From NCBI GenBank assembly GCA_018062135.1, contig JAGOSW010000003.1:29385-77487 (forward strand): a stretch of 48,103 bases of DNA. Direction: 5' to 3'. Made by a program: the position numbers and the translations under genes. The notes beneath the pieces are model-generated. The model made no database searches, was not told the DNA's origin, and worked only from the letters and a program-made list of their open reading frames with translations. Of this stretch, positions 1 to 48,103 are shown one piece after another. Each line of letters begins with the position of its first letter. The first letter of the stretch is position 1. Origin of the DNA: Candidatus Woesebacteria bacterium (GTDB taxonomy: Bacteria; Patescibacteriota; Microgenomatia; UBA1406; HO2-37-13b).

Positions 1-35
1 TACGTCGGACAGGTGCATGTTTTGGGTGTGTAGCT
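1..35 (+). repeat. First copy of a 35-bp direct repeat
   Basis: The 35 bases at 1-35 are identical to 93-127. The second copy runs from 23 bp upstream of tRNA-Ile into its first 12 bases. The first copy therefore carries a truncated tRNA 5' end (24-35) that then diverges. This is either a real partial duplication of the tRNA gene start or an assembly artefact at a contig edge; the sequence alone cannot decide. Confidence 0.8.
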
Positions 36-83
36 TTCCGACGTTGCTTCGCAAATCGGAATCTACGACAGCCTGGTAGAGCG

Positions 84-102
84 GTCCGACGATACGTCGG
101 AC
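84..102 (+). other. Perfect 8-bp hairpin upstream of tRNA-Ile
   Basis: GTCCGACG at 84-91 is the exact reverse complement of 95-102, with a 3-nt loop. The preceding bases 70-83 resemble a tRNA D-arm (CCTGGTAGAGCG), so 60-102 could be a decayed tRNA-like fragment. No T-arm follows and position 33 would not be U, so it is not called as a tRNA. It has no T-run and is not a terminator. Confidence 0.5.
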
Positions 103-115
103 AGGTGCATGTTTT

Positions 116-189
116 GGGTGTGTAGCTCAGCTGGTTAGAGCGCAGTCCTGATAAGACTGAGGTCCATGGTTCGAGTCCATGCACACCCA
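116..189 (+). tRNA. tRNA-Ile (GAU anticodon)
   Basis: A full cloverleaf is visible. The acceptor GGGTGTG (116-122) pairs with CACACCC (182-188), followed by discriminator A189. The D-arm is GCTC/GAGC, the anticodon stem CAGTC/GACTG encloses loop CTGATAA (anticodon GAT), and the T-arm CATGG/CCATG encloses TTCGAGT. CCA is not encoded. In many bacteria this tRNA lies inside the rRNA operon; here it is separate from the 16S gene. Confidence 0.95.
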
Positions 190-194
190 CCCTT

Positions 195-1130
195 TTAGAA
201 GTAATCGTTCTTTATGAAGATATAGAGCGTGATACTGGTTAATATTGCAATAAATCCTACGACGAAGACGAATGCTAGTGGATGACTTTCAAATGGCAGA
301 TGCACATTCATTCCATATAAACTCGCGACCATAGTTGGAATTGTAAATACAACCGTCAGAGAAGTAAGAAGTTTAATAACCTGATTTAAGTTGTTAGTCA
401 TGATTGTTGTGTAAGCTTCTCTAATGTTCTTTAGTGTACGAATGCTGTCATCAGTCTGCTCGATAAGCTGTCTGTTACTCAGCATAATGTCTTCACTAAG
501 ATCATGATCACTTTCTCTAAAAGTGAGGTAGCGGCCTGAGGTAAGCGATTCAAGAATTCCGTTCATACGCATAAGAGCTGGGCGGAAATCATTAAGCACG
601 CCCTCAATTTCTACGAATCGCACAATATCGTTATTCTTAATTTTCTGCAATCGGATTTCGAATGCTCTAATTTGTTTATTAATTTTAGTTAGGTATTTAT
701 CGTAGGTGTGGTTAATTTCCAGGAGAAATTCGAGCAGAGCTTTGTTAGTTTGGGTTGTTATTAAGGGTTTTTTCATTTTTGAAAAAACCTCAAGAAAAGG
801 AGCTTCTTCAGCACAAATCGAGGCGATAAATTTATCGGTGACAACAAAAAGCACAGGCACTGTTACGATTTGGTCTTTTTCTAGATACGGATATCTTGTA
901 AAAATGTATGCAGCTTTTCGATCTACTTCTAAACGCGGAAGCTCGTACACGTCGATACCGTCCATAAGAAGATCGAGCTCTAAGTTGAGATCCTTAGCAA
1001 GCTTTTCAAGATCTTCTGGTGTGGGAGATTCTACATGTATCCATGAGCCCGCTTTTGGTTCAGTAAGTTCTACAATGCGGCGATCCTTAATGTTTCTGTA
1101 ATAATTTACCTGCATAGAGGTATTGTACAT
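195..1130 (-). CDS. corA: CorA-type divalent cation (Mg2+/Co2+) transporter
   Basis: Inner-membrane magnesium channel of the CorA/MIT family, 311 aa. The signature GMN lies at residues 273-275 within YGMNVHLPF. It is preceded by a first transmembrane helix (about 250-272) and followed by a second (about 285-305) that ends in a short charged tail, exactly the family topology. The long N-terminal part is the cytoplasmic funnel. The start codon overlaps the glnA stop as TAATG, so translation is probably coupled to glnA. MQVNYYRN at codon 6 is an alternative start. No Shine-Dalgarno is seen. Confidence 0.93.
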   Translation of the reverse strand: MYNTSMQVNYYRNIKDRRIVELTEPKAGSWIHVESPTPEDLEKLAKDLNLELDLLMDGIDVYELPRLEVDRKAAYIFTRYPYLEKDQIVTVPVLFVVTDKFIASICAEEAPFLEVFSKMKKPLITTQTNKALLEFLLEINHTYDKYLTKINKQIRAFEIRLQKIKNNDIVRFVEIEGVLNDFRPALMRMNGILESLTSGRYLTFRESDHDLSEDIMLSNRQLIEQTDDSIRTLKNIREAYTTIMTNNLNQVIKLLTSLTVVFTIPTMVASLYGMNVHLPFESHPLAFVFVVGFIAILTSITLYIFIKNDYF

Positions 1131-2572
1131 TAGAAGTTGTTCCAGAGCATCTGGTTATACACTTCATGATGATACAAAACCTCGCCATTTTTTACTCTTG
1201 TGCCTAATTCAACAGGACTGCGTTCCGCTGCGGATTGTTTTAAGTCGATATATTTTCTTTTTAACTCATCACCTAACGTCTTTGACATGACTTTGCTTTG
1301 TCTGCATTGCACGAGTGCGGTTTGTATATTCGCTGGCAAGTACTTAACACGAGGCCTCTTATTCTTATCGTCCCTTTTCATCGGACCCTCAAGTCCAACC
1401 TTAACAATTGTATAAAGAGTTAGGTATGGATTTGCATCAGGTCCGACACTACGGACTTCAATTCTTGCGGAACGCTCATTAAATAGTGGAATGCGAATCA
1501 TTGAACCACGATCTACTTCAGAAACTTTTATTTCGTTTGGAGCTTCATAATGAGGATCGAGCCTTCTGTAGGCGTTTACGCTTCCATTTAATATAAGACA
1601 CATGTCTGCAGCGCTACTCAGTATGCGATGTACCATGTTCCATCCCATTGCAGATAAGTTCGCGCGCCCCTTTTTATCATAAAAAAGATTTTTTGTTCCC
1701 TTCGCAATAGAAAGATTCGTATGCATGCCACTTCCGTTAATACCGACAACTGGTTTCGGCAAGAAGGTGGCGGTTAAGCCCATATTACGAGCTATTTGCC
1801 TAGAAATAAGTTTATACAGTTGGATTTGATCGGCTGCATTAACTACTTCAGAATAAGAATAATTAAGTTCAAACTGAGATGGGGCTACTTCTGGATGATC
1901 TTTTTCATTTTCGAATCCGAGTGCGCGTTGTGCTTCTGCATTTCTGTCGATAAATATGCGAAGCAAATCGGAGGGCAACGAGTGATAATATCCGCCGCTT
2001 GAAGCTAGCTCAAAACCTACACTTTCTCTAAAAGTTTTTTCAGCCTCCTCGCCTTTTAGAAGAAAACCTTCGACTTCGTTCGCGGCATAAATTGTGTAGC
2101 CGTTTTTAGTGTGCAACTGTGCTGCATAATTCTTCAGAAGGCCACGAGTGTCCATTGGATACGGCTTCCCGTCTCTATCAAAGATTTCTCCCATCATAAG
2201 TATTTTTCCTGCGCCAAAAATATCGCTAGGCAGCCACCAAAATGCGCCCCAGTCTGGTTGCAGCCTGAGATCTGATTCGGCCTGGCGTGCGAATCCGCGT
2301 ATTGAAGAGCCATCGAAAGTAAGATTATCATGGCTAGAGATAAAGAATTTCTTATCGTAGTCAAGCATGTGAAAGCGGCCTTCAATATCTGAAAAGCCGA
2401 TGGTTATAGCTTTTAAATGTTGTTCCTTTGTAATTTGATCGAGAAAAAATTTCTTAGCGTCTCCGTTTTTTGAGCTGGTTCTTCTGCGCTTTATTTCGAG
2501 GTTTCGTCGTTCGAGTTCATCGTAGGGAATTTCTAAGAAAGTTTTAATAGAAGAGATATCATTATTCTGCAT
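1130..2572 (-). CDS. glnA: Glutamine synthetase
   Basis: ATP-dependent ligation of ammonia to glutamate. From the ATG at 2572 the protein has 480 aa. Recognisable family motifs are DGSSIRGF (residues 87-94), the NGSGMH active-site stretch (about 280), and RIEVRSVGPDANPYL near residue 390. An in-frame TTG at 2632 would add 20 hydrophobic residues encoded in an AT-rich leader just after the ribozyme, so the ATG is preferred. No Shine-Dalgarno precedes it. The GlnE-type adenylylation-site context is not obvious, so feedback control is unclear. It lies downstream of a hammerhead ribozyme on the same predicted transcript and is coupled to corA. Confidence 0.93.
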   Translation of the reverse strand: MQNNDISSIKTFLEIPYDELERRNLEIKRRRTSSKNGDAKKFFLDQITKEQHLKAITIGFSDIEGRFHMLDYDKKFFISSHDNLTFDGSSIRGFARQAESDLRLQPDWGAFWWLPSDIFGAGKILMMGEIFDRDGKPYPMDTRGLLKNYAAQLHTKNGYTIYAANEVEGFLLKGEEAEKTFRESVGFELASSGGYYHSLPSDLLRIFIDRNAEAQRALGFENEKDHPEVAPSQFELNYSYSEVVNAADQIQLYKLISRQIARNMGLTATFLPKPVVGINGSGMHTNLSIAKGTKNLFYDKKGRANLSAMGWNMVHRILSSAADMCLILNGSVNAYRRLDPHYEAPNEIKVSEVDRGSMIRIPLFNERSARIEVRSVGPDANPYLTLYTIVKVGLEGPMKRDDKNKRPRVKYLPANIQTALVQCRQSKVMSKTLGDELKRKYIDLKQSAAERSPVELGTRVKNGEVLYHHEVYNQMLWNNF

Positions 2573-2639
2573 ATTTAATATAAATAATGAGTAATTAAAA
2601 GTAAATATAGAGGAAATTAAAAAAGAATGCAAGAATATA

Positions 2640-2690
2640 AGTCTTTCGTCCTTTTGGACTCATCAGTACAGACACACATCTGCAAAGACT
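2640..2690 (-). ncRNA. Hammerhead ribozyme, type III (self-cleaving RNA)
   Basis: On the minus strand all core positions are present. CUGAUGA is at 2666-2660. Stem II GUCC/GGAC (2659-2656/2651-2648) has an AAAA loop. GAAA is at 2647-2644. Stem I UGCAGA/UCUGUA (2684-2679/2672-2667; one G·U) has a UGUGUG loop. Stem III AGUCU/AGACU (2690-2686/2644-2640) includes the A15.1-U16.1 pair and is the open stem. H17 is U2685, so cleavage is predicted between 2685 and 2684. Core and stem II resemble satellite-RNA hammerheads such as sTRSV. It sits 67 nt upstream of the glnA start and downstream of a small membrane protein gene on the same predicted transcript. Confidence 0.9.
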
Positions 2691-2716
2691 CCCCCTTTTT
2701 TGATCAGGTGTGGGGG
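2691..2716 (-). other. C5/G5 hairpin directly upstream of the ribozyme
   Basis: CCCCC (2716-2712) can pair with GGGGG (2695-2691) on the minus strand across a 16-nt loop. It abuts stem III of the hammerhead and has no U-run, so it is not an intrinsic terminator. After ribozyme cleavage it would lie at the very 3' end of the upstream product and could protect the small-ORF mRNA from exonucleases (inference). Confidence 0.45.
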
Positions 2717-2729
2717 GCACCATAGCTCG

Positions 2730-2954
2730 TCAAAGCCTATGCAGGAACAAATCCAGCCGAGTGAGAATCTCATATGTGATGAGCATTACCCACTGGAGGA
2801 TAAAGATCCGACACATGGCAGTCCCGACTGCGACTACTTTTCCGGTCGTGTTGCGGAAGTTGTAGGTGTGCTTCAGGTTCCGCAACTCTCCCAAAACCAC
2901 CACAACTGTGAAAGCAAGAAACACGATCTTGAACACGAGTGGATCGGTAACCAT
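2730..2954 (-). CDS. Small membrane protein, unknown function (74 aa)
   Basis: I do not recognise this protein. It has two hydrophobic stretches, residues 6-17 (FKIVFLAFTVVVVLG region) and about 48-62 (IFILQWVMLITY), separated by a basic/polar linker. The start is set by a strong Shine-Dalgarno AGGAGG eight bases before the ATG at 2954, which is exceptional in this window. A consensus promoter lies at 3015-2987. Base composition from about 2690 to 2980 looks more GC-rich than the flanking genes, hinting at foreign origin. It ends 40 nt before the hammerhead ribozyme and probably shares a transcript with glnA-corA until the ribozyme cuts. Confidence 0.7.
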   Translation of the reverse strand: MVTDPLVFKIVFLAFTVVVVLGELRNLKHTYNFRNTTGKVVAVGTAMCRIFILQWVMLITYEILTRLDLFLHRL

Positions 2955-2986
2955 TATGACGTCCTCCTGGTTTGACGGTGTGCGCA

Positions 2987-3015
2987 ATTATAGCAAAAAT
3001 ACTATAGGTTTTCAA
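2987..3015 (-). promoter_or_regulatory. Sigma-70-type promoter for the small ORF-ribozyme-glnA-corA unit
   Basis: TTGAAA (3015-3010) and TATAAT (2992-2987) are separated by 17 bp, with an extended -10 TGC before TATAAT. No promoter of comparable quality is visible between the small ORF and glnA, which supports one transcript through the ribozyme. Confidence 0.8.
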
Positions 3016-3042
3016 GTTGAGTTAAAGCTGGAAGGTTTTATG

Positions 3043-3113
3043 TGGACCCGGGGGGAATCGAACCCCCGCCTCCGCAATGCGAATGCGGCATTTTACCACT
3101 TAACTACGGGCCC
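3043..3113 (-). tRNA. tRNA-Ala (CGC anticodon)
   Basis: The acceptor GGGCCCG (3113-3107) pairs with CGGGTCC. This places a G3·U70 wobble with discriminator A, the alanine identity set. The anticodon stem CCGCA/TGCGG encloses TTCGCAT (anticodon CGC, reads GCG). The T-arm is GGGGG/CCCCC. The D-arm (GTTA/AAAT) is weak and resembles that of many tRNA-Gly genes. CCA is not encoded. Confidence 0.9.
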
Positions 3114-3150
3114 ATTGAAAACTGCTTACTCATCGTATTATACTATGTAG

Positions 3151-3981
3151 ATGAAGAGACTTATTGTTATTGGTGACTATTGTGATGACTCATTAGTGTG
3201 TCAAGAATTACAATCTGCAGTTACCGGCTTTCTTAAGGACAGCTCAGGTTTGCAAATGACTTTTGTAGCCTCATACCCTTCAACTGTACACACAGCATTT
3301 CTCCTTAATCAAATTGTAGAGACCGAAGATCGTTATGGAATTCCGCGCGAGTTAGTCTTTTTGGTCAATACTGACCCCAGAATAGACGGTGAAGAAGGTG
3401 TTAGAGAAGCAAAAGGCGCAAAAGGCGTTATTTTAAAGCTAGCAAACGGCATAACAATTATTGGTCCAAATGCCGGCTACTGTTTTTCTTTAATTAAATC
3501 TAAAATTGAAACTTTATATACATACGAAGGGTTAGAAAAAGGAAGTCAGTTTAGATCAAGGGATTTATATCCACCTGTGGTGGCATATTTAATGGATTAT
3601 CTTGAAGATGAAATGGATCTTGTTGAAAGTGATTTGAGTGTAATACCAGAATTCCGAGGAGCATTTGTTGGGCACGTAGATGGTTATGGCAACATAAAAA
3701 CCACGATTAAACACTCGGATTTTAAAGGAAAATATGAGTATGGTGATGAAGTTACTATAAAAATAAGAGGAAAAGAACAAAAAGCTACATATGCCGACAA
3801 TCTATTTGGCGGAGGTGTTGGCAATCTTATTGTATATCCAGGATCCTCCGGTTCTCCAGATGACTTCTTTCTCGAAGTAAGCGCATGGAGTCACTTTGCC
3901 GATACGAAAACACAAAAAGAACCTAAAACAGGTAAGGACTTCTTTCCAGGGGTAACTCCAGGAGATGCTATTTCACTCTAA
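3151..3981 (+). CDS. SAM hydrolase (DUF62 / SAM hydroxide adenosyltransferase family)
   Basis: 276-aa member of the fluorinase/chlorinase-like fold family whose usual bacterial members hydrolyse S-adenosylmethionine to adenosine and methionine. Family landmarks are an N-terminal strand then GDYCDDS (Asp-rich substrate loop), LVNTDPRIDG (equivalent of the VVDPGVG block), IIGPNAGYC, RDLYPPVVAYL, and in the C-terminal domain GHVDGYGNIKTTI (equivalent of IDxFGNxxTN). The first and second blocks deviate from the usual consensus, so substrate preference is less certain than family. A TATACT hexamer six bases before the ATG suggests a leaderless mRNA. It converges on the 16S rRNA gene. Confidence 0.85.
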   Translation: MKRLIVIGDYCDDSLVCQELQSAVTGFLKDSSGLQMTFVASYPSTVHTAFLLNQIVETEDRYGIPRELVFLVNTDPRIDGEEGVREAKGAKGVILKLANGITIIGPNAGYCFSLIKSKIETLYTYEGLEKGSQFRSRDLYPPVVAYLMDYLEDEMDLVESDLSVIPEFRGAFVGHVDGYGNIKTTIKHSDFKGKYEYGDEVTIKIRGKEQKATYADNLFGGGVGNLIVYPGSSGSPDDFFLEVSAWSHFADTKTQKEPKTGKDFFPGVTPGDAISL

Positions 3982-4023
3982 CTAATAGAGGGAACTTTCT
4001 TTCGAATTCATTGACATTGTCTT

Positions 4024-4048
4024 ATTGACAACACGACTGTGGCTGGAA
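4024..4048 (-). other. 3' arm of the 16S rRNA processing stalk
   Basis: This 25-nt trailer segment is complementary to the leader at 5609-5633: 22 Watson-Crick pairs, two G·U pairs and one G-G mismatch. Together they would close a stem around the whole 16S precursor, the usual RNase III substrate. rnc is present at 27979-28680. Confidence 0.85.
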
Positions 4049-4099
4049 CGCTTGTTTTTTTACTTCAGCTAAACGCCGAAGATTTGTTTAAAAAAATAG

Positions 4100-5600
4100 A
4101 AAGGAGGTGATTCACCCGCTCCTTCCAGAACGGGTACCTTGTTACGACTTAGTCCCCATCGCCGATCTTACCTTCGTCCCTTTAACAGAGCCTTCAGGCA
4201 CTACCGACTTTGTTGGCTTGACGGGCAGTGTGTGCAAGAGATAAGAACGTATTCACCGCAGCTTGGCTGATCTGCGATTACTACCAATTCCGCGTTCATG
4301 AAGTCGAGTTGCAGACTTCAATCCCCACTGAGAGACCGTTTATGAGATTAGCTTCACGTCGCCGTTTCGCAACTCTTTGTCGGCCTCATTGTAACATGTG
4401 TGTCGCCCAGAGCATAAGCGTCATGCTGACTTGACGTCTGCTTCTCCTTCCTCCCCCGCATAGCGAAGGCAGTCCCCTATGACAGATTTAACATAGGGCG
4501 AAGGTTACGTTCGTTGTCCCACTTAAGGGCACTCCTCACGGAACGAACTGACGACAGCCATGCAACAGCTGTGCAACACCCTCTAAGGCGGCCTAGGTTT
4601 CCCTAAGCTTGCAGTTGCATGTCAAGCCCTGGTGAGGTGCTTCGGTTTGTCTCGAATTAAACCACATGTTCCACTGGTTGTGTATCTCCCCGCCAATTCC
4701 TTTGAGTTTCAGCCTTGCGGCCGTACTCCCCAGGCGGCTCGCTTAACGCGTTAGCTTCGCCACACCCCTTAAAGATAAACTAAAAGAAATGCAACTAGCG
4801 AGCATCGTTTAGGGCTAGGACTACCCGGGTCTCTAATCCGGTTCGCTCCCCTAGCTTTCGTTTTTCAGCGTCAGTTTTCTTCCAGTAATCTGCCTTCGCC
4901 ATTGGTGTTCTTGATAGTATCAACGCATTTCACTACTCCTCTATCAATTCCGATTACCCTAAAGAAAACTCCAGTTAGACAGTATTACTTCCCTTCCCTC
5001 GATTGAGTCGAAGTCTTTAAAAAGTAACTTGAAAAACCGCCTACAAACCCTTTACGCCCAGTCACACCGGATAACGCTTGTAGCCCCCGTATCACCGACG
5101 CTTCTGGCACGAAGTTAGCGGCTACTTTCTAGCGAGGTACCGTCAAATCCGATAAATCGGATCTTCTTCCCTCGCCACAGCGGTTTACACCCCTAGAGGC
5201 GTCATCCCGCACGCGGTGTCGCGTGGTCAGGCTTTCGCCCATTGCCAACGATTCCTGATTGCTGCCATCCGTAGATGTGGAGTCCGTATCTCAGTACTCC
5301 TCTGGCTGATCACCCTCATGAGGTCAGCTACCCGTCATAGGCTTGGTGAGCTTTTACCACACCAACTACCTGATAGGCCGCAGGCCCCTCCCTTGGCGAG
5401 CAGTTACGCCCTTTAATCCGGGGATATCATAAGGGATTACCCCCGATTTCTCGGGGCTATCCCTTACCTAGGGGTAGGTTCCTACGTGTTACTCAGCCGT
5501 CCGCCACTACCCTTTGTCTTGCGACAAAGAGACGTTCGACTTGCATATCTTAGGCACACCGCAAGCGTTCATCCTGAGCCAGGATCAAACTCTTAAAATA
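4100..5600 (-). rRNA. rrs: 16S ribosomal RNA
   Basis: The 5' end carries AGAGTTTGATCCTGGCTCAG (5593 downward) and the 3' end has the canonical anti-Shine-Dalgarno CACCTCC (4109-4103). A1492/A1493 and the GGAA loop of helix 45 are intact. Length is about 1,501 nt with no intron. The 530 loop reads GTGCCAGAAGCGTCGGTGA instead of GTGCCAGCMGCCGCGGTAA. Helix 28 is re-paired as GAGATA/TATCTC. C1400 is T and the 806R site has one mismatch (ATTAGAGACCC). The changed helix positions covary, so the gene is functional rather than decayed. No 23S, 5S or tRNA follows; the next gene is convergent. Confidence 0.97.
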
Positions 5601-5608
5601 AATAATGT

Positions 5609-5633
5609 TTCCAACCACACTCGTATTGTCAAT
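5609..5633 (-). other. 5' arm of the 16S rRNA processing stalk
   Basis: The leader segment starts about 9 nt upstream of the mature 16S 5' end and pairs with the trailer at 4024-4048. Having both arms immediately around a single 16S shows that this gene is processed on its own and is not a broken operon fragment. Confidence 0.85.
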
Positions 5634-5672
5634 GCGCGCTCAAATGTCCAAAATAGAATAATGAGTAGGAAT

Positions 5673-5700
5673 ATTATACGTATTAAAGAGTAAAAGTCAA
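5673..5700 (-). promoter_or_regulatory. 16S rRNA promoter
   Basis: TTGACT (5700-5695), a 16-bp spacer and TATAAT (5678-5673), facing the 16S gene. It fits between the mreB stop codon (5728) and the rRNA leader. No second rRNA promoter is visible. Confidence 0.8.
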
Positions 5701-5727
5701 CAACACAAATTACTAAAGATAAACGAA

Positions 5728-6795
5728 TTATGAGTAGATAATAACGCGCTTAAGCGATTCTGGTTCTTCTATAAGTTTCATAAGTCCCTGAATGGTTGCA
5801 TCTTCGGGCCTTCTGGCTTTTATGACAGGCAATTTAATCTCATTACTTATATACTTATCAATTCCAGGGATGTGAGCCATGCTTCCTGTTAACACAACGC
5901 CACTTTTAATAAGCCCATCGACAATTTCTGGAGGAATTGTTTCAATAAGTTCTTTGATGCCGTCAACAATTTGATTTGTACAGCTCGCAAGGGCTTCTCG
6001 GATATCTGATGCCGTTACACGCACGGACTTTGGCAATCCGTTTTCAAGCGACTTCCCTCTGACAGGATAAACCTCTTTAGAATCAGTCAAAGCGAACAAC
6101 TTATTTTTCAGATTTTCAGCGGTTTGTTCGCCTACGATGAGGCCATATTTAAGATGCAAATAGTTATAGATTAGCTTATCCATATGATCTCCGCCAAGTT
6201 TTAGCACTTTTGAGCAGACGATACCGCCCATCGTAATCACTGCGAGTTCAACAGAGCCGGCGCCAAGGTCTATAACGAAGGCGGGCTGGTTTGAAAAAAT
6301 CTGCACATCTGCACCATACGCTGCTGCTATCGGTCTCTCCATAAGATACGCATGCTGAAAACCTGCCTTAATAAGCGCTTCTTGAAGGGCACGCTGCTCA
6401 ACTTCTGTTGAATTTGTAGGTACGGCCGCATATGCAGCAAGGCCTTTCTTAATAAATGTTGAGCGATAATATGGATACACAGATTTTTTCAATAGCTCGG
6501 ATAGAAGCGAAACTGTTGCATCAAAATCAGATATAATCGAATTTTCGAACGGTTTAATAATCTTAATGTACTCCGGTGACTTTCCATATATGTCTTTAGC
6601 TTCGCTTCCAAAGAAAAGCGCCTGATTTGTGCGTGTATTCTGTCCAATAAATGTGGGTTCACGCAAGACAATCCCTTTTTCTTCAATACCAAAACGCGTC
6701 ATTGCTGTGCCGACATCGACAGCTACTGCCGTTGGTTTAAAAAATAATCCAGGGTTGAAGTTGATTTGCTTTATTTTTGATACAATATTTCTCAT
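5728..6795 (-). CDS. mreB: MreB-like actin homologue (rod-shape determination)
   Basis: 355-aa actin/HSP70-fold ATPase that would form filaments under the inner membrane and guide cell-wall synthesis. Motifs: phosphate 1 AVDVGTAMTRFG (about residues 25-36), IKPFENSIISDFD, phosphate 2 FVIDLGAGSVELAVI (about 172-186), the MreB hallmark VRGKSLENGLPKSV (about 245-258), and adenosine site GVVLTGSMAHIPG (about 303-315). The usual GGG of the adenosine motif is GS here. Its ATG shares the CATG at 6793-6796 with the divergent ligase gene, so neither gene has a conventional leader. Confidence 0.88.
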   Translation of the reverse strand: MRNIVSKIKQINFNPGLFFKPTAVAVDVGTAMTRFGIEEKGIVLREPTFIGQNTRTNQALFFGSEAKDIYGKSPEYIKIIKPFENSIISDFDATVSLLSELLKKSVYPYYRSTFIKKGLAAYAAVPTNSTEVEQRALQEALIKAGFQHAYLMERPIAAAYGADVQIFSNQPAFVIDLGAGSVELAVITMGGIVCSKVLKLGGDHMDKLIYNYLHLKYGLIVGEQTAENLKNKLFALTDSKEVYPVRGKSLENGLPKSVRVTASDIREALASCTNQIVDGIKELIETIPPEIVDGLIKSGVVLTGSMAHIPGIDKYISNEIKLPVIKARRPEDATIQGLMKLIEEPESLKRVIIYS

Positions 6796-8980
6796 GGATA
6801 GAAAGTTAATTCGAGCTATGCTGTATCTTTACAGATCTTTATTTCTCATAGCGCCACTTCTCATGTTCCACCGTACTTCAGAGCTATTCGAGTTTAATAA
6901 AATGCTTTTTATCTATTTAGTAACCGGTGCAATCGGCGCCGTCTGGCTCTCACGCATGATAGTACACAAAAGAATTATACTCAAGAATACACTGTTTTCT
7001 CCAGTTCTTTTAGCTTTCTTTGCAAGCCAGGTTCTTTCTACGATATTTTCAATTGATAGATCCACTTCAATTTTTGGTTACTACGGAAGATTTAATGGGG
7101 GGCTTCTGTCAATAGCATCGTATGTATTGCTGTACATGGCATTTACATCAAATTTCAAAGGAGATCAGCTGAAGTCTGCGGTTCGTACCTTGATTCATTC
7201 TTCTATTATTGGATCGGTATTGGTTCTTCTTTGGGGCCTTCCGAGCAAGTTTGGCTATGATCCCTCTTGCTTATTATTTACAGGAACTTTTGATGTTGGC
7301 TGTTGGACAGAACAATTTAAGCCCACGATTCGCGTGTTCTCGACCTTAGGACAACCAAATTGGATGGGGGCATATCTTGCTGTTAACTTTTTCTTTGGTC
7401 TTTATTACTTTTTAATTTCATTTCGAAAAAAATCAACATCGTACATGTACGCAGCATATCTGTTGTTTCTTATGATTATGCTGCTTTTTACAAGATCGCG
7501 CTCATCATTAGTAGCTGTAGATATGGGATTGTTGCTAGTTGCAGCGTATTTTGTAGTTCATTATGGGAAGAACCTTCTCAACGCAAGGCATCGAGCACCA
7601 ATTGGCATTTTCGTAGGCATGCTTATTGTGGCGATACTCATTGCAAAAACAGGCGTTGGATCGATCGATAGATATATAACTTTTAACATGGGTTCTAATC
7701 AGAGTAAGGAATCAACAGCTCCAGCGACACCTGAAGATGAAAATCTTCTCATAACGGACTCATTCGCTATTAGAAAAATTGTCTGGCAAGGAGGTTATTC
7801 ACTTGGACTCACCTACCCTCTTTTCGGAACTGGCGTAGAAACTTTCGCTTATTCCTATAATTTTGTTCGCCCAGTGGCACATAATAATACCTCTGAATGG
7901 GACTATGTATATAACAAGGCTCACAACGAGTTTGTTAATTACTTTGCGACGACGGGCGTATTTGGCTTAGGGACATATCTCGTGTTTCTCGGAGTAGTCC
8001 TCTCGCAAGTAATCCACTTGTTTAAGAAGAGTTCCCGTCTGGAATTCGAGGAGCGAATGTTGCTTCTTGCATGTTTTGCTGGCTTTATTACGATTATTGT
8101 GACGAACTTCTTCGGATTTTCAATAACAGTTACAAATGTATATTTATACTTACTGCCTGCATTCATAATTTCACTAACTGATAAAAAGTTATCTAATGAA
8201 AATACTTCAGATCAAAGTGCGCATTACGCTATTTCTAAAGAGCAGAAAAGAATGCTAGTTTTGCCAGCAGTAGTAATGGCAGCATTTTTTTTGATGGTTA
8301 TCAACTATTGGAGGGCAGATATGCATTATGCAAAGGGAGATGGTTTAGCATCAGTTCAGGATTATAACGGAGCGTTGGTGGAGCTATACAGGGCATATAA
8401 CTTAAGAAGTGAGCACGTCTATGCTGACAAAATATCAAACGTTTTAGCGCAAGTCGCCCTGCTACAAGCTGCCACAAAAGGCGAAACAACATGCGTTTCG
8501 CATAAAAATGAGTTGAAAGAATGCACTGAGCTTGTGGAAGACTATATGCAGACTGCTTTACACGGTTCACCAAAGAATCCATATTATTATCGAACCGCAT
8601 CGCGAAATAACATTTTGCTTTATCAGGCCACCGGTGACGAGATGTACTACGAGAAGGCAGTCGATGCAGTCCAATCGGCACGCATGCTCGCCCCAACTGA
8701 TCCGCGCTATCCCTATACGTTGGCATTGTTTCATCTTGCAAAGTATGAAAATACAAAGAATCCAACTGCTAAAGATACGCAGCTATTTGGAAACCAGGCG
8801 ATTCCTCTTGTCGATTTCTCACTGCAGTTAAAACCGGATTATCGAGATGCATACTATGCCAAAGTATTGATTCTTAAGCAGTTAAAGCAGGCTGCCGAAG
8901 CTAAGCAGCTGATAGAGATGTACCTCGAAAAATACAATAGCACGGATGAGCAGTTTCTAGAAGAGCTCAAAAGTCTGTAA
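6794..8980 (+). CDS. O-antigen ligase/polymerase-like membrane protein with C-terminal TPR region
   Basis: From the ATG at 6794 this is a 728-aa protein. The first ~480 residues hold about a dozen membrane helices with a Wzy_C/WaaL-type core: TLGQPNWMGAYLA, FTRSRSSLVAV and AHNEFVNYFATTGVFG, the last being the conserved periplasmic-loop/helix region. Residues from about 530 on are soluble and helical with TPR-like spacing. Such proteins join or polymerise lipid-linked glycans at the cell surface. An upstream in-frame extension to 6629 lies inside mreB and is rejected. TACAAT seven bases before the ATG suggests a leaderless mRNA. The 3' end overlaps the convergent GT39 gene by 14 bp. Confidence 0.82.
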   Translation: MDRKLIRAMLYLYRSLFLIAPLLMFHRTSELFEFNKMLFIYLVTGAIGAVWLSRMIVHKRIILKNTLFSPVLLAFFASQVLSTIFSIDRSTSIFGYYGRFNGGLLSIASYVLLYMAFTSNFKGDQLKSAVRTLIHSSIIGSVLVLLWGLPSKFGYDPSCLLFTGTFDVGCWTEQFKPTIRVFSTLGQPNWMGAYLAVNFFFGLYYFLISFRKKSTSYMYAAYLLFLMIMLLFTRSRSSLVAVDMGLLLVAAYFVVHYGKNLLNARHRAPIGIFVGMLIVAILIAKTGVGSIDRYITFNMGSNQSKESTAPATPEDENLLITDSFAIRKIVWQGGYSLGLTYPLFGTGVETFAYSYNFVRPVAHNNTSEWDYVYNKAHNEFVNYFATTGVFGLGTYLVFLGVVLSQVIHLFKKSSRLEFEERMLLLACFAGFITIIVTNFFGFSITVTNVYLYLLPAFIISLTDKKLSNENTSDQSAHYAISKEQKRMLVLPAVVMAAFFLMVINYWRADMHYAKGDGLASVQDYNGALVELYRAYNLRSEHVYADKISNVLAQVALLQAATKGETTCVSHKNELKECTELVEDYMQTALHGSPKNPYYYRTASRNNILLYQATGDEMYYEKAVDAVQSARMLAPTDPRYPYTLALFHLAKYENTKNPTAKDTQLFGNQAIPLVDFSLQLKPDYRDAYYAKVLILKQLKQAAEAKQLIEMYLEKYNSTDEQFLEELKSL

Positions 8981-10430
8981 TTCTCTTTGTCTTATCAATT
9001 AATTTAAATACAAAGGCATCATAGCCGCCCGCGTGTACTTCGCTCTTGCTTTCAAGATTCTTTTGAATGTAGGTGGTTATGAAATTTCCAAACAAATGTG
9101 CCTCAAAGTGTCCGTTATAGACAACATAGTCGCTATCATTGAGAATGTTTAAATACTTATCTCTTGCGATAGGAACCGCCGGAAATTCATACAATGTAAT
9201 CCCCTTTTTACTTGTAAGGCCATAGTATGGGTCTGGAATTGCTGTCAAAAAAACTGATGATTCCTCAGGAATTTTAGAAGCAACGGCATTTGCGAATGCT
9301 TCATATTTATAACCACCTTGTGCAGCTCCGTTAATAAGCGAAATTGTCTGGATAATTTGTGCAATCAATATACATGCCGATAACTGTAAAAGCCTTTTTC
9401 TATGAGTTGAAAAGGACGCATCAGATATAAAATAATATGTAGCAAGGATGGTAAGTGTTATTGGGTATATCGAGTAAAATTCTGATTTACCTTTAACTGA
9501 TAGTATCCAAGCAATAGCGAGCATCGAAACTGATAAAGCCTGGATTGCGAGAACCTTCTTCTTCAGCAGGAATATTTTTTGTAAAAGCAGCGTCACTATG
9601 TAGAGTGAAAGTATGAGATAGCTAGCTAATACGACCCTCTGTAAAAGTTCGCCTGTTAGTAGATCAACGTGCAGCCAGGAGGCTACAAGTGATCTTGGAT
9701 AACTGGAAAGGTTAAATTGTTGCAAAAAAGTATTCCAATGTAGATAGACATCAATCAACCAAGGCAATAAAGTTACCAGGCATGTCAGGAGCACTACAGA
9801 ATATTTTCTTAGCAAATTATTCTTTTCTTGAAAAATGATGGATGCAAGTGTGCCGATTATAAATATTATGCCAATAATGTGGTTGAGTATAGACATGCCA
9901 AATGCCAAGCCAGCCAGGCCGAAGAGCAGATAGTTATTCTTTTTGTTATCTTCATGTGCTCTACTCATTAAATACAATCCAAGCAATCCAAACATCAATA
10001 CAAATATTTCTGGTCTTGCGAGACGCGTGCTTTTTGCTACCACGACATTGGAAACCCAAAGCGCCAGTGGTAAAAGCACGTGTCCTGCTAAATGTTTCTT
10101 CTTTAAAAGCAGAAAGAGAATCACCAGCGCTGCAAATCCTACAATCTGGACCAGTGCTCTCTGATAATAAATTGATTCTCCCCAGACCCGTTGCCAGAGA
10201 GCATATTCATAGAAAAATAAAGGAGGATTCCACATTGCTTTTGTTTGGATGTTGATAATTGCATCCTTCCATAAGTCGGATTTTATAGTTCCAGTCGCTA
10301 TTACATTTTCAACAACTTCCGCATAGATTGCCTCATCAGGCCAAACTGGGGGATGAATTGTTTGCAAAAATAGTGACGAAAAAATGTAAAAAGAAAAAAT
10401 AAGAAGAAGGAATATGTTGAGTGCTTTCAT
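8967..10430 (-). CDS. GT-C family glycosyltransferase (GT39/ArnT-like, PMT_2)
   Basis: 487-aa integral membrane protein with about ten helices. The N-terminal helix is followed by HPPVWPDEAIYAEV, in which the DE pair matches the catalytic acidic motif of polyprenyl-phosphate-sugar transferases. AKSTRLARPEIFVL is a further family-typical segment. It would transfer a sugar from a polyprenyl-phosphate donor to a glycan or protein outside the membrane; donor and acceptor cannot be told. TTG at 10433 is an alternative start, but the ATG at 10430 lies eight bases after TACAAT. It is divergent from the aminotransferase gene. Confidence 0.8.
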   Translation of the reverse strand: MKALNIFLLLIFSFYIFSSLFLQTIHPPVWPDEAIYAEVVENVIATGTIKSDLWKDAIINIQTKAMWNPPLFFYEYALWQRVWGESIYYQRALVQIVGFAALVILFLLLKKKHLAGHVLLPLALWVSNVVVAKSTRLARPEIFVLMFGLLGLYLMSRAHEDNKKNNYLLFGLAGLAFGMSILNHIIGIIFIIGTLASIIFQEKNNLLRKYSVVLLTCLVTLLPWLIDVYLHWNTFLQQFNLSSYPRSLVASWLHVDLLTGELLQRVVLASYLILSLYIVTLLLQKIFLLKKKVLAIQALSVSMLAIAWILSVKGKSEFYSIYPITLTILATYYFISDASFSTHRKRLLQLSACILIAQIIQTISLINGAAQGGYKYEAFANAVASKIPEESSVFLTAIPDPYYGLTSKKGITLYEFPAVPIARDKYLNILNDSDYVVYNGHFEAHLFGNFITTYIQKNLESKSEVHAGGYDAFVFKLIDKTKRITDF

Positions 10431-10460
10431 CAACTTATATTGTATACTGAACTCTTGTAA

Positions 10461-11585
10461 ATGGTAGCTAAAAAACTATTCGTATACGAGCCTTCAATTA
10501 CCGATCTGGAAAAAAAATATGTTTTTGATTGTTTAGAAAGTGGGTGGATTTCGTCATCGGGAGAAATGGTTACCCGATTTGGAAATTTATTCAGTGAATA
10601 CATAGGAACAAAGTACGCAATCCCCCTCTGCAACGGAACTGCAGCATTGCACCTGTCTCTACTTGCATATGGCATTGGTAAGGGCGATGAAGTTATATGT
10701 CCGGCATTTACTTTTGCCGCAACAGCAAATGTGGTTATTCATGCGGGGGCAAAGCCAGTACTTGTCGACATAGAAAAAGAGAGTCTTGCCATGAACCCCA
10801 TACTTATTGAAAAAGCTATAACGAAGAAAACCAAAGCGATCATTGTTGCCCACCTATATGGCATGCCGGCAGATGTGTTACTTCTTAAGAAATTATGTAA
10901 AAAATATAAACTTATTTTGATTGAAGACGCAGCCGAATCGCTTGGCGCAACCTGCGGAAAGAAGTACGTCGGATCAATTGGAGATATAGGGTGCTTTAGT
11001 TTTTACGGAAATAAGAATGTTACAACTGGTGAGGGAGGAATGGTTGTAACAAATAATTTGAAAATAGCTGAAAGAGTACGTTATTTTGCTTCGCATGCAA
11101 TGAAACAGTCGAAAAGATACTGGCATAACGAAGTTGGATACAACTACAGAATGACATCGTTACAAGCAGCTATTGGTGTTGCGCAGATGGAGCGTGTGGA
11201 CGAGATCTTAAAGAAAAAAGTTCATATCAGTGATACCTATGATATGCTTCTGAAAAACGTTCCAAATATCAGACTTATGAAGGATCCTTCATATGGTAAA
11301 TATGTATGTTGGCTATATACATTGTTTGTTCCGAATATCAAAATGCGCAATGCTATGATGACTTACATGGACAAAAAAGGCATTGAAACTCGAAAAACAT
11401 TCTACCCACTTTCTGATATGCCACCGTATAAGACAGTTGAAAAGTTTCCTGTTAGTAAGCAGATGGCACAGACTGGAATTTCTTTTCCTTCCAGTCCCCT
11501 TTTGACAGATGATGACATAGTCTTTGTTGTGAACACAATTAAGCATTTCATGAGAACGTATGATCGCGAAGCCAAAAAAAAGTGA
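10461..11585 (+). CDS. DegT/DnrJ/EryC1/StrS-family sugar aminotransferase
   Basis: 374-aa PLP enzyme that aminates a nucleotide-linked keto-sugar. Visible landmarks: substrate loop GWISSSGEMV (28-37), CNGTAALHL (58-66), PAFTFAATAN (81-90), PLP-binding EDAAESLGA (155-163) and Schiff-base lysine K185 in FYGNKNVTTGEGG. YNYRMTSLQAA is the family helix near residue 225. The closest well-known reactions are perosamine and related 4-amino-sugar syntheses, but the product is not determinable. It heads the operon aminotransferase-GNAT-methyltransferase-GT2-YfhO and overlaps GNAT by 26 bp. Confidence 0.9.
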   Translation: MVAKKLFVYEPSITDLEKKYVFDCLESGWISSSGEMVTRFGNLFSEYIGTKYAIPLCNGTAALHLSLLAYGIGKGDEVICPAFTFAATANVVIHAGAKPVLVDIEKESLAMNPILIEKAITKKTKAIIVAHLYGMPADVLLLKKLCKKYKLILIEDAAESLGATCGKKYVGSIGDIGCFSFYGNKNVTTGEGGMVVTNNLKIAERVRYFASHAMKQSKRYWHNEVGYNYRMTSLQAAIGVAQMERVDEILKKKVHISDTYDMLLKNVPNIRLMKDPSYGKYVCWLYTLFVPNIKMRNAMMTYMDKKGIETRKTFYPLSDMPPYKTVEKFPVSKQMAQTGISFPSSPLLTDDDIVFVVNTIKHFMRTYDREAKKK

Positions 11586-12141
11586 TATTTCTGTCATCGC
11601 AGATCTCCATATGCTTTCACTCCCAAACGAACTCTTGTCAAAGCTTGGTAGGAAATTTTTAACGGAAATTTACTCAGAAGCATTAAATGATAAGGAAGCC
11701 CTATTTTTTATTAGTAAAACAGAAAAAAATCTTAACGGTTTTATATTTCTGTCGAAAGATTCAGGAGCTTTTTATAAAAAACTTATAGCGCGCCGTTTCT
11801 TCAAAGTAGGTCTGATAATAATAGAGCAAATAAGAAATGATTTTTCTCTATTAGGAAAGCTGGTATCAACTGCGAGGTACTTACTTTTTTCGAAAGCTGA
11901 GCCCGCACCTGAAATTCTTGTATTCTCGGTACACCCGGACATGCAGAGAAATGGAATTGGGTCAACTTTATTAAAAACGCTCGAAGATAGGCTCGCAGAT
12001 GCCGGTATTAGAGTGTACAATGTCAAAACGACAAGCTTAAACAGAAAATCGAATAATTTTTACCAAAAAAATGGTTTTGAAATTATAAAAAGTTTTAACA
12101 TTCAGAATAGAGAATGGTCAGAGTACAGAAAAAGGATATAA
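11560..12141 (+). CDS. GNAT-family N-acetyltransferase
   Basis: 193 aa. Acetyl-CoA motif A is clear at about residues 123-140: ILVFSVHPDMQRNGIGSTLL, with the Q/R-x-x-G-x-G/A pattern as QRNGIG. Motif B is NNFYQKNGFEII near residue 165. Directly behind a sugar aminotransferase with a 26-bp overlap, it may acetylate the resulting amino sugar (inference from context). Its own sequence does not fix the substrate. Confidence 0.82.
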   Translation: MIAKPKKSDISVIADLHMLSLPNELLSKLGRKFLTEIYSEALNDKEALFFISKTEKNLNGFIFLSKDSGAFYKKLIARRFFKVGLIIIEQIRNDFSLLGKLVSTARYLLFSKAEPAPEILVFSVHPDMQRNGIGSTLLKTLEDRLADAGIRVYNVKTTSLNRKSNNFYQKNGFEIIKSFNIQNREWSEYRKRI

Positions 12142-12941
12142 ATGTAGAACAGGTACTTCTTGATCTTTTAATGGTAGGTCCACTTGCCTGGGCACTAATT
12201 CGTGTGCAAGAGATATATATTTTATCACGCGTACCATTTACTCATCCTGTCTTGGACTTGGCTTGCGGTGATGGTGGTTTTGCTGGAATTCTGCTGAAGC
12301 ATCAAGGTTTTGAATCATACGATATCGGAACTGATATCGACAGGAAAGAAATTGATAAAGCAAAAAAAAGTGGCTCCTATAAAAACATAATCCTAGCAGA
12401 TGCCTCACATCTCCCATTTAAGGACAATACCTTTAAAACGATCTTTAGCAATGGTAGCGTTGAGCATTTCTCGAATTTTGAACTATGTCTGTCAGAAATC
12501 CATCGTGTTTTAAGTAAAGATGGAATATGCTATTTAACTGTACCGAGCAGTGCAATTGGAAAATATTTGCTATTCTCACGTATATGCAGGTTTTTAAGAT
12601 TAGGAATATTTGCAGATGCGTACGAGTATTTCTTTAATAGCTTATTTAAGCATAAAAACTTGTATTCTCACAATGAATGGAAGAAGATTTTATCGAGAAA
12701 TAAATTAATTCTTTCGGATTATTATTACTACAATTTCGATCCCGTTGTTCCTGGTCACGACGTTTTGCTGTGGCTTAATTCGTGGAATTTTGTAGTAAAG
12801 AAAATTACAGGTAATTGGTTTTTGAGTAGTGGTTTAAGAAAACGTACAGCACCTATCGAGAAGCTTTTAGTGAAGCGCTTTATTAATCTTTCTTCGTCAC
12901 AAGAGATAGGGCCGTCGTTATTTCTTGTTATTAAAAAATGA
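12114..12941 (+). CDS. Class I SAM-dependent methyltransferase (Methyltransf_11 type)
   Basis: 275 aa. Motif I VLDLACGDGGFAG begins near residue 43; an acidic residue at strand 2 follows in DIGTDID. ADASHLPFKDNTFKTIFSNGSVEHF is the typical motif II/III region and HRVLSKDGICYLTVP the post-motif strand. The C-terminal half is longer and basic. It overlaps GNAT by 28 bp and its stop overlaps the next ATG as ATGA. Within the glycan operon it may methylate a sugar. Codon 20 (MVGPLAW) is a possible later start. Confidence 0.85.
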   Translation: MVRVQKKDINVEQVLLDLLMVGPLAWALIRVQEIYILSRVPFTHPVLDLACGDGGFAGILLKHQGFESYDIGTDIDRKEIDKAKKSGSYKNIILADASHLPFKDNTFKTIFSNGSVEHFSNFELCLSEIHRVLSKDGICYLTVPSSAIGKYLLFSRICRFLRLGIFADAYEYFFNSLFKHKNLYSHNEWKKILSRNKLILSDYYYYNFDPVVPGHDVLLWLNSWNFVVKKITGNWFLSSGLRKRTAPIEKLLVKRFINLSSSQEIGPSLFLVIKK

Positions 12942-13648
12942 TAAAGCAAAGCACAAGAGTTAGTGTAATTTTGCCTACGTTTAATGAGCGTGATAATATT
13001 CTAGAAATCCTCGCAATCTTGAGAACTCTTTCACTCAGAAATAAGCTAAGCATTGAATGTGTGGTAGTTGATGATAATTCAACTGATGGAACATCTGATC
13101 AGATAAAGAAGTTAAGAAGTAAAGAAATTAACCTTATTGTGAGAAAAAAAGAAAGAGGACTTGCTTCGGCAATTCTTCATGGTATTAAAAAATCATCCGG
13201 AACAATTGTGGTTGTTATGGATACTGACTTAAATCATGATCCCCGACTTATTCCTGTCTTAGTAAAGAATCTAAAAAAATCCTCAATGGTTATAGGATCT
13301 CGTTTTGTGAAGAATGGTGGAATGGATAATTATCTTCGCTATGTTGCAAGCAAAATATACAACAAATATTTCCTTTCTCTTATTCTAGGATCAGGCGTTT
13401 CGGACAATTTAAGCGGCTACTTTGTTATGTATAAGGATGATCTTGTTCCTTTTCTGAATAAAAAAATATTCTTCGGGTATGGAGATTACTTTATTCGCCT
13501 AATTTATTCTTTAAAAAAAAGTAGTTTTTCATTTATAGAAGTACCTTGCTATTACAAAAATCGCACGTATGGCGAAAGCAAATCAAAGTTTATTAATATG
13601 CTTTTCTCATATACTATTGAGGCAATAACATATGTTCACAAAAAATAA
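12938..13648 (+). CDS. Family 2 glycosyltransferase (polyprenol-phosphate sugar transferase-like)
   Basis: 236 aa GT-A fold enzyme. Motifs: VSVILPTFNERDNI (8-21), VVVDDNSTDGT (about 43-53), and VVVMDTDLNHDP (about 86-97) with the metal-binding DxD-like DTD. The size and NERDNI/DDNSTDGT pattern resemble dolichol-phosphate mannose synthase (DPM1) types lacking membrane helices. It could make the polyprenyl-phosphate sugar used by the GT-C enzymes nearby (inference). Confidence 0.88.
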   Translation: MIKQSTRVSVILPTFNERDNILEILAILRTLSLRNKLSIECVVVDDNSTDGTSDQIKKLRSKEINLIVRKKERGLASAILHGIKKSSGTIVVVMDTDLNHDPRLIPVLVKNLKKSSMVIGSRFVKNGGMDNYLRYVASKIYNKYFLSLILGSGVSDNLSGYFVMYKDDLVPFLNKKIFFGYGDYFIRLIYSLKKSSFSFIEVPCYYKNRTYGESKSKFINMLFSYTIEAITYVHKK

Positions 13649-15827
13649 TCTTTTTAAAATGTTACCAGTTCTTGGCATCCTCCTTCTGGTGATAGGATTC
13701 TTCTGTAAACTTTTTTACCCAGAAGTTTCTATGTTTGTGACCCCTGATTTTGGCCAGAGTGACTTGTTTCAGTTAAATTATCCTGCGAAGTATTCGCTTC
13801 ACCAAGCTTTACAACAAAACTCATTGCCTTTATGGAATAAGTATATTGGAACGGGGTTTCCTCAACTTGCAGAAGGCCAAATTGGCACATTTAATCTTAT
13901 TAATCTTTTTTTATACAAATTCTTTCCCTTCGTAGTTGCGCTTAATCTTGGATATATTAGTATCTATCTTGTCTCGGCCCTGGGAACATTCGCATATCTA
14001 AGGTTCTTAAAGTTTAGTAATTTCCCAGCTTTTATGGGGGCTATTCTTTTTGCCTTCTCTGGCTTCTTTGTTACTCATATGAGTCACATTAACTTAATTC
14101 AGGCATCATCGTATCTACCCTGGCTTTTTTTACTTACACACGCATATATTCGGCATAAAAAGCCAATTTTCTTACTGCTTTTACTCTTAGTTCTTGCCCA
14201 GCAGTTTTTTTCTGGCTTTCCGCAAATAACATTTATCTCATTATGTGGATTGGTACTTCTATATATTTTTAACGTAGATGAACAATGGAAGAACCCCAGA
14301 ACATATATATTGCCTTTAATTGCGCTGATTCTGTTTTTGAGCTTGATTGCAGTTCAATTATTACCTTCAAAAGAATTTTTAGATATATCTTCGAGAAAGG
14401 ATGGATTTCTTCTTTCCGCAGCTACGGAGTATAGCTTTCCCTGGAAACATTTTATCGGTTTTGTTAAACCTGATTTTTTTGGCACGCCCCAACAAGGAAC
14501 ATATCCAGTGTTTACGAAGTTTGATGGCAGTATATATTGGGAAAATACTGGATACATCGGTCTTATTCCCTTATTTCTTGCATTCCTAGCCCTACTAAAG
14601 AAAAAAAAGACGAAGGAACACAAATTCTATATATTATTGCTTCTTGTGGCAGCGCTTATGATGACTGGAAAACACTCGCCACTGTATCTCATTTATTCCT
14701 TCACGCCCTTTAATTTCTTCCGTGTCCCTTCGCGTTACATTCTGCTTTTTGTATGGGCACTTACAATTTTGGCAACATATGGACTTGAATATTTCTCAAC
14801 ATTGATTAAGAAATACACATCAACACAAATTGCCATAGGTATACGCATACTAGTAGTGTCTTTGGCGATCACCCAGCTTCTATTCTACGGATACACTTAC
14901 AATCCTATCGGAAAAACCTCTGAATGGTTAAAAGAACCTCGCCTAACGACGCATCTGTCTGACACGCAGCGATACTACACAATTGGCTCAGGTCTTCTTT
15001 GGAACAATACTTTCTTGAAGGAAGGTTGGAAGGATACTGCCCCTTTTCTAGAAATGCAGAATTACACAAAACCGAATATTAATATTATTTTTTCTAAACC
15101 ATCATTTCAGGTTTATCCTATCCTAACAACAAATCGTTACTCAGTGATGGAATCGGTTCTTGAGCAGAACATCCCTATGAATGGCGACACAAAATCTTTT
15201 ACTATTTCAAACACGGGTGAGAAGGCTATGCGTATAAATGGTATAGACACTATAATATCTGCCCTTAAAAGTAGCTCGTTTAAAGAGATTGACAATGTAA
15301 GTGTAGGCAAGGAGAAAATATATGTGTACGCAATCCCTAAAGCTCTTCCTCGTGCTTACGTTGTGTATGATTACGCACATGTTGAAACAGTTGAAGAATT
15401 TTCAAGTCAACTATTGGATGAAAACTTCGATCCAGCGAAAAAAGTATTTCTTGAAAAAAAACTTCCTAATTTTACGATCCCTGCTGAACAACAGCCGAAG
15501 TCAGCAGTTAAGATACTCAGCAACGACAATCAGTTCATAAAACTCCATGTAGAATCGAGTGAAGATGGAATACTGGTTCTTAGTGATCTTTTTTACCCTG
15601 GATGGCAAGCTAGCTTGAATGGTGTACAGGTTGAAGTACTCGCGGCAAATATAGCACAAAGAGCAATTGTTCTTCCAAAGGGCGTGCATACAGTGGAGTT
15701 TATGTATAAGTCTGCAGTATTTAAGACAGGTGCGACTATTTCCGTCTTTGCACACTTGCTTATAATTGCTCTAATTTTTGCTGGTTTTTACTATTCAAAG
15801 AATCGTAAACTGCCCTCCACTCTTTAA
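13632..15827 (+). CDS. YfhO-family multi-pass membrane protein
   Basis: 731 aa. The N-terminal ~430 residues hold about a dozen membrane helices with the YfhO-type first loop (TPDFGQSDLFQLNYP, then PLWNKYIGTGFPQLAEGQIG). A soluble extracytoplasmic C-terminal domain ends in LFYPGWQASLNG...LPKGVHTVEFMYKS and one last helix, the usual YfhO C-terminus. YfhO proteins are GT-C-like and take part in surface or teichoic-acid glycosylation. It overlaps the GT2 gene by 17 bp, and its 3' end overlaps the convergent DUF2723 gene by 68 bp. Confidence 0.82.
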   Translation: MFTKNNLFKMLPVLGILLLVIGFFCKLFYPEVSMFVTPDFGQSDLFQLNYPAKYSLHQALQQNSLPLWNKYIGTGFPQLAEGQIGTFNLINLFLYKFFPFVVALNLGYISIYLVSALGTFAYLRFLKFSNFPAFMGAILFAFSGFFVTHMSHINLIQASSYLPWLFLLTHAYIRHKKPIFLLLLLLVLAQQFFSGFPQITFISLCGLVLLYIFNVDEQWKNPRTYILPLIALILFLSLIAVQLLPSKEFLDISSRKDGFLLSAATEYSFPWKHFIGFVKPDFFGTPQQGTYPVFTKFDGSIYWENTGYIGLIPLFLAFLALLKKKKTKEHKFYILLLLVAALMMTGKHSPLYLIYSFTPFNFFRVPSRYILLFVWALTILATYGLEYFSTLIKKYTSTQIAIGIRILVVSLAITQLLFYGYTYNPIGKTSEWLKEPRLTTHLSDTQRYYTIGSGLLWNNTFLKEGWKDTAPFLEMQNYTKPNINIIFSKPSFQVYPILTTNRYSVMESVLEQNIPMNGDTKSFTISNTGEKAMRINGIDTIISALKSSSFKEIDNVSVGKEKIYVYAIPKALPRAYVVYDYAHVETVEEFSSQLLDENFDPAKKVFLEKKLPNFTIPAEQQPKSAVKILSNDNQFIKLHVESSEDGILVLSDLFYPGWQASLNGVQVEVLAANIAQRAIVLPKGVHTVEFMYKSAVFKTGATISVFAHLLIIALIFAGFYYSKNRKLPSTL

Positions 15828-17778
15828 CCTTGTTTTCATCCTTCAGGCAGTCTGTGTAAAGTTTAATAAGAAACAAAGGATTTTCTACTGAAGAAGGAAA
15901 TTTATCATATGCATTCTTTAGAGTATCTTCGGCTTCAATACACTTCTTTTGATCCATTTGAGCAGCTGCGAGTTTTTGGTATATCTTTACATCATTATCA
16001 TCATAACGCAGCGCAGCAGCATAGTGCTTCTCAGCTTCTCCATAATTTTTCGCCGCATAGAAGTAGTCGGCAGTTTCTGCTCTATAGATGCGGTAAAGCA
16101 GAAGATTACTTGCCAGCATTAAGTGCTTATACTGTCCTAGACTTCCAGAATATGGATCATGGTAAGAACTCCAAAGAGCATTATTAATATCATTTATCGC
16201 TTTAGCGCTAGGAAAATCCTCTTTTGAAAAGAGCTTGTATAGTAATCCTTCGCGGATCCACACATACTTTTCTTTTATGGGAAAACTAGAATTTGTATAG
16301 ATTGGTCTTTTCTCGACATTACTCATTATGAATTTTTGATCGAATTCACTATCCATCTTGTCTGGAAAGATCAAATCGGGGTACTGCTTCGCAATGTTTT
16401 TGAATCTTCTCGCATCGAAAAGATGAGACTTATTAATCACGGCAACGTCGGGCCTATATCCTTTCACAAGATGTAAGTAAGAAACATTAAAAATCTCGTT
16501 GTCTTTAGTTAGTAAGAGAATGGCATTTTTATCTGCTGTATCAAGAATGTTCATAGCTAGTTTTTCTGCTGTTTCATCGTTTTTTAAGACGGATATTTTA
16601 GGATAGTTAATGAAAAGTAAATTAATGGGAATAATAAGACAGAGGGCAAAAATCATTGGTATGTAGTTTAAGGAGGGCGATGTATCGGTTTTGGCACGAA
16701 CTCTTTGTATTAGTAGCGAAAAGCCTTTAATCAACGCCACAACGCCAAATGCTACCCATATGGTTACAAATACGTAGGATGGCATTGAGAATCTCTCAAA
16801 AGTTGCGATAGTAAAGCTGTTTGAGAGAATATATGCGGCATAGAAGATGTAAATTGGTCCAGTGAACATGAAAGCAAGGAAATGAAAGACAAAACGCTTT
16901 TTATTCTGATAGAACTCATATATTCCTCCTGTGAGGGCTAGTAGAAAGGCAGGAAGAGTTATATCTTCAATAAGTAAAGTAAAGTATGCATACACATCAG
17001 TTAGACGAGAAATAGGCTTCTCTACAATAACCACAGCAGATGTAAATGAGCCATAAGCTGCTCTGGATATAATCTTAAGAATATTAAAGACAGACAGAGT
17101 ATCTTCCCACGTGTACGCAGCTAAGTGTGGAATTGAGAAAATGAACCAAGCAATAGGCAAGAGTGAAAGTGCTCCAGTAAGCATAATTGCCCGTTTATTC
17201 TTACTGACAAAGCTTAAAACATGTGCCTTTTCGTTAAATAATGCATAGATGTATGCAGGAAGCATAAACAAAATTATGTGGTGGTGTGATAGTGAGAGTA
17301 CAAATAAGGCTATGAATGTTAATCCGGCTTTAGCGCTATGTGATTTTTGCCACCATAGTAATGCGAGTAGTTGCACACCAACAAAGAAAATATGAAGGCC
17401 AAATACTTCGGGTACGACTGCATAAAGCCAATATAAATATGACGTTCCAAGAGTAAGCACTGCAACGAGAGCCGCAATACTACTTGCAGTTACAAAAGCT
17501 ATGTACACAAAAAGTATTGAGAGTGCTAATGCAATTGAAAGTGATGAAAGAAGAGAAACGCGCCATGCGACTGATCCAAAGGGGATAATGTGGGATAATA
17601 GATATCCGAAAAACGTATATAGAGGATAGCCAGGAGGGTGCGCTACGCCCCCTGTGTAAGCAGCAGTAACTAAGTCGCCAGCATCACCACCAAAAATCGA
17701 TTGAGATTGTGTAGATAGATATAGAACAACGAAGAATGCAAGTACTAGTCCACAAAGCATGCGCATACTTCTACTCAT
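15760..17778 (-). CDS. DUF2723-family membrane protein with C-terminal TPR-like repeats
   Basis: From the ATG at 17778 the protein has 672 aa. The hallmark GGDAGDLVTAAYTGGVAHPP follows the first helix, with GYPLYTFFGYLL next; this Asp-containing loop is typical of DUF2723/TMEM260-like GT-C proteins, one of which is an O-mannosyltransferase. About ten helices follow, then a soluble part; from about residue 580 AAKNYGEAEKHYAAALRYD and later segments look like TPR units. An in-frame TTG at 17799 lies upstream of the TGATATAAT -10 (17794-17786), so the ATG seven bases after that box is preferred. Confidence 0.8.
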   Translation of the reverse strand: MSRSMRMLCGLVLAFFVVLYLSTQSQSIFGGDAGDLVTAAYTGGVAHPPGYPLYTFFGYLLSHIIPFGSVAWRVSLLSSLSIALALSILFVYIAFVTASSIAALVAVLTLGTSYLYWLYAVVPEVFGLHIFFVGVQLLALLWWQKSHSAKAGLTFIALFVLSLSHHHIILFMLPAYIYALFNEKAHVLSFVSKNKRAIMLTGALSLLPIAWFIFSIPHLAAYTWEDTLSVFNILKIISRAAYGSFTSAVVIVEKPISRLTDVYAYFTLLIEDITLPAFLLALTGGIYEFYQNKKRFVFHFLAFMFTGPIYIFYAAYILSNSFTIATFERFSMPSYVFVTIWVAFGVVALIKGFSLLIQRVRAKTDTSPSLNYIPMIFALCLIIPINLLFINYPKISVLKNDETAEKLAMNILDTADKNAILLLTKDNEIFNVSYLHLVKGYRPDVAVINKSHLFDARRFKNIAKQYPDLIFPDKMDSEFDQKFIMSNVEKRPIYTNSSFPIKEKYVWIREGLLYKLFSKEDFPSAKAINDINNALWSSYHDPYSGSLGQYKHLMLASNLLLYRIYRAETADYFYAAKNYGEAEKHYAAALRYDDNDVKIYQKLAAAQMDQKKCIEAEDTLKNAYDKFPSSVENPLFLIKLYTDCLKDENKVKEWRAVYDSLNSKNQQKLEQL

Positions 17779-17796
17779 ACTCGCCATTATATCAAA

Positions 17797-17824
17797 CAAA
17801 AACCCTCCCCGATGAGGGGAGGGT
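17797..17824 (-). terminator. Rho-independent terminator of the major pilin gene
   Basis: ACCCTCCCC (17810-17802 on plus) and GGGGAGGGT (17816-17824) form a perfect 9-bp GC-rich stem with a 5-nt loop, followed on the minus strand by TTTTT. It starts 22 bp after the pilin stop. It is one of two textbook terminators in the window, in line with a highly expressed monocistronic pilin. Confidence 0.93.
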
Positions 17825-17846
17825 AATTTTAATTGCTAGTTCTGGT

Positions 17847-18380
17847 TTATGATCCGTCGCAAGCGGTTACGCCTGTGAAGGAGAATACTTCAAAGTAGTC
17901 ATTCGATGATCCATCGTTTGTCAACTTTGCGAGGTTAGCTCGTGATTCCATTCTTGAGCAGATTCTGTATTGACCCTCAGAGTTTATAATTAACTCGTAG
18001 ACAGCTCTGTCCGACTCAGCATTTCCTGCTGCTGTCGTTGTTACGATGGATGTTCTGTTTGAAGGATCTGTTGGCAACGTGTTTGCATATGCACACAGAT
18101 CTATACCGATCCATCCTGTTGATGAACAGTTATTCGTACCTCCTATTGAAGTCGTGTTTGTGGCTGAGAAATCAGTTGGATGGTCAGAAAGATACTGTTC
18201 AACAATGGATTGCATTGATGAAATATCTTTAATTCTTTGTGTGTCTCGCGCTCTTCTTTGCGCTTCTGCTGGGTTAATGGTTATAAGAGCCACTACCGCA
18301 AGAATGGCAATAAGTGATACGACGATAAGTATTTCGACTAAGGTGAATCCTTTTTGTAATTTCATAAGTGGTTTGCTCAT
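17847..18380 (-). CDS. Type IV prepilin, probable major pilin
   Basis: 177 aa from the ATG at 18380 (or 172 from 18365). A short leader ends in QKG, followed by the class III signal FTLVEILIVVSLIAILAVVA with Glu at mature +5, then a hydrophobic N-terminal helix and a globular domain with four cysteines. A prepilin peptidase would cut after the Gly. The ATG at 18419 overlaps the -10 box, so it is not the start. Its own TTGACA promoter and strong terminator, and its place after pilBTC, point to the main structural subunit. Confidence 0.88.
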   Translation of the reverse strand: MSKPLMKLQKGFTLVEILIVVSLIAILAVVALITINPAEAQRRARDTQRIKDISSMQSIVEQYLSDHPTDFSATNTTSIGGTNNCSSTGWIGIDLCAYANTLPTDPSNRTSIVTTTAAGNAESDRAVYELIINSEGQYRICSRMESRANLAKLTNDGSSNDYFEVFSFTGVTACDGS

Positions 18381-18417
18381 AATGATTAATGAATTAATTT
18401 TTAACCTCTTAGGTATC

Positions 18418-18447
18418 ATAATAGTCCTTTTCTTTTCACGTTGTCAA
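18418..18447 (-). promoter_or_regulatory. Promoter of the major pilin
   Basis: TTGACA (18447-18442) and TATTAT (18423-18418) with an 18-bp spacer, lying between pilC and the pilin. The predicted start leaves a leader of about 30 nt, longer than for most genes here. Confidence 0.75.
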
Positions 18448-18454
18448 GTACTTT

Positions 18455-19654
18455 TTAGAAGGAGGACGATAAGCTGAATATTGGTGTTATTACAGCAACA
18501 ACAACAAACATAACACCTACTCCAAGAACCATAAGAATAGCTGGTTCTATAAGCGTTGTCATGGCTTTAATAGCTATTTCTGACTCGCTTTCAAAGTATT
18601 TTGCTAAGTGTCCGAGTGTTTCATCTAAATGGCCGGTTTGCTCTCCTACTGAAGTCATTTGTACAAATATCGGAGGAAATATCTTTGCATCTTCAAGTGC
18701 CCCACCCAATGTTCCACCCTGCTCAATAATCTGTCGTACACGCCTTAGGGCATTTTGATAGATAACATTACTTGTGGTTTCAGTAATAATATCAAGAGAT
18801 TCTAAGATGGATACACCAGCCGCTATAAGAATTGAAAGAGTCCTTGTTGTATCAACAAGAGCTGCTACTTTAACGACTTTACTGATTACTGGCGCTTTTA
18901 AAATTATTCGATCAAATATAAGCCTCCCCGCTGCCGAAGCATACGCCTTCTTTATTAAAAAGATCGTTGCAGCAATAGAAATTAAAATTATGTACCAATA
19001 GTTTGCAAATAAATCTGAGATAAATATTAAGAATACTGTCGCAGCAGGTAGTTTAACGTTGAATTCCTTATATACCTCGAGCAGTTTAGGTATAACAAAG
19101 GTCAACATAACGAACATAACCCCTCCCATTGCAGTAATAACGATTGCAGGGTATACCATTGCTCCTTTGATCTTACTTTTAAAGGTTCTCTCCTGCTCTA
19201 AAGTATCAGCCAACTTAACGAGAATTTCATCTAACTTACCTGAAGCCTCCCCTGCCTTTACAAGCGCAATATATAGATTATTAAATTGCTTTGGAAACTT
19301 TTTTAAAGAACTTGAGAAGCTAGTCCCCGCTTTTACATCCGAATCAATTGACTCGATAAGCTTTAAATAAGCTGGTTTACTTGCCTGTCGTTTTAAAATA
19401 TCGAGAGAATCAATAATTGTTAAGCCAGAATTAAGCATAATTGCGAGTTGCCTTGTCATGTCGACTATATCTGTAAAAGCAACCTTACTAAACATGCTTG
19501 TGAGAGAGCTTGTCATTGGTTTTGCGTGTTCGTGAAGATCAAGAATAATAAGACCACTGGTACGCAAATATGCCATGGCTTTATCCTGCGTATCAGCCTC
19601 GAAAATACCTGATACTGGCTTATTATCTTTTATTGCCTTATAGCTATATTCCAT
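18455..19654 (-). CDS. pilC: Type IV pilus inner-membrane platform protein PilC
   Basis: 399 aa GspF/PilC family. Two homologous T2SSF cytoplasmic domains (about 65-190 and 270-390) are separated by membrane helices. Typical segments are RQLAIMLNSGLTIIDSLDIL (about 69-88), KAGEASGKLDEIL (about 133-145) and the matching second-repeat TSVGEQTGHLDETLGHLAKYFE. The N-terminus YSYKAIKDNKPVSGIFEADT is also family-typical. It lies 2 bp after pilT and anchors the assembly ATPases. Confidence 0.93.
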   Translation of the reverse strand: MEYSYKAIKDNKPVSGIFEADTQDKAMAYLRTSGLIILDLHEHAKPMTSSLTSMFSKVAFTDIVDMTRQLAIMLNSGLTIIDSLDILKRQASKPAYLKLIESIDSDVKAGTSFSSSLKKFPKQFNNLYIALVKAGEASGKLDEILVKLADTLEQERTFKSKIKGAMVYPAIVITAMGGVMFVMLTFVIPKLLEVYKEFNVKLPAATVFLIFISDLFANYWYIILISIAATIFLIKKAYASAAGRLIFDRIILKAPVISKVVKVAALVDTTRTLSILIAAGVSILESLDIITETTSNVIYQNALRRVRQIIEQGGTLGGALEDAKIFPPIFVQMTSVGEQTGHLDETLGHLAKYFESESEIAIKAMTTLIEPAILMVLGVGVMFVVVAVITPIFSLSSSF

Positions 19655-19656
19655 AA

Positions 19657-20709
19657 TTATTTAATAAGTTTTTGCATCTGGGCTGGTCGAATACAGTGGA
19701 AAAGAGCGGTTTCTCTTGAAATTTTCCCTTCAAAATAAAGATTGGCCAAATACTTTTCTAGAATTATCATTCCTTGATCTGACGAGGTTTCAATAATGTT
19801 GTCTAAGAGATGGGTTTTATTATCGCGTATTACTGAAGAAACTGCTTGATTGCCAATAAGAATTTCAACTGCAGGAATGCGCGTTTTTTTATCGATAGTA
19901 GGAACTAGACGTTGTGATACGACAGCCTTAAGTGTAGATGCCAGCTGAAGGCGTACTTGGCTTTGTTGTCGTGGTGGAAATACATCAACGATACGATCAA
20001 TGGTTTGTGGGACAGAATTTGTGTGTAGTGTGGAAAAAACCAAGTGACCTGTTTCTGCAATTGTCAGAGCTGCTTGAATAGTGTCATAGTCGCGCATTTC
20101 TCCGATAACTACGATGTCTGGGTCCTCTCGAAGAGCAGATTTAAGCGCCACTCCCCAAGAATGTGTGTCCTGGCCGATCTCTCTTTGAGAAATAATAGAT
20201 TTTGCTTGCGGATAAAGATATTCAATAGGGTCCTCAATGGTAAGAATATGGCGGGCATAGCGCATATTAATCTCATTAATTATCGCTGCAATTGTGGTCG
20301 ATTTCCCCTCTCCTGTAGGTCCCGTTACAAGAACAAAACCCTGCTTCATCTCGGTGAAGTTATATAAAAGTGGTGGAAGACCAAGAGCCTCAAGAGGACT
20401 AATTTTTGTTGGAATCAGACGAAAAGAACCAGCAAGCATACCGCGAATGTAATAAAGATTTATTCTGAAGCGGTGATTTTCGAAGTTATAACCAAGATCA
20501 ACCTCCTTATTTGTAATGAGCATCTCTTTCTTCTCGTCAATAAGTAAATGCATAAGCATTTCTTGGGTCATTGTTCCATCGAGAACAGGATATGCTTTAA
20601 GTGCATAGAGCTCGCCATTTACACGCAAAGAAGGATTGTATCCAGGAACAATATGAAGGTCTGATGCTCCTTTTTCTATAGTTAGCTTAAATAGCTCTTC
20701 AATTGTCAT
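19657..20709 (-). CDS. pilT: Twitching motility/pilus retraction ATPase PilT
   Basis: 350 aa hexameric secretion ATPase. Walker A is GPTGEGKST (130-138), with Glu where Ser is usual. The Asp box is LTIEDPIEYLY, Walker B is DPDIVVIGEMRD, and the His box is TGHLVFSTLHTNS. The N-terminus SDLHIVPG matches PilT rather than PilB, and there is no zinc motif. It lies between pilB and pilC with gaps of 6 and 2 bp. It would depolymerise pili for twitching or DNA uptake. Confidence 0.93.
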   Translation of the reverse strand: MTIEELFKLTIEKGASDLHIVPGYNPSLRVNGELYALKAYPVLDGTMTQEMLMHLLIDEKKEMLITNKEVDLGYNFENHRFRINLYYIRGMLAGSFRLIPTKISPLEALGLPPLLYNFTEMKQGFVLVTGPTGEGKSTTIAAIINEINMRYARHILTIEDPIEYLYPQAKSIISQREIGQDTHSWGVALKSALREDPDIVVIGEMRDYDTIQAALTIAETGHLVFSTLHTNSVPQTIDRIVDVFPPRQQSQVRLQLASTLKAVVSQRLVPTIDKKTRIPAVEILIGNQAVSSVIRDNKTHLLDNIIETSSDQGMIILEKYLANLYFEGKISRETALFHCIRPAQMQKLIK

Positions 20710-20715
20710 ATGCTG

Positions 20716-22431
20716 CTATGATTGTGCGACGCGCAAAACTTCTTCTAACGTTGTAATGCCATCAAGTGCCTTAAGGTAGCCATCTTGTTTCATAGTGATA
20801 AGACCTTCTTTTATAGCCTGATCCTGAATCTCATTTGCTGTTGAATTGCGCACTATAAGTTTTTCGACGTCTCTCGATATCTTAATAACTTCAAAAATAC
20901 CAACACGACCAAAATAACCTTCATTTGGGTTGGTCGCATTAGGCTTATTATAAAGTTTAATACTTTGCGGATCATCTTTGTACTGCTGTGGAAGAAGATC
21001 GCCCAAAACCTCTTTAATATTTTCAATGATTACAGGATCGGGAGTATATGGCACCTTGTGATCTTCACTTATGCGTCGCGCAATACGTTGCGCGACAACT
21101 GCGTTTAATACAGACGAGATAAGAAATGGCTCGCCGCCCAAGTCTATTAAACGTGGTATCGCTGTGGCGGCGTCATTAGTATGAAGTGTCGAAAAAACCA
21201 AGTGGCCAGTAAGAGCAGCTTGGAGAGCAAGCTGCGTCGTTTCTGAATCACGGATTTCTCCGACAAGAATAACGTTTGGATCTTGTCGTAAGAATGCGCG
21301 TAAACCTGTTGCAAAGGTAAGCCCTGCTTGAGGATTTATTTGAACCTGGTTTACGCCGGCTAGCTGATATTCGACTGGATCTTCGAGAGTGACTATATTA
21401 ACTGAGGGCTTATTTATTCTATTAATCATTGAATAAAGACTTGTTGATTTACCTGAGCCAGTTGGACCCGTAACAAGTACAATTCCATACGGTTTAAGCA
21501 TTGCTTCTTCCAAAACTTTGAGCTGCGGCCCACGCAGTCCCAAATCGCCTACTGTCGGGATGCCGCCAGTTTTTTTCAAAAGTCTCATGACTACTTTTTC
21601 ACCATGCACGGTTGGGAGCGTTGATACGCGAAGATCGACCTCGTCCTCACCCATTCTAAAATTAAAACGACCATCCTGTGGCGCTCTCTTTTCATCAATC
21701 TTTAATCCAGAAATAATTTTTATACGAGAAATGAGTGAATCGTTTATAGTTTTAGGCAAAGATAATTTCTCTTGCAACATACCATCGATACGATAGCGAA
21801 TGCGTGTTCTTTCTTCTTGTGGTTCAATATGAATATCCGAGGCTCGACCTTTTACTGCATATTCTAGAATGGTCTTTACAATTTTGGCTATTGGAGCTTC
21901 TTTAATAAAATCACCGATTTGATCTGCTTTAACGGTATTTACATCGGTAGGCGAAAATTCCTTCAAAGCCTCAGTAATGTTTGGCGATAAGCTCTGGGTA
22001 TATACAATATCAATCGTTTTTATTAAATCTTCTTTAAGTGCAAGTGTTGGAATAATGCGCATCGCCGTCTTTTTCTGTAAGAACCCAATAGTTTGCACAT
22101 CAAATGGATCCACCATTGCAACTTTAAGTGTTCCTTCCTTCTCATTAAGTTCAAATGGAATAAGTAGGTACTTTCTTGCCAACGATTCTGGCACGAGTGC
22201 GAGAGCTTGTGGTGCAACAGGCATTGACTCACCTGTTACCCATGGAATGTTAAGCACTGTTGCTTTTGCTTTGACTATTTCTATTTCAGCTACGCCTGAA
22301 TTTTGCACTAAATATTCATCAATAGGAATATTTTTTTGCAATGCATCAACCTCGCATTTCTGGGCTTGATCAGCAGAAATAATTTTATTAGTTACTAATA
22401 CATCAAGAAATTGCTTCGTTGGGACTGTCAT
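20716..22431 (-). CDS. pilB: Type IV pilus extension ATPase PilB (GspE family)
   Basis: 571 aa. N-terminal MshEN-type region (1-150), then RASDIHIEPQ, Walker A GPTGSGKST (about residue 325), Asp box VTLEDPVEYQLAGV, Walker B DPNVILVGEIRDSET and His box TGHLVFSTLHTND. The region where GspE/PilB usually has a four-cysteine zinc motif (around TPDPVIIENIKEVLG) has no cysteines. First gene of the pilB-pilT-pilC block; TATAGT lies eight bases upstream of the ATG. Confidence 0.95.
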   Translation of the reverse strand: MTVPTKQFLDVLVTNKIISADQAQKCEVDALQKNIPIDEYLVQNSGVAEIEIVKAKATVLNIPWVTGESMPVAPQALALVPESLARKYLLIPFELNEKEGTLKVAMVDPFDVQTIGFLQKKTAMRIIPTLALKEDLIKTIDIVYTQSLSPNITEALKEFSPTDVNTVKADQIGDFIKEAPIAKIVKTILEYAVKGRASDIHIEPQEERTRIRYRIDGMLQEKLSLPKTINDSLISRIKIISGLKIDEKRAPQDGRFNFRMGEDEVDLRVSTLPTVHGEKVVMRLLKKTGGIPTVGDLGLRGPQLKVLEEAMLKPYGIVLVTGPTGSGKSTSLYSMINRINKPSVNIVTLEDPVEYQLAGVNQVQINPQAGLTFATGLRAFLRQDPNVILVGEIRDSETTQLALQAALTGHLVFSTLHTNDAATAIPRLIDLGGEPFLISSVLNAVVAQRIARRISEDHKVPYTPDPVIIENIKEVLGDLLPQQYKDDPQSIKLYNKPNATNPNEGYFGRVGIFEVIKISRDVEKLIVRNSTANEIQDQAIKEGLITMKQDGYLKALDGITTLEEVLRVAQS

Positions 22432-22439
22432 ATCATTTC

Positions 22440-22464
22440 ACTATAAGTAATCATGGTGTAAAAT
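22440..22464. promoter_or_regulatory. Divergent promoter pair between pilB and the clamp-loader-like gene
   Basis: Only 42 bp separate the two start codons. TATAGT on minus (22445-22440) is eight bases from the pilB ATG. TAAAAT on plus (22459-22464) is nine bases from the ATG at 22474. Both fit leaderless transcripts; -35 boxes are not clear. Confidence 0.55.
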
Positions 22465-22473
22465 TCAATCCAT

Positions 22474-23142
22474 ATGCTCCCAGTTCTGCTCGTTTCGAAC
22501 AATACAACTGCCGTCAGGGAGTATGTAGATGGTATTGCTCTATCTCATAAAATAAAGGACATATATTTCTTTGGCGAGAAAGAAACCATATCTATTGAGG
22601 AAATTCGTGACATTAATAAGGAAATAATTCAGCCCGCATTTAGAATGCGTATGTATGTGCTTTTTGATTTCGACAAGGTTAAGAAAGAAAGCCAGAACGC
22701 CTTTTTAAAGACTTTAGAAGAACGCAATGAGCATAATGCCTTCATTCTTGTTGTGAGCGATGAATATAAAATACTTTCAACCATTCAGTCACGATGTAAA
22801 GTCGTGCGGCAGACTGAGGTCCTTCAATCCGAGACATCTATCCTCGATGAAATGCATTTTTTCGATGTAGGTGCATCTCTTGCAGATTTCCTCTCTGCAT
22901 CAAGCACATTATCTAAAGGCTCTCATGCAGCAGCCATCCATCAAATGCGCGAATATTTTTATGCTCTTGCTCGTGAAAAGTCATTATCCGATGCGGAGAG
23001 GCGCAATGTTTTTGTAGCTTTAGAAAAAGTAATTGAAGTTGAGTATCAGCTAAGCAACAACATTTATCCAGAATTTACGCTTGATTATCTTGTTATCTTC
23101 CTCTGTAAAGAAAAACTTCTTCCACTACGAGCCCTGAGTTGA
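22474..23142 (+). CDS. DNA polymerase III delta'-like clamp-loader subunit (truncated form)
   Basis: 222 aa, shorter than typical delta' (about 330). Recognisable parts are ISIEEIRDINKEI, KKESQNAFLKTLEE (the delta'/gamma NALLKTLEEP helix) and the sensor 1/SRC block ILSTIQSRCKVV. There is no Walker A and no zinc-binding cysteine cluster, so it would be a non-ATPase subunit or stator. The C-terminus is helical. Its position next to pil genes has no obvious functional meaning; the next gene has its own promoter overlapping this gene's end. Confidence 0.75.
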   Translation: MLPVLLVSNNTTAVREYVDGIALSHKIKDIYFFGEKETISIEEIRDINKEIIQPAFRMRMYVLFDFDKVKKESQNAFLKTLEERNEHNAFILVVSDEYKILSTIQSRCKVVRQTEVLQSETSILDEMHFFDVGASLADFLSASSTLSKGSHAAAIHQMREYFYALAREKSLSDAERRNVFVALEKVIEVEYQLSNNIYPEFTLDYLVIFLCKEKLLPLRALS

Positions 23143-23168
23143 CGTTGAATCGCTTTTCGTGTTATGCT
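23139..23168 (+). promoter_or_regulatory. Promoter of the minor pilin operon
   Basis: TTGACG (23139-23144), 18-bp spacer, TATGCT (23163-23168), then six bases to the ATG at 23175. It overlaps the stop codon of the upstream gene. The spacing predicts a leaderless mRNA. Confidence 0.7.
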
Positions 23169-23174
23169 AAAGCT

Positions 23175-23627
23175 ATGAATAGAGGCTTTTCGCTAATTGA
23201 AATACTACTTGTGATGGCTATTCTCGCTATTATCTCTACCATTAGTTCAATTTCCTTTGCAACCATTCGTAATAAAGCGGAAGATTCGAAGCGAAAAACT
23301 GAAATTGGAGAAATTCGCTCGGCTTTAGAACAATACAAAAGCATTAACAATAGGTATCCAACACCAAACGTTACCATTACAATGGGCTTAGCTTTTGGAT
23401 CAGAAGGTCTTTCTGATACAAATAATACATATATGCATAAGATTCCGCAGGATCCTGATTATCCAGTAAAAAGTTACTTTTATGAAAGTGTTGATGGTTC
23501 AGATTACGTCTTGCGTAGTGAATTAAATTCTCCGGAGCCCACACCGTGTGCTCTTACACCTACACCAGGGCTTTGCGGTTCTACGCATAATTGTAATTAC
23601 TGCTTTAGTTCATATGGACAACGTTAA
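23175..23627 (+). CDS. Type IV pilin-like protein (GspG/minor pilin)
   Basis: 150 aa from MNRGFSLIEILLVM; cleavage is expected after RG, leaving Phe+1 and Glu+5. After the hydrophobic helix comes KAEDSKRKTEIGEIRSALEQYK and NNRYP, a pattern of pseudopilins of the GspG type. The C-terminus is Cys-rich (CALTPTPGLCGSTHNCNYC). A start at 23139 would overlap the promoter and is rejected. It overlaps the next pilin by 14 bp. Confidence 0.85.
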   Translation: MNRGFSLIEILLVMAILAIISTISSISFATIRNKAEDSKRKTEIGEIRSALEQYKSINNRYPTPNVTITMGLAFGSEGLSDTNNTYMHKIPQDPDYPVKSYFYESVDGSDYVLRSELNSPEPTPCALTPTPGLCGSTHNCNYCFSSYGQR

Positions 23628-24090
23628 TCAACGAGGCTTTACTCTTTTAGAACTCATGATTGTTCTTGCGATAACCGCCGTACTAACTATTGGAGCATTG
23701 TCTTCATATAGAGGCTTTGATCAATTGAAGAGACTCGAGGCGGATTCTGAGGCTTTTATAGAGAGTGTCGAGCTGGCAAAAAAACAAGTTAGCTCGGGAG
23801 AAAAACCCTGCGTTGGGTACACCGGAACATACAGCGTGTCATGGGGAGACACTAGTTACAGTGTTGTGCCTGGGGGTTGTTCTCTGCTACAGAGCTATGA
23901 ACTAAAGGGAAACGAATTTGAAACAGCTACCTCATCTGCTGTTTTTAACCCATTCGGAAGAGGTACAACACTTACTACAGATCAATGTATTCTTGTTCGC
24001 AATATATATCATGATCAATGTCAAAAGATTACTATTGAGACATCTGGCACGGTAAGTTCAGAAGCTAATCCAGAATGCACGTGTAACTAA
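23614..24090 (+). CDS. Type IV pilin-like protein (GspH/FimT-like minor pilin)
   Basis: 158 aa from MDNVNQRGFTLLELMIVLAI; cleavage after RG with Glu at +5. A hydrophobic helix is followed by a beta-rich domain of GspH/FimT size and four cysteines. Second gene of the minor pilin cluster. Codons upstream of 23614 lie in the coding sequence of the previous gene and are not used. Confidence 0.82.
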   Translation: MDNVNQRGFTLLELMIVLAITAVLTIGALSSYRGFDQLKRLEADSEAFIESVELAKKQVSSGEKPCVGYTGTYSVSWGDTSYSVVPGGCSLLQSYELKGNEFETATSSAVFNPFGRGTTLTTDQCILVRNIYHDQCQKITIETSGTVSSEANPECTCN

Positions 24091-24094
24091 GATC

Positions 24095-24577
24095 ATGAAT
24101 ATTAAATCCCATCTTCGGTCACAAAAGGGCCTTTCGCTTTTAGAGGTACTTGCTTTTGTGACTATATTATCCTTAACCTTCTTGGGCGTTGCTTATACGA
24201 CAGGTCAATCAATTAAAAGAACAAAGTTTAATGAACAAAAACTTATAGCAACGCGCTACGCAGAAGAGCTTGAGGAATGGCTAAGAGGTGAAAAAGAGGT
24301 TGATTGGGCAACTTTTTATACTACGCATGCAGGAGCAGCGCCAAGCGGTACGACATACTGTTTTGATGATGCGGTATACGACGAAAACAATGACATATCT
24401 TGGCCAGCGGCAGGAGATTGCGGTGAACTCTTTGGACTTCGCGACATCTACAGGAGAGAAGTTGTGTTGACGCAAAGCCTCACATCACAAGTTCAAGTTG
24501 TTATTCAGGTGGAATGGAAAGATGGTGGCAATGTTTTTAGTGTCCCTATTAATACAATTTTAACGAAATGGGAATAA
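24095..24577 (+). CDS. Type IV pilin-like protein (PilV/GspI-like)
   Basis: 160 aa. The signal SQKGLSLLEVLAFVTILSL gives cleavage after KG with Glu at +5. The following QKLIATRYAEELEEWLRGEK resembles the PilV/GspI helix with its 'A..A.e.lE.lr' pattern. Its 3' end overlaps the next gene by 10 bp. Confidence 0.8.
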   Translation: MNIKSHLRSQKGLSLLEVLAFVTILSLTFLGVAYTTGQSIKRTKFNEQKLIATRYAEELEEWLRGEKEVDWATFYTTHAGAAPSGTTYCFDDAVYDENNDISWPAAGDCGELFGLRDIYRREVVLTQSLTSQVQVVIQVEWKDGGNVFSVPINTILTKWE

Positions 24578-25128
24578 GTACTCATAATCGCGGTTACACT
24601 TTGCTTGAAGTAGTGATCGTTATAAGCATTTTTGCACTCATCGTGCCCGCAATGTTTAGTATGTATTTCGCAAGCCTGCGGGCGCAGAAAAAAGTATTTG
24701 TTCTTAGGGATACAAAAAGGAATGGTGATAATGCGTTGACAGTAATAGAGAGTCTTATAAAGCAAAACGCCATTAGCATACACAATGCAGAACCCCCTAC
24801 TTCGGCAAATCAAGTTTGTACAAGTGCCGTGCCATCGGGCAGTGGCGCACTTTTCTTTAAAGATAAAGATGGTACTTGGTTTTCATTTACTCAGAGCAAC
24901 TTTAGAATAGCCTCAAGTTCTGCCTCGACTTTAAGTAGTAGCTCTGTAAATCTAACAAATACAAAATCACTTGTTACAAACTTTAACTTGCGCTGTGCAT
25001 ATGTTTCAGATGTAAGCCCTCCTCTTGTTTCAATTTCGTTTAATATAAACCAAAATGGTCCAACGGGACGTGCTGAAGAAGTATCCTCCCTTGGGTATCA
25101 AACGAAGATTAAACTCCGCTCTTATTGA
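24568..25128 (+). CDS. Type IV pilin-like protein (PilW/GspJ-like)
   Basis: 186 aa. The signal NRGYTLLEVVIVISIFALIV has Tyr at +1 and Glu at +5. A helix with LRDTKRNGDNALTVIESLIK and a beta-rich C-terminus follow, as in PilW/GspJ. It completes a four-gene minor pilin set (GspG/H/I/J order) that probably initiates the fibre. Confidence 0.8.
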   Translation: MGISTHNRGYTLLEVVIVISIFALIVPAMFSMYFASLRAQKKVFVLRDTKRNGDNALTVIESLIKQNAISIHNAEPPTSANQVCTSAVPSGSGALFFKDKDGTWFSFTQSNFRIASSSASTLSSSSVNLTNTKSLVTNFNLRCAYVSDVSPPLVSISFNINQNGPTGRAEEVSSLGYQTKIKLRSY

Positions 25129-25153
25129 CTTATACCACGAGTTTTAACATACT
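25125..25153 (+). promoter_or_regulatory. Promoter of pilMNO
   Basis: TTGACT (25125-25130), 17-bp spacer, CATACT (25148-25153), then six bases to the pilM ATG. The -35 overlaps the stop of the previous pilin gene. Confidence 0.7.
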
Positions 25154-25159
25154 TAGTAT

Positions 25160-26191
25160 ATGTCGTCTACAACGTTTACTCTTGATATTGGTGAGCAATA
25201 CCTTAAAGTTGTTGATGCTGAGATGAGTGGCGGGTCTCTCGTTGCACACTCAGCTGCATTAACTGATGTTGAGTTTAATCCGTACGCAACCACTGCCGAA
25301 GATTATGTAAAACGAACTTCTGACGCAATTCAAAAATTGCTAAATGATGCTCAAATTAAAAAGCGCGATGCGCATATAGTCATTCCTGATAGTCAAAGCT
25401 ATACACGCGTGTTCGAAATGCCATTGTTAACTGAAAAAGAGCTTCTGTCTGCAATCCGTTATCAAGCAGATCAGTTTATTCCAATTCCTATTGAGAAAGT
25501 AAGTATGGATATATTTCCGTTAAAAAAGGATAAGCAAAAAGGCAAATCGCTTATTTTGCTTGTTGCTGCATCAGTAAATGTTATTGAGCACGCAACGCAG
25601 ATAGCTACTGCAGCCTCACTAACGCCCATATCTGTTGAAAACGAAACCAGTGCTACGCTTCGACTTCTCAGTAAAATTTACGAAAAAAAGGAACAGGAAG
25701 AAGAAATGCAGGTATACATTAACTTCGGAGAAACCTCTACCTCTCTATATCTATATAACTTGAAAGAAATGATGCCCGTTCAGGTGCATAACTTTGCCAT
25801 TGGAAGAAGTATTTTCTATAAGGATATTCAAGCAAATCTCACAATTACGCCACAACAGATTAAGGAAGCGATAGAGAAAGTTGGTTTTTTGCCTGTACAA
25901 GCGCCCTATAACCTACCTGCAATTATAAGCGCACCATTTAACGAATTCGTAGACGAATTAAAACGATTTATTATTTCTTCAAAAGAAATGACATCAAGAA
26001 ATATATCCAAGGTATTTATTTTCGGTGAAGGATCAGCTTTTGCAGGAATTGATACAAAGCTTTCAGAATCACTTGGAGTTCCTGTTGAAATATGTAATAT
26101 TTCGTCATCATTTAAGAAAAATTCTGTCGTTGATTACTTTGTACATGATTGGAACATTTTATTGCCTGCAGTAGGAGCATGTCTTCAGTAA
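25160..26191 (+). CDS. pilM: Type IV pilus assembly protein PilM
   Basis: 343-aa actin-like cytoplasmic ATPase-fold protein. Phosphate-1-like TFTLDIGEQYLKVVD is at 5-19; MPLLTEKELLSAIRYQADQFIPIPIE is the highly typical PilM stretch (about 90-115); phosphate-2-like QVYINFGETSTSLYLY follows. It forms the inner-membrane alignment complex with PilN and PilO, which follow directly. Confidence 0.92.
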   Translation: MSSTTFTLDIGEQYLKVVDAEMSGGSLVAHSAALTDVEFNPYATTAEDYVKRTSDAIQKLLNDAQIKKRDAHIVIPDSQSYTRVFEMPLLTEKELLSAIRYQADQFIPIPIEKVSMDIFPLKKDKQKGKSLILLVAASVNVIEHATQIATAASLTPISVENETSATLRLLSKIYEKKEQEEEMQVYINFGETSTSLYLYNLKEMMPVQVHNFAIGRSIFYKDIQANLTITPQQIKEAIEKVGFLPVQAPYNLPAIISAPFNEFVDELKRFIISSKEMTSRNISKVFIFGEGSAFAGIDTKLSESLGVPVEICNISSSFKKNSVVDYFVHDWNILLPAVGACLQ

Positions 26192-26205
26192 TCATCTAAA
26201 TAAAT

Positions 26206-26754
26206 ATGAGCTTGGAAATTAATTTGCTCCATCAACACAAAACATCAAAAATAGCTCAGAGAGCAGTTTTTCTACTTCGCCTATTTACAATAATTTCTGG
26301 GGCAATCGTATTGTTGTCATTATCTGGTATCTTCATATTGAAAAAAAATCTTGAACTTAGTCTTGATACAAAGACTAACTATCATAACGAACTAATGGCG
26401 AGGGTAGTTAAGAATCAGGAAAAAGAGACTTCGGCTCTTTTACTTAATGAGAAATATAAAGCAATTGATGCCATTATGAAGGCAGAGCCACCTTTTCTAA
26501 CTTATTATGAAACGCTCATGAGAGAACTGCCAAACTCATCTGAATCAGGAAAGCTTTCTAGCGTAAATATGCAAAAAAATGGGACAGCTGTTGTACATGT
26601 TTTGTTTCCGAATATTATAGCTATGACCAAATTTCTCTCACATGTTGAAACGGACGCTTTTAAAAAACAATTTACCGCCGTACGCACAAGTAATATTACG
26701 TTTAGTAAAGACGGTTCGAAAGAAGTTCAATTTTCACTAGATGTCACGTTTTAA
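26206..26754 (+). CDS. pilN: Type IV pilus assembly protein PilN
   Basis: 182 aa bitopic protein. The N-terminus SLEINLLHQ is a variant of the 'INLLP' PilM-binding motif, followed by a transmembrane helix (about 25-47) and a coiled-coil/ferredoxin-like periplasmic part. Identified by motif, size and gene order; sequence similarity of PilN proteins is low. It overlaps pilO by 14 bp. Confidence 0.85.
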   Translation: MSLEINLLHQHKTSKIAQRAVFLLRLFTIISGAIVLLSLSGIFILKKNLELSLDTKTNYHNELMARVVKNQEKETSALLLNEKYKAIDAIMKAEPPFLTYYETLMRELPNSSESGKLSSVNMQKNGTAVVHVLFPNIIAMTKFLSHVETDAFKKQFTAVRTSNITFSKDGSKEVQFSLDVTF

Positions 26755-27463
26755 TAAAACACAATTAGTTACCTCGCCACAATTCATTCTAATTAAGAAT
26801 AATCTTATTTATGGGGTTGCTATAGTGGTCTTTCTCTTTCTTGGTTTCTCATTTTTACCTCAGCAGCTACTTATATACACAGACTTAAAAAATAAAAATA
26901 CTGAGGTAGATGCCGAAATTTCAAAACAAGAAACGCGACTTCGACTTATTGAGTCAATAAATGTTGCTGATTTAAATCAACTACTGCTTGTTCTTAACAC
27001 ACTCTATCCACAGCAAGAAGATCAATTCTCGATATATCCCGTTATAGATAACTTACAAGCAGTAACGGGAATGGTTTTCCTTAAGAAAAGTTCACCTTTT
27101 GCAGCTGATTCAAAGGCAAAAGTAGTCATGACTATTGATGCGGTTGGTACTCTTGATCAAGTAAAAACACTGCTGAGAGACTACCCGTATAAATCAGCAC
27201 GAATTCTTACTTTAGAAAATCTGTTGCTAAGGCCGAATAAACTTAACCCCCAAGTTTGGGATATTAGCTTTACAATAACGTTTCATACAAAAGAGGTGGC
27301 TGTAGGCACAGAGACTTTAACAGGAATAAATCCAATGGCTCTGGCATTTGCGCGCCAAGCAGAGCAGTATTTTTCATCACGAGGAGCAAAATATACAAAA
27401 GTAAGCGTAAAGGATGAAGACATTCCCTTAAATTATCCAATAAAGAAGAATCCGTTTAAGTAG
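26741..27463 (+). CDS. pilO: Type IV pilus assembly protein PilO-like
   Basis: 240 aa. Short cytoplasmic N-terminus, transmembrane helix at about 20-45, then a helical region with NTEVDAEISKQETRLRLIE and an alpha/beta periplasmic domain. The call rests mainly on topology, size and position after pilM-pilN. It converges on khpA with 25 bp between stops and no clear terminator. Confidence 0.75.
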   Translation: MSRFNKTQLVTSPQFILIKNNLIYGVAIVVFLFLGFSFLPQQLLIYTDLKNKNTEVDAEISKQETRLRLIESINVADLNQLLLVLNTLYPQQEDQFSIYPVIDNLQAVTGMVFLKKSSPFAADSKAKVVMTIDAVGTLDQVKTLLRDYPYKSARILTLENLLLRPNKLNPQVWDISFTITFHTKEVAVGTETLTGINPMALAFARQAEQYFSSRGAKYTKVSVKDEDIPLNYPIKKNPFK

Positions 27464-27488
27464 CTGCTACGAACTCCACTTAATTATG

Positions 27489-27731
27489 TTATGCCTGAGT
27501 GTTTATGAAGATGCGCGTATGAGATTCTGGAGAGTTTTTTGCTTCGTAAAGCTTTAGGATGTCCGTAAGAGCTTTTATTGTAAGACCGCGCTTACCAATT
27601 ACACGTGAGTAATCTTCCACATTCAGTGTTACATTAAACCTTTGAATATCATTGTCAACTTCATGCTCAATAGCAATCTCATCTGCATGAGCGACTAGGT
27701 TCTCAAGAAGAAACTGTAGGAGTTTTTGCAT
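27489..27731 (-). CDS. khpA: KH-domain RNA-binding protein KhpA
   Basis: 80 aa single KH domain of the YlqC/KhpA family. The GxxG loop reads VIGKRGLTIKAL (about 44-55). It binds RNA, in other bacteria together with KhpB. It follows rpsP with a 29-bp overlap, the standard bacterial neighbourhood rpsP-khpA. Confidence 0.92.
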   Translation of the reverse strand: MQKLLQFLLENLVAHADEIAIEHEVDNDIQRFNVTLNVEDYSRVIGKRGLTIKALTDILKLYEAKNSPESHTRIFINTQA

Positions 27732-27960
27732 GTTTCTTTAATAATTTTGAGGTACCATCAGTAAGTTGTGCGCCTTTGCTAAGCCAATATTGGAGCCTTT
27801 CTGTATTGACTTCTAGTACGAAAGGATTAGGAATTGGATCATAAAATCCAATTTTGTCGATATATTTTGTATTTCTCTTGGTTTTAGCCTCAGAAACAAT
27901 AATCCTGTATTTAGGATCGTTTGTTCGGCCAATACGTGAAAGTTTTATTCTTAGTGCCAT
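27703..27960 (-). CDS. rpsP: 30S ribosomal protein S16
   Basis: 85 aa. MALRIKLSRIGRTNDPKYRIIVSEA is the typical bS16 N-terminus, followed by KYIDKIGFYDPIPNP and the helix ERLQYWLSKGAQLTDG. Normal length and no anomalies. No Shine-Dalgarno precedes it. 18 bp downstream of rnc on the minus strand. Confidence 0.97.
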   Translation of the reverse strand: MALRIKLSRIGRTNDPKYRIIVSEAKTKRNTKYIDKIGFYDPIPNPFVLEVNTERLQYWLSKGAQLTDGTSKLLKKHAKTPTVSS

Positions 27961-27978
27961 AACTAGACGAAAATTATA

Positions 27979-28680
27979 TCATATTCCTAACTTTTGTAAA
28001 GCGCCGCGTGCCGCCTCTTCTTCACCCTGTTTTTTTGATTTTCCAGATCCTTCACCAAGCATATCATCATTGTCAAAAACGCCGACTTTGTAGGTTTTAC
28101 TATGCTCAGGTCCTGTCTCATCAAGGACTTTGTATACTGGAAGCTTTTTATATTTTTCCTGGTAATGTTCTTGTAAGATGTTTTTTGCTGGTAGGTATAG
28201 ACGTTTTGTGACGATATTGTTAAGCACATCTTTAAATAAAAATGTATTAATAAAAACATAGGCCACCTCAAACCCATGTTCTAAGTAGATTGCTCCAATA
28301 ACAGCTTCAAAGCAGTCAGCCAAAATTGAGATATTCTCTCTACCATTATTGTCTTGCTCACCCTTTGAAAGATATAGATATTCGCCAAGTCCGAGTATAC
28401 TTGCTGCTTCATACAGACTGGTTGTATTAACAATTGATGCTTTTATGTCTGTATAGTCGCCTTCCTTATACTCTGGGTATGTTTTATATAAATGAATCGA
28501 AGTTACGAGAGACAAAACGCTATCGCCAAGGAATTCTAATTTTTCATTAGAAGGCAATGAAAAATCTCTATTCTCGTTATGGTACGACCTGTGCACAAAT
28601 GCAGTCTCTAAAAGTTCTATGTTTTTAAATTGTAGCTGAATCTTTTTTTGAAGATTCTCAAGCTTCTTTGTTATCCTCAT
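27979..28680 (-). CDS. rnc: Ribonuclease III
   Basis: 233 aa double-strand-specific endonuclease. The signature NEKLEFLGDSVLSLV (about 44-58) and the second acidic site DCFEAVIGAIYLEHG (about 114-128) give the catalytic Glu/Asp set. A C-terminal dsRBD spans about 160-230 (VYKVLDETGPEHSKTYKVGV, GSGKSKKQGEEEAARGALQKL). Overlaps nusB by 23 bp. Likely processor of the 16S stalk seen in this window. Confidence 0.96.
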   Translation of the reverse strand: MRITKKLENLQKKIQLQFKNIELLETAFVHRSYHNENRDFSLPSNEKLEFLGDSVLSLVTSIHLYKTYPEYKEGDYTDIKASIVNTTSLYEAASILGLGEYLYLSKGEQDNNGRENISILADCFEAVIGAIYLEHGFEVAYVFINTFLFKDVLNNIVTKRLYLPAKNILQEHYQEKYKKLPVYKVLDETGPEHSKTYKVGVFDNDDMLGEGSGKSKKQGEEEAARGALQKLGI

Positions 28681-29029
28681 AATTTTCTTCGTAAATTTTT
28701 CCTAAAATTGCGTTAATAAAAGACGGAGATTTTTCTCCTCCCATTTCCTTTGCGAGCTCCACTGCTTCATTAATAACAACCTTTGGCGGCGCAGTTTTTT
28801 CTATAAGAAGTTCGTATAAAGCTAAATGTAGGATTGCTAGGTCAACCCGAGCAATCTTATCGATTTCATACTTTTGGGCATAAAGCTGAATTTTCTCGTC
28901 AAAGTCAGTAATGTGTTCAGAAATCAATGTTACTTTTTCTTTTAGCTCAGAACGTTGAGGCTTGCTGTTGAAGGATGCGGCGTAAAGTTCCTGAACAATC
29001 TGCTGTCTTCTGGTATGACGCTTATCCAT
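28658..29029 (-). CDS. nusB: Transcription antitermination factor NusB
   Basis: 123 aa all-helical protein. RRQQIVQELYAASFNSKP is the N-terminal helix; DLAILHLALYELL and VVINEAVELAKEMGGEKSPSFINAILGKI are the conserved C-terminal core. Normal length. Lies 2 bp after rpmF and overlaps rnc. Confidence 0.94.
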   Translation of the reverse strand: MDKRHTRRQQIVQELYAASFNSKPQRSELKEKVTLISEHITDFDEKIQLYAQKYEIDKIARVDLAILHLALYELLIEKTAPPKVVINEAVELAKEMGGEKSPSFINAILGKIYEENYEDNKEA

Positions 29030-29031
29030 AA

Positions 29032-29166
29032 TTAACCTTTGCGATGTGAAAGGCGGGGTTTTCCGGTTGTTTTATCGTAGACTACATTTGGAAGAGCTTC
29101 TGATCGTGACGCTCTGCGTTTACCAGTTCTTCGCGTTGAATGTTTTCGTTTTGGTGTCGGTGGCAT
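29032..29166 (-). CDS. rpmF: 50S ribosomal protein L32, zinc-free short form
   Basis: 44 aa: it starts MPPTPKRKHSTRRTGKRRAS, continues with a LPNVVYDKTTGKPRLSH segment and ends RKG. The basic N-terminus matches bL32 (usual PKRKTSKSRRDKRRA). The C-terminal half has none of the four zinc-binding cysteines and is shorter than usual (about 57 aa). TGATAAAAT with six bases to the ATG marks a probable leaderless start. It heads the rpmF-nusB-rnc-rpsP-khpA run. Confidence 0.85.
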   Translation of the reverse strand: MPPTPKRKHSTRRTGKRRASRSEALPNVVYDKTTGKPRLSHRKG

Positions 29167-29172
29167 ATCGAT

Positions 29173-29181
29173 ATTTTATCA
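29173..29181 (-). promoter_or_regulatory. Extended -10 of rpmF
   Basis: TGATAAAAT on the minus strand ends six bases before the rpmF ATG. The distance allows practically no 5' UTR. Confidence 0.6.
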
Positions 29182-29210
29182 TGAAACCCCTAATATATTC
29201 AACCAGTTAT

Positions 29211-31307
29211 TCAGTTTTGCGCTATATCTTCGAAGTGGAAAGCTTTAAGTCTTCTTACTAAATACGGATAGTCAGTGACTTTGTAGTTATTAGCTACAAA
29301 TATTCCACATGCTTTTTGAACTTTTTCAGTAAGCTTTCCATCGAGAAGAGTTTCTAATGCTATCGGTGAATAGCCATGTTGTTGTGTGCCAAATATATTA
29401 CCTCCCCCTCTGTGTTTAAGGTCATATCGAGCCAACTCGTAGCCATCTAAAGTCCCACAAAATGTAGAAAGGCGTTTTTGTACTGTGGGATTAGAATTTG
29501 TACTGAAAAGAAGGCAGTAGGACTGTATGTCAGAGCGACCAACTCGTCCTCGCAGCTGATGTAGCTGTGCTAAACCAAATCGCTCAGCACCTTCGATAAT
29601 AATAACACTCGCATTTGGCACATCTATACCTACTTCGACAACAGGAGTTGAGACGAGAATATCAAGCTTTCCCTCAGCAAAGTCCTTCATGATTTCATCT
29701 TTTTCATCGGCTTTTAGGCGTCCATGAAGAAGTTTTGCGGAAAACTCCTTAAATATTGTCTCTATTTTTTTTATTTCTTCTGAGGCAGCTTTAACTGATT
29801 GTAGCGTCTCGGATTCAGATAGTTCAATAAACGGACACACTATAAATAGCTGGTGTCCGACAGATAATTCCTTTTTAATCCATACATATGCATCCTCTCG
29901 CTTAAGCTCAGGAGTAAGAATGGTTTTAATTTCTTTTCTTCCTTTAGGAAATTCGTCTATTACTGACACATCGAGCTCACCATATAGAGTAAGCAATACA
30001 GTTCGAGGAATTGGCGTCGCGGTTAAGTTTAAGAGATGTGGATTAATCCCTTTTGTTTTCAGTGCGGCTCTTTGAGATACGCCAAACTTATGCTGCTCAT
30101 CTATAATAATAAGACCAACATTTGAAAAGGACCTCTTCCCAGAAATAAGTGCGTGGGTTCCTATGAGGATATCAGCATTGTTAAAGTCTTCCTCGCTTAT
30201 CTTGCTGTTACTTGTAACCAATGATACTTTTGGCTGTTTGGTTTTAGGTAACTGGGAAAAGAGTGCGTTTATACTTTTAATTTGCTGTTGTGCGAGGATT
30301 TCGGTCGGAGCCATATACACAGTTTTCTTAGAATTATAGAAAGCATATAATGCAGCAGCTACAGCAACTATTGTCTTCCCGCTTCCTACATCTCCTTGCA
30401 ACAATCTGTTCATGGGATTTGTGCCAGACATATCCTGAATAATATCTTTTACAGATCGTTCCTGGGCGCCAGTCAACATATATGGAAGCGACATAAGAAA
30501 CGCATCAACATCTTTTTTATGCGAACTATCCATTTTTGAGAGAACTTTTTGTTTCTTCCATTCTTCCTTAACCATTCTCGTTTTCAGTTGGATGCTAAAA
30601 AGCTCATTAAAACTCATTCGTTCCCGGGTTGATTTGAGTGTAGAAGTTTCAGACGGAAAGTGAACTTCTTTTAGAACGTCGGCCATGCTGAGTAAGTCCA
30701 TGTTTTTTAAAACTTCTTCTGGTAAACATTCTTGTGCCAAAGCTCCGTATAACGACACGGCGTGGAACATTTTTTCTCGAAGAGTTCGCAGGCTTATACT
30801 AGGAATTGATGAATATATCGGAACGATTCTTCCCGTATGTATACTCGGTGTATCTTCTTTAACTAATTCATAATTATCTGGTTGTAAAAAAATAAGGCCA
30901 TTATTGTTTTTAATCGCACCAGAAATTGCAATAAGCGTACCAGTCGTAAATAATCTCAGAAGAAACGGCTGATTAAACCACGTAACGGTTGTGCTGCCAG
31001 AATCATCAGAAATCATTAGTTTCTGCATAGAAAAACCTCGTCGAGTAAAAATATTGGTCTTTTTAGTAATTTCGCCTCTTAAAGTGACTTTACCCTTACT
31101 CAGAAGATCGTTTTCTTCGGTTGATTCACCAAGAGCATGAAAGTGAGCCTCAAGTTCAGAAATCTGAACATTTTTCCTATAATCCTCGTAGCGAAACGGA
31201 ATTGTTTCCAGAAGCTCTCCGATTGAATTTATCCCTGATGCGGTAAGTTTAGCTACAGTACGAGAAGACGTCTTTGGGAGCTTCTGAAGAGGAATATCAT
31301 AAAGCAT
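29211..31307 (-). CDS. recG: ATP-dependent DNA helicase RecG
   Basis: 698 aa. The N-terminal wedge/OB domain includes GEITKKTNIFTRRGFSMQK. Helicase motifs: Walker A LLQGDVGSGKTIVA (about 310-323), motif Ia MAPTEILAQQ, DEQHKFG (motif II, usual DEQHRFG), LTATPIPRT (III), VGIDVPNASVII (V) and QLRGRVGRS (VI). It remodels stalled forks. The start codon overlaps a small membrane ORF upstream. Confidence 0.96.
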   Translation of the reverse strand: MLYDIPLQKLPKTSSRTVAKLTASGINSIGELLETIPFRYEDYRKNVQISELEAHFHALGESTEENDLLSKGKVTLRGEITKKTNIFTRRGFSMQKLMISDDSGSTTVTWFNQPFLLRLFTTGTLIAISGAIKNNNGLIFLQPDNYELVKEDTPSIHTGRIVPIYSSIPSISLRTLREKMFHAVSLYGALAQECLPEEVLKNMDLLSMADVLKEVHFPSETSTLKSTRERMSFNELFSIQLKTRMVKEEWKKQKVLSKMDSSHKKDVDAFLMSLPYMLTGAQERSVKDIIQDMSGTNPMNRLLQGDVGSGKTIVAVAAALYAFYNSKKTVYMAPTEILAQQQIKSINALFSQLPKTKQPKVSLVTSNSKISEEDFNNADILIGTHALISGKRSFSNVGLIIIDEQHKFGVSQRAALKTKGINPHLLNLTATPIPRTVLLTLYGELDVSVIDEFPKGRKEIKTILTPELKREDAYVWIKKELSVGHQLFIVCPFIELSESETLQSVKAASEEIKKIETIFKEFSAKLLHGRLKADEKDEIMKDFAEGKLDILVSTPVVEVGIDVPNASVIIIEGAERFGLAQLHQLRGRVGRSDIQSYCLLFSTNSNPTVQKRLSTFCGTLDGYELARYDLKHRGGGNIFGTQQHGYSPIALETLLDGKLTEKVQKACGIFVANNYKVTDYPYLVRRLKAFHFEDIAQN

Positions 31308-31413
31308 AGAGTAGAAGTGGAGCGACAGAAGTGATTATAAGAATAGCAGTTGCAATAGATACGCCGATTATTTTTAGCGCTCTTTTATGTCTGTGAAAGA
31401 ATTTTCCTATCAT
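31297..31413 (-). CDS. 38-aa membrane peptide upstream of recG
   Basis: ORF starting MIGKFFHRHKRALK with a hydrophobic helix IIGVSIATAILIITSVAPLLLYAL. The basic N-terminus followed by one helix predicts a small membrane-anchored peptide. Its last codons overlap the recG start by 11 bp, so it may couple recG translation. TATACT lies ten bases before its ATG. I do not recognise a family; expression is inferred only from architecture. Confidence 0.5.
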   Translation of the reverse strand: MIGKFFHRHKRALKIIGVSIATAILIITSVAPLLLYAL

Positions 31414-31420
31414 GGTAAGG

Positions 31421-31434
31421 TATAGTATACTATA
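31421..31434. promoter_or_regulatory. Palindromic bidirectional -10 element
   Basis: TATAGTATACTATA is a perfect 14-bp palindrome giving TATACT on both strands. On plus it ends six bases before the PBP ATG (31438). On minus it ends ten bases before the ATG of the small ORF ahead of recG. One element could drive both divergent genes. Confidence 0.6.
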
Positions 31435-31437
31435 GCA

Positions 31438-33999
31438 ATGCGAAGATTCTCAAGACTGCAAAGACAAAAAATGGCACCCCTTGCATTGAAGGTAGCCCTT
31501 ATAGGTATTGTCTCGTTATTTGTATTGGGCTTACTTGTTTTTGTATTTTTCTCACGAAATTTACCAGAGCCAGGAAGTATTAAACGCAATACTGGTTTTT
31601 CTACAGTGATAACAGATAGAGATGGAAAAACTCTTTACGAGCTTTATGAAGACAAAAATAGAATTCCTATTCTTATTAAGGATGTGCCTCCTACTTTAAA
31701 ACAAGCCACCATAGCAATTGAAGATAAATCCTTCTATTCACATCAAGGATTTTCAACATGGGGCATTGTTCGTTCTGTATTCCGTATTTTTACAACAGGA
31801 AATCTTGTTAGTGGATCGACATTAACCCAACAACTTGTAAAGAATGTGCTTCTTACACAAGAACAAACGCTTACGCGCAAAGTAAAAGAAGTCGTTTTGG
31901 CTGTAGAAATAGAAAGGCGTTTTACGAAAGATGAAATTTTAGAAATGTATCTTAACGAATCACCATATGGTGGAACATTTTGGGGTGTTCAGTCTGCTTC
32001 AAAAGGATATTTCGACAAAGATGTAAAAGATTTGAATTTGTTAGAATCCGCAATTTTAGCGGGACTTCCACAAAGACCTTCGTATTACAATCCAATTTCT
32101 GGTAAGGAAAACTCATATAAAGGACGTACAGAAAACGTGTTAAGAAGAATGAGGGAAGATAAACATATTACAAAGGACCAAGAGAAAAAGGCGCTCGCTG
32201 ACTTACAGAAAATAAGTTTCAAGGACGCTCCTGGCGTTGCTATTGAAGCACCTCATTTTATTTTCTATGTGCGATCGCTCATCGCTGATAAATTTGGGGA
32301 AAAAATACTAGATCAAGGAATAAAAGTGAAGACGACTCTTTCATTGGAAGCTCAGAAAGAAGCAGAAAAGATTTTGAATGAAGAAATAAAAAAGGTAAAG
32401 TCGCTTGATGTTACGAACGGTTCAACGGTAGTTATGGATTCAAAGACTGGTGAGATTTTATCGATGGTCGGATCCTACGATTACAATGATGAAGAATTTG
32501 GCCGCTACAATACGGCGACCGCACTTCGACAGCCTGGCTCTGCCGTAAAGCCGATAACATATGCGGTCGCACTTGAACAAGGCTACACGCCATCATCGCT
32601 TGTGATGGACGTTTCTACGGAGTTTCCAGATCAGGGTGAGAAAACGTATACGCCAGTTAACTATGATGGAAAATTTAGAGGACCGGTACAGTATAGATTT
32701 GCTTTGGCAAATTCCCTGAATATTCCAGCAGTAAAGGTATTGGCAAACGTCGGCATACGTAATTTCTTGCAAAAGGCATTTGATATGGGGTTAACAAGTT
32801 TTGAGCCAACTCCGGCCAATATGAAGCGATTCGGATTAGCTATTACGCTTGGCGGTGGCGAGACCACGCTCTTAGATTTAACATCAGCGTTCTCTGTCTT
32901 TGCAAGAGGTGGTACGCGCATAGAGCCAATTTCTATTCTTGAAATTCGCGATCTTAAGGACAAGGTTATTTATAAGGCACCTGATCCAAAACCAAAAAAA
33001 GTTCTTTCAGAAGAAGTTTCGTTCTTAATTTCACACATTCTTTCTGATAATACAGCCCGATCTGAAGCTTTTGGATCAAATTCATTCTTGCGTATTCCTG
33101 GTAAGACCGTAGCCGTTAAGACAGGAACGACAAATGATAAGCGAGATAACTGGACTGTCGGTTATTCGAAAGAGGTAACAGTCGGCGTCTGGGTTGGAAA
33201 TAATGATAACTCTCCCATGAATCCAAAAGTAGCATCGGGTGTAACAGGTGCCTCCCCTATCTGGAATAGAATAATGAAAAATATGTTGAAAACATACAAA
33301 GATGGCATTCTTGAAAAACCTAAAGATGTTGAAGCTTTGCAAATTGATGCATTCTTGGGTGGATTACCAAAAGATGGTTATCCCATTCGTTCGGACTATT
33401 TCGTGAAAGGTACTGAACCTAAGGCAATTTCACCTTTCTACAAGAAACTGAAATTCTCAAAGAGTACAGGTAAGCTTGCGAATGATATAGAAATAAAAAC
33501 TGGCGACTATGACGAAAGAGATTTTATTGTGATCACTGAAGCCGATCCAGTATCTACTGATGGAAAAAATCGATGGCAAGAAGCAATTGAGGCTTGGGCA
33601 TATTCTCAGCCTGATGAAAAGTTCAAGCCGTCGCGAGATATCTCTGATTCAAAACAAGACGAGTTAGTTGTCTCAATTAGAGAACCAGGAAACGAGTCGC
33701 GAGTAAACTCGAATAATGTAAAAATTGTGGCAAAAATAACGTCCATTCAAGAGATTAGAAAAGTGGAAATTCAGGTAAATGGAAATACTGTAAAGACATT
33801 TAATGAAAACAAAAAAGATATTGAAGAAAACATCAATCTTTCTGACGGTACGTATGAAATAAGAATTATCGCGGAGAACTCTAAAGGATCACGAAAAGAT
33901 ACAGCTGTTCGTATTGGAGTAAATAAAGAATGGAATGAATCACAACCACAACCAACAGCAACGCCAGCGCCTACTGCTGAGGTAACGCCAGCTCCTTAA
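31438..33999 (+). CDS. Class A penicillin-binding protein (transglycosylase/transpeptidase)
   Basis: 853 aa. One N-terminal membrane helix (about 18-42). The GT51 domain has EDKSFYSHQGFS, SGSTLTQQLVKN, RKVKEVVLAVEIE and NESPYGGTFWGVQSA. The transpeptidase domain has the nucleophile motif PGSAVKP, SLN in ANSLNIPA, and KTGTTND. After about residue 740 an Ig-like domain (IREPGNESRV...VEIQVNGNTV) and a Pro/Thr/Ala-rich tail follow. It polymerises and crosslinks peptidoglycan. Leaderless-type start; the 3' end overlaps the convergent pheT by 29 bp. Confidence 0.94.
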   Translation: MRRFSRLQRQKMAPLALKVALIGIVSLFVLGLLVFVFFSRNLPEPGSIKRNTGFSTVITDRDGKTLYELYEDKNRIPILIKDVPPTLKQATIAIEDKSFYSHQGFSTWGIVRSVFRIFTTGNLVSGSTLTQQLVKNVLLTQEQTLTRKVKEVVLAVEIERRFTKDEILEMYLNESPYGGTFWGVQSASKGYFDKDVKDLNLLESAILAGLPQRPSYYNPISGKENSYKGRTENVLRRMREDKHITKDQEKKALADLQKISFKDAPGVAIEAPHFIFYVRSLIADKFGEKILDQGIKVKTTLSLEAQKEAEKILNEEIKKVKSLDVTNGSTVVMDSKTGEILSMVGSYDYNDEEFGRYNTATALRQPGSAVKPITYAVALEQGYTPSSLVMDVSTEFPDQGEKTYTPVNYDGKFRGPVQYRFALANSLNIPAVKVLANVGIRNFLQKAFDMGLTSFEPTPANMKRFGLAITLGGGETTLLDLTSAFSVFARGGTRIEPISILEIRDLKDKVIYKAPDPKPKKVLSEEVSFLISHILSDNTARSEAFGSNSFLRIPGKTVAVKTGTTNDKRDNWTVGYSKEVTVGVWVGNNDNSPMNPKVASGVTGASPIWNRIMKNMLKTYKDGILEKPKDVEALQIDAFLGGLPKDGYPIRSDYFVKGTEPKAISPFYKKLKFSKSTGKLANDIEIKTGDYDERDFIVITEADPVSTDGKNRWQEAIEAWAYSQPDEKFKPSRDISDSKQDELVVSIREPGNESRVNSNNVKIVAKITSIQEIRKVEIQVNGNTVKTFNENKKDIEENINLSDGTYEIRIIAENSKGSRKDTAVRIGVNKEWNESQPQPTATPAPTAEVTPAP

Positions 34000-35974
34000 C
34001 TTTATTTAGTTCATTCTCTGCTTCTTCTTCGTTCATGTTTTTATCCTGGTAGCCAAATTCCATGCGAACTGTAACTTTATCGTTGAAAATAGATATGACC
34101 TTGATGCTAAGAATATGTGGCGATGCCTTAAGCGCATTACTTGATAAATCTGCATACGTTATCTCAGGAGAAGAAGTATATGTCAGATCTCTTTTAACTT
34201 TTGAGAATTTTGAACTCTGGACATACTTACTAAATTTTTCCATGTGCTGTACTAAAGTTGCTAGAGATAGTTCTGCAACTACTATGGAACCCTGTGCATC
34301 CACAGCAGAGCTAACGCCTTGTTGTAATAGTCCAATGAAGCCGACTGTTTGGTCACCAATCTTAATTGTCGCTGAAGTTTGTACAGTTATGAAATCCTTC
34401 TGTGCGTTTGGTACGAATGCAACGTCTTTTATTTTCAGCATTGAAAAAATATTTTCAAGAACTCCCTTAACATATGAATAATCCTTTGTAGATACAAGGC
34501 TTAATGTTTCTTCTTCTTCAGGTAGGTCGTTCTGTCTAATCGCATATGTTCGTGCACATTCAAAGAAACTAAACTCATCTTGTCTTCCCTTGTTGTCTGC
34601 AATGTTTTTCGTAAGAGATGGAACAAGTGAGGTGCGCATATACTCAATTTCCTCAGAAATTGTGTTGGAAATATGGAGATGCTCCTCTTTCTTTAATTTA
34701 AATGCATTGATAAGTTTTTCGGAAATCATTGAATAGTTAAACTGTTCGTTAAACCCTATTGCACGTAGATATTCTCGAATCGTGGTTTGCGCATTAAATA
34801 CATTTTGCACTTCAAGAGGTTGTTCTATAATTTCTCCCATATGTAGCGAACTTGGAATGTTGCTGTAGCCATAAATACGAGCTATTTCTTCAACAATATC
34901 AGCTGGCCCTTCAATATCTTTAGTTCGGTAACTTGGAACTATAACAGTAAAAGATTGATCCTTAGGATCAACTAAGAACCCCAAAGGCTCTATCAGCTCC
35001 TTAACTTCTTGAGAAGTAACCTTTGTATTTGTAATGGTATGCACATACTCTAGTTCGACTAATATTTCGATTGGAGTATTCTTTTTTGGGTATATATCGT
35101 ATATCTTTGAACTTACTTTGGCGCCTGCATACTTTGTTAATAGCTCGATGCCGTATACTAATGTTGATTCAACTCTTTCTTCGTCAAGCCCTTTCTCAAA
35201 ATATGAAACCGCCATACTTCTTTGACCAGTTGTCATAGAAGTTTTTCTTAAGAGAAATTTATTGTACGTTTCGATAAAAAGTAAAACGCTCGTTGTATTC
35301 TCAGTAACGGCTGAAGTATAGCCACCCATGATGCCCGCTAGATCAATCAATTCGTCATTTCCATCTTCAACAACAATGTCTTCGCCAGGCAAAGTAAACT
35401 CTTTTTTATCAAGTGTCGTTATTGTTTCACCTTTTTTGCTTTTACGAATGAGCATTCTTCTCTTTCCAATTTTATCAAAATCAAAGGTGTGATTAGGTTG
35501 TCCCAAGGAGATCATTAAGTAGTTCGAAATGTCGACTACATTGTTAATAATACTAATTCCGCAGGCTTTTAATCTGTCCTGAATAAATTGAGGTGAAGGC
35601 CCAATAGTTATGCCATCAAGAATAACAGCAGATACGCGTGTTGCCAGATCATCTTCTTTCAAAGTAATGTCAACGTTGTGTGTACTTCCCTCTACTATTG
35701 TGTCGAAAGTCCATTCCTTCAAAGGATTCATCTTAATCACTGCTTTTTTACCATACTTCGGAAGAATTGCAGCGCACTCTAATGCAAAGCCAAATGCCGA
35801 AGCAGCGTCGATACGGTTCGAAGTAACTTCAATGTCGTACACATAATCATCACCCTCTTTTGTGACGGTTTCTACATTTGGACCGCCTAGTGATACGTAA
35901 TCTTGAATTTCTACTGGAGTAGCATCTGTGTCAAGATACTCCAGAAGCATATTGTGAGTAATTTTTATATTCAT
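33971..35974 (-). CDS. pheT: Phenylalanyl-tRNA synthetase beta subunit, short form
   Basis: 667 aa against about 800 in E. coli. YVYDIEVTSNRIDAASAFG follows within 65 residues of the start, so the EMAP-type tRNA-binding insertion (B2) is absent. B3/B4 editing and B5 (EEIARIYGYSNIP) regions are present, and the C-terminal ferredoxin-fold anticodon-binding domain is intact (KVKRDLTY...VRMEFGYQD). Follows pheS by one base. Confidence 0.94.
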   Translation of the reverse strand: MNIKITHNMLLEYLDTDATPVEIQDYVSLGGPNVETVTKEGDDYVYDIEVTSNRIDAASAFGFALECAAILPKYGKKAVIKMNPLKEWTFDTIVEGSTHNVDITLKEDDLATRVSAVILDGITIGPSPQFIQDRLKACGISIINNVVDISNYLMISLGQPNHTFDFDKIGKRRMLIRKSKKGETITTLDKKEFTLPGEDIVVEDGNDELIDLAGIMGGYTSAVTENTTSVLLFIETYNKFLLRKTSMTTGQRSMAVSYFEKGLDEERVESTLVYGIELLTKYAGAKVSSKIYDIYPKKNTPIEILVELEYVHTITNTKVTSQEVKELIEPLGFLVDPKDQSFTVIVPSYRTKDIEGPADIVEEIARIYGYSNIPSSLHMGEIIEQPLEVQNVFNAQTTIREYLRAIGFNEQFNYSMISEKLINAFKLKKEEHLHISNTISEEIEYMRTSLVPSLTKNIADNKGRQDEFSFFECARTYAIRQNDLPEEEETLSLVSTKDYSYVKGVLENIFSMLKIKDVAFVPNAQKDFITVQTSATIKIGDQTVGFIGLLQQGVSSAVDAQGSIVVAELSLATLVQHMEKFSKYVQSSKFSKVKRDLTYTSSPEITYADLSSNALKASPHILSIKVISIFNDKVTVRMEFGYQDKNMNEEEAENELNKVKELALPQQ

Positions 35975-35975
35975 A

Positions 35976-36992
35976 TTAGAATTGTTTTAGAAAATCTAGT
36001 TCCCCAGAATATATAACGCGTAAGTCAGGAATAGAAACGCCCCCACGCATCATAGCAACGCGCTCAACACCAAAACCAAATGCCCAACCAGTATATTTTT
36101 CCGGGTCTACTCCGCCCGCTTTTAGTACGTTGGGATGGACCATGCCAGCTCCTCCAAGTTCGAGCCACCCAGCCCGACCAAGCGACTCCGTATTAGTATA
36201 GATGTCTACTTCAAAAGATGGTTCGGTAAAGCGAAAGTCATATGGCCTTAGGCGAATCTTGCATTCTCTGCCAAAGAATTCTTTAACAAAATATTCGATT
36301 GCACCTTTGAGATGTGAGATGTTTATGCCCTTATCGATGCAGAGGCCTTCGAATTGATGAAAGATGGGAGTGTGTGTACTGTCCCAATTTGGTCTGTACG
36401 TACGCGAAATATTTATCATACGTACTGGTGGTTTTTCGCGTCGCATCATTTCACGGACTTGTCCGGAAGATGTGTGTGGCGTCAGAAGCATTTTTCCATA
36501 CTTCTCGCTTTCTGGCGCGTCGATAAAGAACGTTTCGAAATCATCGCGAGCAGGATGCACTTTTGGCATGTTAAGAGAGTCGAATGCATACCATTCCCAT
36601 TCAACTTCTGGGTATGACATATTAATAAAGCCAATTTTCGAATATATGTCACGAATGTCTTTTATTGTTTGGGAAACAATATGTAGGCTCCCAAGATCCT
36701 GCGCAACACCTGGGAGCGTAGGATCAGTCCATGTTTTTGAATCTTCTTTTACTAGAAGTGTTTTTCGTGTTGCGGCAACGTTTTCTTCTACGTGTGCCTT
36801 TAGAGCATTAATTTTTTCGCCAGCAGATTTAATTTCATCGGGCGATAGCTCTTTGAGTTTTGAAAAAAGACTATTTAGTTTGCCTTTGCGGCCAAGGAAT
36901 TCTGTTTCGAGGTTCTGAAGGTCTTGGAGAGTAGAAATAGCGGCGAGTTCTTTCTTTAACGATTGTTGTATGCTCGCCAACTCATCGTCCAT
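35976..36992 (-). CDS. pheS: Phenylalanyl-tRNA synthetase alpha subunit
   Basis: 338 aa class II aaRS. N-terminal coiled coil (1-85), then HPARDDFETFFI, motif 2 MINISRTYRPNWDSTHTPIFHQFEGL (here GRxYR is SRTYR), and motif 3 GWAFGFGVERVAMMRGGV. Normal length and active-site blocks. Lies 8 bp after rplT. Confidence 0.96.
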   Translation of the reverse strand: MDDELASIQQSLKKELAAISTLQDLQNLETEFLGRKGKLNSLFSKLKELSPDEIKSAGEKINALKAHVEENVAATRKTLLVKEDSKTWTDPTLPGVAQDLGSLHIVSQTIKDIRDIYSKIGFINMSYPEVEWEWYAFDSLNMPKVHPARDDFETFFIDAPESEKYGKMLLTPHTSSGQVREMMRREKPPVRMINISRTYRPNWDSTHTPIFHQFEGLCIDKGINISHLKGAIEYFVKEFFGRECKIRLRPYDFRFTEPSFEVDIYTNTESLGRAGWLELGGAGMVHPNVLKAGGVDPEKYTGWAFGFGVERVAMMRGGVSIPDLRVIYSGELDFLKQF

Positions 36993-37000
36993 AGACGCTA

Positions 37001-37345
37001 TTATTTTTGTACTGATTCTACAATTTTTTTAAATATCTCTGGCTTTTCTGCAGCGAAATGTGCCAGAATCTTTCTGTCGAGTAAAATGTTTTCAGTTTTT
37101 AAGTTATTGATAAACGTACTGTAGTTTGTTCCAAGTTGATGTAATCCCGCATTAATGCGCGTGATCCATAATTGTCTGAAGTTTCTCTTTCGTAGTTTGC
37201 GACCCATAAAAGCATATTCACCTGCGTGAAGCACTGCTTGTGTCGCAACACCTATCTGCTTGCGTCGGGTCATTCTATATCCCTTTGCTAAATCAAGGAT
37301 CTTTTTATGACTCGCTTTTGTTCTCGTTCCGCCTTTAATTCTCAT
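37001..37345 (-). CDS. rplT: 50S ribosomal protein L20
   Basis: 114 aa. The N-terminus MRIKGGTRTKASHKKILDLA is shifted from the usual MARVKRGV but YRMTRRKQI, FMGRKLRKRNFRQLWITRINAG and KILAHFAAEKPEIFKKIV are classical bL20. Overlaps rpmI by 4 bp (ATGA). Confidence 0.96.
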   Translation of the reverse strand: MRIKGGTRTKASHKKILDLAKGYRMTRRKQIGVATQAVLHAGEYAFMGRKLRKRNFRQLWITRINAGLHQLGTNYSTFINNLKTENILLDRKILAHFAAEKPEIFKKIVESVQK

Positions 37346-37539
37346 ATGCCTAACATCTTTTTAATTTTTTCTTTCTGAACACCAAATACTTCTTTCATTA
37401 TTTTTTGTGCGCGCAATCGTCTATTTGACTTATTGCTCTTTAAGTGGCGCACACCATGGCCACGATGCAAAATTTTGCCTGTTCCAGTCACTTTAAAGCG
37501 CTTGGTGGCCGCATTTCTTGTTTTTAATTTTGTTTTCAT
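37342..37539 (-). CDS. rpmI: 50S ribosomal protein L35
   Basis: 65 aa. MKTKLKTRNAATKRFKVTGTGKI is the standard bL35 start, followed by HRGHGVRHLKSNKSNRRLR. Normal length; 2 bp after infC, in the order infC-rpmI-rplT. Confidence 0.95.
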   Translation of the reverse strand: MKTKLKTRNAATKRFKVTGTGKILHRGHGVRHLKSNKSNRRLRAQKIMKEVFGVQKEKIKKMLGI

Positions 37540-37541
37540 AT

Positions 37542-38081
37542 TTAAGATTTACTTTTCCTAACAACAACTGCCATGATTACTTTTCCTTGCATCTTCGGCT
37601 CTACAGCTACCGTTGCGTCTTCGATTGTAGCGATAAAGCTACGAATAAGCTGGTGTGCCATATCTGTCTTCCCAAGCTGCCTCCCTCTCAATGGGAGCTT
37701 TACACGAACCTGGAATCCATCTGCCAAAAACTCATGAGTTTTCTTCTTCAACCTTTCGAGATCTTGATCACCTATAAAGAGGGAAAGTTGGATGTCTTTT
37801 GTTCCACCTTTTTTTTGTCCCTTCTTACTTTCCTTATTTTTCTTTTCCTCTTGGTAAAGAAACTTATGGAAATCAATTGCCTTTATCACCTGCGGTTTCG
37901 CATGTGGTGCAATTAAAATCAAGTCTACTTCGTTTTCTCGGGCGTAATCCAGTGCTTCTGCTCTGGTAAACATCCCTAATTGCTCTCCTTTTTCGTCAAT
38001 GAGTCTAAATGTGTCTCCTTGAATGCGCTCATTTGTTACGTATCTTCTTTGGAGCGAATTCGCGTTAGATTGGCTTCTCAA
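37542..38081 (-). CDS. infC: Translation initiation factor IF-3
   Basis: 179 aa. N-domain VTNERIQGDTFRLIDEKGEQLG..AL; linker DFHKFLYQEEKKNKESKKGQKK; C-domain VRVKLPLRGRQL and PKMQGKVIMAVVV. There is no in-frame ATG before the N-domain: the start is TTG at 38081, or the ATT codon directly before it (38084-38082). Non-ATG starts are the known basis of IF-3 autoregulation in other bacteria. Overlaps the thrS end by 17 bp. Confidence 0.94.
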   Translation of the reverse strand: MRSQSNANSLQRRYVTNERIQGDTFRLIDEKGEQLGMFTRAEALDYARENEVDLILIAPHAKPQVIKAIDFHKFLYQEEKKNKESKKGQKKGGTKDIQLSLFIGDQDLERLKKKTHEFLADGFQVRVKLPLRGRQLGKTDMAHQLIRSFIATIEDATVAVEPKMQGKVIMAVVVRKSKS

Positions 38082-39816
38082 AATGTGTTTTGTTTTGCTT
38101 TATGAACTCGTAAAGACTCATTTGTCCTAAATCCTTCCCATCACGGGAACGAAGGGAAAGCGTTTTACTTTGGCTTTCCTTCTGGCCTATTATACACAGA
38201 TACGGAACCTTTTGCAATGTCCAACGTCTGATTTTCGCTGAGAGAGTCTTGTTGTCATAGTCGGCTATAACCCGTACTCCTTCAGCCTTCATTCCCTCAT
38301 AAATTTCCTTCGCATATTCATGCTCAGTCTCACTTATCGGGATGATTACAATCTGTGTCGGTGCAAGCCATGCTGGGAATATTCCCGCTGTATGCTCTAT
38401 ATACACTGACAAAAATCGTTCAAGAGAGCCCATAAGTGCAAAGTGAATCATGACGGGCGTCTGTTCTTTGCCATCAGCATCTGTATATTCAAGACCAAAT
38501 CGTTTCGGTTGCACAAAATCAAGCTGTGGCGTTGCCAACTGCCATTCGCGGCCCAAAGCATCGCTTACCATAAAATCAATTTTGGGCCCATAGAAAGCTG
38601 CCTCGCCTTCGGCGACATAATAATCAAGATCATTCTTTTTAGCGATCTCTAGAATTGTATCTTGTGCTAATGTCCAAAGAGCTTCTTCACCCAAATACTT
38701 TTCCGGCTGTGCAGGATCTCTAAATGATAATCGCGCGCGATACTTCATTCCTAGCACATCATAAAACTTCTTCGTAATATCAATAAGCTCTTGGTACACC
38801 TCAGAAATTTGATCCGGTGTACAAAAGGTATGGCTATCATCTTGCGTTACTGAACGCACCCGCGAAAGTCCAAGAAGCTCACCTGCCTTTTCATCACGAT
38901 AAATTGTCGTTGTTTCCATGTACTTGATAGGAAGCTCCTTATAGCTATGTGGTCGCGATGCATAAATTTGCTGATGATGTGGGCAATTCATTGGCTTCAT
39001 GACAAGCTCATCACTTGTCTCTTGGCTTTTCACAAGAAACAACTCATCGCCAAACTTATCCCAATGGCCAGATGTTTGGTAGAGCTCTTTTTTAGTAATA
39101 TGTGGAACCCATACACGTTCGAATCCTCTATCTAAGCGTAGTTTCTGCGAAAATTCATTTAGTAATTCACGTAATAATGCTCCACGAGGAGTAAATAATG
39201 GCAAGCCTTTCCCTACTAAGTCAGAGAACACGAAAAGGTCAAGTTCTGTCCCAAGCTTTCTGTGATCACGTTTCTTAGCCTCCTCGAGCATCATTAAATG
39301 CGCTTCAAGTTCTTCTTTTGTGGGAAAGCACGTTCCATAAATACGTGTGAGCATCGTGTTCTTTTCATTACCTCTCCAGTATGCCCCAGCGACAGAAAGG
39401 AGCTTAAAATGCTTCAGGGCATCTTTAGGATTATCAATATGACCGCCTTTGCATAAATCTCTATAAGTGCCAGATTTATAAAAGCTTAGTTTCTTCGACC
39501 CTCCCTCAGAAAATTCATCAATAAGCTCATGCTTGTATGGATTGTCTGGATAGTCTGCTTTCGCTTCATCAGATGATAATTCAACCATTTCAAACGAATC
39601 CCATGTTTTTAAGATCTCACGCATTTTTTGTTCAATCCTTGAAAAATCATCACCAGATATAGGGTTCTCAAATTCAAAGTCGAAGTAGAAGCCGTTTTCA
39701 ATCGCCGGTCCAATGGTTCGCTTTGTGCTAGGCCAAATGTCCATAACGGCAGCTGCTAATAAATGCGCACACGAATGACGAAGGTTGTTAAGGTGTTCCT
39801 GATTTTTATTATCCAT
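38065..39816 (-). CDS. thrS: Threonyl-tRNA synthetase lacking the TGS domain
   Basis: 583 aa against about 640 in E. coli. It begins at the editing domain: HSCAHLLAAAV (HxxxH) near residue 13 and CKGGHIDNP near 121 are the editing/zinc motifs. The catalytic core has LMKPMNCPHHQQIY, METTTIYRDE, SRVRSVTQDDSHTF and IHFALMGSLERF. The C-terminal anticodon domain is present (QIVIIPISETEHEYA). The N-terminal TGS domain is missing. Its transcription is predicted to be controlled by the Thr-codon attenuator upstream. Confidence 0.95.
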   Translation of the reverse strand: MDNKNQEHLNNLRHSCAHLLAAAVMDIWPSTKRTIGPAIENGFYFDFEFENPISGDDFSRIEQKMREILKTWDSFEMVELSSDEAKADYPDNPYKHELIDEFSEGGSKKLSFYKSGTYRDLCKGGHIDNPKDALKHFKLLSVAGAYWRGNEKNTMLTRIYGTCFPTKEELEAHLMMLEEAKKRDHRKLGTELDLFVFSDLVGKGLPLFTPRGALLRELLNEFSQKLRLDRGFERVWVPHITKKELYQTSGHWDKFGDELFLVKSQETSDELVMKPMNCPHHQQIYASRPHSYKELPIKYMETTTIYRDEKAGELLGLSRVRSVTQDDSHTFCTPDQISEVYQELIDITKKFYDVLGMKYRARLSFRDPAQPEKYLGEEALWTLAQDTILEIAKKNDLDYYVAEGEAAFYGPKIDFMVSDALGREWQLATPQLDFVQPKRFGLEYTDADGKEQTPVMIHFALMGSLERFLSVYIEHTAGIFPAWLAPTQIVIIPISETEHEYAKEIYEGMKAEGVRVIADYDNKTLSAKIRRWTLQKVPYLCIIGQKESQSKTLSLRSRDGKDLGQMSLYEFIKQNKTHFEKPI

Positions 39817-39861
39817 GTTGTTTCATTGTGAATTATAAGTGATCAAACTCATTATTGCTAT

Positions 39862-39882
39862 AAAAAAACCCGCCGAAGCGGG
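39862..39882 (-). terminator. Attenuator terminator upstream of thrS
   Basis: CCCGC (39882-39878), UUCG tetraloop, GCGGG (39873-39869), then seven U (39868-39862) on the minus strand. It lies 46 nt before the thrS ATG and would abort transcription before thrS unless the antiterminator forms. Confidence 0.92.
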
Positions 39883-39933
39883 GGTCCTAGCTTTCTGCAC
39901 GTGCAGACAGACCACCGCTTATTGCGGGGTGGT
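39878..39933 (-). promoter_or_regulatory. Mutually exclusive hairpins of the thrS attenuator
   Basis: The 1:2 hairpin pairs ACCA-CC-CCGC (39933-39924, CC bulged) with GCGGTGGT (39918-39911) around AATAA, which contains the leader-peptide stop. The antiterminator 2:3 pairs GCGGTGGTC (39918-39910) with GACCCCCGC (39886-39878), 8 of 9 pairs, and consumes the 5' half of the terminator stem. A self-complementary TCTGC-ACGT-GCAGA hairpin (39907-39894) lies in the 2:3 loop. This is the trp/thr-type logic: stalling at Thr codons frees region 2. Confidence 0.85.
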
Positions 39934-39972
39934 AGTAGTACTTACACTCGAGACGATGTTTTGTTTGATCAT
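39919..39972 (-). CDS. thrS leader peptide (17 aa, four consecutive Thr codons)
   Basis: Peptide MIKQNIVSSVSTTTTPQ, with Thr codons ACT ACT ACC ACC at 39939-39928 placed just before and within hairpin region 1, and the TAA stop in the loop of the 1:2 hairpin. This placement is what ribosome-mediated attenuation requires. The ATG lies eight bases after the -10 box, so the leader mRNA is practically leaderless. With charged tRNA-Thr the ribosome reaches the stop and masks region 2, so the terminator forms. Confidence 0.88.
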   Translation of the reverse strand: MIKQNIVSSVSTTTTPQ

Positions 39973-39980
39973 TGAAAAGA

Positions 39981-39989
39981 ATTATACCA
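39981..39989 (-). promoter_or_regulatory. Extended -10 promoter of the thrS operon
   Basis: TGGTATAAT on minus (39989-39981), eight bases before the leader-peptide ATG. No good -35 is visible, as expected for an extended -10 promoter. From here to 40098 I see no gene, only the short repeated motif TGTAGTACT (about 40014 and 40072). Confidence 0.7.
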
Positions 39990-40098
39990 CGCACATGTTT
40001 TGTGTTGTATGCATGTAGTACTGCGTGAATACACCATTAGTTAGCAGGCTCAAATATTAATGTTGTTATCGTGTAGTACTACATACGATCGCACTAAA

Positions 40099-40518
40099 CT
40101 ACTTGTCTTGATCGTCGTGCATTGTCGCTTCGCGGTATAGCTCAATATGTGATAGTAAGTCAGCTACACCCGATGCTGCTCTAAACGCGGGTGATTGTCC
40201 ATAAAATACTGGTAAAGCATAATCTGCTTCCGTTTTGTAGAGTGCATCAAGCTTCGCAGAAACACCTGGATTCGGATTTCTTTGAAGTTCTGCAGCTGTA
40301 GCGTTATCAATGGGTCCTCGTGATAGCATAAGTAATGCGGGTAGAGCGAATGATAAAATAGCATTTCGTGCAGAGCCTACCAACTCACCAGCATTAAATT
40401 CGGATTCAATAACTCTCGCTCTAGTTGTGCCTTCATTTTCCCCGAAGGGACCGCTGAGTAGCTTATCTTTTATACTTTGTAACGGAGACGAAGGTGCTTC
40501 TCCAGAATCTTCACTCAT
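40099..40518 (-). CDS. Hypothetical protein (139 aa)
   Basis: I do not recognise a family. The N-terminus is acidic and low in complexity (MSEDSGEAPSSP), the middle has one moderately hydrophobic stretch SARNAILSFALPALLMLS (about 49-66), and the C-terminus is acidic (HDDQDK). TACAAT ends six bases before the ATG, matching the leaderless pattern of confident genes here, which supports it being real. It sits between the thrS operon and tRNA-Val. Confidence 0.6.
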   Translation of the reverse strand: MSEDSGEAPSSPLQSIKDKLLSGPFGENEGTTRARVIESEFNAGELVGSARNAILSFALPALLMLSRGPIDNATAAELQRNPNPGVSAKLDALYKTEADYALPVFYGQSPAFRAASGVADLLSHIELYREATMHDDQDK

Positions 40519-40539
40519 ATAGTAATTGTAGCAATTTTG

Positions 40540-40613
40540 TGGTCGCTAAGGGACTCGAACCCCTGACCTTTGCAATGTCAATGCAACGCTCTAACCAGCT
40601 GAGCTAAGCGACC
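40540..40613 (-). tRNA. tRNA-Val (GAC anticodon)
   Basis: Acceptor GGTCGCT/AGCGACC, D-arm GCTC/GAGC, anticodon stem TTGCA/TGCAA around TTGACAT (anticodon GAC), T-arm with TTCGAGT. Discriminator A; CCA is not encoded. Confidence 0.95.
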
Positions 40614-40651
40614 AGTATAGGTATTGTAGTACACAAAGGGTAAGAAGGCAA

Positions 40652-41212
40652 TTATTGGACGTTTCGGGCAGTAGAAAGTTCTTGAGATTGTGAATATTGA
40701 GTACCTTTATTCTTAGAAGTTGAAGCGAACGCAGAGCCTCTCTTAGCTTTTTTTGACTGCATAGCAGCGAGCCATGTTCGAGCCTCGCCTACTTTGGCCT
40801 TTAAACCCTGTAAGAACGAAAGAATAATTTCAAGATAACGAATATGATACACGCCAACCTTATCTGGCAATGATTGAAGCGTCACTTTTTCAATTCGTGA
40901 TATTTCTTCAGTAAGACCGTCACTGTGTGCCTTAATTGTCTTTACTTCATTACGAATTTGCTCAACTAGCTGTTGAATCTCATTAATCTGCTGTGGCTTC
41001 TCGACAGTTTCTTTATGCGTAGAAAGATCAAAGACAGTCTGGGTGAATTCGGGGTTAGCGAAGTTAGTAAACTGCTTTTCTTCTGCTGCCAGTTTAGCTT
41101 CCATTGCGGCTCTCTGAGCCTCAATTTCTTTAGCAATAGCAAAGCCATCCGAGGGTTGAGCCCTTTCGTAGGGATTCTTATATTTGGGTTGTTGTGTCTT
41201 TACGTTTTGCAT
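40652..41212 (-). CDS. Coiled-coil hypothetical protein, CPR-type (possibly DUF5660)
   Basis: 186 aa soluble, charged protein. Residues 20-50 (AKEIEAQRAAMEAKLAAEEKQF) and 75-110 (INEIQQLVEQIRNEVKTIK) are predicted coiled coils. A conserved-looking core VTLQSLPDKVGVYHIRYLEI, then ILSFLQGLKAKVGEARTWL, follows; the tail is Ser/Lys-rich and disordered. From memory it resembles the DUF5660 proteins found in CPR genomes, but I cannot verify this. It follows trigger factor on the same strand (22-bp gap), so a co-translational role is possible but unproven. Confidence 0.65.
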   Translation of the reverse strand: MQNVKTQQPKYKNPYERAQPSDGFAIAKEIEAQRAAMEAKLAAEEKQFTNFANPEFTQTVFDLSTHKETVEKPQQINEIQQLVEQIRNEVKTIKAHSDGLTEEISRIEKVTLQSLPDKVGVYHIRYLEIILSFLQGLKAKVGEARTWLAAMQSKKAKRGSAFASTSKNKGTQYSQSQELSTARNVQ

Positions 41213-41234
41213 GGTTAGCTATACGTAAATTATA

Positions 41235-42113
41235 CTATAAGCTACTTAGAAAATCAATTACCTTCTGCTTTCTCAGCATTGTGATAAAGACGTAGCTATT
41301 TTGTTTAGCCTCAAGTTTTTCCTTCTCGTCTTTAATGTTTTCAAACAGTTTTTCAACCTCAGCAGGCTCAACTGTGATGTTCTCCTTTTCAGCTATATCA
41401 GATAAGGCATATTCGACTTTATAGGTCGAAATAATGTCGTCAGTAAGCTGTTTTCTGAGTTCTTCTTGAGTTGTATTTTTTGACTGGAGGTATGCATCAA
41501 TAGTAAGACCAACCTTGCGAACGTCATCTAATAGCTGCGTAAGTCTTCTTTGAATTTCGTACTCAACGATCAGTGATGAAAGCTCAATAGTAGTGCCTTG
41601 TACGATACCATCAAGAACTTTTTGTAAAAGTCGTTCTCTTTTTGCATTTGTCTGAGTTTCGAGGTCAGGCGCCTTTTCTTCGCCCTTCCCTGGAGTCCAA
41701 ATTTCATCCTTTTTAACCTCAGCTTTGGCATCTTCCATGATTTTCTTGTAATCTGGAACAATTACTTCAGGCTGTAAGGCAATTTTAAGGCTTAATTCCC
41801 AGTCTTCTCCCTCTTCTGCCTTTTTTAGGTCAGCTTGAGGTGAAAGCGCAGGTTTAAGCTGGTCCTTTTCAAGAATATCCTTATAGATGTCAGAAAAGAG
41901 TTTTTGAATGAGTTTGTCGTAAACTTTTTCTTTAGAAATGTTCTTTCGGGCAATATCGATTGGAGCTGAACCTTTTCTAAAGCCAGGAACATCACTTTCT
42001 TTCGCAACTTCAAGCAAAGTAAGCTCGTATCTACTTTCAATTTCACTCTTAGGTACAGAAACAGTATATTCAAGCGTAGTTTTTTCTACGTTGCTTTTTT
42101 TGAGGTCAAACAT
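41235..42113 (-). CDS. tig: Trigger factor-like chaperone without PPIase domain
   Basis: 292 aa against about 430. The N-terminal ribosome-binding domain is intact, with the signature VPGFRKGSAP (42-51). The region 110-160 that would hold the FKBP-type PPIase domain is replaced by a short charged linker (MEDAKAEVKKDEIWTPGKGEE). The C-terminal helical chaperone arms follow (IEYEIQRRL-like VEYEIQRRLTQLLDDVRKVG, ISTYKVEYALSDIAEKENITV). It folds nascent chains at the ribosome exit. It lies 32 bp after tRNA-Leu. Confidence 0.88.
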   Translation of the reverse strand: MFDLKKSNVEKTTLEYTVSVPKSEIESRYELTLLEVAKESDVPGFRKGSAPIDIARKNISKEKVYDKLIQKLFSDIYKDILEKDQLKPALSPQADLKKAEEGEDWELSLKIALQPEVIVPDYKKIMEDAKAEVKKDEIWTPGKGEEKAPDLETQTNAKRERLLQKVLDGIVQGTTIELSSLIVEYEIQRRLTQLLDDVRKVGLTIDAYLQSKNTTQEELRKQLTDDIISTYKVEYALSDIAEKENITVEPAEVEKLFENIKDEKEKLEAKQNSYVFITMLRKQKVIDFLSSL

Positions 42114-42145
42114 ATTATCTTGACGTTAAACTTATATTAAATTTG

Positions 42146-42227
42146 TGCCAGGAGAGGGACTTGAACCCACACGCCTTGCGACACACGGTCCTAAGCCGTG
42201 CCTGTCTACCAATTCCAGCATCCTGGC
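42146..42227 (-). tRNA. tRNA-Leu (UAG anticodon)
   Basis: 82-nt class II tRNA. Acceptor GCCAGGA/TCCTGGC, anticodon loop CTTAGGA (anticodon TAG) on stem GCACGG/CCGTGT, and a long variable arm (TGTCGCAAGGCG region). Discriminator A; CCA is not encoded. Confidence 0.95.
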
Positions 42228-42270
42228 GACTCTTGCCTCATTATATCATGAGATGTCGCCAGAAACGTAA

Positions 42271-42816
42271 TTATGAAGATAAGAGATCAAAGCGTCTGAG
42301 TTTTTCTTCTTCGCGCTCAAAGGCGTTAATGTAGGTTTGTACCTTAGGAGCCCAGGTAGTAGAACCACCGGCGTAGCGGTGACCAATTTGTGCAAGTGTT
42401 TCAGCACCTCTGTTAATATACTTGAATCTAAGTGCATATCCGACGCGCGCAATACCGTCTGCAAAGTTATCAAACGGAATTCTACCCACTCCATAACCGA
42501 AAACGTTATGGGTAGGCTTAATATAGCGTTGACCAAATCCAGACTCAACACCCGCAATAGAAGGCAAAAGATATGGATCAAGTTCAAGCGCACGCGCAGT
42601 AATAACGAACGTTTCTGCCTCATCTACGAGAGGTGATTTGTATCGTGTTAATACGTTTTTAATCGCAGTGATCTTTATTTGTGACTCCATTTTCTCGTTC
42701 ACAGTAGGAGCTATGGTCTCAAGCTGTGCAGATGCACCAGCTTCTTCGGCAAACGCATTAGTCGGCATTAAGCCGAACATAATGGTCATGATTAGGGCAA
42801 GCATTAAATTTTTCAT
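42271..42816 (-). CDS. Exported lysozyme-like/glucosaminidase-type protein
   Basis: 181 aa. Signal peptide 1-23 ends NAFA|EE. After a helical linker comes LDPYLLPSIAGVESGFGQRYIKPTHNVFGYGVG, the glucosaminidase/lysozyme-fold catalytic region with Glu in GVESGFG. FADGIARVGYALRFKYINRG and HRYAGGSTTWAPKVQTYI complete the fold. It probably cleaves peptidoglycan during growth. It shares architecture with the upstream gene at 42962. It has its own TTGACA promoter and a structured 5' leader. Confidence 0.8.
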   Translation of the reverse strand: MKNLMLALIMTIMFGLMPTNAFAEEAGASAQLETIAPTVNEKMESQIKITAIKNVLTRYKSPLVDEAETFVITARALELDPYLLPSIAGVESGFGQRYIKPTHNVFGYGVGRIPFDNFADGIARVGYALRFKYINRGAETLAQIGHRYAGGSTTWAPKVQTYINAFEREEEKLRRFDLLSS

Positions 42817-42850
42817 ATGTTGTGAGAAATTTTTATAATGTCCTTTTACT

Positions 42851-42894
42851 AAAAATGCCGGCGTCCTCGAAATAAATTTCTTGAACTACCGGCA
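42851..42894 (-). promoter_or_regulatory. Structured 5' leader hairpin with U-run (possible attenuator)
   Basis: TGCCGG (42894-42889) pairs with CCGGCA (42861-42856) and is followed by TTTTT on minus. An inner GAAAT/ATTTC-type stem lies within the loop. It begins within a few bases of the predicted transcription start and precedes the lysozyme-like ATG by 35 nt, so it may act as a conditional terminator or an mRNA stabiliser. Too short to match a c-di-AMP riboswitch that I know. Confidence 0.55.
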
Positions 42895-42904
42895 CCTATG
42901 AATA

Positions 42905-42932
42905 AGTATATCATATATTATAGGTCTGTCAA
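42905..42932 (-). promoter_or_regulatory. Promoter of the lysozyme-like gene at 42271
   Basis: Consensus TTGACA (42932-42927), 16-bp spacer, TATACT (42910-42905). The predicted start is near 42898, leaving an 80-nt 5' UTR, unusually long for this window. Confidence 0.8.
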
Positions 42933-42961
42933 GTACCTAGAAGTAAGGCTACTTAGTAGGA

Positions 42962-43561
42962 TTAAGAAGATTCTATGCGGTCAAAGAAGTAGCGTACCGC
43001 CCATGCCCAGCTTCCATTTGAGCTAGGTGTGTATTTTTTCATAATATCTTCTGTGGTGACAAGTCCCTTATCAATGTAAAGTCGCTTTATACCAGAAGAA
43101 ACCGTACGAATTCCCTCCTCATATGATGTAAATTTTGTTACTGTATCACCATAAATACCCCATCCCCAACAGTTATATGAGTCTGGAGGAATTCTTTTGC
43201 ATCCAGTAGACTCTTGCATCGCGATTGCGACAAGAACACGATAATCATAGCCGTATTTATCTGCTTCCTCGACTATTACATCAGTATGTTCGAATAAAGG
43301 CGAGTTTATTGAGCGTAGGAATCTTTGAAGATTTGCAGCTCGGCCATCAGCGAGCTTTATCTCTGGCGCAATCGCACCAAGTACAAGTGGGGGTTGATTT
43401 AGCTGGTCTGAAGGCGAATAATCAAGTCGCTCTAGATCTTGGAGAATTTGAGCGTGAGAACGGTTGGCTTTTGACTGGCCATTCAGCGCAAAAACTAAGC
43501 CGAAATTCAGAAAAAAAAGAAACACAAATAATCCACATAAAATGGAGAGCTTACTCTTCAT
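42962..43561 (-). CDS. Exported lysozyme-like protein (paralogue)
   Basis: 199 aa from the ATG at 43561. N-terminal signal/anchor helix (about 4-26, LSILCGLFVFLFFLNFGLVFA), a linker, then KYGYDYRVLVAIAMQESTGC with catalytic-type Glu and the Cys-containing YNCWGWGIYG. SYEEGIRTVSSGIKRLYIDKG and WAWAVRYFFDRI complete the fold. The upstream ATG at 43573 overlaps the -10 box, so the later ATG is preferred. The two cysteines could form a disulfide after export. Confidence 0.75.
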   Translation of the reverse strand: MKSKLSILCGLFVFLFFLNFGLVFALNGQSKANRSHAQILQDLERLDYSPSDQLNQPPLVLGAIAPEIKLADGRAANLQRFLRSINSPLFEHTDVIVEEADKYGYDYRVLVAIAMQESTGCKRIPPDSYNCWGWGIYGDTVTKFTSYEEGIRTVSSGIKRLYIDKGLVTTEDIMKKYTPSSNGSWAWAVRYFFDRIESS

Positions 43562-43571
43562 ATATGTATTC

Positions 43572-43600
43572 ATACTAGCTCATATTGAATCCAATGTCAA
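43572..43600 (-). promoter_or_regulatory. Promoter of the lysozyme-like gene at 42962
   Basis: TTGACA (43600-43595), 17-bp spacer, TAGTAT (43577-43572), then ten bases to the ATG at 43561. This spacing fixes the start choice and leaves a 5' UTR of only a few bases. Confidence 0.75.
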
Positions 43601-43601
43601 A

Positions 43602-44147
43602 TTAGAGCTTGTAATAGTAGATCGGGAAAGGATTTAGGTTCTTCTTCAGGATAAGATACTTCTTACATGAGGCTAAACAGAACGCGTATGAGACTATTAC
43701 TGTCCCCTTTTTACATTCCTTGAGTAGTTTTGGTGTCAGTTTTTTAATAAAAGGTGGAAGCATATAGATATACACGTGTGTTGCTTTGCTGTAATCATAA
43801 TCCAACGCATTTATGAGGTGAAATTCCACATTATTTTGCCTTAGTAGAGCTTTTCTGAGCTTACTTAAAATATGTAAGAGCCAGTTAATTTCGAGCCCAA
43901 CTGCGTTGCATCTATATTCTTTAGTCACATAGCTAGTAAGTTCACCTGAACCTGAGCCGATTTCAACAAATCTACTTTTTTTCGTAAGATGAGCGTCTTT
44001 AAACATATTCCCCCACATCTTCCTTTTGGTTTTAACATACGGTGCACCAAAAAGTGCAGAAATTATCAATGAGCTGATATACAGGAAGACACAGATAAGA
44101 TAAATAAGGATTAAGATTACTGTGGAGTAATAAACAATCGCAATCAT
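43602..44147 (-). CDS. Membrane-anchored class I methyltransferase (FAM173/ATPSCKMT-like)
   Basis: 181 aa. One N-terminal membrane helix (about 5-33), then a short pre-segment and motif I RFVEIGSGSGELTSYV with AVGLEINWLLH (motif post-I). THVYIYMLPPFIKKLTPKL is the motif IV/V region. Helix plus compact Rossmann core is the layout of FAM173-type lysine methyltransferases, and the resemblance is from memory. TATAAT lies seven bases before the ATG; the divergent neighbour is tRNA-Arg. Confidence 0.75.
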   Translation of the reverse strand: MIAIVYYSTVILILIYLICVFLYISSLIISALFGAPYVKTKRKMWGNMFKDAHLTKKSRFVEIGSGSGELTSYVTKEYRCNAVGLEINWLLHILSKLRKALLRQNNVEFHLINALDYDYSKATHVYIYMLPPFIKKLTPKLLKECKKGTVIVSYAFCLASCKKYLILKKNLNPFPIYYYKL

Positions 44148-44154
44148 GCATGCT

Positions 44155-44178
44155 ATTATAGCCTCCTTTTGCTATAAT
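44155..44178. promoter_or_regulatory. Back-to-back promoters for the methyltransferase and tRNA-Arg
   Basis: TATAAT on minus (44160-44155) serves the methyltransferase. TGCTATAAT on plus (44170-44178) ends 14 bases before tRNA-Arg and probably also drives tRNA-His and the HD gene behind it. Confidence 0.65.
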
Positions 44179-44192
44179 TGTGCTGAAACATT

Positions 44193-44264
44193 GCCTCTGT
44201 AGCTTAATGGATAGAGTACGTGGCTTCGAACCATGTGATGGGGGTTCGATTCCCTCCAGAGGCA
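44193..44264 (+). tRNA. tRNA-Arg (UCG anticodon)
   Basis: Acceptor GCCTCTG/CAGAGGC, anticodon stem CGTGG/CCATG around CTTCGAA (anticodon TCG), D-loop with GGA giving the Arg identity base A20, T-loop TTCGATT. Discriminator A; CCA is not encoded. Confidence 0.95.
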
Positions 44265-44292
44265 CATTTTTGTAGTGGTTTGGGTTCGCATT

Positions 44293-44370
44293 GGTGGCTA
44301 TAGCTCAGCTGGTTAGAGCGTCTGTTTGTGGAACAGAAGGTCGGGGGTTCGAATCCCCTTAGTCACCCCA
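44293..44370 (+). tRNA. tRNA-His (GUG anticodon) with encoded G-1 and CCA
   Basis: Acceptor GTGGCTA/TAGTCAC (one G·U), preceded by G-1 (44293) that pairs with C73 (44367), the histidine identity pair. Anticodon stem TCTGT/ACAGA around TTGTGGA (GTG). CCA follows at 44368-44370, unlike the other tRNAs of the window. Confidence 0.95.
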
Positions 44371-44380
44371 ATAAATATAT

Positions 44381-44893
44381 ATGATTTCCTCACAAGAATT
44401 TAAAAAGTACTTCGACTTTGCGTACTCCGCCTATCAGGAAAACAACATAACTGATCAATCCATGCGTCAAGAAGGCAAAGTACCTTACATATTCCATCCT
44501 TTATGGGCTGCAATTAGCCTCATGACTGACACCCAAATTCCTTACGAAGAGAGAGAAAAAGGTTTCAAGATACTGATTCTTCATGATGTTCTAGAAGATA
44601 CCTCTTTAGAACTTCCTTCCTGGGTACCGCAAGATATTCAGCAGGGTGTCGAGGAGCTTACTTTTAAGGATTGGGACGATGCAAAACAAGCAATACCCAG
44701 TAAATCAACATTTATTAAGCTTCTCCTTCTCTACGATTCTCTTTCAAGCATGTATGAATTACATGTGTCTGAGCGAAAAAAACACTGGTGGAAAGAAAAA
44801 GTAATTAGCCTTACAAATGAAGTACAAGCTCACTACGGAAATATAAGAGCAGTTCAAATGGGTAAGGCAATTTCTGAAAATACAGATTGGTAG
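44381..44893 (+). CDS. HD-domain protein, SpoT/MESH1-like
   Basis: 170 aa, all helical. KVPYIFHPLWAAISLM (first metal-binding His) and KILILHDVLEDTSLE (HD motif, as in the LLHDTVEDT of RelA/SpoT hydrolases) are clear. There is no synthetase or TGS domain, and the C-terminal half has no family hallmark. A small-alarmone-hydrolase or other nucleotide phosphohydrolase role is possible. It begins 10 bp after tRNA-His and is probably transcribed with the tRNAs. Confidence 0.68.
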   Translation: MISSQEFKKYFDFAYSAYQENNITDQSMRQEGKVPYIFHPLWAAISLMTDTQIPYEEREKGFKILILHDVLEDTSLELPSWVPQDIQQGVEELTFKDWDDAKQAIPSKSTFIKLLLLYDSLSSMYELHVSERKKHWWKEKVISLTNEVQAHYGNIRAVQMGKAISENTDW

Positions 44894-44924
44894 GCTTAGT
44901 TTGAACCTTTGATACTATATCAAT

Positions 44925-45623
44925 ATGAATGACACCAAACAGGTGAAAGATAGTTGGGATGCAGTTTATCAAACTGGAGATAAATATAAAGACGAACCTC
45001 CAATCCCTTTCACAAAAACAATCATTTCTACTCTCGAAAAACAAAATCTTTTAGCAGGTAAAGGCTTATATATAGGATGCGGAAATGGACGAAATTTTAT
45101 TCCACTTATCGACCAAGGACTCGATCTTGTTGGCCTAGATATTTCCGATACAGCGCTTAAGCAAATTTCAAATCTTAAGCCTGAACTTAAAGACAAACTT
45201 ATGGTCTTATCATTCTCTGACTATCAACCCGCAGAACTTTTTGACTACGTTATTGCAATTCAAGTTTTCCAGCACGGTAATTATGATGAAACTAAGAAGA
45301 ATTTTCAGAAAGTTGTTGATATTCTAAAACCGGGAGGGCTCTTTTTTCTTAGGAATCGATCTACTAAAACAACATTAGATGAAGAATATGAAATGATTGA
45401 AGAAACTCCAGAAGGTGGCTTCACTGTAAGATACTTATCTGGTTCCAAATCTGGTCTCGAAATTCATTTTCTTTCAGAAAGAGAGCTGGATGAGTTGGTT
45501 AAAATAGGACTAAACCCTGTAATTCCAGCCTACAAGGTAAAAACACCACGCAAACTGCCCAAGCATGGAGTGACAGTTCATTGGGAAGGTGTTTGGCAGA
45601 AAGGGAACTTTCTAACTTCATAA
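44925..45623 (+). CDS. Class I SAM-dependent methyltransferase (TehB/Methyltransf_25-like)
   Basis: 232 aa. WDAVYQTGDKYKDEPPIPF is the N-terminal cap typical of TehB/thiopurine-type enzymes. Motif I is GLYIGCGNGRNFIPL (about 46-60), post-I LVGLDISDTAL, and the strand 4/5 region FDYVIAIQVFQHGN...ILKPGGLFFLR. The substrate is unknown. GATACT ends eight bases before the ATG. Confidence 0.85.
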   Translation: MNDTKQVKDSWDAVYQTGDKYKDEPPIPFTKTIISTLEKQNLLAGKGLYIGCGNGRNFIPLIDQGLDLVGLDISDTALKQISNLKPELKDKLMVLSFSDYQPAELFDYVIAIQVFQHGNYDETKKNFQKVVDILKPGGLFFLRNRSTKTTLDEEYEMIEETPEGGFTVRYLSGSKSGLEIHFLSERELDELVKIGLNPVIPAYKVKTPRKLPKHGVTVHWEGVWQKGNFLTS

Positions 45624-45645
45624 CTCGAAGGTGATATACTATGTT

Positions 45646-46278
45646 ATGGCAAAACTAGTTTTAGTCAGACACGGCAAATCAGAGTGGAATGAGCTTGGGC
45701 TTTGGACTGGTTGGAACGATGTCGCACTACATAAAGACGGTGAGCTCGATGCAAGAAAAATGGCTGAGCATCTAGCTGATATTGAAATTCATGCAACACA
45801 TACTTCTAAACTTAAACGCGCGAGTGAAACAGCCCGCATAATACTCGAATCATTAAATATTAAAGATGTTCCCTTTCATGAACACGCCGCGCTAAACGAA
45901 AGAAACTATGGCATTCATGCAGGTAAGAATAAGTGGCAGGTAAAAGAAGAAGTTGGAGATGAGGAGTTTCAAAATATACGACGCGGTTGGAACCATCCAA
46001 TTCCAGAAGGCGAAACTTTAATGGAAGTTCATGATAGGGTTGTTCCCTACTTTAAAGAAAACGTGCTTCCACAACTTAAAAAAGGTGAGAATGTGCTTAT
46101 TGCAGCACACGGTAACTCATTACGCGCCCTGACAAAACACTTGTGTGCATTATCTGACGAGGACGTTTGTAATCTAGAGATCGGTATTGGCGAGGTACAT
46201 ATTTATGAGTTTGATGCAGAAGGAAATGTCTTGCATTCTGAAATTAAAGGATTAAACTCTAACAAAGGCAAAATTTAA
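45646..46278 (+). CDS. gpmA: 2,3-bisphosphoglycerate-dependent phosphoglycerate mutase
   Basis: 210 aa. Phosphohistidine motif LVRHGKSEWN (6-15), GWNDVALHKDGE, KRASETA, ERNYGIHAGKNK (catalytic Glu block) and AAHGNSLRALTKHL with the second His. It interconverts 3- and 2-phosphoglycerate in glycolysis. TATACT five bases before this ATG rules against the earlier GTG at 45631. It forms an operon with the DUF4342 gene 22 bp downstream. Confidence 0.93.
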   Translation: MAKLVLVRHGKSEWNELGLWTGWNDVALHKDGELDARKMAEHLADIEIHATHTSKLKRASETARIILESLNIKDVPFHEHAALNERNYGIHAGKNKWQVKEEVGDEEFQNIRRGWNHPIPEGETLMEVHDRVVPYFKENVLPQLKKGENVLIAAHGNSLRALTKHLCALSDEDVCNLEIGIGEVHIYEFDAEGNVLHSEIKGLNSNKGKI

Positions 46279-46300
46279 TAGTTTAACTAAACAAACCACT

Positions 46301-46555
46301 ATGGCAAAGGCAAAGAAACAAGAAACTTTCAAGGTTGATGGCGAAAATTTACTCAAAAAAGTAAAAGAACTTATCAATGAAGGAAATGTTCGAAAGATTA
46401 CTATTAAAGGTAAGGGTGGAAATGAAATCATGACATTTCCTCTAACTATTGGGGTCGTGGGTGCGGTCCTCGTACCTGTTCTCGCAGCAGTTGGTGCGAT
46501 AGCGGCTCTTATCGGAGAATGCACGATTTCTGTTGAAAGAGAAGAATCGGTGTGA
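46301..46555 (+). CDS. DUF4342-family small membrane protein
   Basis: 84 aa. FKVDGENLLKKVKELINEGNVRKITIKGKGG is the soluble DUF4342 part, followed by a Gly/Ala/Val-rich hydrophobic segment (IGVVGAVLVPVLAAVGAIAALIG, about 50-72) and a short acidic tail. The function of the family is unknown. Follows gpmA on the same strand. Confidence 0.8.
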   Translation: MAKAKKQETFKVDGENLLKKVKELINEGNVRKITIKGKGGNEIMTFPLTIGVVGAVLVPVLAAVGAIAALIGECTISVEREESV

Positions 46556-46640
46556 AGATAAGTAGATCTATTGTTAAACGCTGAGGAGAGTTAGTAAGAC
46601 TTTAATCTCTAATATCCACTGTTATGGTAAAATATCATGT

Positions 46641-48098
46641 CTGGAAACCATAATAAAGTTCTCACAAGTCTCCTTTGACTTCGGGCACAATAAAACTATT
46701 TTAGATGCAGCGAATTTTACAGTGCGTAAAGGCATGAAGGTTGCTCTAATGGGTCAAAACGGTGCCGGGAAAACAACACTTTTTAAACTCATTGTAGGAG
46801 ATATAAAGCCAACTTCTGGTGAAGTTTCTGTAAATAATCGACTTGTGGTCGCGACAGCTCATCAGGTTATTGCTCCAGAAGATATGGAGCTCACAGTAGA
46901 AGCATATTTTCAGAAGGTTCTTGGCGAAATAGAATTGCACGAATTAAGAAAGAAAGTTAAAAGTGCGCTGGACTTAGTAAATCTTCATGCCCCTTTTGAC
47001 AAAATCATTAGCTCGTTTTCTGGCGGTCAACAGGCGCGCCTACTTTTAGCATCGGCTCTTGTCCAAAATCCAGATCTGCTTTTGCTCGATGAGCCGACAA
47101 ATAATCTTGATTACACAGGTATTAGTCATCTGACCAATTTCCTTATCAACTACAAAAAAAGTGTGATCGTTATTTCGCATGACGCCGACTTTTTAAATGC
47201 GTTTACCGAAGGCGTCTTGTATCTTGATAGTTTCACAAAAAAGATTGAGCAGTATGCAGGAAATTATAATGATGTTCTAGAACAAATTGCGCTAAGAATC
47301 GAGCGCGAACAGCGCCTTAACGCACGTATGGAGCGCGGTATTCTCGAGAATAAAGAGAGATCTAACTTCTTCGCTCATAAAGGTGGCCGCTTACGTGCTG
47401 TTGCTAAAAAAATGCGGGAGAAGGCCGCTAAAATGGAAAGCGAAATGGTCGATGTGCGTAAAGAAGATAAAACTATTCGTCCATTTACTATTCCTGTTCA
47501 GAGTGATCTGATTAGTCCTGATGTGCGGATCACATCATTTTCTGCAATGATAGATCACAAAGAAGTACGAAAAGAGGTCGACCTCATGATTACAAAAGAC
47601 ACACACCTACTTATCATAGGTCCGAATGGTATTGGAAAGAGCACATTTATTGAATCGCTCATTAACGGTACAGATCCGGGTATAAAAATCTCTCCAGGTG
47701 TACGGATTGGCGCGTATCGGCAAGACTTCTCTACTCTCGATTTTAACGATACGGTCTTTGAATCCTTTTCAAAAGCAGTTAAAGAATCTGGCGGCAAAAT
47801 CTATGAACAAGAGATTCGATCTATTGCAGCTGGATTCCTTATTAATAAGGACTTTATTTACGCAAAAATCGGTTCACTTTCTGAAGGACAAAAAGGCTTA
47901 GTATCATTTGCCCGCTTAGTACTTCAAAAACCCGGCCTGCTTATACTAGATGAACCGACAAATCACATAAACTTTCGTCATCTTCCTCGCATTGCTGAGG
48001 CCTTAAGCGAATATAAAGGCATGATGATTCTTGTTTCGCACGTGTATGAATTCGTAGCGCAAATCAGGATTGATGAGGTCTTGGATATGGAGAAGTAG
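46641..48098 (+). CDS. ABC-F family ATPase
   Basis: Soluble tandem ABC protein of the ribosome-associated ABC-F class, about 485 aa. First domain: Walker A GQNGAGKTTLF, signature FSGGQQARLLLA, Walker B LLLLDEPTNNLD. A charged linker (about 200-265) follows. Second domain: IIGPNGIGKST, signature SEGQKG (degenerate, usual SGGQ) and LLILDEPTNHIN. The fold needs the strand IIKFSQVSFDFG upstream of the GTG at 46722, so the start lies further up: CTG at 46641, or the ATG at 46637 if one G at 46643-46644 is surplus. The gene ends 5 bp before the window edge. Confidence 0.88.
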   Translation: METIIKFSQVSFDFGHNKTILDAANFTVRKGMKVALMGQNGAGKTTLFKLIVGDIKPTSGEVSVNNRLVVATAHQVIAPEDMELTVEAYFQKVLGEIELHELRKKVKSALDLVNLHAPFDKIISSFSGGQQARLLLASALVQNPDLLLLDEPTNNLDYTGISHLTNFLINYKKSVIVISHDADFLNAFTEGVLYLDSFTKKIEQYAGNYNDVLEQIALRIEREQRLNARMERGILENKERSNFFAHKGGRLRAVAKKMREKAAKMESEMVDVRKEDKTIRPFTIPVQSDLISPDVRITSFSAMIDHKEVRKEVDLMITKDTHLLIIGPNGIGKSTFIESLINGTDPGIKISPGVRIGAYRQDFSTLDFNDTVFESFSKAVKESGGKIYEQEIRSIAAGFLINKDFIYAKIGSLSEGQKGLVSFARLVLQKPGLLILDEPTNHINFRHLPRIAEALSEYKGMMILVSHVYEFVAQIRIDEVLDMEK

Positions 48099-48103
48099 TC
48101 AGA

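Follow-up and report, generated by a model that had tools for sequence, protein, structure and literature searches.

The thrS operon and its leader

The stretch of DNA analysed here, called the window throughout, is 48,103 nucleotides long and belongs to an ultra-small, uncultured bacterium of the CPR. It carries on its minus strand the following series of genes.

38065..39816, minus strand: thrS, threonine--tRNA ligase (NCBIfam TIGR00418, 633 bits)
37542..38081, minus strand: infC, IF-3, an ORF that overlaps thrS by 17 nt (NCBIfam TIGR00168, 130 bits)
37342..37539, minus strand: rpmI, L35 (NCBIfam TIGR00001, 48.5 bits, slightly below the cut-off of 51.2)
37001..37345, minus strand: rplT, L20, overlapping rpmI by 4 nt (NCBIfam TIGR01032, 126.5 bits)
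35976..36992, minus strand: pheS (NCBIfam TIGR00468, 250 bits)
33971..35974, minus strand: pheT (NCBIfam TIGR00472, 438 bits)

A first-pass annotation, made from the sequence of the window, had read these genes as one operon, thrS-infC-rpmI-rplT-pheS-pheT, and the NCBIfam models agree: thrS, infC, rplT, pheS and pheT score above their cut-offs, rpmI being the exception. Both pheS and pheT lie within 10 nt of the gene that precedes them. Further upstream, at 40539-40613 on the minus strand, is a tRNA-Val(GAC) gene. Many relatives have such a gene 5' of their thrS leader as well (L004, L005, L013, L018, L022, L185), and at two of these loci, L013 and L185, the ATG of the leader shares bases with the CCA end encoded by the tRNA gene (CCATG).

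The region 5' of thrS contains the following elements.

39981..39989, minus strand: extended -10 element TGGTATAAT, its last base 8 nt 5' of the leader ATG (sequence)
39919..39972, minus strand: leader peptide ORF of 17 amino acids, MIKQNIVSSVSTTTTPQ, followed by TAA (sequence; Thr-rich leaders stand in the same place in relatives)
39928..39939, minus strand: control codons ACT ACT ACC ACC, four threonines, the putative stall site (sequence)
39924..39933, minus strand: region 1, ACCACCCCGC, overlapping the last Thr codons (1:2 hairpin with region 2 when folded alone)
39910..39918, minus strand: region 2, GCGGTGGTC, directly 3' of the stop codon, 5' strand of the antiterminator (8 of 9 pairs with region 3)
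39895..39906, minus strand: palindrome CTGCACGTGCAG, a hairpin within the antiterminator loop (predicted fold)
39878..39886, minus strand: region 3, GACCCCCGC, common to antiterminator and terminator (fold and sequence)
39862..39882, minus strand: intrinsic terminator CCCGC-TTCG-GCGGG-TTTTTTT, that is, the 3:4 hairpin and a U tract of seven (terminator scan)

The leader codons are ATG ATC AAA CAA AAC ATC GTC TCG AGT GTA AGT ACT ACT ACC ACC CCG CAA TAA. Folded in isolation, the 1:2 hairpin ACCACCCCGC-AATAA-GCGGTGGT has an energy of -10.0 kcal/mol, and the TAA of the leader lies inside its loop. The sequence bears out the first-pass annotation at every point compared: a 17-residue leader with the run ACT ACT ACC ACC overlaps region 1 and stops in the 1:2 loop, and region 2 can form 8 of 9 pairs with the 5' half of a UUCG-capped terminator. 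This terminator is the sole terminator-like site in the region scanned, and a gap of 45 nt separates it from the thrS start (39816), which stays outside both hairpins. The hairpin of the palindrome CTGCACGTGCAG is absent from the spacers of those relatives listed in the spacer comparison. The fold of the window leader is moderately better than those of shuffled sequences (z = -2.0); with a single leader just two standard deviations beyond the shuffles, the weight of evidence falls on conservation.

A probable leaderless start, and codon choice

On the leader strand, a scan for consensus promoters finds no passing site, because a good -35 element is missing. Since the extended -10 element ends 8 nt 5' of the ATG, the transcript is probably leaderless: it likely begins at the ATG, or 1-2 nt from it. 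A -10-like hexamer ending 6-8 nt 5' of the ATG, with a peak at 7, is present in 26 of 44 leaders, and an SD-like motif in merely 2 of the 44.

The codons ACC and ACT, which are those read by tRNA-Thr(GGU), make up 149 of the 182 Thr codons of the leaders, versus 295 of 543 in the thrS genes. This preference may also stem from a requirement for RNA pairing.

Threonine codons upstream of thrS

We collected 240 thrS upstream regions from relatives of the window, its class of Patescibacteria (which supplies most of them), the whole phylum, and GTDB species genomes. The criteria were an intrinsic terminator within the final 220 nt and, 5-75 nt before it, the end of an ORF with three or more Thr per 6 codons. 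A terminator is found in 53 of the 240 regions, and a Thr-rich ORF precedes it in 39 of these 53. The same count made for other amino acids yields 7 for Leu and at most 4 for every other one, in the same 53 regions. When at least 4 in 6 codons are required, the count is 31/53 for Thr and at most 2 for any other amino acid. Among the 187 regions without a terminator, 16 pass the limit of 3 Thr per 6 codons and 4 pass that of 4. Two of the loci, L092 and L178, turn out to be one genome, thus 39/53 should read 38/52. An earlier and smaller control gave Thr runs of at least 3 in 16 of 99 upstream regions, and 3 for the next amino acid. The first-pass annotation had staked its reading on the conservation of the Thr codons, a terminator kept without them being the observation that would speak against it: in 39 of the 53 terminator-bearing leaders the Thr-rich ORF is kept.

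The Thr leaders span nine or more families within the class to which the window belongs, and many thrS genes of this class have no Thr leader of such kind. Past the Thr run, the leader peptides bear no similarity to each other, as the examples MKKEIKFTTTTIS, MNKYILINTTTTFSC, MFIMKFVSIITTTTAF and MSTTTRTTTTILPL illustrate. This is the pattern expected of selection on the control codons rather than on the peptide.

Co-variation of regions 2 and 3

Pairing was studied in a set of 40 terminator-bearing leaders: 38 were picked by their Thr-rich ORF and terminator, none by region 2, and the other two, L005 and L010, which have just two Thr codons close together, were added by eye. A MAFFT alignment of 23 leaders was dropped because its helices were poorly registered; pair counts are thus not taken from it, and swap and permutation tests are used instead.

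In these 40 leaders, the median distance from the first base of the stop codon to the start of region 2 is 3 nt. Compared with dinucleotide-shuffled spacers, the strand that follows the stop shows better pairing to the terminator's 5' arm, with a mean z of -2.4. The preference is for the leader's own arm: region 2 binds it at -11.96 kcal/mol, versus -9.40 when arms are swapped between leaders, and none of 5,000 permutations does as well. It also holds in a reduced set, where each combination of family and arm type is represented by a single sequence (n = 25). All six of six core pairs form with the own arm in 25 of 40 leaders, versus 23% of foreign arms, and the arms entering this comparison are diverse: CCCTCC, CCCCGC, CTCTCC, CCACGC, GTCCCC, CCTCCT. 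The co-variation of regions 2 and 3, on which the earlier reading had also made itself dependent, is thus present. For regions 1 and 2, the reduced set gives weak co-variation (P = 0.04).

Modelled ribosome positions

For each codon at which a ribosome may stand, we computed the probability of the terminator stem on the RNA that the ribosome leaves free. The model consists of equilibrium folds of this free RNA, and ignores co-transcriptional folding. Averaged over the 40 leaders, the terminator probability is 0.20 with the first Thr codon in the A-site, 0.17 with the second, 0.41 with the last, and 0.96 with the stop codon. In leaders with shuffled spacers the values are 0.79 at the second Thr codon and 0.87 at the stop. 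The outcome of the model is stable over footprints of 10-16 nt.

Suppression of the terminator is strongest for a ribosome stalled 4 to 8 codons before the stop, and the Thr codons of the 40 leaders cluster 3-8 codons before the stop, mostly at the most suppressing positions. Five of the 40, for example L008 and L243, give no clear switch in the model. For the window leader, the probabilities are 0.01, 0.08 and 0.12 at Thr codons 1-3, 0.98 at the fourth (13-nt footprint), and 0.95 at the stop: the fourth Thr codon lets the terminator form, which leaves the first three as the sole control codons of the model.

Without a ribosome, 35 of the 40 leaders give a terminator probability above 0.5. The RNA of the window, in the same computation, forms the antiterminator and not the 1:2 and 3:4 hairpins, with a terminator probability of 0.00. 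The default-off state of most relatives is therefore not predicted for the window leader which, left untranslated, might read through. Of the full trp/thr-type logic proposed by the first-pass annotation, the Thr leader, the terminator, the co-variation of regions 2 and 3 and the geometry stand; the 1:2 hairpin is weak in the window, and is not predicted to prevail in its ribosome-free RNA.

A probable switch sensing charged tRNA-Thr

The leader is very probably a ribosome-mediated transcription attenuator of the trp/thr/pheST type, which senses charged tRNA-Thr and controls thrS, and probably infC-rpmI-rplT-pheST too. This reading draws on the parts found at the locus, on their conservation in many genomes, on the co-variation of region 2 with region 3, and on the placement of the Thr codons relative to region 2.

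Transcription would begin at the leader ATG or next to it, with a ribosome translating the leader close behind the RNA polymerase. When Thr-tRNA is scarce, this ribosome would stall on meeting the first Thr codons, and its leading edge would stop short of region 2; region 2, being free, would pair with region 3, no terminator would form, and thrS would be transcribed. When Thr-tRNA is ample, the ribosome would reach the stop codon and cover region 2, regions 3 and 4 would pair, and transcription would halt at the U tract, 45 nt 5' of thrS. In this way, a shortage of charged tRNA-Thr would raise the expression of thrS, and presumably of the genes that follow it.

Other loci

Among the 25 leader loci with enough flanking sequence, 18 have infC immediately 3' of thrS, versus 33 of 93 other loci. 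A strict scan of a further 67 thrS loci, taken from the whole phylum and nearly all out of the class, finds no leader with terminator. By eye, the out-of-class locus L379 (genome G382) is convincing: its leader MHRPLTTTATTTTSV is followed by a region 2, TCTGTGTGAGGAGGGC, complementary to GCCCTTCCTCACAGA, so that this thrS leader has a long complementarity of region 2 with region 3, and a U tract. In Enhygromyxa salina (L102), a myxococcote, an ORF with six threonines, MAAVRHILAPLRAALTTTTTTA, precedes thrS, possibly an independent Thr attenuator in another phylum. Loci L046, L088 and L377 have a Thr-run ORF, then a short hairpin at the stop codon, and no recognisable terminator; their leaders are perhaps decayed, or act at the level of translation.

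Other Patescibacteria, mainly Saccharibacteria, carry the T-box-like motif GGTGGAACC 90-320 nt 5' of thrS; these loci include L034, L041, L045, L049, L050, L052, L058, L060, L063, L069, L070, L072, L076 and L087. The Rfam T-box score of L049, 13.2 bits, is far under the threshold, thus we label them T-box-like only. They are possibly divergent T-boxes, providing an alternative control of the same gene.

In close relatives, 30 loci of the Val/Ile-type synthetase family and 30 of the Trp/Tyr family have no leader with terminator: in this sample, the arrangement is therefore specific to thrS. Upstream of valS, at loci L276, L277, L280, L254 and L279, a conserved stretch TTTAGATTGAAA..CAA..TTTGATATATTTG stands just 5' of the ATG; it looks like the promoter of a leaderless valS mRNA.

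Models of thrC (threonine synthase) and thrB (homoserine kinase) find nothing in the genome of the window, which is 82% complete. A cell dependent on imported threonine would clearly benefit from sensing how far its tRNA-Thr is charged. In some relatives thrC is present. In two genomes, the distance from thrS to a downstream thrC is about 0.9 kb: in G030 (locus L010), where infC is not found, and in G017, on the same strand. At such loci, an attenuator of thrS could also act on a biosynthetic gene.

Alternative explanations

The terminator might be of the common kind that closes a gene, or serve as a brake on read-through, with a Thr-rich frame in front of it that arose by chance. The modest advantage of the window's fold over shuffles (z = -2.0) and the 14 of 53 thrS terminators without a Thr ORF are what one would expect then. 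However, 39 of 53 is far from the 7 or fewer obtained for other amino acids, region 2 co-varies with region 3, and the Thr codons sit at the positions that a switch requires: an accident is extremely unlikely. It is also very unlikely that the leader works by something other than codon hunger, be it nascent-chain arrest or a translational coupling that acts on the translation of thrS instead of its transcription. Such a mechanism would accommodate the Thr-run ORFs found before thrS without a recognisable terminator (L046, L088, L377), but the peptide is unconserved outside the Thr run, a U-tract terminator with a competing antiterminator exists in the window and in the 40 leaders, and both hairpins leave the thrS start outside. 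A T-box riboswitch, reading uncharged tRNA-Thr directly, comes to mind given the T-box-like motif GGTGGAACC, which 17 of about 105 other loci and 9 of 67 out-of-class loci carry 5' of thrS. Yet the Rfam T-box model (RF00230) matches neither the window at the gathering threshold nor the surroundings of the leader at E-values up to 10, and the segment of about 110 nt that joins the likely start to the terminator is taken up almost wholly by the leader ORF and the hairpins. We consider a T-box at this locus next to impossible.

A different kind of objection, compatible with attenuation by Thr codons, concerns its reach: the switch may govern mainly thrS, and infC-rpmI-rplT-pheST may have promoters of their own, or an L20-type control. 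In E. coli, the same operon contains internal promoters and separate controls. Moreover, infC was not found directly 3' of thrS in 7 of the 25 leader loci, which makes thrS the constant partner. In the window, on the other hand, the overlaps measure 17 nt between thrS and infC and 4 nt between rpmI and rplT, and gaps of at most 10 nt precede pheS and pheT; with such overlaps and short gaps, read-through into infC-pheT is expected, and from them we infer that the attenuator would reach these genes. A control limited mainly to thrS seems rather unlikely to us, but is a serious possibility.

Comparison with known systems

No known leader or T-box is matched by Rfam in the window at the gathering threshold; in particular, the Thr_leader family (RF00506) is unmatched there, as well as around the leader at E-values up to 10. 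The Thr attenuator of thrS nevertheless has familiar relatives. With the enterobacterial thr (thrL-thrABC) and trp systems it shares a leader with a codon run, a predicted choice between 2:3 and 3:4 pairing next to a 1:2 hairpin that is weak in the window, a Rho-independent terminator, and the proposed logic of stall versus stop. It differs from them by its target, which is a tRNA synthetase operon where theirs are biosynthetic, by an apparently leaderless transcript, and by having just four Thr codons. In E. coli, the pheM-pheST attenuator, whose leader contains Phe codons, is located inside the thrS-infC-rpmI-rplT-pheST operon, before pheS. The proposed mechanism, the type of operon and the genes are the same, but the CPR leader is coded in Thr and placed before thrS, 5' of all six genes. 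The T-box of thrS in Firmicutes and the translational operator of thrS in E. coli control the same gene for the same physiological purpose, with other sensors: a tRNA for the T-box and the ThrRS protein for the operator, versus the stalled ribosome proposed for the CPR leader.

In 2010, most genomes of CPR bacteria were not yet available. For operons of aminoacyl-tRNA synthetases, attenuators were predicted in that year (Lopatovskaya et al. 2010, Mol Biol 44:128, as cited in PMC4833913) and, as far as this citation tells, they belong to the same regulatory class, 5' of synthetase genes. Attenuators are also known for leuS and trpS in Streptomyces, and for pheST in gamma-proteobacteria (PMC1262725). 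The closest precedent is the thrL leader before thrS in Streptomyces lividans: it is leaderless, encodes the peptide MKRVRPFLETTPGFVPAR with two Thr codons, and is reported with no clear Rho-independent terminator (PMC8079986). Like the CPR leader, whose transcript is probably leaderless too, it is a Thr-containing leader peptide 5' of thrS; unlike it, it has two Thr codons, no clear terminator reported, and no infC operon described, in a distant phylum. The first-pass annotation had called a Thr attenuator of thrS apparently undescribed, and this precedent narrows the claim. For CPR bacteria it seems to stand: a literature search, with Lopatovskaya et al. 2010 outside its scope, returned nothing that joins CPR or Patescibacteria with attenuation or leader peptides. 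The mechanism is a known one; the CPR leaders are a widespread case of it, apparently undescribed in CPR bacteria until now.

Significance for CPR bacteria

Little is known of gene regulation in CPR bacteria, most of which are unculturable. Here, the hallmarks of a codon-stall switch recur with altered sequence and unchanged logic, and thrS appears to be under a peptide attenuator in some members of the phylum, and seemingly under T-box-like leaders in others. It is tempting to conjecture that ribosome-mediated attenuation by a leaderless Thr-coded leader is the usual way of controlling thrS across much of one CPR class, with Thr-tRNA charging gauging the production of the translation machinery; we hold this tentatively, as a possibility on the weaker side of even. 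Charging of tRNA-Thr could serve as such a general gauge, given the place of thrS at the head of an operon that also encodes IF-3, L35, L20 and PheRS.

If the conjecture is true, the gauge would serve cells without recognisable threonine synthesis genes, as in the genome of the window, and the leaders would constitute sequence evidence for a tight coupling of transcription and translation in CPR bacteria. The thrS leader itself makes two ideas directly testable in CPR cells: that ribosomes run close behind the RNA polymerase, and that amino acids are sensed through the charging of tRNA.
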